This document shows, in pieces, positions 1-24,331 of a DNA stretch of 24,331 nt; position 1 is the stretch's first letter, and the number at the start of each line of letters is the position of its first letter. Position numbers and translations under genes: made by a program. Source of the DNA: a virus; the IMG/VR virus record IMGVR_UViG_3300025128_000322, positions 1 to 24,331 of that record; one strand, given 5' to 3'. The notes below the pieces were generated by a model. It did no database searches, had not been told where the DNA came from, and was given only the letters and a program-made list of their open reading frames with translations.

Positions 1-56
1 GCCCTAATCACTCGCACCCCAACCCCCCAGGAAGGACCCGCTGCTCCCCGACCGCC

Positions 57-854
57 TCATATTTTAAGCTTCTGTCGGACCACCTCGCGGAAAACGGTGG
101 GCCAGTGTTTATTGAATAGGTTTTCGGTGTACTCGTAGAAGCGGAGCTGCTTACTGTAGCTGGGCGCTCGGTTAGTAAATCCAATAACATTTTCGATCTT
201 GTCGCCCTTGCGTAAGAACACGCCGATCGGACGCCCGCCCCTGGACATTGTGAAGTAGCGGTTCCTGCCCTTGGCCTTGGCCTTGCTCCTGCTCGTTTCA
301 TTGGCGTTGTACCCACTCCAGATTTCAGCTGACCCGAGCTGGCTTAGTATCTGCTCGATCTTACCGCCGGTAATGTTGCCCGCTCTGTTCCTATGCTTCT
401 GATTGATAATCATGTATTGATTGGCGTTCATCCTGCCCGTCATCCTTAACCGCTTTTCACTGGCCTTGGCTGCTCGACGCCCGCCGGTGATGATGGCCTT
501 TAACCATTGTGAGGGTGCCACAGAACTGCGCCCCCTGGGCTCATTAGCTGGGTAGATCATCACTTCTTGTTTTGTTTTGCTGCTGTAGTCCACCCATGTT
601 GCGTTAATCGTTACCCCCTTGGGTTCGTCCAGCTGTTGCCGGATAATCTCCTTGGAGTCGAGCCTGACCTGCTTCGCCGTTCTGTTCAGCGCTAAGGAAA
701 TCACAAATGGCATTTCCTTTTTCATATCGCGGTCGATCCACTTCATAACATGAGCGACGTCTGCCTTAACGGAGATGGTAGGCATCTTGATATCATTACG
801 CATATCGCCCACGGCTTTCCTAATCAGCGGGCCCGCTACTAATCGGGCAACCAT
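57..854 (-). CDS. Basic phage protein, possibly minor tail protein Z-like
   Basis: A 265-residue basic protein with many Lys and Arg. Residues about 48-62 (a run ending SLALNRTAKQVR) resemble the A-x-N-R-x-A segment near the N terminus of lambda gpZ-type tail proteins, which help complete the tail, but I see no further diagnostic motif. No signal peptide or membrane segment is visible. The ATG overlaps the stop of the upstream holin gene by one base (TAATG), so translation is probably coupled to the lysis cassette. If it is a gpZ relative its position is odd, because tail genes lie at the other end of the window. Alternatives are a DNA-binding or packaging-associated protein encoded just before the terminase genes. 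The reading frame is confident; the function is weak. Confidence 0.6.
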   Translation of the reverse strand: MVARLVAGPLIRKAVGDMRNDIKMPTISVKADVAHVMKWIDRDMKKEMPFVISLALNRTAKQVRLDSKEIIRQQLDEPKGVTINATWVDYSSKTKQEVMIYPANEPRGRSSVAPSQWLKAIITGGRRAAKASEKRLRMTGRMNANQYMIINQKHRNRAGNITGGKIEQILSQLGSAEIWSGYNANETSRSKAKAKGRNRYFTMSRGGRPIGVFLRKGDKIENVIGFTNRAPSYSKQLRFYEYTENLFNKHWPTVFREVVRQKLKI

Positions 855-1339
855 TAGTCGTCACTCCCGCCAGCGTTAGACGCGCCGAAGTAGAAGCTAA
901 TGACTGCGCTGGCTAAACCACCGAGATAGCCGAGCACCAGGTTAATCAACGCCTCGCTGTTCTGCTCTGGTGGTTGCAACGTCACCAAGAAGATGTAAGC
1001 CAGAAAGCCGGATAGGGTAGCTATCCCCATGATTCGCGTGGTCCAGTCCTTAGAGAATCGACTGCGTGCATCTTGGGTATCCTCTACCAGCAATCGGGTT
1101 TCGTCTAGCTCCAGCTCCTTCATCTTAACTTCGAACTCGGCCTCACATTCCTTGATAGCCAGCAGATCGTTAGCATCACCCGCATCGAGGCGGGTTTGAA
1201 CGGCCTGGGGGGTAGCGTCCACCCCCAGCTTCTTAGCGATGGTATTGATGGCTATGTTAGCCAGAGGCCCGCCCATGCTCGTCGCCAGCATCGGCGCAAC
1301 GGTTCCCACCATTCCCTTTAATATCTTTCCAATTTTCAT
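854..1339 (-). CDS. Holin, three-TM type (GTA/prophage holin family)
   Basis: A 161-residue protein beginning MKIGKILKG. The N-terminal part is hydrophobic and Gly/Ala-rich (LATSMGGPLANIAINTIAKKLG). A charged central stretch follows, rich in Glu, Lys and Arg (about residues 60-100), and then two clear membrane segments, roughly 105-125 and 131-155. This layout fits the '3TM holin' family found in prophages and gene-transfer agents, which opens the inner membrane so endolysin can reach the peptidoglycan. A start 15 bases upstream is possible, but ATG at 1337-1339 overlaps the lysozyme stop as TAATG, the same coupling used by its neighbours, so I chose it. It lies directly after the lysozyme gene. 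The family call is from recognition of layout, not a search. Confidence 0.8.
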   Translation of the reverse strand: MKIGKILKGMVGTVAPMLATSMGGPLANIAINTIAKKLGVDATPQAVQTRLDAGDANDLLAIKECEAEFEVKMKELELDETRLLVEDTQDARSRFSKDWTTRIMGIATLSGFLAYIFLVTLQPPEQNSEALINLVLGYLGGLASAVISFYFGASNAGGSDD

Positions 1340-1767
1340 TAGTCCATCCCCCATTTTTTGATTAGGTCTTCGACCCGGTTAGTTGTTTGCCGATACCACA
1401 AGCTATCCCGCATTTCGGCACACACTCGCACGGGATCTTCATCAATAATCGCTGATAGCATGTTTCTGAACTTGAAGATCCGATTACCCAGCTGGAACCC
1501 CATCTCTATCAGCACTTCACGTTGTGCCTCAGTGAGCCGTGGCCACATATCGTCGGCATAAGACTTGGCGATCAGTGTGGCGTTCATCACGTCCTCGTCG
1601 AACCAACGGGCATGGTTATCGGGATTGCAGAAGGTTCGTTTGAATTCCTCATCAATCAGATGCCCTGTACCCACGGTCCAAAGTCCTTCGCTATCCTTGT
1701 AGGGTTCCAGCCGGTAGCCCTCGTGATCCTTAATCGATTTCAGTAATCGTTCATAGTTAATATCCAT
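1339..1767 (-). CDS. Endolysin, T4-type lysozyme (glycoside hydrolase 24)
   Basis: A 142-residue muramidase that would cleave the glycan strand of peptidoglycan at lysis. The T4 lysozyme catalytic signature is clear: Glu16 in HEGYRLEPY, Asp25 in YKDSEG and Thr31 in WTVGTGH match T4 residues E11, D20 and T26 with the same 9- and 6-residue spacing. A second family hallmark is the segment around REVLIEMGFQLG. The length is slightly below the 164 residues of T4 lysozyme. There is no signal peptide or N-terminal membrane anchor, so it should depend on a holin, and a holin gene follows with a TAATG overlap. Its own ATG overlaps the stop of the upstream gene in the same way. Identification is strong. 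Confidence 0.93.
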   Translation of the reverse strand: MDINYERLLKSIKDHEGYRLEPYKDSEGLWTVGTGHLIDEEFKRTFCNPDNHARWFDEDVMNATLIAKSYADDMWPRLTEAQREVLIEMGFQLGNRIFKFRNMLSAIIDEDPVRVCAEMRDSLWYRQTTNRVEDLIKKWGMD

Positions 1768-2027
1768 TAGTCCTCCAGTTCCGCCGTCAAAGCTGCATAC
1801 CCGCTGATGTCGATCAGAGAGTCCGTGTGCTTGGGTTGGTGTATCAATCGGCTAAGCTTCAATGCCATCATGCACAACCCCACTTGCCGAGAGCTGATCC
1901 GCATGCCCAGTATCATCGACCACATCGCTGCAATCCGTTTAAAATTGGTGGCAGCATCCCCATAATCTTCTGCTCGACTGCCATTGAGTAATTTGAGCAC
2001 CTCGTTAGTAAATTCTTCACGACGCAT
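1767..2027 (-). CDS. Small phage protein, DUF6378-like
   Basis: An 86-residue soluble protein starting MRREEFTNEVLKLLNGSRAE. The pattern of an N-terminal helix, then RAEDYGDAATNFKRIAAMW, then a long helix ending in MALKLSRLIHQPKHTDSLIDISGYAAL fits the DUF6378 family common in phages. The helical fold and the E/D/K placements recall MazG-like nucleotide pyrophosphohydrolases, so a nucleotide-housekeeping role is possible but unproven here. It overlaps the upstream nuclease gene by 11 bases and its stop overlaps the lysozyme start (TAATG), so it belongs to a compact operon. Confidence 0.75.
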   Translation of the reverse strand: MRREEFTNEVLKLLNGSRAEDYGDAATNFKRIAAMWSMILGMRISSRQVGLCMMALKLSRLIHQPKHTDSLIDISGYAALTAELED

Positions 2028-2403
2028 CTTTCATCCTTATTCGTTCACATACGGTGTCCAGATCACACACCACGGGTTGAGTGACATCCCCAAAGCCCCA
2101 AGGCACCACCACGCGCCACGGTTTTCGGTTGTATCGATAGCCCAGCAGCGGGATCGCGTTGGTTAGGCTGGCGGAGTGAACCGTTTGCTCCCACCAATCT
2201 GGTTTATACCAATCCGTTGTGGAGTTGCCGTAGCGTTTCACTTCTATGGCGAATCCAGGCAATCCCAGCACGTCCGCATGTCCAGACTTCACCCGTTGCT
2301 CGTAAGTGTTTCTAGTGAGGCTGAGCGATGGTAATCGGGCCATGAGCTCTTTCATAAAATCCCTTTCTCCCCCGGCTCCTTTGCGTTGGCTGTGCGCTCC
2401 CAT
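2017..2403 (-). CDS. PD-(D/E)XK nuclease, possible Holliday junction resolvase
   Basis: A compact nuclease-like protein of 128 residues. After MGAHSQRKGAGGERDF comes the core: GHADVLGLPGFAIEVKRYGN, giving the Asp and Glu-x-Lys of a PD-(D/E)XK active site (motifs D-x-x-G and E-V-K), preceded by a conserved Glu in GGERDF. A WWEQTV-x-ALTNA-type segment follows, as in archaeal Hjc-like and phage resolvases. It probably cuts branched DNA or restriction-type substrates during replication or packaging. A GTG start 21 bases upstream (2424) is open, but the ATG at 2401-2403 has GGGG eight bases ahead and the usual family N terminus, so I prefer it. The iteron region lies immediately upstream. Confidence 0.75.
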   Translation of the reverse strand: MGAHSQRKGAGGERDFMKELMARLPSLSLTRNTYEQRVKSGHADVLGLPGFAIEVKRYGNSTTDWYKPDWWEQTVHSASLTNAIPLLGYRYNRKPWRVVVPWGFGDVTQPVVCDLDTVCERIRMKDAS

Positions 2404-2433
2404 GTCAATATCCCCAGGAGCCACGAGAGGGTA

Positions 2434-2462
2434 GGGGAGAGAGAGCCCTAGCGACTCTCCCC
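2434..2462. repeat. Inverted repeat (hairpin candidate) beside the iteron region
   Basis: A perfect 8-bp inverted repeat, GGGGAGAG at 2434-2441 and CTCTCCCC at 2455-2462, separated by 13 bases. It lies between the nuclease gene and the iterons. No T-run follows on either strand, so it does not look like a simple intrinsic terminator. It could be an origin-associated structure or a leader hairpin of the nuclease mRNA. Confidence 0.45.
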
Positions 2463-2487
2463 CCTCGCTGTGGGTCTATTGAACTTT

Positions 2488-2598
2488 TATCGGTAATTTT
2501 CCCTATATACACTACCGATATATCTACCGATATAATGTCCTTATAAATCAACAACTTAAAAAAACCCTCTACCGATATCTACCGATATATTACCGATA
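2488..2598. repeat. Iteron-like repeats (TACCGATA), candidate replication origin
   Basis: Six exact copies of the 8-mer TACCGATA occur in 111 bases. Five are in plus orientation (2513-2520, 2525-2532, 2570-2577, 2580-2587, 2591-2598) and one is inverted (2488-2495). Most are followed by further A/T bases. Neighbouring copies are 10 to 12 bases apart, about one helical turn, as expected for sites bound by a protein on one DNA face. The stretch between and around them is very AT-rich. It fills the gap between the RepA-like helicase stop and the nuclease gene, so the simplest reading is a replication origin. A regulator-binding array is the alternative. Confidence 0.7.
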
Positions 2599-2610
2599 TA
2601 ATTGCTCATA

Positions 2611-3702
2611 TTAGTGCACTCCTTTGGTGCGTTTGCGTCGATAACGGGTCCCTTTATTGAGTCCCGTTTTCTCGATTTCGTATAGATCTGCGTTATCTTG
2701 GAGCTCCCGGCGAACGTAATTCGACCAGGGATCAGTTTTCGTTCCAAACTCAACCCCCCAGCCTGCAGTATTTCGTAACAACGCTTTCATCTCGTCAGCT
2801 GTGTATTCGCCATCGCCCATCTGATGCACCATCGCGACAATGGTGGGCGAGAGTCGTTGTTCGCCGTCACCGGCGATAAATTCTTTGAACTGCAAGCTGT
2901 CGCGATCGAGCTCCATCAATTTGGGGTCGATATCGGGACCGTTTCGCAATTCAAAATTGAGCTGCACGGCTCCATCGCGCGGGGCCATGAGAAGTCCGCT
3001 ATCAAACCACCCGTGGAAATATCCAGCACCACGCACTGTCGCAAAGTCGTGTCGGTCTTTGCCGTTGTCCTTTCGTGTGTGATGAACCACCACCACGCTC
3101 ATATCTATCCCGTTCAGGAAGTTTTTATCAGTTAAAGGATTGATAAGATCCGTAAAAACGTCTCGCATGTCGCTATTTCCGCTTTCATCCACCCCCTGCA
3201 TGAACTGACTCAGCGGGTCCAGGCAGATGAAACTCGGCTTGTGTTCGAGAATGATACTGCGGAGCCAATCACGGGAATTGGAAAGATTGATATCTCCCCG
3301 GCCCGTCACGTGAAAGTATTTTCGGATCAGGCGTTGCTGGCCCGGTGAAAAATTGGTTAGCGCCTTCTGTAATCGCCGACCGATGTATTCTTCTTTAATC
3401 TCAGCGTTTAAATATAAAACTGAATGGGGCGAATTAAACTGCATCCCAAGGAATTCCCCGCCACACGCTGCGGTCATTAGCAGCTGCGTCGCGAGATGAC
3501 TTTTCCCCAGTTTCGGAGCTCCGGCAATTAAAACCCGAAACCCTGGAGCCAGAAACGCATCGCCTAACCAACTGCGGGGGCGGGGGAGCATCTCTAGCTC
3601 ATCAATGGTAAAAACCTTACTAGGAGGCTGATCTGGCCGTTTAAAGGGGATAATATTGTCGTATGCCTCTATGGGTGGATCGTCTTCGAAGTCGTCACTC
3701 AT
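2611..3702 (-). CDS. RepA-like AAA ATPase, replicative helicase (AAA_25)
   Basis: A 363-residue RecA-fold ATPase. Walker A is GAPKLGKS at residues 61-68 and Walker B is FICLD at 158-162. A VVHHTRK motif (205-211) and RGAG (224-227) follow, as in the hexameric RSF1010 RepA helicase family. The N-terminal 45 residues carry an acidic, Pro-rich lead and the C-terminal 80 residues form an extra domain ending in basic residues (RYRRKRTK), possibly for DNA contact. It probably unwinds DNA at the phage origin. Supporting context: an iteron array starts 13 bases after its stop. It overlaps the upstream small gene by eight bases. No separate DnaB-type helicase is seen in the window, so this is likely the phage helicase. 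Confidence 0.88.
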   Translation of the reverse strand: MSDDFEDDPPIEAYDNIIPFKRPDQPPSKVFTIDELEMLPRPRSWLGDAFLAPGFRVLIAGAPKLGKSHLATQLLMTAACGGEFLGMQFNSPHSVLYLNAEIKEEYIGRRLQKALTNFSPGQQRLIRKYFHVTGRGDINLSNSRDWLRSIILEHKPSFICLDPLSQFMQGVDESGNSDMRDVFTDLINPLTDKNFLNGIDMSVVVVHHTRKDNGKDRHDFATVRGAGYFHGWFDSGLLMAPRDGAVQLNFELRNGPDIDPKLMELDRDSLQFKEFIAGDGEQRLSPTIVAMVHQMGDGEYTADEMKALLRNTAGWGVEFGTKTDPWSNYVRRELQDNADLYEIEKTGLNKGTRYRRKRTKGVH

Positions 3703-3961
3703 AGCTCATTTCTTTAATTTTAGCGCCGATGGCTTCGAGCAATTCCATCGCGAAAGGGTGGAGCTCCCGCGCTGCGTCCTTGATGTCGATATCTAAAAAC
3801 ACCGCCAACTGTTCGCATTTCCGGTGAAATTCAGACGTTGTCGAGTAACCAGATACCATTGCACCCATGTCCTGAAGCATATCGGCCTTATAAGTTTCGA
3901 CGGCTTGGTGCCTCTGCCATTTGGCCGATCGAGCGGTTTCAATGTCCACTAATCCGCTCAC
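3695..3961 (-). CDS. Unknown small early protein
   Basis: An 88-residue protein I do not recognise. It is probably all-helical and slightly acidic, with no membrane segment; a central stretch is STTSEFHRKCEQLAVFLDID. The start is GTG at 3959-3961, overlapping the TGA of the Cro-like gene (GTGA), and its 3' end overlaps the helicase start by eight bases. It is therefore part of the same early transcript and may assist replication or regulation, but that is inference from position only. Confidence 0.7.
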   Translation of the reverse strand: MSGLVDIETARSAKWQRHQAVETYKADMLQDMGAMVSGYSTTSEFHRKCEQLAVFLDIDIKDAARELHPFAMELLEAIGAKIKEMSYE

Positions 3962-4173
3962 GTTAAATCGTCCGGGGGTAGGCCAATCAGTTCGGAAAGA
4001 CTGATCCCCGACAGTTTACTGACCGCTCTGGCGCGATCAAAGGGGATTCCCCGTTGAGGATCAGTCCAATAGTAGATCGCCGATCGGCTTAAATTAAGTT
4101 TCTTTTCCAGCTCTGGAATTGATATCCGCTGTCTTAGTTTTCGAAAGACATCTGGCGCGATTGGGTATCCCAT
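3958..4173 (-). CDS. Cro-like HTH regulator (YdaS-type)
   Basis: A 71-residue single-domain DNA-binding protein. The helix-turn-helix is visible in IPELEKKLNLSRSAIYYWTDPQRGIPFDRARAVSKLSG, where LSRSAIYYW is the recognition helix, followed by SLSELIGLPPDDL. This resembles YdaS and Cro-like proteins encoded first in phage early operons. It faces the XRE protein at 4292 across a 112-base divergent region with operator-like repeats. One operator (4179-4193) overlaps its weak ribosome-binding site, GTGGA six to ten bases before the ATG. It probably represses lysogeny functions and its own operon after induction. Confidence 0.85.
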   Translation of the reverse strand: MGYPIAPDVFRKLRQRISIPELEKKLNLSRSAIYYWTDPQRGIPFDRARAVSKLSGISLSELIGLPPDDLT

Positions 4174-4175
4174 AT

Positions 4176-4270
4176 TCGTCCACTGTTAGTTGATTCGTAG
4201 AACGATATCGTAGATTGAGCGACTTAGGAAGGGTTCTTGATAAATCGTCCACAATATGTTGATATGTAGA
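4176..4270. promoter_or_regulatory. Immunity region with two operator-like 26-bp repeats
   Basis: Two direct repeats, 4176-4201 and 4245-4270, agree at 20 of 26 positions. The conserved blocks are TCGTCCAC, GTTGAT and GTAGA. Each contains an imperfect dyad TCCAC-N5-GTTGA (4179-4193 and 4248-4262). A perfect 10-bp palindrome ACGATATCGT lies between them at 4202-4211. The first repeat covers the ribosome-binding site of the Cro-like gene; the second ends 21 bases before the preferred start (4292) of the repressor-like gene. This is the expected place for repressor and Cro operators and divergent promoters. A possible plus-strand -35 box is TTGATA at 4237-4242, but no good -10 box pairs with it. 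Confidence 0.75.
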
Positions 4271-4291
4271 CCTCAGTGCTAAGAGATGGAT

Positions 4292-4669
4292 ATGGATACA
4301 TTCGCGAAACGGCTAATCGCCATCAAAGAGAAGAAGGGCCTTTCCCTCGATAATATCTCTCAAGGGGTTACCAGAGCCCTACGAGCTCAAGATGAAACCG
4401 CCCAAGGGATTACGAAATCGGGGATACATCGCTGGACCCAGGGTGCGACCGAACCGCAGAACCGCGATATGTGGAACGCCCTGGCCGACTTTTTAGGTGA
4501 AGACGTGGCGTGGCTGCAGTCAGGCGTTCGACGGCGAGCGAACACCAAGGCAAGGCGCTTAGCCAGAAAAATATCCGAGCTATCCGATGAACATCAAGCG
4601 GGATTAGAAGCGATTATCGATGGCCTCCACCTAACTGGGGAAACCGACAAAAGGAAAAATGGGAAATGA
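4292..4669 (+). CDS. Repressor-like XRE-family regulator
   Basis: A 125-residue protein with an N-terminal helix-turn-helix of XRE type: FAKRLIAIKEKKGLSLDNIS, then a loop insertion, then ITKSGIHRWTQGATEPQNRDMWNALADFLGEDVAWLQSG. The C-terminal third is helical and basic then polar, perhaps a dimer interface. It has no S24/LexA self-cleavage domain, unlike lambda CI, so RecA-induced autocleavage is not expected. ATG at 4286 is open, but ATG at 4292 sits six bases after AAGAG and is the better start. Its stop overlaps the next gene as ATGA. By position, divergent from the Cro-like gene, it is the best candidate for the lysogeny repressor. Confidence 0.82.
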   Translation: MDTFAKRLIAIKEKKGLSLDNISQGVTRALRAQDETAQGITKSGIHRWTQGATEPQNRDMWNALADFLGEDVAWLQSGVRRRANTKARRLARKISELSDEHQAGLEAIIDGLHLTGETDKRKNGK

Positions 4670-5601
4670 AAGTCGATAATGGCTATGTGAGAGCGGAACA
4701 CGATACAGACGCAGCCACGATAGCGCTAATCGCATCCTGGACGCGCAACCTGATCTGCGATCAAAGAAATCGTGGCAACACCACTCATATAAAAATTCGT
4801 CATCTGATGAACGCGAAAATCATTTTCTCGCTTTTTCTGCAAAATTCAGACGATCCAACGGATTTTGAAGGCGGATTCTGTCATCTGGACGAAGTGCGCG
4901 AGGCGTTAAGTCATCTGGCCCCTGGCGATGTTAAAAAATTACTGCAAACACTGAAAAAATTTGGCACGAGAGAGTCGTATCCGACCTATACCGGCCTGTG
5001 GTGGCACCTGGACGAGCACGAAATGTTGCGTCCGACGCAAGCGTTAATCGATTACGATCGGTTCAAGTCGACAACGCTTAAACGATTCGATAGGGAGTTA
5101 TTCGATATATTTGGCGAGTCAGATTTCGGAGATTTCAGGCAGAAACTAATAATTTTCCAGGCCCAACAATGCCAGATGTTTCTGGCGAGCGGGGCCACCA
5201 CCCTACGGGCCTATGGAGCCGTCAGCTATATGGTTCTCCGCCAAATGCTCGGAGCCAACTGGGTGAAAATCGCCGATATAGCGGAATGGCTGGATCTCGA
5301 TACGACACGTTGTACGGACACGCTCCAGCCGTTTTTTGCATACGATACCAAAGTTGGACCGGCCATTGAGTCCCGGCGTTCTAATGATCGGCGGAAAACC
5401 GAGGTGAGAATGTATCTCAGAGACGAATTCGCCACCATTTTCAAAGAGCTAACTTTGGCCAATAACGCGATGTTTGAAACCCCCGACGATTTCTCGGTCG
5501 CCAGTTTTGGGATCGCTAACGCCACCCGCATCGTTCGCCCACCGCTGCGAACGGTGGCCACCCCTGTGCTATCTATCGTGAAAAAAAACCGGGCAATCTA
5601 A
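4666..5601 (+). CDS. Unknown protein with winged-helix-like segment, coupled to repressor
   Basis: A 311-residue soluble protein I cannot assign to a family. Residues about 190-255 (from YMVLRQMLGANWVKIADIAEWLDLDTTR through a basic RRSNDRRKTEVRMYL) look like a winged helix: a helix-turn-helix followed by a basic hairpin. The segment at about 20-55 (WTRNLICDQRNRG to KIIFSLFLQ) may be a second helical DNA-binding unit. It overlaps the repressor stop by four bases (ATGA), so it is made from the same message, probably in the lysogen. Possible roles are a co-regulator, a replication initiator or an exclusion factor; nothing in the sequence decides between them. Its last codons are duplicated just downstream (see the tandem repeat at 5581). 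Confidence 0.75.
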   Translation: MKVDNGYVRAEHDTDAATIALIASWTRNLICDQRNRGNTTHIKIRHLMNAKIIFSLFLQNSDDPTDFEGGFCHLDEVREALSHLAPGDVKKLLQTLKKFGTRESYPTYTGLWWHLDEHEMLRPTQALIDYDRFKSTTLKRFDRELFDIFGESDFGDFRQKLIIFQAQQCQMFLASGATTLRAYGAVSYMVLRQMLGANWVKIADIAEWLDLDTTRCTDTLQPFFAYDTKVGPAIESRRSNDRRKTEVRMYLRDEFATIFKELTLANNAMFETPDDFSVASFGIANATRIVRPPLRTVATPVLSIVKKNRAI

Positions 5602-5620
5602 AAAAAAACCGGGCAATCTA
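5581..5620 (+). repeat. Exact 20-bp tandem duplication over the gene end
   Basis: Positions 5581-5600 and 5601-5620 are identical: eight A, then CCGGGCAATCTA. The first copy holds the last codons and the stop of the 311-residue gene (TAA at 5599-5601). The second copy is untranslated. The A-run makes replication slippage a likely origin. Confidence 0.9.
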
Positions 5621-5649
5621 ATTATTAATCGCGCCATCGCCAGATATTT

Positions 5650-5679
5650 TTGACACGCGTTCTCGTTTTTAATTATAAA
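5650..5679 (+). promoter_or_regulatory. Sigma70-type promoter for the 261-aa gene
   Basis: TTGACA at 5650-5655 and TATAAA at 5674-5679, separated by 18 bases, give a near-consensus promoter 24 bases before the ATG at 5703. A GGGGGGA Shine-Dalgarno sequence follows at 5694-5700. A poor match to the phage operator pattern (GCCAG-N5-TTTGA, 5639-5653) overlaps the -35 box. Confidence 0.7.
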
Positions 5680-5702
5680 TAACCCTCAGCTTTGGGGGGA
5701 CG

Positions 5703-6488
5703 ATGTTAGAAAAAATAGAAAGACTCGATAGTTTTAATCTAAAAGTCGTGGAGCAGTTCGCCGATCTATATCGTTTAGTGGAAGATGAAAAGAAGCCGAC
5801 TTTCGAATATGTGTATATGACACCTCGGGTGCTAGCCATTCCTGATATTAAGGTTAAAACGAAATTCGCCCTGGAGATGAACTACGAGGGGCTCCACGAT
5901 ATCGTCCAGGCGAACACCTCCTATTTCGTGACCGCCGCAAGTGATGGGATTTTCCTCTGTGTGGGCATGAAAAAACCCACTGGCGAATTATTCTTGCTGG
6001 TGGATACACTTAACCCCCGGCACTGGCCCAGCATGTACAAAAATTTGAAGGATACCCCGCTGCTGCGGAGTCATGCTCAAGATCAACCGTGGAATAAAAT
6101 GGTGTTTTCGGCGAGCACTGAGGCTATTTTGCTGGCGGACGAGCGCCATTTGGTCAGCGATTTTAAAGATCCAGATTACAGAGTTTTTATGGATGACAGC
6201 GTTCTCGAAAAAAAGACGCTGACAGAATTATCAGGGGAGCAGCACGAGGCGATCCACTTGGCGTTGTCTGAACAAGTCCCAGGCTATTACGACGGCAACT
6301 TCGCTTTGGCGATTTATGGCATTTTTTCCCCTAATATAGTCGCTCGATTTCGGGATACGGTGTACATCGAAAAAATCGAATCGTCGCTCGCCCAACAAGC
6401 TATCGACTGGGCAAAACGTCACGACGTATTCTGCGATGGTCAAGAGATGGCGGGTTTGATAGACAAATTTTCCGCGACGGTAAGCTAA
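5703..6488 (+). CDS. Unknown 261-aa early protein
   Basis: An acidic soluble protein that I do not recognise. It has no signal peptide, membrane segment or obvious catalytic motif. Notable segments are YVYMTPRVLAIPDIKVKTKF, a block with beta-strand character (YFVTAASDGIFLCVGMKKPTGELFLLVDTLNPRHWP), and a helical C terminus. It has a near-consensus promoter and a strong G-rich ribosome-binding site of its own, and is separated from the recombination cassette by about 66 bases that carry another promoter. It may therefore be expressed independently, perhaps early in infection or in the lysogen. A role against the host or against other phages is possible but is pure inference. Confidence 0.75.
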   Translation: MLEKIERLDSFNLKVVEQFADLYRLVEDEKKPTFEYVYMTPRVLAIPDIKVKTKFALEMNYEGLHDIVQANTSYFVTAASDGIFLCVGMKKPTGELFLLVDTLNPRHWPSMYKNLKDTPLLRSHAQDQPWNKMVFSASTEAILLADERHLVSDFKDPDYRVFMDDSVLEKKTLTELSGEQHEAIHLALSEQVPGYYDGNFALAIYGIFSPNIVARFRDTVYIEKIESSLAQQAIDWAKRHDVFCDGQEMAGLIDKFSATVS

Positions 6489-6491
6489 TCG

Positions 6492-6531
6492 TAAACATTT
6501 TGTTGACGCTCGCAACGCTCTGAGGCATTAT
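6492..6531 (+). promoter_or_regulatory. Promoter of the recombination cassette with operator-like overlap
   Basis: TTGACG at 6503-6508 and CATTAT at 6526-6531, with 17 bases between them, form a plausible promoter about 24 bases before the leader peptide start at 6555. The sequence TAAAC-ATTTT-GTTGA at 6492-6506 covers part of the -35 box and matches the operator pattern TCCAC-N5-GTTGA at eight of ten fixed positions (nine of ten against the symmetric form TCAAC-N5-GTTGA). This suggests repression in the lysogen. Confidence 0.55.
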
Positions 6532-6554
6532 CAGAACCTTTAAGGGGGAAAATA

Positions 6555-6623
6555 ATGCTGCCACTTCTGCGACGATTATGGGACCGATTCCGCGATTTTC
6601 TGGATCGATGGGTGATCGCGTGA
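6555..6623 (+). CDS. 22-aa leader peptide upstream of the Sak4-like gene
   Basis: A tiny reading frame beginning MLPLLRRLWDRFRDFL and ending in VIA. The Shine-Dalgarno sequence AAGGGGG lies at 6542-6548, seven bases before the ATG and better than any site before the next gene. The peptide would form an amphipathic helix with alternating Leu/Trp/Phe and Arg/Asp. Its stop overlaps GTG at 6620 (GTGA), an in-frame start for the ATPase gene that lacks its own strong site. It therefore probably acts as a translational coupler, possibly also as a small functional or membrane-binding peptide. Confidence 0.6.
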   Translation: MLPLLRRLWDRFRDFLDRWVIA

Positions 6624-7375
6624 GTGGTCAGCTAAAGAACGTGCGGCAAGGAATCGACCACGATATTCCCATTAAAATGTGCATTTTTGGGGGACCTGGC
6701 ACTGGCAAAACGACTCTAGGCAGTAAGATTGAAAACAGTCTGCTCGTGGATTTCGAGGGTGGGGCCCGACACGTGAGCGGGAATCGCATCGCCATCAAAA
6801 CCCGCAAGGCGTTCGATGAATTGTTGAGCGAATTGGAGGCCGATGGCGGGAAAACTTATAAGGTGCTCGTTCTGGACACCGTCGACTGGCTCCAGAAAGC
6901 TATTTTTGACGATGTAGCAGCTCAAGCGGGAGCCCCGAACATTGCAGCCATCGAGTTTGGAAAAGGCTATGCAGCAGCACAGCAAGCGCTGTACGGCTAT
7001 CTCGACCGACTCGATGGGCTGATGACGAAAAGCAAAATGGATATCGTTTTTCTGGCACACAGTCAAAAAGCGAAAACCACGGATAATCCAGAACAACACG
7101 AAATCGACCGCCACACGATCAAACTCCAGGTGAATGATAAAGGCGTGGGGATGGGTCCTATCCTAATTGAGTGGGTCGATTATCTTCTGTATGCCACCTA
7201 CGACGATACGTTCTATAAAGATAAGGGGCGGACCAAGGCGAAGGCCGGGGACCGAGTGTTGAGAACCACCGGCCATACCTATTGGCAAGCGAAAAGCCGT
7301 CGACCGATAAAAGACGTGATCCCGATGAATTGGGAAGCTTTCAAAACTGAGCACGCGGAGGCACTAATAAAATGA
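6620..7375 (+). CDS. Sak4-like RecA-fold single-strand annealing ATPase (AAA_24)
   Basis: A 251-residue ATPase if it starts at GTG 6620; ATG starts at 6578 and 6608 are open but lack a ribosome-binding site and precede the conserved region. Walker A is GGPGTGKTT at residues 24-32 and Walker B is VLVLD at about 82-86. The segment GFxFAHSQKAK-like FLAHSQKAK follows. This is the layout of phage Sak4 (AAA_24) proteins, short RecA-like recombinases that promote homologous strand annealing together with a phage SSB. An SSB-like gene and a nuclease gene follow, which supports this. Start codon coupling to the leader peptide suggests controlled amounts. It ends overlapping the next gene as ATGA. Confidence 0.85.
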   Translation: MSGQLKNVRQGIDHDIPIKMCIFGGPGTGKTTLGSKIENSLLVDFEGGARHVSGNRIAIKTRKAFDELLSELEADGGKTYKVLVLDTVDWLQKAIFDDVAAQAGAPNIAAIEFGKGYAAAQQALYGYLDRLDGLMTKSKMDIVFLAHSQKAKTTDNPEQHEIDRHTIKLQVNDKGVGMGPILIEWVDYLLYATYDDTFYKDKGRTKAKAGDRVLRTTGHTYWQAKSRRPIKDVIPMNWEAFKTEHAEALIK

Positions 7376-7617
7376 CCGAAATTAAAATAACCGATTACAT
7401 AACACCCCGAGAGTTTCAGGAATTGTATGCAAATATTTTTCCCACTCTTCGCGGGTTGCAATATCACCTACAACTGAGAGAGACAAACGGGTGGCTAGAA
7501 CATAACGTCGTGATGGAGGTCAGAGCGAGCACAGACCGACGGGTCACTCGCCTGTTAATCAATCCGAAAGCCTACGAAGAATTAACCATTAACCAATTAA
7601 GGGAAAACCATGCCTAG
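7372..7617 (+). CDS. Unknown small protein in the recombination operon
   Basis: An 81-residue soluble protein with no motif I recognise. A central part (GWLEHNVVMEVRASTDRRVTRLLIN) looks like beta strands, and the ends look helical. It overlaps the Sak4-like gene by four bases (ATGA) and the SSB gene by eight, so it is translated with them and may modulate recombination. Function is unknown. Confidence 0.72.
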   Translation: MTEIKITDYITPREFQELYANIFPTLRGLQYHLQLRETNGWLEHNVVMEVRASTDRRVTRLLINPKAYEELTINQLRENHA

Positions 7618-8101
7618 AGCCGATTATATTGCTGGTGAGCGGGTGGAGCTTGAAGACGGAGACGAGCTCCTCGATTCACTAACGCCCGAGCGGGTGCGAA
7701 TTAAAGAAGGAGAACACCTGTTTCAAATTCTGGAGTGCGAGTATTATCAGAATACCAAGGGCAACTCCATCCAACGGTTATGGTTAAAGAGTAAAACCGA
7801 GCCGGATGGGACGTTTGTAAATTACTATTCCACGATCAAGCGCGACGGAAAAAAACAAATTGATAATCTCATGGTGTCGCTCGCGATCCAAAGCGCGTGC
7901 GGGATAACCGAACGAGCGGTCGATCAACAAACGACCGTTAAACTGGAAGATCAAGAATTCACCGCCGATGTTAAATGGCGACCAGGAAAAGACGGTGGCG
8001 ATCCTTTTTTGAATTTGAAAAACCCTCGGGCGGTTGCAGCTTCATCTGACAATCCAGCCGTCATCCCCGAGGATGATTTCGACGACGATATCCCGTTCTG
8101 A
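7610..8101 (+). CDS. Single-stranded DNA-binding protein (DUF669-like)
   Basis: A 163-residue protein with a predicted beta-rich core (about residues 25-135) containing aromatic and basic positions suited to binding single-stranded DNA. Its C terminus is an acidic tail ending DDFDDDIPF, almost the same as the E. coli SSB tip (DFDDDIPF) that docks host and phage replication and repair proteins. Sequence outside the tail resembles phage DUF669-type SSBs found beside Sak4 genes. It probably coats single-stranded DNA during recombination and replication and recruits the neighbouring ATPase or exonuclease. Its TGA overlaps the next ATG by one base. Confidence 0.82.
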   Translation: MPRADYIAGERVELEDGDELLDSLTPERVRIKEGEHLFQILECEYYQNTKGNSIQRLWLKSKTEPDGTFVNYYSTIKRDGKKQIDNLMVSLAIQSACGITERAVDQQTTVKLEDQEFTADVKWRPGKDGGDPFLNLKNPRAVAASSDNPAVIPEDDFDDDIPF

Positions 8102-9195
8102 TGCTGGACGAGTTGATCGATAAACACGTTTCGATCGATCCAACAAGGGATAATAGAGCCCACCTGGGAGGCTCGCTCATCCCGCACGATTGTCCTCGAT
8201 GGGTGTGGCTGACTTGGCACTGGTCGGTCGCACCCATCACCGATCCTAAGCGATTGCGTATTTTTGACGATGGCCACGCCATCGAAGCTGCCACCATCGA
8301 GCGGATGGAATCATTCTGTAGCGTTGAAACTCGTCCGGGGGGAGAGCAAATTGGCGGATCGATGACAGGGACCGGGGGGCACGTCCAATTTCATCTCGAT
8401 AACATTATTTCGGGGATTCCGGGGAAGCCCGGTCGCTATCTGCTGGAGGTGAAGTCGGCTAGTCAGACATCATTCAAAAAACTATTACGGGTGGAGAGCT
8501 ACGAAGAATGGAATCCGCAGTATTTCGGCCAAATTCAGTTTTACCTCGGAGCTTTAGGGGAGCAGGGCGACGAGCTCGATGGAGCTTTTGCGCTGATCTA
8601 CAATAAAAATGATGGATCGTATTACAGTGAATTCATCGAGTTTGATTATGCAAAATGGAGTGGTCTAAAGGCCCGAGCTTTGTTTTTACTTGAAGCGCGA
8701 ACGCCCCCGGATCGAGAATATTCCCGAAGTTTTTACAAGGCTAAGAATTTCATGTCCGCCGACGATTACGGCGTGTACTTCCAGGATCTAACGCCATTGC
8801 GTTCCAACTGTCGCAACTGCGTCTTTTCGAGGATTAAAACGGACGGGGATAATGGAGCCTGGGGCTGTGCCTTACACAAAAAGTCGCTGTCGTACGCGGA
8901 CCAACTGGCCGGATGCGATCGGCACTTGTGGATTCCCGAGCTAGTGCCGGGGGAGTTGATCGAAATCAGCAGGGAAGGGGCCAGCTATGAATCCAAACGC
9001 GGAAGCTTTACTAATGGGAAAGATCATCTCCCATCGAACGAAATATCGTTTCTAACTAGAACCAACCCGCACACCGAAAAAGCCTATGATTTCGATGCGC
9101 TGGATCAGCTGAGGGATATCCGAAAGGAATTTCCCAATAGCGATTTATCCGTCGAGCCGATTACAAAAAAACCGAAAGATCAAGATTCTCCATGA
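8101..9195 (+). CDS. PD-(D/E)XK exonuclease with probable Fe-S cluster
   Basis: A 364-residue nuclease of the Cas4/RecB-like group. Active-site features: GHAIEAATIE (59-68), Asp100 in GHVQFHLD, Glu116-Val-Lys118 in LLEVKSAS, and QIQFY (144-148, the Q-x-x-x-Y motif). Five cysteines, Cys31 in DCPRWVWL plus Cys237, Cys240, Cys256 and Cys272, are placed as in Cas4 and AddB-type nucleases that bind a [4Fe-4S] cluster. It should resect double-stranded ends to make single strands for the Sak4-like annealing protein, so it is the exonuclease of this recombination cassette. It ends convergent with the minus-strand gene at 9161, overlapping it by 35 bases. Confidence 0.85.
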   Translation: MLDELIDKHVSIDPTRDNRAHLGGSLIPHDCPRWVWLTWHWSVAPITDPKRLRIFDDGHAIEAATIERMESFCSVETRPGGEQIGGSMTGTGGHVQFHLDNIISGIPGKPGRYLLEVKSASQTSFKKLLRVESYEEWNPQYFGQIQFYLGALGEQGDELDGAFALIYNKNDGSYYSEFIEFDYAKWSGLKARALFLLEARTPPDREYSRSFYKAKNFMSADDYGVYFQDLTPLRSNCRNCVFSRIKTDGDNGAWGCALHKKSLSYADQLAGCDRHLWIPELVPGELIEISREGASYESKRGSFTNGKDHLPSNEISFLTRTNPHTEKAYDFDALDQLRDIRKEFPNSDLSVEPITKKPKDQDSP

Positions 9196-9511
9196 CCAGT
9201 CGTTGATCGCCTAGGTCTAAAACACTGACCTCTCGGCGCTGCTCGCCTTTGAATAGCTGACAGAGCCCCCAGGATATGAAGGGAAAGCCCGCAAAATCGC
9301 CTTCGGTGGGTTTGCTCCGCTCATTCCAATTGTTAGAGCTCGATTTCCAGTCTTCGATGGTTTCTTGGGTCGTCACACAGCCAACCTGCCAGCCGTAATC
9401 GCTATCTATAATCTCAGAATCGCTCAGCGATTGGATCGCCTCCATCGCGGAATCCGATATTTGTGGTTCAAATGCACTTTCCATAATTTTCTCCATTGAT
9501 TGATTATCCAT
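9161..9511 (-). CDS. Unknown small acidic protein downstream of int
   Basis: A protein of 116 residues, or 107 if it starts at the ATG at 9484, which has GGAG seven bases ahead; the first ATG (9511) follows the integrase stop by one base. It is acidic and Ser-rich (SDSAMEAIQSLSDSEIIDSDYG), with a second half carrying Trp and Phe residues (GDFAGFPFISWGLCQLF). No DNA-binding motif is visible, so I see no support for calling it an excisionase. It is co-transcribed with integrase and converges with the exonuclease gene. Function is unknown. Confidence 0.6.
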   Translation of the reverse strand: MDNQSMEKIMESAFEPQISDSAMEAIQSLSDSEIIDSDYGWQVGCVTTQETIEDWKSSSNNWNERSKPTEGDFAGFPFISWGLCQLFKGEQRREVSVLDLGDQRLVMENLDLSVFL

Positions 9512-9512
9512 A

Positions 9513-10637
9513 TTACTTGTTGAGCAGCAATAGGGTCGCCTCTGCTGCTTGTTGCTCCTGTAATTTCATGTACCGAGTCACCATCGACGCCGATTTCCAC
9601 CCGCCAGCGGACATTAGCTGAGTTAGGCTCGCGCCTTTTGCTCCTAGCTCGGTCGCCCACGTGTGGCGGATGTGATGGATCGATAAACGTTCACCCCATA
9701 GTGGATCTGGTTCGTCTAATCCGGCTTTGACTCTGGCTTTTCTGAATTCTTCATACGCCTTGTAGTGGGTCGTCACCGCCCCGGTTTTTGTGTGGCGATG
9801 AATTCTTTTCGCTGGAAACACAAAAGGGGAGGCGGTTTGCCGGAACTGCTGCTCATGTCGATTTAGAAAAGTGGTTAGATCCTCACCGATGAACACTTTT
9901 CGATCGCTGCCATTTTTAGTATTTCGAAAAAATAACGAGTGGGCCACGCCGTCGTAATCCGATGGCTGAATGTCATCCCATAATAGATTAGAAATTTCGG
10001 ATGACCTGGCCCCTGTCGCAAAGGCAATTCGTAGAAACAAACTGAGCATACTTTGTTCATCGTCGGCAGCTGCGAGTAAACGATCGCGCTCCTCGGACGT
10101 ATAGGTCCTGTTCCTACTTTTGGAATCGTTAAGGCGCTCATAGTCCTCATCCATGATCGGATTGTGGCCCATCCATTTCTGTTTCTTCGCAAAATTGAAT
10201 AACGACGAAGCGTGGCTCTCGTAGTTGTAACGAGATTTTGAGGACCATCCGAATCGGTACTGCAAGTCGTCAAAGAGCGATTCGCACGCAGCGACGTTAA
10301 ATCGTCCGAGCGGGATGGTGGAAAAACCGCTGTTCGTCAATTTAATTAACCCGTATTTCCGATCCGTAATTGTCCTCGGGGAGAGGGGTCGGCGGTTATT
10401 CGCCAAGATGGGACCGCTTAAATATTTTTCGACCGCCTCACCGAATGTCACCTTGTCAATCCGATTCGACACGATACCTTTATTTTTTGCGATCCGATCT
10501 TCGACCTCGATGCAGAATTTTTTAGCATCTTTTTTATTGGTAAAGCGCTCGTAGATTTTATGGCCGGAGGTTTTGCGATCCACCGATACAATGTAGTAGG
10601 TGTATTTTCCGTCTTTTTTGACCCGTGGTTTAATCAT
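9513..10637 (-). CDS. int: Tyrosine integrase
   Basis: A 374-residue site-specific recombinase. The catalytic residues are Arg211 (GARSSEIS), Lys241 (TKNGSDRKV), His321-x-x-Arg324 (HHIRHTWATELG), Trp347 (GGWKSAS) and nucleophile Tyr356 (RYMKL). The N-terminal 60 residues are basic with a strand-rich AP2/arm-binding look, and a core-binding SAM-like domain covers about 60-165. The ATG has AGGAG ten bases upstream. An exact operator-like sequence (10666-10680) lies 29 bases before the start, so repression by the phage repressor is likely. The gene sits beside a tRNA-Ser gene, a common phage attachment site, and integrates or excises the phage genome. Confidence 0.95.
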   Translation of the reverse strand: MIKPRVKKDGKYTYYIVSVDRKTSGHKIYERFTNKKDAKKFCIEVEDRIAKNKGIVSNRIDKVTFGEAVEKYLSGPILANNRRPLSPRTITDRKYGLIKLTNSGFSTIPLGRFNVAACESLFDDLQYRFGWSSKSRYNYESHASSLFNFAKKQKWMGHNPIMDEDYERLNDSKSRNRTYTSEERDRLLAAADDEQSMLSLFLRIAFATGARSSEISNLLWDDIQPSDYDGVAHSLFFRNTKNGSDRKVFIGEDLTTFLNRHEQQFRQTASPFVFPAKRIHRHTKTGAVTTHYKAYEEFRKARVKAGLDEPDPLWGERLSIHHIRHTWATELGAKGASLTQLMSAGGWKSASMVTRYMKLQEQQAAEATLLLLNK

Positions 10638-10665
10638 CTCAATTCCGCTCCTATCGACCTATAAA

Positions 10666-10680
10666 TCCACTTAATGTTGA
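10666..10680 (+). promoter_or_regulatory. Operator-like site upstream of int
   Basis: TCCAC-TTAAT-GTTGA matches exactly all ten fixed positions of the dyad found twice in the immunity region. It lies 29 bases upstream of the integrase start, in the place where a promoter for int would be. It is the main evidence that the same regulator controls integration. Confidence 0.65.
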
Positions 10681-10715
10681 CGATATTACGCCCTTTTTAT
10701 TCAAGTTACAAATAG

Positions 10716-10735
10716 AATTCGGGCGAATTTCGGGC
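10716..10735 (+). repeat. Candidate integrase arm-site pair, copy 1
   Basis: A 20-base element built of two TTCGGGC units 11 bases apart (AATTCGGGCGA and ATTTCGGGC). It matches the copy at 10992-11011 at 19 of 20 positions. Paired short direct repeats between integrase and the att core are typical of arm-type integrase sites. Confidence 0.55.
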
Positions 10736-10991
10736 TAATGTGGACAAAATAGGGGTATTTATGGGATTCAAAAGAACCCTAAAAAAAATATAAGTTATTG
10801 TTTTTATTAAGTATTAAAGCTTAAAACGTTAATTGAATGGACGCACTACGCGCCGTTCTTGAAATCATTAAAATCGCTGATTGGCATTGATTCGTAATGA
10901 TAGAAACTGACCCAAATAGCCCTAAAATCAAGGCTTTTGTGAGCTTTGGCTAACTGAGGTAAACTGCGCCAACTTGAAGTGTTTGGAATTT

Positions 10992-11011
10992 AATTCGGGC
11001 GAAATTCGGGC
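10992..11011 (+). repeat. Candidate integrase arm-site pair, copy 2
   Basis: Second copy of the 20-base element, differing from the first at one position (T to A at position 13 of the unit). It ends six bases before the 5' end of the tRNA gene, so it may also overlap tRNA promoter or leader sequence. Confidence 0.55.
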
Positions 11012-11017
11012 GAAAAT

Positions 11018-11108
11018 GGAGGGGTGGCAGAGCTTGGTTTATTGCACCAGTCTTGAAAACTGACGACGTTCATAGCGTCCGTGGGTTCGAATCCCACCCC
11101 CTCCACCA
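11018..11108 (+). tRNA. tRNA-Ser (anticodon UGA), complete with encoded CCA
   Basis: A full cloverleaf can be drawn. Acceptor stem: GGAGGGG with CCCCTCC. D stem: GCA with TGC, loop containing GG. Anticodon loop: CTTGAAA, giving UGA. Long variable arm: GACG with CGTC, as in class II serine tRNAs. T arm: GTGGG-TTCGAAT-CCCAC. CCA is encoded at 11106-11108. Two oddities are a C-A mismatch at the outer pair of the anticodon stem (27-43) and an A instead of the usual G discriminator at 11105. It lies between integrase and the last late gene, six bases from that gene's stop and on the opposite strand. It is either a phage-carried tRNA or the attachment-site tRNA. Confidence 0.9.
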
Positions 11109-11113
11109 TTTTC

Positions 11114-11641
11114 TTATTGCAGCGGGTTCGCTAGGTCATCCATCCCGCGCCAGAGATCATCGATTTCGCGATTGTGTCTCGCCATACGGGTATCCACCTC
11201 ATCGATAATCTTTTGGAATCCCTCAATTTTGCCAACCGTGATTTCTGCGCTGGCGACGACCGCTTTCATGTCGCTAATACTTTTTTCGGATTCCACTACG
11301 CGCTCTTTCAGCAGAAGGAGCTCTGTTTGGGCTTGCAAAATCGTTTGCAGATTCGTCGATAATTCCGCGAGTTTTCCTTGCAGCCCTGAGATGTCGTTGT
11401 CCCTTAATTGTTGATCCACGAGCGCCAATTCTTCCTGGATGGCTTTGATCGCGGTCGAGCTACTCGACACGTCCGCCGAATTGCTAATCGCATTTTCTTC
11501 GACACCCTCAAGTCGCCCATACAGCTGAGAGGCCGTCCAAATACCTCCACCGATTGTCGATACGATGGTAAAAACTAGGGCGATATAAACGCCCTTTAAT
11601 TTAACCCCGCCGACATTTAACTCGGTTTCTTCGAGACTCAC
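11114..11641 (-). CDS. Membrane-anchored coiled-coil protein (possible spanin-like)
   Basis: A 175-residue protein with a short cytoplasmic N terminus, one membrane segment at about 17-40 (GVYIALVFTIVSTIGGGIWTA), and a long helical, heptad-rich region (about 45-160) expected to lie in the periplasm. This is the topology of an inner-membrane spanin, but it is longer than usual and no partner outer-membrane lipoprotein with a lipobox was found nearby. It overlaps the upstream secreted-protein gene by four bases (ATGA) and is the last gene of the late operon, where lysis genes often sit. A structural or envelope-anchoring role is the alternative. Confidence 0.7.
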   Translation of the reverse strand: MSLEETELNVGGVKLKGVYIALVFTIVSTIGGGIWTASQLYGRLEGVEENAISNSADVSSSSTAIKAIQEELALVDQQLRDNDISGLQGKLAELSTNLQTILQAQTELLLLKERVVESEKSISDMKAVVASAEITVGKIEGFQKIIDEVDTRMARHNREIDDLWRGMDDLANPLQ

Positions 11642-12486
11642 TCACATTCTCCGTGCACGTAGCAGTTATAGTTCTGGGTGGGCCCCTCGGTGTAAAATTC
11701 GGTGTTTTCACCCTGGGTCAGAATATCCTCCAGACCGACGTTCATCTCAAAAAGCGCGGTGCGAAACCAGATATGGCTCTGATCGTCAAAGTACACATAC
11801 GCTGTCCCACCTTCATCATTTCTATCAAAAAACGTATCGGTGACGCTGGTGAAAGACGTCCCAAATTCATCCGCCGTTTCGTTAGCAAAATCATTGAGCT
11901 CCTCGTTGACCGAGGCAGCGGTCCACAGAGCTGCGGTGGCAGCCGACTCCTCTATGGTTTCCATGCTTTCGTTAAATTCCTCGACGGTATCCGAATCCAC
12001 CGTCAACACTGACTCATTCGCTTCGACATAATCCTGAACGTCTTGGTCGTCTTGGAGATCCTCAGTGGCCTCTGCTTCGGTCGCTCGCTCGTTGATTTCA
12101 AGAACCGTTGTGAGATCCACGCTGGCCTCCACAAAATCATCCACGGCGTCCTCTAGCTCGTCGAGCGCCAGTTGCGCCTGGTCCTCACTAAACTGCTGGA
12201 AGACGTAGTACTCGGCGGTTGTCATAGCAACAATGGCCTCGTTATACGCCTCCCGTTGTTCGTTCGTGATGACCGCTCCGCTGTTCGCCACAATCCCAAC
12301 TTCGGCAATGCCGTTATTCGTGGCGTAATACTGAAGGCCCCCGACCACCTGATACCCCTTGTCCATCGATGCGCGGATCGATAGGGAAGTCGCCACTAAA
12401 TCATTAAGAATCTGTTGATCCGAGCGTGCTGCGGAACCGCTCGCTAATACTAAGATTCCCACTATCGCCATTGTTGCCGTTTTCAT
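11638..12486 (-). CDS. Secreted acidic protein of unknown function
   Basis: A 282-residue protein with a typical signal peptide (MKTATMAIVGILVLASGSAA, cleavage near residue 20). The mature part is strongly acidic, with long helical Glu/Asp-rich stretches (EATEDLQDDQDVQDYVEANE and similar), and a C terminus with aromatic residues and two Cys (NYNCYVHGECE) that could form a disulfide. It should end up in the periplasm or outside. The ATG at 12486 has AGGAG six bases ahead; a TTG six bases upstream is open but less likely. Its start region overlaps the previous gene by 83 bases in a different frame. The family is not recognised; it is probably made late or in lysogens. Confidence 0.75.
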   Translation of the reverse strand: MKTATMAIVGILVLASGSAARSDQQILNDLVATSLSIRASMDKGYQVVGGLQYYATNNGIAEVGIVANSGAVITNEQREAYNEAIVAMTTAEYYVFQQFSEDQAQLALDELEDAVDDFVEASVDLTTVLEINERATEAEATEDLQDDQDVQDYVEANESVLTVDSDTVEEFNESMETIEESAATAALWTAASVNEELNDFANETADEFGTSFTSVTDTFFDRNDEGGTAYVYFDDQSHIWFRTALFEMNVGLEDILTQGENTEFYTEGPTQNYNCYVHGECE

Positions 12487-13048
12487 ATTCAACTCCTATG
12501 CCAAGCACTTTGTTATACCACTCACTTTTTTTTTCGTAGTTCGGAATGTGGACCTCCGGGCTACGCTTCATTTCCAGATAGGCCCGTTTTCCCACTACCA
12601 GTCTCCCGTTTCTTAAAATGGGGCACGGGGTCCCGCTAATAAATAAACTTTCCCAGACCTCGTGCGATTGACACATTCTGGCCACGGCTGACACCTTCAT
12701 CCCCAGGTCATTTAGTGTCCGCGCATCCCGTCGTCGATTACATTCCTCATCCACTTTGTAACGCCCTGCGCTGGCCCCTGCGACGAAAGCCTGGAGAGCG
12801 TAACTAGAAGACTGAAGACACGTTTCTGACCCGCTGCTGAACAAACTGGGGGCTATGGCGCTTTGCACCGGCATCCCGCTACTTCCCGCCCCGTTATACG
12901 TTTCGTTTTGCGTATTGTTATTGGACGAGACAATGGAGTTTTGATTCGAGGTGTTCAGACTCCCTTCCTGGCTGTTCGTAGGGGGCACTACGACTTCCTG
13001 GGCCATCGCCCCGCAGCTGATAAACGTCAGCAGCAGCCAACGCTTCAT
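12404..13048 (-). CDS. Secreted Asn/Ser-rich protein of unknown function
   Basis: A 214-residue protein starting MKRWLLLTFISCGAMAQE, a short signal peptide with probable cleavage after AMA. The first part of the mature chain is low-complexity and rich in Asn, Ser and Gln (residues about 22-60). The second part (about 75-150) has five Cys and a helical layout (ETCLQSSSYALQAFVAGASAG, then CNRRRDARTLNDLG). The ATG overlaps the stop of the upstream holin-like gene (ATGA), which is why I shortened the longer open frame. I do not recognise the family. Together with the next two genes it forms an envelope-directed set at the end of the late operon. Confidence 0.75.
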   Translation of the reverse strand: MKRWLLLTFISCGAMAQEVVVPPTNSQEGSLNTSNQNSIVSSNNNTQNETYNGAGSSGMPVQSAIAPSLFSSGSETCLQSSSYALQAFVAGASAGRYKVDEECNRRRDARTLNDLGMKVSAVARMCQSHEVWESLFISGTPCPILRNGRLVVGKRAYLEMKRSPEVHIPNYEKKSEWYNKVLGIGVEYENGNNGDSGNLSISERFRSTLGSTDS

Positions 13049-13212
13049 TTTTTGCGTCCCAGCCATCGTTTGACCGTTTCGGTTTCCCATAAACGGATCA
13101 ACGTATAGATGATGGATAATCCCGCTGCGATAGGGGGTAGCCAGCCGAGTAAGCTGGAAAAGGCAGCGCCCCCGGCAATCACGTCTAACGTGTTTTTTCC
13201 ATTTTCATTCAT
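13045..13212 (-). CDS. Small holin-like membrane protein
   Basis: A 55-residue protein with a short polar start (MNENGKNTLD), a hydrophobic stretch that could form one or two membrane segments (VIAGGAAFSSLLGWLPPIAA then GLSIIYTLIRLW), and a basic tail (VKRWLGRKK). This is the size and layout of class II and similar small holins in marine and T7-like phages. Its ATG at 13210-13212 overlaps the stop region of the upstream gene and its TGA overlaps the next ATG. A three-TM holin gene lies beside the lysozyme at 854-1767, so this may be a second holin, an antiholin, or a membrane protein of other purpose. Confidence 0.7.
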   Translation of the reverse strand: MNENGKNTLDVIAGGAAFSSLLGWLPPIAAGLSIIYTLIRLWETETVKRWLGRKK

Positions 13213-13420
13213 CCACGAGCCTCATCGATTCTTTTAATTTTTTAGCCCACAAATTCGAAAGGGTTTGGAGCTCCACCAGCTTCAAATTGATTTCGGCAAT
13301 TTCTTCTTGGATGTCGCGAACCCGCAAGACCAGAGCTCGTCCGTTGTTATCCAGATCGTGCACGTCGAATTTATTGCCATCGATAATAATCTGCTCGGGT
13401 AATCCATTATTTAAGTCCAC
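13205..13420 (-). CDS. Small coiled-coil protein, DUF6447-like
   Basis: A 71-residue protein with an N-terminal strand pair (EQIIIDGNKFDVHDLD), then a long amphipathic helix (about 28-68, VRDIQEEIAEINLKLVELQ). This matches the DUF6447 pattern of phage late operons, where an 'IDG-x-x-Y-D' start precedes a coiled coil. It starts at GTG 13418-13420, overlapping the previous gene by 10 bases. Function is not known; association with virion or tail fibre genes is inferred from position. Confidence 0.7.
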   Translation of the reverse strand: MDLNNGLPEQIIIDGNKFDVHDLDNNGRALVLRVRDIQEEIAEINLKLVELQTLSNLWAKKLKESMRLVDE

Positions 13421-13704
13421 GGGACCCCCTCGCTCGTCGTCGAAGCTGCAAGCTGGGCGGTGAGGGCGTTTTCGGTTTCGTCTTTACTCACCCCACCAGC
13501 CCATACCCAGTCGAGGACCTTCGATTCGGTTAGCGAGTCGTAAGAGATAAACCCGGAATCCGAGGCGTCGGGTTCGAACCCCACCGTCCCGTAAATCTTT
13601 AGTTTTTCAGGTCCCGAATTTTCGATCGCCTTCCAATGGACTCGAAACACTCCACCGTCGGCGTTATTCGAATCGAGCTTCGTAATCTTCCACGTTATCG
13701 CCAT
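13411..13704 (-). CDS. Small late protein, DUF7936-like
   Basis: A 97-residue protein opening MAITWKITKLDSNNADGGVFRVHW, with YGTVGFEPD and a C-terminal WVWAGGVSKDETENALTAQL. This pattern fits the DUF7936 family of phage late genes, beta-rich proteins found beside tail fibre genes. The ribosome-binding site GGAGGGATAGG overlaps the end of the fibre gene. It may be a fibre accessory or chaperone; no direct evidence. Confidence 0.75.
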   Translation of the reverse strand: MAITWKITKLDSNNADGGVFRVHWKAIENSGPEKLKIYGTVGFEPDASDSGFISYDSLTESKVLDWVWAGGVSKDETENALTAQLAASTTSEGVPWT

Positions 13705-13707
13705 TTC

Positions 13708-14937
13708 CTATCCCTCCAGTTGTGCCACTCGGCCACGCAAATCCTTTACCTCTGCCAGCAGCAGACCGACTAATTTCGAGTAATCGATCTGCATCATATC
13801 GTCGGAATCAGCATCACCGCTCACCGCGTTAGGAACCAGGTTTTTTACTTCCTGAGCCACCAGGCCGAAATCTTCATGGCGTCCGTTCGATTTCCAATCG
13901 AATTGCCGGACATTCATCGCATCTAGTAAATCGCCAGAACCCGTAGCGTCCGCGATATTTTCTTTCAATCTTTTATCCGAGCTGGTGTTGTACGCGGTGG
14001 CGCTGCCGTCAGTAGCGATGCTCCCAACGATGGTCGCATCGGACGCAGCATCATTTATAAAATACAAATGCTTCTGATCCCCGGTCCCGTCCATTGAGGA
14101 GTACGCCCAACCATTTGGCGAGAATACCCAGCCATCGTCCTCAGCTCCCGAGGCCGAATCAGTCCGGCCCATAAGAATTTTTCCCCCGGTGTCCATTCGC
14201 ATGTGTTCGCTACCGCTCTCCTTGAAGATGATGGTGTTGCCCCCATCGATCGTCGCCACATAGTTCGCGGTCTTGAATAACAACCCGACGGTATTTCTAG
14301 TATCGTAATCAAGGGAGACTTCGGCGTAATTGGTATCCGTCGTCGTGAACGTCCAATTCAGCGCACCCTTATCTCCACCGCCTCCCGATTTCAGATTAAT
14401 CTCGGCGTTATCCAGATCCAGCAGTAGCGATCCTTTGACCGTCGCCCCGTCTGCTGTACTCGCTATTTTCTCTACGTCGTTGTGAAAAATGGACACACCA
14501 GCATCGCTCGTACAGGTAATGAAATCTTCGTTGGAGGTTTCTGATTGCAGCTTCAAAAAAGAATTGGCCTTTATATAAAGACCGCCAGTTCCGCTATCGA
14601 CCAGATAGGAGTCGGTCCCATTGTGATAGATTTCAAAGTCATCGCCGGTCCCGAATTTCGCTTTGGCGTTATCGGCGAATTCCAACGTATTATCGCTTTT
14701 GTCCCAAACCACATTATTGGAAGCGCCTGTCAGAGTCACATCATCACTAAAAACCACCGCACTGGTCGGTGCCAAATTCGACCCGTCGGCTCGCGCCAGC
14801 GCGAACCCTCCAGCGGTTGATCCATCATTAACATACGCTGTTTTCAGGGTGGTGTTGATGACGAGCTCGCCTTCCGCCCCCGTAAAGGCAGCGACTTGAG
14901 CCGTCGATCCACGCCTCAGTTGCAGTTGTGTAGCCAT
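13708..14937 (-). CDS. Tail fibre with S74 autocleaving chaperone domain
   Basis: A 409-residue fibre protein. The N terminus (MATQLQLRRGSTAQVAAFTGAEGELVINTT) is the phage fibre opening that attaches to the tail or begins a beta structure. The middle has repeated beta motifs such as FEIYHNGTDSYLVDSGTGGLYIKAN, very common in marine phage fibres. The C terminus is an intramolecular chaperone of peptidase family S74: Ser320 in SSDKRLKENI with Lys325 forms the probable catalytic dyad, followed by FGLVAQEVKNLVPNAV. The chaperone helps trimer folding and then cuts itself off near Ser320. It would bind the host surface. A clear AGGAGAT site precedes the ATG. Confidence 0.9.
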   Translation of the reverse strand: MATQLQLRRGSTAQVAAFTGAEGELVINTTLKTAYVNDGSTAGGFALARADGSNLAPTSAVVFSDDVTLTGASNNVVWDKSDNTLEFADNAKAKFGTGDDFEIYHNGTDSYLVDSGTGGLYIKANSFLKLQSETSNEDFITCTSDAGVSIFHNDVEKIASTADGATVKGSLLLDLDNAEINLKSGGGGDKGALNWTFTTTDTNYAEVSLDYDTRNTVGLLFKTANYVATIDGGNTIIFKESGSEHMRMDTGGKILMGRTDSASGAEDDGWVFSPNGWAYSSMDGTGDQKHLYFINDAASDATIVGSIATDGSATAYNTSSDKRLKENIADATGSGDLLDAMNVRQFDWKSNGRHEDFGLVAQEVKNLVPNAVSGDADSDDMMQIDYSKLVGLLLAEVKDLRGRVAQLEG

Positions 14938-14940
14938 ACC

Positions 14941-15114
14941 TTATCTCCTTTTCTGAGCAAGCAATATTCGAATCGCTTGCGATAATATTTTCAAAACGGT
15001 TTTCAGTTCGTCATCGGTCATTTCATCGATGTAGTGATCGGCTCCATCCCGTAATACGGGATGATCGATTCCCATCGTGTCCAGCCGTAGATCCTTTGTC
15101 GCTTTCACTTTCAT
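14941..15114 (-). CDS. Unknown 57-aa late protein
   Basis: A small soluble protein starting MKVKATKDLRLDTMGIDHPV and ending in a helix with a basic tail (LSQAIRILLAQKRR). The ATG at 15112-15114 overlaps the stop of the upstream gene (ATGA), and the fibre gene's ribosome-binding site lies inside its last codons. It was found by reading the frame in the gap between the tip and fibre genes. It is likely a real coupled gene of unknown function. Confidence 0.65.
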   Translation of the reverse strand: MKVKATKDLRLDTMGIDHPVLRDGADHYIDEMTDDELKTVLKILSQAIRILLAQKRR

Positions 15115-15506
15115 ACGGCGTCGATCCTCCAGACTTCTTCTAAATATTCGGGCTCGTTGACGGTGATAATGTAGGTTCCCGGAGAGCTGGCCGAGAACTC
15201 AAAAGCCCCATCGTCCACGGTATACGACACCCCGTCGGCATTGATAATTGTGCCCGTGGGCACGTCGTTTAATATCGCTTCATCGATGCCGTCTGCGTTA
15301 ATTCTTAATTTATCGAACGTCCCTGGGAAAGCCGTGCGCTGCAAAACACTCCCGCCTTTAACGTATTGAGTTCTGGGATCTCCGATCACCCCTGTCAGTA
15401 AAACCCATTCGCCGAGATTCGACATGGAAATCGTCGTGAGCGAGGTATTGGTCCCACTGGCTACAATCCGTCCGTCGTTGTCGTGGTATATAAATTCTAT
15501 CGTCAT
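15111..15506 (-). CDS. Small tail-tip or fibre-associated protein
   Basis: A 131-residue, predicted beta-rich protein (GEWVLLTGVIGDPRTQYVKGG; then an Ig-like run DGAFEFSASSPGTYIITVNEPEYL). The C-terminal half resembles a carbohydrate- or Ig-type beta sandwich used by phage tip proteins. It is translated right after the J-like hub gene (four-base ATGA overlap), so it probably decorates or extends the tail tip. No family is assigned with certainty. Confidence 0.68.
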   Translation of the reverse strand: MTIEFIYHDNDGRIVASGTNTSLTTISMSNLGEWVLLTGVIGDPRTQYVKGGSVLQRTAFPGTFDKLRINADGIDEAILNDVPTGTIINADGVSYTVDDGAFEFSASSPGTYIITVNEPEYLEEVWRIDAV

Positions 15507-18500
15507 CGCTGACTCGCTATCGCAGTTATCGTGGCGCGGTTTAATTTCGTGGTGGAGTCCTCAGCAGCCCAGTAGAGTTTTATGGTCGTTGTCCCAGCGC
15601 TCGTTTGCTGCACGACCCCGGACCCGGCCATAAAATCGCTTTCTAAGCGTAGGTAATCTGCGGTGCGGTCGGTGATATAAACAGTGCTGCTGACAGTCGC
15701 TTGAGATTCAGCCACCACCCTGATTTTGGTACCTTGCCCGCTGGTATCGGTGTAACCCTGCTCGATAGTCCAGCTGATTAGTAGGGGAGATATGACATCG
15801 GTATCAATGGTGAGGGTAGCGCGAACAGCCAAAGTCCCATCACCCGCCAGGCTGGGAGTGACCACGACGGAGGCGGGCACCGTCACCTGGTTTTCCCCTA
15901 TTTTTAGGGTGGTTATCTGAGCATCCGCAATGTCAGCGGTGACAATAGTGGCATCCGCTATATTCGCCGATTGAATAACACCAGAAGATATTTGCGCGGT
16001 GTTAGTTATCACATCACTGGCTGCAATTTTTCCACCCGTTATCTGATTCGCTGCGATATTGTCAGTTTCTACGAATTCAAACGTACCGATCGCGGTGGTT
16101 ATAGCGGAGGCAGTTAATACGCCGGTCTGAATGGCTCCAATAACAGCAGTATCCGTTTCAAATTCACTCGCGATCAATTTACTGGTGCTGATAGATCCGG
16201 CAGCGATGTTGGCTGCTTGCAGATTGCCGGTTACTTGGGTCGGCAAATCTATTTGATCGGTTAGATCAGTAGCGGATATTCCAGCCGTCCATTCGCTCCC
16301 CGTATACCGATAAAACTTGTTATTGGTCGTGAGCAGTACCGTTCGCCCTTGGGTGAGATCGCTAGTAGGGAGTGCTCCTAATATTTCCACGGGTCGAAGG
16401 GTGCTCGGGAAATTAGCGCTGTCCACGGTCCCGGATAAGTCGGCAGCTGCAATGGAAGTGGTCCACGCTCCACCACTTAATCGATAGAGTTTTTGATCGG
16501 TCGTCAAAAATACTACATTGGGGCCAGTGTACCCGCTGACCGTTGGAAGGCTGCTCACTACCGATAGGGGCTCGATTGAACTGGCGAAACTGGCAGCGGT
16601 AATAGATCCCGGCGATACCGAGCTCGCCGTATAAAGATCCGTTGACCAAGCGGAGCCAGTCCACACGTACAAGGTCGCCGTAGTGGTTAAATATTTAATC
16701 TGGCCAACATGATCCCCGGTGACTCCCGATAGGGTGCTGACCGGCTCTATGCCAAATGCGTTACCCGCAGCGAATTCGTCCTGGACCGCTTGCGCTAAGT
16801 CATCCATGACAATAGAGCTGGTGGTGGCGTTTACGGAGCTGGTGAACGCGGAATTGTTGCCAGATCGATCGACCGAGCGTAAAAAATAGTAGCGCGTGGT
16901 GTCTACCCCTAACCCCGTGCGCGTGAAATTGTCGGTATACGATTGTAGATACAAGGTGGCTGCGTTGACGTTATCGGTTTCGCTCTCAAAAATCTCAACG
17001 TATGCCAGATCGTCAGCGGTCGGATTTTGCCAGTTTAATATAATGGATTGAAAGCCCCCGGTTGCGGTGACTGACGTGGGAACCCCTGGGGCCGTCTGAT
17101 CGCCTTGCAGGGTGATCGTAGCGGTCGAGTAGTCAGACACGGTTCCTGTGCGTGTCACCTGGCGAACGCGAATGGTGTATTCCTCTAGCGGGTCCAGATT
17201 CGTGATCGTCGCCACCCGATCGTATGCCACCATAGACGAATATTCGACCGTACCGCCGGGAACACTATCCGAAACATTGCCATAGTTGAGCTCCACCGTT
17301 GTCGCATCCGCCACCGATCCATAATTGATCGTGGAGGTATAGGCGCTCGATACCAATCCATAGTCAATTTGGGATTCGCTGGTTTTTTTATACTGCACGT
17401 CGTAATTGGCGAGATAGGTCGTACTGCTGGGTGCAGCCCAGCTGACTTTTAACGCGCTAAGCAATGTGCCATCGGGCGATAGGGTTGTGGTTTCTTCTAG
17501 TGTCACCGTCCCTGGTGGATTAGGGGTGCCCGTATTATCGACGATATCCGAAAAATTCGGATCGTTGACGCCCACGGTCGCATTGATCGTCGAAGTATCA
17601 TTGTCGGGATTGCGGTCAGAAATCGAATCAGTTGTGGTCGTGTCTCCATAACGGGCAGCTCTTACCCAGTAATAGCGCTGGGTTCCGGCGGTGATGGCGT
17701 CCGCAGCGGTTGATGCGTCGTGGCGATAACTCGTCATGCGACCTTGTGCGATTTTCACCGCTGAACTCCACGAAGAATTAGGGCTCGCAAAGACTTGAAT
17801 TTCGTTGAACTGCTCGCTTTCGGTCGGATTAACCCAGTTGAGCTCGTTGGCTTCGATGGTGGCCGTGGCCGTTAGTGCGCTAGGCCCAGGAACCCCTGGG
17901 AATCCTGCGTCGATGGTTCCCGTTGCTGATACCGTGGAATACCAGCTGACATCCGGGTCTGCGTAACTTCCCGAGTCGTCTTCGCGTAGGGTCAGCTGAA
18001 CGCCGGAACCGCCACCCATATCGGACATCGCCCAAGAAAGGACCTCGAACACTTTATTCGAATAGCTCAAATCCGATATCGTGAGTTGAACTCGATCCCC
18101 AGGTTTCACGTTTAAGCCTTTGAGATTGCACGGAAAAACTAGAGACTTTTGTTGATCGGAAATCTGGATCAATTTGTTGCTAATACGCTGAGCCATGTAG
18201 CTGGAGTTGGTCATCGGCAACTTAATCTCGCGTTTTAAGGTTTCCCCGGCGTCCCGATTGACCGCTGAGGTGATGAACATGGGGGTCGTATCCACCGGCT
18301 TGTATTTTTGGTCGGGGTCGATATAACTTGCGATAACCGTATTAAATCGGGCGTTGCGCTCGTAGCTGGTTTTCAGACTAATGGGTCCAGCTAAATCATC
18401 CTCTGATAGCGATATGGTGGGCGCTATATAAGCCCCGGCGTTGATATAAAAAACCCCCATCGAGTAAATGAGTTGGCCATTCATCGACGAGAGAATTCGG

Positions 18501-19441
18501 TCGATATTTTCCTTATGCGTTGTGGCCCCGTAGACCACGCCGTTGCACGTGAATCGTTTTTCGGTGGTGCTCCCAGGTATCGATACACTCACATCACACG
18601 TATCCGCAGCTGAGATAACACTGGCCCAGTCGATTTTTCCTGTCGCCATTGCCATACCGAAAACGCTATTCATCATATAATCCGCAGCACACAGCGCCGG
18701 GTTGTCCGAGAAAGCAATATAGCTATCATTTGTTGGGCTGGCTCCCGCCGTTCCACCCGCTGTTACTTCCAGACGCGGATCGTAGACTTTGCGACCTTTT
18801 ACGACGGCCTTAATGTCGCGCGGCGCGTGCTTATCCCACACCTCCTGGGATTCATCAGACAAAGTGAATTTGGTGGTTATATAGGCGATTCCCTTGCCCT
18901 GGTGAGCGCTCGTATAGGCGGTAAACGCGGACACCAGATTCGTATCCGCTGCCTGGGTAGGGGTTCCCAGGTGTTTGTTGATTCGCACTAGAGTGGTGCT
19001 ATCTTTCGGAGCAAAGGTTCCAGCTGAGACATCCCCACCCGCAGCATCCCCCGAATTGATATCCGAATTCTGGATTTTTTCACCATCGAGATAAACATCG
19101 GTTATCGATTCGACCTCGTGTGCAGCCAGAGCAATCGCATGGTAGAGATCCCTATTACGTGTGCCCGCCGTCCCTAGAAAGGAAATCGGACCCGAAACTA
19201 GCGCTTCGCCATAAATGATCTTAATCGGCTCGGTGGTGCTTCGGGCCGTCACGTCCCGGCTGGCGTCCTGCTCCGGCATATCGATCGCCATCACTTTCTT
19301 GAGCACAAAATTGAAAGCAGCAGCACCCGCGACTATTACTGCAGCTCCTATTAAAAACGGCGAGCCAGCAAGGGCACCGCCGGTTGCTGCTATTGAAGCG
19401 ACGCCAATTTTCGCAACGAATCCTATAATGGCAGCTGGCAT
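15503..19441 (-). CDS. Central tail-tip hub / host specificity protein J-like
   Basis: A 1312-residue protein, close to lambda gpJ in size (1132). An Ala/Gly-rich hydrophobic N terminus (about 1-50) is followed by the hub region (about 70-500) with IIYGEALVSGPISFLG and the segment KGLNVKPGDRVQLTISDLSYSNKVFEVLSW. Fibronectin type III-like repeats lie at roughly 515-625, 640-780 and 783-875. Three tandem units of about 45 residues follow at roughly 899-1060, and the C-terminal end is rich in NIAAGSIST- and ITGGKIAA-type repeats, typical of receptor-facing tips. It closes the tail, contacts the receptor and guides DNA entry. It overlaps the upstream gene by one base (TAATG). Confidence 0.92.
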   Translation of the reverse strand: MPAAIIGFVAKIGVASIAATGGALAGSPFLIGAAVIVAGAAAFNFVLKKVMAIDMPEQDASRDVTARSTTEPIKIIYGEALVSGPISFLGTAGTRNRDLYHAIALAAHEVESITDVYLDGEKIQNSDINSGDAAGGDVSAGTFAPKDSTTLVRINKHLGTPTQAADTNLVSAFTAYTSAHQGKGIAYITTKFTLSDESQEVWDKHAPRDIKAVVKGRKVYDPRLEVTAGGTAGASPTNDSYIAFSDNPALCAADYMMNSVFGMAMATGKIDWASVISAADTCDVSVSIPGSTTEKRFTCNGVVYGATTHKENIDRILSSMNGQLIYSMGVFYINAGAYIAPTISLSEDDLAGPISLKTSYERNARFNTVIASYIDPDQKYKPVDTTPMFITSAVNRDAGETLKREIKLPMTNSSYMAQRISNKLIQISDQQKSLVFPCNLKGLNVKPGDRVQLTISDLSYSNKVFEVLSWAMSDMGGGSGVQLTLREDDSGSYADPDVSWYSTVSATGTIDAGFPGVPGPSALTATATIEANELNWVNPTESEQFNEIQVFASPNSSWSSAVKIAQGRMTSYRHDASTAADAITAGTQRYYWVRAARYGDTTTTDSISDRNPDNDTSTINATVGVNDPNFSDIVDNTGTPNPPGTVTLEETTTLSPDGTLLSALKVSWAAPSSTTYLANYDVQYKKTSESQIDYGLVSSAYTSTINYGSVADATTVELNYGNVSDSVPGGTVEYSSMVAYDRVATITNLDPLEEYTIRVRQVTRTGTVSDYSTATITLQGDQTAPGVPTSVTATGGFQSIILNWQNPTADDLAYVEIFESETDNVNAATLYLQSYTDNFTRTGLGVDTTRYYFLRSVDRSGNNSAFTSSVNATTSSIVMDDLAQAVQDEFAAGNAFGIEPVSTLSGVTGDHVGQIKYLTTTATLYVWTGSAWSTDLYTASSVSPGSITAASFASSIEPLSVVSSLPTVSGYTGPNVVFLTTDQKLYRLSGGAWTTSIAAADLSGTVDSANFPSTLRPVEILGALPTSDLTQGRTVLLTTNNKFYRYTGSEWTAGISATDLTDQIDLPTQVTGNLQAANIAAGSISTSKLIASEFETDTAVIGAIQTGVLTASAITTAIGTFEFVETDNIAANQITGGKIAASDVITNTAQISSGVIQSANIADATIVTADIADAQITTLKIGENQVTVPASVVVTPSLAGDGTLAVRATLTIDTDVISPLLISWTIEQGYTDTSGQGTKIRVVAESQATVSSTVYITDRTADYLRLESDFMAGSGVVQQTSAGTTTIKLYWAAEDSTTKLNRATITAIASQR

Positions 19442-19830
19442 TAGAGGGCCCAGCCGTGCACGGCGTATTTAGTCGATATCCTAATGATCCGTTGATGGGA
19501 AAGGGCGATGATATGTTTTCCTAACTTTACCCCTAAGGCCGAATCCATCAGGGGCGCGTCGAATAAAATCGGGTCGCCATCTTGAATATTGTCGATCGAG
19601 GTGGGTTCCCCCAGCTGCGACTCCACGGCTTTGCCGAGATCGCCGTACTCGTTAATGATTTCGTAGGCTTCACTCTCACTGGAATAATTGAACTTGTCCA
19701 TGTGATTTACCCCGTGGATCTCATTAACCACGTGGCTGGTGAATTGGCAGCAATCGGCGACCCCGTATTCAAACTGTCTTTTTTCCCAGCTGTTAAAAGC
19801 CGATAAAGTTTGCTGATGCCTCCCGCTCAT
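19441..19830 (-). CDS. NlpC/P60-like tail protein (DUF6950-like)
   Basis: A 129-residue protein beginning MSGRHQQTLSAFNSWEKRQF. The segment EYGVADCCQFTSHVV matches the Cys-centred motif of DUF6950, an NlpC/P60-type cysteine peptidase fold, and a conserved His is present in GKHIIALSHQ. It takes the place of the peptidase domain of lambda gpK, which trims peptidoglycan as the tail enters. A longer open frame extends upstream, but ATG at 19828-19830 overlaps the preceding stop (ATGA) and gives the family start, so I used it. It lies directly before the J-like gene as in lambda. Confidence 0.8.
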   Translation of the reverse strand: MSGRHQQTLSAFNSWEKRQFEYGVADCCQFTSHVVNEIHGVNHMDKFNYSSESEAYEIINEYGDLGKAVESQLGEPTSIDNIQDGDPILFDAPLMDSALGVKLGKHIIALSHQRIIRISTKYAVHGWAL

Positions 19831-20474
19831 GGCGTACCACCGGTGAATGGAATCCTTGGAATATCTATCACGTCCCGCGTGTTCTGCCCCACCAGCTGAT
19901 CGGATTGAGGGTTGCGCCATTTGATCGCCGGGTTGTCGGCAATCGCGGGCAAGAACTCGAAAAATAGATCACCAGTATGGAGTTTTTGCTGGAACTGGTC
20001 GGTATAACGAAGCCCTGGGGATCGATCAAATTCGGCGAGCTCAGATTCGCAGGTCAACTGAATCACGTCCCCACCATCGGCACCCACGGATAGATTCATG
20101 GTGTCCATTTGGCCCGCCCATATCTGAGTGGGGGTATCCAGTAAAACATCGCTGGCATTGGCCACGCCAAGGTATAGCGTCACCCCGCGCCGATAATAAT
20201 CCTGGGTGAGTGCTTCATTGACAAACGTGGAATCTAATCCTGATAGCACTAAATTCGCTGCATACGGGCTGACCTGATTCGCTTCTTCTATCCCCTGGAT
20301 TGAACCGAAATCGCCCACCCCGAGCCAATCCTGGCCTCCCCAGGTGTATGTCCCTAAGCTGGTGTGGATGTACGAAGTCGCAGTATTAAATTCCAGTTTG
20401 GCGAAAATGATTTCCTCACCGACGTGCTGCGATGCCAGAGCGTTTGCGGTGTTGGTGGGTAGCCCGCGACTCAT
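19827..20474 (-). CDS. Tail-tip hub protein (minor tail, gpL/DUF2163-like position)
   Basis: A 215-residue beta-rich protein starting MSRGLPTNTANALASQHVGE. Family-like segments are FAKLEFNTATSYIHTSLGTYTWGGQDWLGVGDFGSIQGIEE and LVLSGLDSTFVNEALTQDYYRRGVTLYLGVAN, which I know from baseplate or tip proteins in lambda- and gene-transfer-agent-like tails. It probably joins the tail tube end to the J-like hub. The ATG at 20472-20474 overlaps the preceding stop (ATGA); a longer upstream frame is open but would begin in low-information sequence. Exact family is uncertain. Confidence 0.78.
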   Translation of the reverse strand: MSRGLPTNTANALASQHVGEEIIFAKLEFNTATSYIHTSLGTYTWGGQDWLGVGDFGSIQGIEEANQVSPYAANLVLSGLDSTFVNEALTQDYYRRGVTLYLGVANASDVLLDTPTQIWAGQMDTMNLSVGADGGDVIQLTCESELAEFDRSPGLRYTDQFQQKLHTGDLFFEFLPAIADNPAIKWRNPQSDQLVGQNTRDVIDIPRIPFTGGTP

Positions 20475-21070
20475 GCCAACACGTCCTCGACACAGCTGAG
20501 CGTGAAGTTCGAAAAAACCCCTGGCGATGATGACCACGAGGGGGTACTGGCCAACATGAATACCCCCGAAATCGGAGCCGTGATATCCACGGCTGCATCA
20601 TCGGAGGGTGAAGTGCGAAGCGGGGGAGCAATGGCCACGGTGACATTCCCGCTGCCATCGGAGTTGGTGTCCGCCGTTGCCATGAATAGTTGATTGTTAA
20701 AGCTGAGATAATCCCCGGCTTTTAGCCAGTTGGTGACGGATGCTGTAGCGCCATCTAACACGATGCTGGCTCCCGTTTGGCTGCCTCCGTTAACCAGTGG
20801 GGTGCCACCGCCTGATCCTCTCATGGTGTACGCATGATCGTGCAGAGTAAAACGATGCTCCTGGCCGTTGAGTTTGGTTAGGAACGCTTGCATCTCCGCT
20901 CGATCATCCGTTTGTAGATTATTAAATTGCAGATCGGCCTTCCACAAAGATCCTTTCCGCGTGGCGGTTTGAACTGCATTAGTTATCGGGCTTTGGAATT
21001 TCTTGGTGTTGGTGACTAGCTCCCACGTGCTAGAGCTCGGGGTGATAGAAGGGAAACTATAGGTGGTCAT
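20471..21070 (-). CDS. Distal tail protein (gpM-like position)
   Basis: A 199-residue beta-rich protein. Its N terminus (MTTYSFPSITPSSSTWELVTNTKKFQSPITNAVQT) and the segment WKADLQFNNLQTDDRAEMQAFLTKLNGQEHRF resemble small tail-tip proteins found between tape measure and hub genes in siphoviruses. It overlaps the tape-measure gene by four bases (ATGA) and the next gene likewise, so the tip genes form one translationally coupled block. It likely forms part of the ring at the tube end. Confidence 0.78.
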   Translation of the reverse strand: MTTYSFPSITPSSSTWELVTNTKKFQSPITNAVQTATRKGSLWKADLQFNNLQTDDRAEMQAFLTKLNGQEHRFTLHDHAYTMRGSGGGTPLVNGGSQTGASIVLDGATASVTNWLKAGDYLSFNNQLFMATADTNSDGSGNVTVAIAPPLRTSPSDDAAVDITAPISGVFMLASTPSWSSSPGVFSNFTLSCVEDVLA

Positions 21071-22806
21071 GCGAGTCTCCCTCGTCGTTGTAGATTGATA
21101 ATTCTGGCGATCGTAACTTCGCTGGATTCCTGGATCGCTTGGCGAATCCTGAGTTCACTTCCGGCATCGGCTCCCTTCGCGTCAATATTATTAATAACAG
21201 TTGTTCCAGCGCCCCCGCGCGTGTGATCGATCACCGATTCGTTGGGGTGCAATATGGCTGGGAATCCGCCCATCCCATCGACGCCACCAGAGCGGGGTCC
21301 CGACCCGGTGAAACCGCCACCGAGGAAACTTTGTTTTCGAATCTGCGCGACTTGCTGTAGTCCCGACGCGATCACGGCAGCCGCCATAACAAAGCCCAGG
21401 GGAGGAGCATAACGGGCGAGCGCTGCGTTAGCGCCGTCGTAGGTGTTCATTATTGCGTTGGCTACCGCGAACGCTTTATTCTTAGCGAACAGACCTGATA
21501 AATGCGACGTTATCTCTGCTGCCTGTTCTTGGCGGTTGAGGGCTTCAAACTTATTCTTATCTTTTAAATAGCGCTCGTTGTACTCGGTTAACTTAGTGAA
21601 TTTTTGTTTGGCGCCTTGTTCTTCCTCCTCGTTGGCCTCATCGACAATATTTGTTGCTTCTCCAGTCGCGACTCTAGCGCGATCCGCAGACCCCCGAACA
21701 ATCGTATCGAGTGAATTGGCTAGGGCCTGTGAGGGATCTACCGCAGTTTGAAGATCGTGGAGCTCGGTGGCTAGAACATCAATCGCTTTTTGTCCTTCAG
21801 TAGCAAAATTTACTATCCAGTTATTTTCGATCTGGCCGTAACTGCCGACCACGCCGTCGGGACCCTTGATCCATTTGCTGACCGAATTGAATCCATCTGT
21901 CATTTTCGACATGGCGGGGGCAACCAAATTCGCCATATCCACGACCCATTGCTGCATGCCGATTCGGACCAACAATATCCCTATTTTGACATCACGTATT
22001 TTGTCAAGTAACCCACCGAATACGGTGATAAATATTTTCTGGAGTTTCACCGAGAGATTACCGAAAGCGCCACTATCTAACGTCAGCTGAGCCATCCAGT
22101 TCGCTGCTGTCTCAATCGCGGGAGCTAGGGCCACGGTGAACTGGGTGCCAACTCCCTTTAACACCCCTTTGAATTTGGTCATGGAATCGTTGGCTGCTTC
22201 GACCTGCGCGACCTCCACGCGGCTCAACGCCAGCCCCAGGTTGTCAGCTTCGAGCGCTGCTTCGCGCAGCCCTTCGCCTTGCCCCTCTAGCATGTTCAAA
22301 AGTGAGACACCTTCCGAATCAAAAAGCTTCATGGCTAGGCGGGTCTTATCTCCTTGCCCCGCGACATTCCCAAAGGCATCGGCCACGCGCTGCATCGATT
22401 GATCCAGGGGCATTTTTTCTAGTTCTTTTGCGTTGAGTCCCAGCTCATGTAGTGCATCAACCGCTTCGCCAGAACCGCCCGCTGCCTCACTCACTCTGCG
22501 ATTAAAACGCTGTAGCGACATATCCAGCGTGGAGGAGCTCACCCCAGCAAGATCCGCTGCATGACGCAATCCCCCCAGCGCTTCGGTGGTTAATCCCAAG
22601 CGGTCGGCCGTTTTACCCAATGCATCAATAACTGGTACTTGCGATTGAACAATGGCAGCGCTCGCAGCAATTCCCGCTGCCGAGAAACCAGCGGTGATCT
22701 TCGTTAGACGTTTTCCTACGCGACCGATTGAGCGAGTAACATTAGCGATACCACGTTTGGTTTTGTCATCGGCTCGAAATACAATATTTACGTCACGCTT
22801 GGCCAC
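21067..22806 (-). CDS. Tail tape measure protein
   Basis: A 579-residue protein from GTG at 22804-22806 (GAGG about 10 bases upstream). The N terminus has VNIVFRADDKTKRGIANVTRSI, then a TP901-type region (about 50-190) with Gly/Ala-rich and Gln-rich helices. Hydrophobic segments lie near 260-300 (KIFITVFGGLLDKIRDVKIGILLVRIGMQQWVV), which may insert in the host membrane. The C-terminal hallmark is GGGFTGSGPRSGGVDGMGGFPAILHPNESVIDHT. It is short for a tape measure, suggesting a short tail of roughly 80-90 nm by the usual scale of about 1.5 angstroms per residue. It follows the G/GT chaperones as in lambda. Confidence 0.92.
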   Translation of the reverse strand: MAKRDVNIVFRADDKTKRGIANVTRSIGRVGKRLTKITAGFSAAGIAASAAIVQSQVPVIDALGKTADRLGLTTEALGGLRHAADLAGVSSSTLDMSLQRFNRRVSEAAGGSGEAVDALHELGLNAKELEKMPLDQSMQRVADAFGNVAGQGDKTRLAMKLFDSEGVSLLNMLEGQGEGLREAALEADNLGLALSRVEVAQVEAANDSMTKFKGVLKGVGTQFTVALAPAIETAANWMAQLTLDSGAFGNLSVKLQKIFITVFGGLLDKIRDVKIGILLVRIGMQQWVVDMANLVAPAMSKMTDGFNSVSKWIKGPDGVVGSYGQIENNWIVNFATEGQKAIDVLATELHDLQTAVDPSQALANSLDTIVRGSADRARVATGEATNIVDEANEEEEQGAKQKFTKLTEYNERYLKDKNKFEALNRQEQAAEITSHLSGLFAKNKAFAVANAIMNTYDGANAALARYAPPLGFVMAAAVIASGLQQVAQIRKQSFLGGGFTGSGPRSGGVDGMGGFPAILHPNESVIDHTRGGAGTTVINNIDAKGADAGSELRIRQAIQESSEVTIARIINLQRRGRLA

Positions 22807-23301
22807 TCATTGCCTCATTCTTTTTGTTGAAGTAGGCGACCCACAACCTCACTTCAAATGTGCTCATGGATAGGATTTCATCGAGTGTTTTGTGGAGGAG
22901 TTCCGCCAGCTCCATGTAAAACATTAGGTCCCTATCCTCAGTTAGTTTTTTTCCAATTCCTCGTCAGTTAATTCTTCTCCTTGCATTTCAGTCACGACTC
23001 GTGCGATGACTTCTGGATCGCAAAACGTTTTCAGCTCCAGCATATTTGATTTCAAAAACATTTTAGAACCGTCTTCGTTTCGAGCCCGAATGACCAGCGA
23101 TAGCGCCAGCGCATCGTCCGTCTTACCGCCGTCCTGGGCGAGCGATACAATCTGGCTCTGTTCGCGCAGATTGATGGCTGCCTTATAGAAGATTTTTGCT
23201 GGTCCGCTGGCGTCCCCCCATTCGGGCACCTCAATACATTGCATATCCTCCGATAGCTTCGCATTAAAGTGGGCCTTTGCGTTATCTAAAACGCTCGTCA
23301 T
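22793..23301 (-). CDS. Tail assembly chaperone GT fusion, made by -1 frameshift
   Basis: The G frame ends in TTG GAA AAA AAC TAA. The heptamer A-AAA-AAC (22945-22951) is a canonical -1 slippery sequence in the correct phase. A -1 shift there continues for 50 more residues (LTEDRDLMFYMELAELLHKT and so on, ending in NEAMSGQA) to a stop at 22793, with no stop before it. This gives a 169-residue fusion, overlapping the tape-measure start by 14 bases. The T part has the hydrophobic, W/Y-rich look of lambda gpT-like domains (LWVAYFNKK). The fusion and free G together load the tail tube protein on the tape measure. Confidence 0.85.
22942..23301 (-). CDS. Tail assembly chaperone G-like, unshifted product
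   Basis: The 119-residue normal product of the frame, starting MTSVLDNAKAHFNAKL and ending EELTDEELEKN. It is acidic and helical, as usual for phage tail assembly chaperones of the gpG type, and its N-terminal half also heads the GT fusion. Its start overlaps the end of the tail tube gene by four bases (ATGA). Position between tube protein and tape measure agrees with the lambda V-G-T-H order. Confidence 0.85.
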   Translation of the reverse strand: MTSVLDNAKAHFNAKLSEDMQCIEVPEWGDASGPAKIFYKAAINLREQSQIVSLAQDGGKTDDALALSLVIRARNEDGSKMFLKSNMLELKTFCDPEVIARVVTEMQGEELTDEELEKN

Positions 23302-23687
23302 GACACCGTGCCTCTTGTCAGATCACCCGTTCCTTGGAACGATACTGAGCTCGTGACATTGGCGTCTGTGCTGGCGGTATAACTTACCGAATCAACAATG
23401 CCGGTTCCTGAAAAAGACACATCGCCGGACGTGTTCCCCTCGGGTAAAAAGAGAAAGGTGATACTTGCCCCTTCCACCAAAGTCATTTGCGGGGCGTCGG
23501 CTTCGTCGTATAAGACTTCGACGCTCCCGCTAAAACTCTTAGTTCCCGCGACGTTGATTTTGCTCGTGCTGCTGAGGATCGTCTGATCGATTGTCTCAGC
23601 AGAAGTTTCTAGCGAATAGCTTGTCAGCTGGCCAATGGTGGAACCACCTGCCTGGACTAAGCCTTCGCTGCCTTTATGTGCTGCCAT
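23298..23687 (-). CDS. Major tail tube protein
   Basis: A 129-residue, beta-rich protein, Ser/Thr/Gly-heavy, with the alternating pattern of phage tail tube subunits (AGTKSFSGSVEVLYDEADAPQMTLVEGASITFLFLPEG, then SGDVSFSGTGIVDSVSYTASTDANVTSSVSFQGTG). It is at the short end for tube proteins. It polymerises in rings on the tape measure to make the non-contractile tail tube. Gene order tail terminator, tube, chaperone, tape measure supports the assignment. Confidence 0.87.
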   Translation of the reverse strand: MAAHKGSEGLVQAGGSTIGQLTSYSLETSAETIDQTILSSTSKINVAGTKSFSGSVEVLYDEADAPQMTLVEGASITFLFLPEGNTSGDVSFSGTGIVDSVSYTASTDANVTSSVSFQGTGDLTRGTVS

Positions 23688-23696
23688 TTTTTGCTC

Positions 23697-24140
23697 CTAT
23701 AGTGCCGTCGTTGGCACTGTGGTTTTGGTTTCATAGTTCACCGACCAGCTCATTCGAACCGCCCCAATGGGCTGATCGCCTTCGCCGTCGTATTCAATTT
23801 CCGTACTGGATAAAAAAGTATCGATCGCCAAATCGTTACAGGTCGGATCACCCGCGATAGCCACTTCGACTTCGGCTGATATCGTATCCAGGGTATCGTC
23901 GATATTGCTGCTGCCCCTGGCGTAGCCTTCGACCATGACTGTCAGATCCCGGTTAAGGGAATCGGTGGTCTGCATCGTTAGGCGTTCCGAGGTTTCGGTT
24001 GTCGAGTAAATCAAAAGACACGGCAAGTTGCCCGGTTCTAAACTGTAAACGCGGGATTGAAATACATTGGTCCCGGTCGTTGTTAGCCCCGTGCAATTTG
24101 ACGCGATGCGCTCGCGAATACTTTGTCGAACGTGAGCCAT
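23697..24140 (-). CDS. Tail terminator protein (gpU-like)
   Basis: A 147-residue protein starting MAHVRQSIRERIASNCTGLT. The N-terminal helix, the strand run LPCLLIYSTTETSERLT, and RDLTVMVEGYARGSSNIDDTLDTISAEVEVAI resemble gpU-type tail terminators, which cap the growing tube and form the head joint. It lies directly before the tube gene, as in lambda. Family assignment is from pattern and order. Confidence 0.82.
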   Translation of the reverse strand: MAHVRQSIRERIASNCTGLTTTGTNVFQSRVYSLEPGNLPCLLIYSTTETSERLTMQTTDSLNRDLTVMVEGYARGSSNIDDTLDTISAEVEVAIAGDPTCNDLAIDTFLSSTEIEYDGEGDQPIGAVRMSWSVNYETKTTVPTTAL

Positions 24141-24143
24141 GAT

Positions 24144-24299
24144 TTAGCCACCTTTCGACTTGGTTTTCTTAGCGCCCGGGATCTCTCCATATCCTCGATC
24201 GATGAGTTTTTGCCCAATACTCCGTGGGACCTCCACTTCATCGCCCGATTTATGTTTTCCGATTACCGTTTGGCATTGCTTTTTGATTTTTATCAACAT
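24144..24299 (-). CDS. Small head-tail region protein
   Basis: A 51-residue basic protein beginning MLIKIKKQCQTVIGKHKSGD, with EVEVPRSIGQKLIDRGYGEI and a Lys-rich end (GAKKTKSKGG). Short proteins like this are often encoded between head completion and tail terminator genes; some are DUF7302-like. The ATG is at 24297-24299 and the stop at 24144-24146, three bases before the terminator gene start. The frame is open upstream to the window edge, so a longer protein cannot be excluded; I used the first ATG. Just upstream, another frame ends in TAA at 24302-24304, possibly the end of a partly visible preceding gene. Confidence 0.65.
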   Translation of the reverse strand: MLIKIKKQCQTVIGKHKSGDEVEVPRSIGQKLIDRGYGEIPGAKKTKSKGG

Positions 24300-24331
24300 G
24301 ATTACACCCTGCAAAGTGCCCGAACCATTGT

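Follow-up and report, generated by a model that had tools for sequence, protein, structure and literature searches.

A Dyad Repeated at Four Predicted Promoters of an Uncultured Phage Is a Probable Operator of Its Immunity Regulators

Results

An Operator-Like Dyad Recurs at Four Predicted Promoters

A short dyad occurs four times, in three separate regions spanning 6.5 kb, in the DNA of an uncultured temperate phage, and we consider the recurrence genuine and probably functional. In our view these copies probably serve as operators for the regulators of the phage's immunity, namely a CI-like repressor and, probably, also a Cro-like protein. On the most likely reading, one immunity regulator would switch off the repressor and Cro-like genes, the recombination genes and the integrase gene together, in a manner much like that of lambda. 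The window analyzed was a whole virus record, a single metagenome contig of 24,331 bases; it is possibly a fragment of a genome, and hence the list of sites may be incomplete. The sites and the features around them are collected in Table 1.

Scanning both strands of the whole record with the pattern TCCAC-N5-GTTGA revealed exact matches at 4179-4193, 4248-4262 and 10666-10680, all on the plus strand and thus in the same orientation, as a preliminary description of this DNA had reported. That description had also called for a scan of the whole phage, and the pattern was not found inside genes: near-palindromic self-matches aside, the 24,331 bases contained no further match on either strand. The looser pattern TCNAC-N5-GTTGA returned the same three matches and none extra, and the pattern read backwards returned zero matches in the same 24,331 bases. 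A near copy, TAAAC-N5-GTTGA, which departs from the pattern at two of its ten fixed positions, is present at 6492-6506, where, in agreement with the earlier observation of an overlapping -35 box, it overlaps the TTGACG of a strong predicted sigma70-like promoter. All four sites are non-coding, in a record of which non-coding DNA makes up 4.8%.

The two arms are reverse complements of each other save at one position, and the sites are therefore (imperfect) dyads. When the sites were aligned with their flanks, a 19-bp dyad emerged, CGTCMAC-N5-GTTGACG. Its outer CG, absent from the pattern first described, is found in five of the eight half-sites, with at least one such arm in every site.

Each copy of the dyad lies at a promoter predicted by consensus, and two of these predicted promoters are among the best 15 of the 48,602 positions scanned. 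The scan used a simple sigma70 matrix of generic hexamer frequencies, and the promoter ranks are therefore approximate. In the case of cro, an alternative promoter at 4253-4282 scored about equally with the one listed in Table 1.

Table 1. Candidate Operators, Predicted Promoters and Genes in the 24,331-Base Record
Feature	Position	Strand	Remarks
Operator copy 1 (candidate)	4177..4195, core 4179-4193 CGTCCACTGTTAGTTGATT	.	just 3' of predicted cro start site, over cro ribosome-binding region
Operator copy 2 (candidate)	4246..4264, core 4248-4262 CGTCCACAATATGTTGATA	.	spacer and -10 of predicted cI promoter
Operator copy 3 (candidate)	6490..6508, core 6492-6506 CGTAAACATTTTGTTGACG	.	overlaps -35 of predicted recombination operon promoter
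Operator copy 4 (candidate)	10664..10682, core 10666-10680 AATCCACTTAATGTTGACG	.	at predicted int transcription start
cro promoter, predicted, weak	4202..4230	-	TTCCTA-17-TATCGT; rank 290/48,602
cI promoter, predicted	4237..4265	+	TTGATA-17-TGATAT with extended -10; rank 38/48,602
Recombination operon promoter, predicted	6503..6531	+	TTGACG-17-CATTAT; rank about 7-8 of 48,602
int promoter, predicted	10683..10711	-	TTGTAA-17-TAATAT; rank 14/48,602
RepA-like AAA_25 helicase/primase	2611..3702	-	downstream of cro
Cro-like HTH protein, 71 aa	3958..4173	-	weak YdaS / carph-isopro similarity; first gene of leftward replication operon
CI-like XRE repressor, 127 aa	4286..4669	+	phrog_4 transcriptional repressor, E 6.5e-8; weak DicA/RstR similarity
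Two orphan genes, 311 and 261 aa	4666..6488	+	between cI and recombination operon, place of lambda rexAB
Recombination operon: Sak4-like annealing ATPase, small ORF, SSB, Cas4-type exonuclease	6578..9195	+	PHROGs and Pfam
Tyrosine integrase	9513..10637	-	Pfam PF00589, E 1.5e-22; phrog_1

Statistical Support for the Sites

The preliminary description had put the expected frequency of the ten-base pattern at once per million positions. This figure is right for a pattern fixed beforehand (1e-6 per position), but it ignores the fact that the pattern was chosen after it had been seen. In order-1 Markov copies of the record, chance alone yields about four words of the form 5-N5-5 that are present at least three times, and a near-palindromic triple of this form turns up in about 5% of such windows (5.5% when only non-coding DNA is considered and any gap from 0 to 12 is allowed). 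The case is therefore carried by a fairer test, in which only the two sites that lie between the divergently transcribed regulator genes were used to define the motif, with which the rest of the record was then scanned. With a symmetrised matrix built from 4179 and 4248 alone, the next two best of all 24,331 positions were 10666 and 6492, with held-out E-values (2-bp flanks included) of 0.001 and 0.007, respectively. Below these two the scores fall sharply, and the positions concerned are genic with one partial exception. Likewise, when each site was left out in turn, it was never outscored by a position that is not one of the four. The E-value for copy 1 was 0.048 in this analysis, and the held-out and leave-one-out values together range from 0.0006 to 0.05.

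The earlier proposal that the immunity region, int and the promoter of the recombination genes have an operator in common is thus well supported, by the held-out statistics and by the positions of the promoters, as far as the four sites are concerned. A weak fifth site, which had been placed over the -35 at 5650, did not withstand the same analysis. Its best alignment, at 5639-5653, scores at the level of chance (about 0.4-1.2 such matches are expected in non-coding DNA alone, and p is about 0.1 within its own intergenic region), and we rejected it as an operator. The promoter at 5650-5679 (TTGACA-18-TATAAA) is the best sigma70-like promoter of the record and is located upstream of the orphan 261-aa gene, in the region 5650-5702. 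Given that no convincing operator is present there, this promoter should remain on in a lysogen, in which the 261-aa gene may be expressed.

Genes Around the Sites

Two of the sites are flanked by the divergent genes for the XRE and the Cro-like proteins, an arrangement that supports their assignment as operators. To the left, the gene for the 71-aa Cro-like protein is followed by a small gene and by the RepA-like helicase gene, beside which lie five iteron-like repeats of CTACCGATATAT (2512-2601) that are likely to be a replication origin. To the right, the gene for the 127-aa repressor is followed by the two orphan genes and then by the genes for Sak4, a small ORF, SSB and the Cas4-type exonuclease, and int faces all of these.

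The 127-aa protein matched the NCBIfam families RstR (E 1.2e-4, 22.3 bits, cut-off 80) and DicA (E 0.0066, 16.3 bits, cut-off 101), in neither case reaching the curated cut-off for this group of short repressors. Searches of Pfam, PHROGs and NCBIfam returned only HTH-domain matches for it and no peptidase or S24/LexA-like C-terminal autocleavage domain; induction by self-cleavage is therefore unlikely. The orphan 311-aa and 261-aa proteins had no match in Pfam, PHROGs or PADLOC, the former giving only sub-threshold noise in NCBIfam. Structure prediction gave models too poor for a fold search both for the repressor (pLDDT 56) and for the 311-aa protein (pLDDT 35).

Several other elements were seen in this part of the record. 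A tandem repeat of about 20 bp, in which AAAAAAAACCGGGCAATCTA occurs twice, extends across the end of the 311-aa gene (5582-5620). A 22-codon ORF at 6555-6623 has a strong ribosome-binding site, AGGGGG, and its end overlaps, within GTGA, a GTG at 6620 from which the Sak4 gene may start; the ORF may be a translationally coupled leader. Finally, two 34-bp repeats with ATTCGGGCGAA flank the stretch between int and the tRNA-Ser(TGA) gene (10711-11108), which is complete (11018-11108); the repeats are possible arm-type sites for the integrase, and the attachment site may lie in the tRNA gene.

A Proposed Circuit and Its Alternatives

Both the identity of the binder and the direction of regulation are matters that we infer. 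Because the sites are placed where repression is required in a lysogen, we favor their shared use by the two regulators with the repressor as main binder. The 127-aa DicA/RstR-like repressor is likelier than the 71-aa protein to be that main binder, although the 71-aa protein probably binds the sites as well. A dimer of the repressor, and probably also the Cro-like protein, would recognize CGTCMAC-N5-GTTGACG. When bound at 4179 it would block the start of transcription of the cro-replication operon; occupancy of 6492 and of 10666 would mask the -35 of the recombination operon and the start of int, respectively. Binding at 4248 would cover the spacer and -10 of the promoter that drives the repressor gene, so that the repressor would limit its own level or be silenced by Cro. 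A lysogen would have replication, recombination and int all switched off, and a newly infected cell would make int until the repressor accumulates. It is conceivable, and we put it forward tentatively, that the circuit is minimal, with one operator per promoter, a short, non-cleavable repressor that directly shuts off replication, recombination, its own gene and the int promoter, and a brief pulse of int at infection that calls for no separate CII-like activator. Some observations count against the reading of the four sites as operators of the immunity regulators: there is a single copy per promoter; the copy on the cro side is the weakest match, though cro should be the most important target; and the promoter predicted for cro scores poorly (rank 290).

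The sites could instead serve mainly the 71-aa Cro-like protein, which would shut off cI from 4248, limit itself from 4179 and lower early recombination and int in lytic growth, while the CI-like protein used other sites. The placement of copy 2 over the predicted cI promoter and of copy 1 over the start of cro is the classic pattern of control by Cro, and some relatives carry a Cro-like gene but neither a cI nor an int that is annotated. We nevertheless regard this as rather unlikely, as the motif is absent near cro in the Cro-bearing relatives, there is no second conspicuous repeated dyad that the CI-like protein could use, and these sites are exactly at the cro and recombination promoters, where repressor is required in a lysogen. 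Much less probable still is a host regulator that the phage exploits. A host motif is conceivable, the search for a host by tRNA having given no match, but two of the copies lie between divergent phage regulator genes, the usual location of phage operators, the motif is confined to these four phage promoters, and in viral contigs its 21-bp form falls mostly inside genes, as expected by chance. Least probable, if by a narrow measure, is a likeness that reflects chance and the -35 box (TTGAC) that promoters have in common, the sites then having no single binder. GTTGA does include the -35 core, and about 5% of random windows do give one near-palindromic triple; yet only in copy 3 does GTTGAC serve as the -35 of a good, correctly oriented promoter, the TCMAC arm and the CG flank are not explained by promoters, and the held-out and leave-one-out E-values also argue against it. 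Shared use with the repressor as main binder is thus the reading that we retain.

Searches for Relatives and for the Motif Elsewhere

No close relatives of the XRE repressor, Sak4, the integrase, the Cas4 exonuclease, the 311-aa protein or RepA were found in viral contigs, or of the XRE repressor in genomes, the nearest being two distant ones at 32% identity. Nor did the viral contigs, or the genomes in the case of the XRE repressor, contain a relative of either regulator suited to comparative footprinting, and no homologous phage was found in which conservation of the sites could be seen, which counts against the proposed operators. In viral contigs the paired-operator pattern matched 25 loci, and among the matches listed those read were coding repeats or unrelated; the 21-bp dyad matched 51 loci, almost all in genes and none with a protein resembling either regulator. 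A search for the host with the tRNA-Ser sequence had no match in genomes. The operator motif was also absent from the cro regions of virulent relatives. In the immunity region of MG40, which carries a Salmonella relative of the CI-like protein, the dyads are unrelated.

In two of the virulent relatives, Idiomarinaceae phage 1N2-2 and an uncultured spring phage, neither of which has an annotated cI or int, the Cro-like and repA/primase-helicase genes diverge directly from the genes running from the AAA ATPase to the exonuclease (Sak4-SSB-exonuclease). The present phage accordingly resembles such an arrangement into which a lysogeny block has been placed, with a candidate operator at each of the promoters that point outward. 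In phage 1N2-2, TGTGTTGAC and GTCAACACA stand on either side of the predicted cro promoter (31950-32010) as inverted arms that resemble the present ones but come in the opposite order.

Comparison with Known Systems

In lambda the gene order is replication, cro, cI, accessory genes (rexAB) and recombination, and CI silences replication via PR and recombination and int/xis via PL. The present phage resembles it in its divergent CI-like and Cro-like HTH genes (both weak HTH matches) with shared candidate dyad operators between them, in having replication behind cro, recombination beyond the cI block and accessory genes in between, and in having operators on both sides, the second lying at the early recombination promoter beyond cI (6492-6506, over the -35 of the Sak4 operon). 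It differs in having one operator per promoter instead of tripartite clusters (the matrix scan of the record gives no further copies), a repressor without a cleavable C-terminal domain of the S24/LexA-like type, and an int with its own candidate operator and predicted promoter. The earlier statement that such silencing is something lambda CI does only in part was overstated, as lambda CI also shuts off replication, recombination and int/xis; what does differ is the separate operator directly on the int promoter. The contrast is therefore one of wiring and not of scope. A limited literature search, in which absence proves little, found no description of a repressor operator directly on an int promoter.

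Three other systems offer partial parallels. DicA and DicC of the Qin prophage both act at the same region (PMC10448788). As in the present phage, the gene for a short, non-cleavable CI-like repressor (135 aa versus 127 here) faces that for a small Cro-like protein, and operators lie both between the two genes and at another promoter (PMC10448788), although the similarity is under the curated cut-off; the comparison covers proteins and layout. In SPbeta the single master repressor MrpR acts at a 15-bp element, SPBRE, which lies in intergenic regions and was noticed first by sequence and later shown to be the operator (PMC10516654). Here too one motif is repeated in intergenic regions and was found by sequence alone, but MrpR is a recombinase-fold protein rather than an XRE protein and the element differs. 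The gp33 repressor of mycobacteriophage BPs acts at palindromic operators dispersed over five regulatory regions of the phage genome; one of them lies in the PR spacer and another downstream of the repressor promoter (PMC4557955). The present phage shares with BPs a short repressor and palindromic operators spread over the genome; the BPs operators, however, consist of two 12-bp half-sites with a variable spacer, and in BPs a single promoter, Prep, serves both int and the repressor gene (PMC4557955), whereas int here has its own predicted promoter and operator.

Like the regulons of BPs and SPbeta, then, the present phage has the same predicted operator at several spread promoters; the sites are not stoperators of the L5 type, which are asymmetric, block elongation and are numerous within and between genes, the present sites being dyads at promoters, with none in a gene, even if the three exact copies do have one orientation in common. 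The general principle of one repressor with dispersed operators is already known. If our interpretation is correct, the sequence of an uncultured phage would by itself have revealed a large part of its immunity regulon, with test sites named, and the phage would be a compact case of an integrase directly under an immunity regulator, as against mainly via an activator as in lambda.
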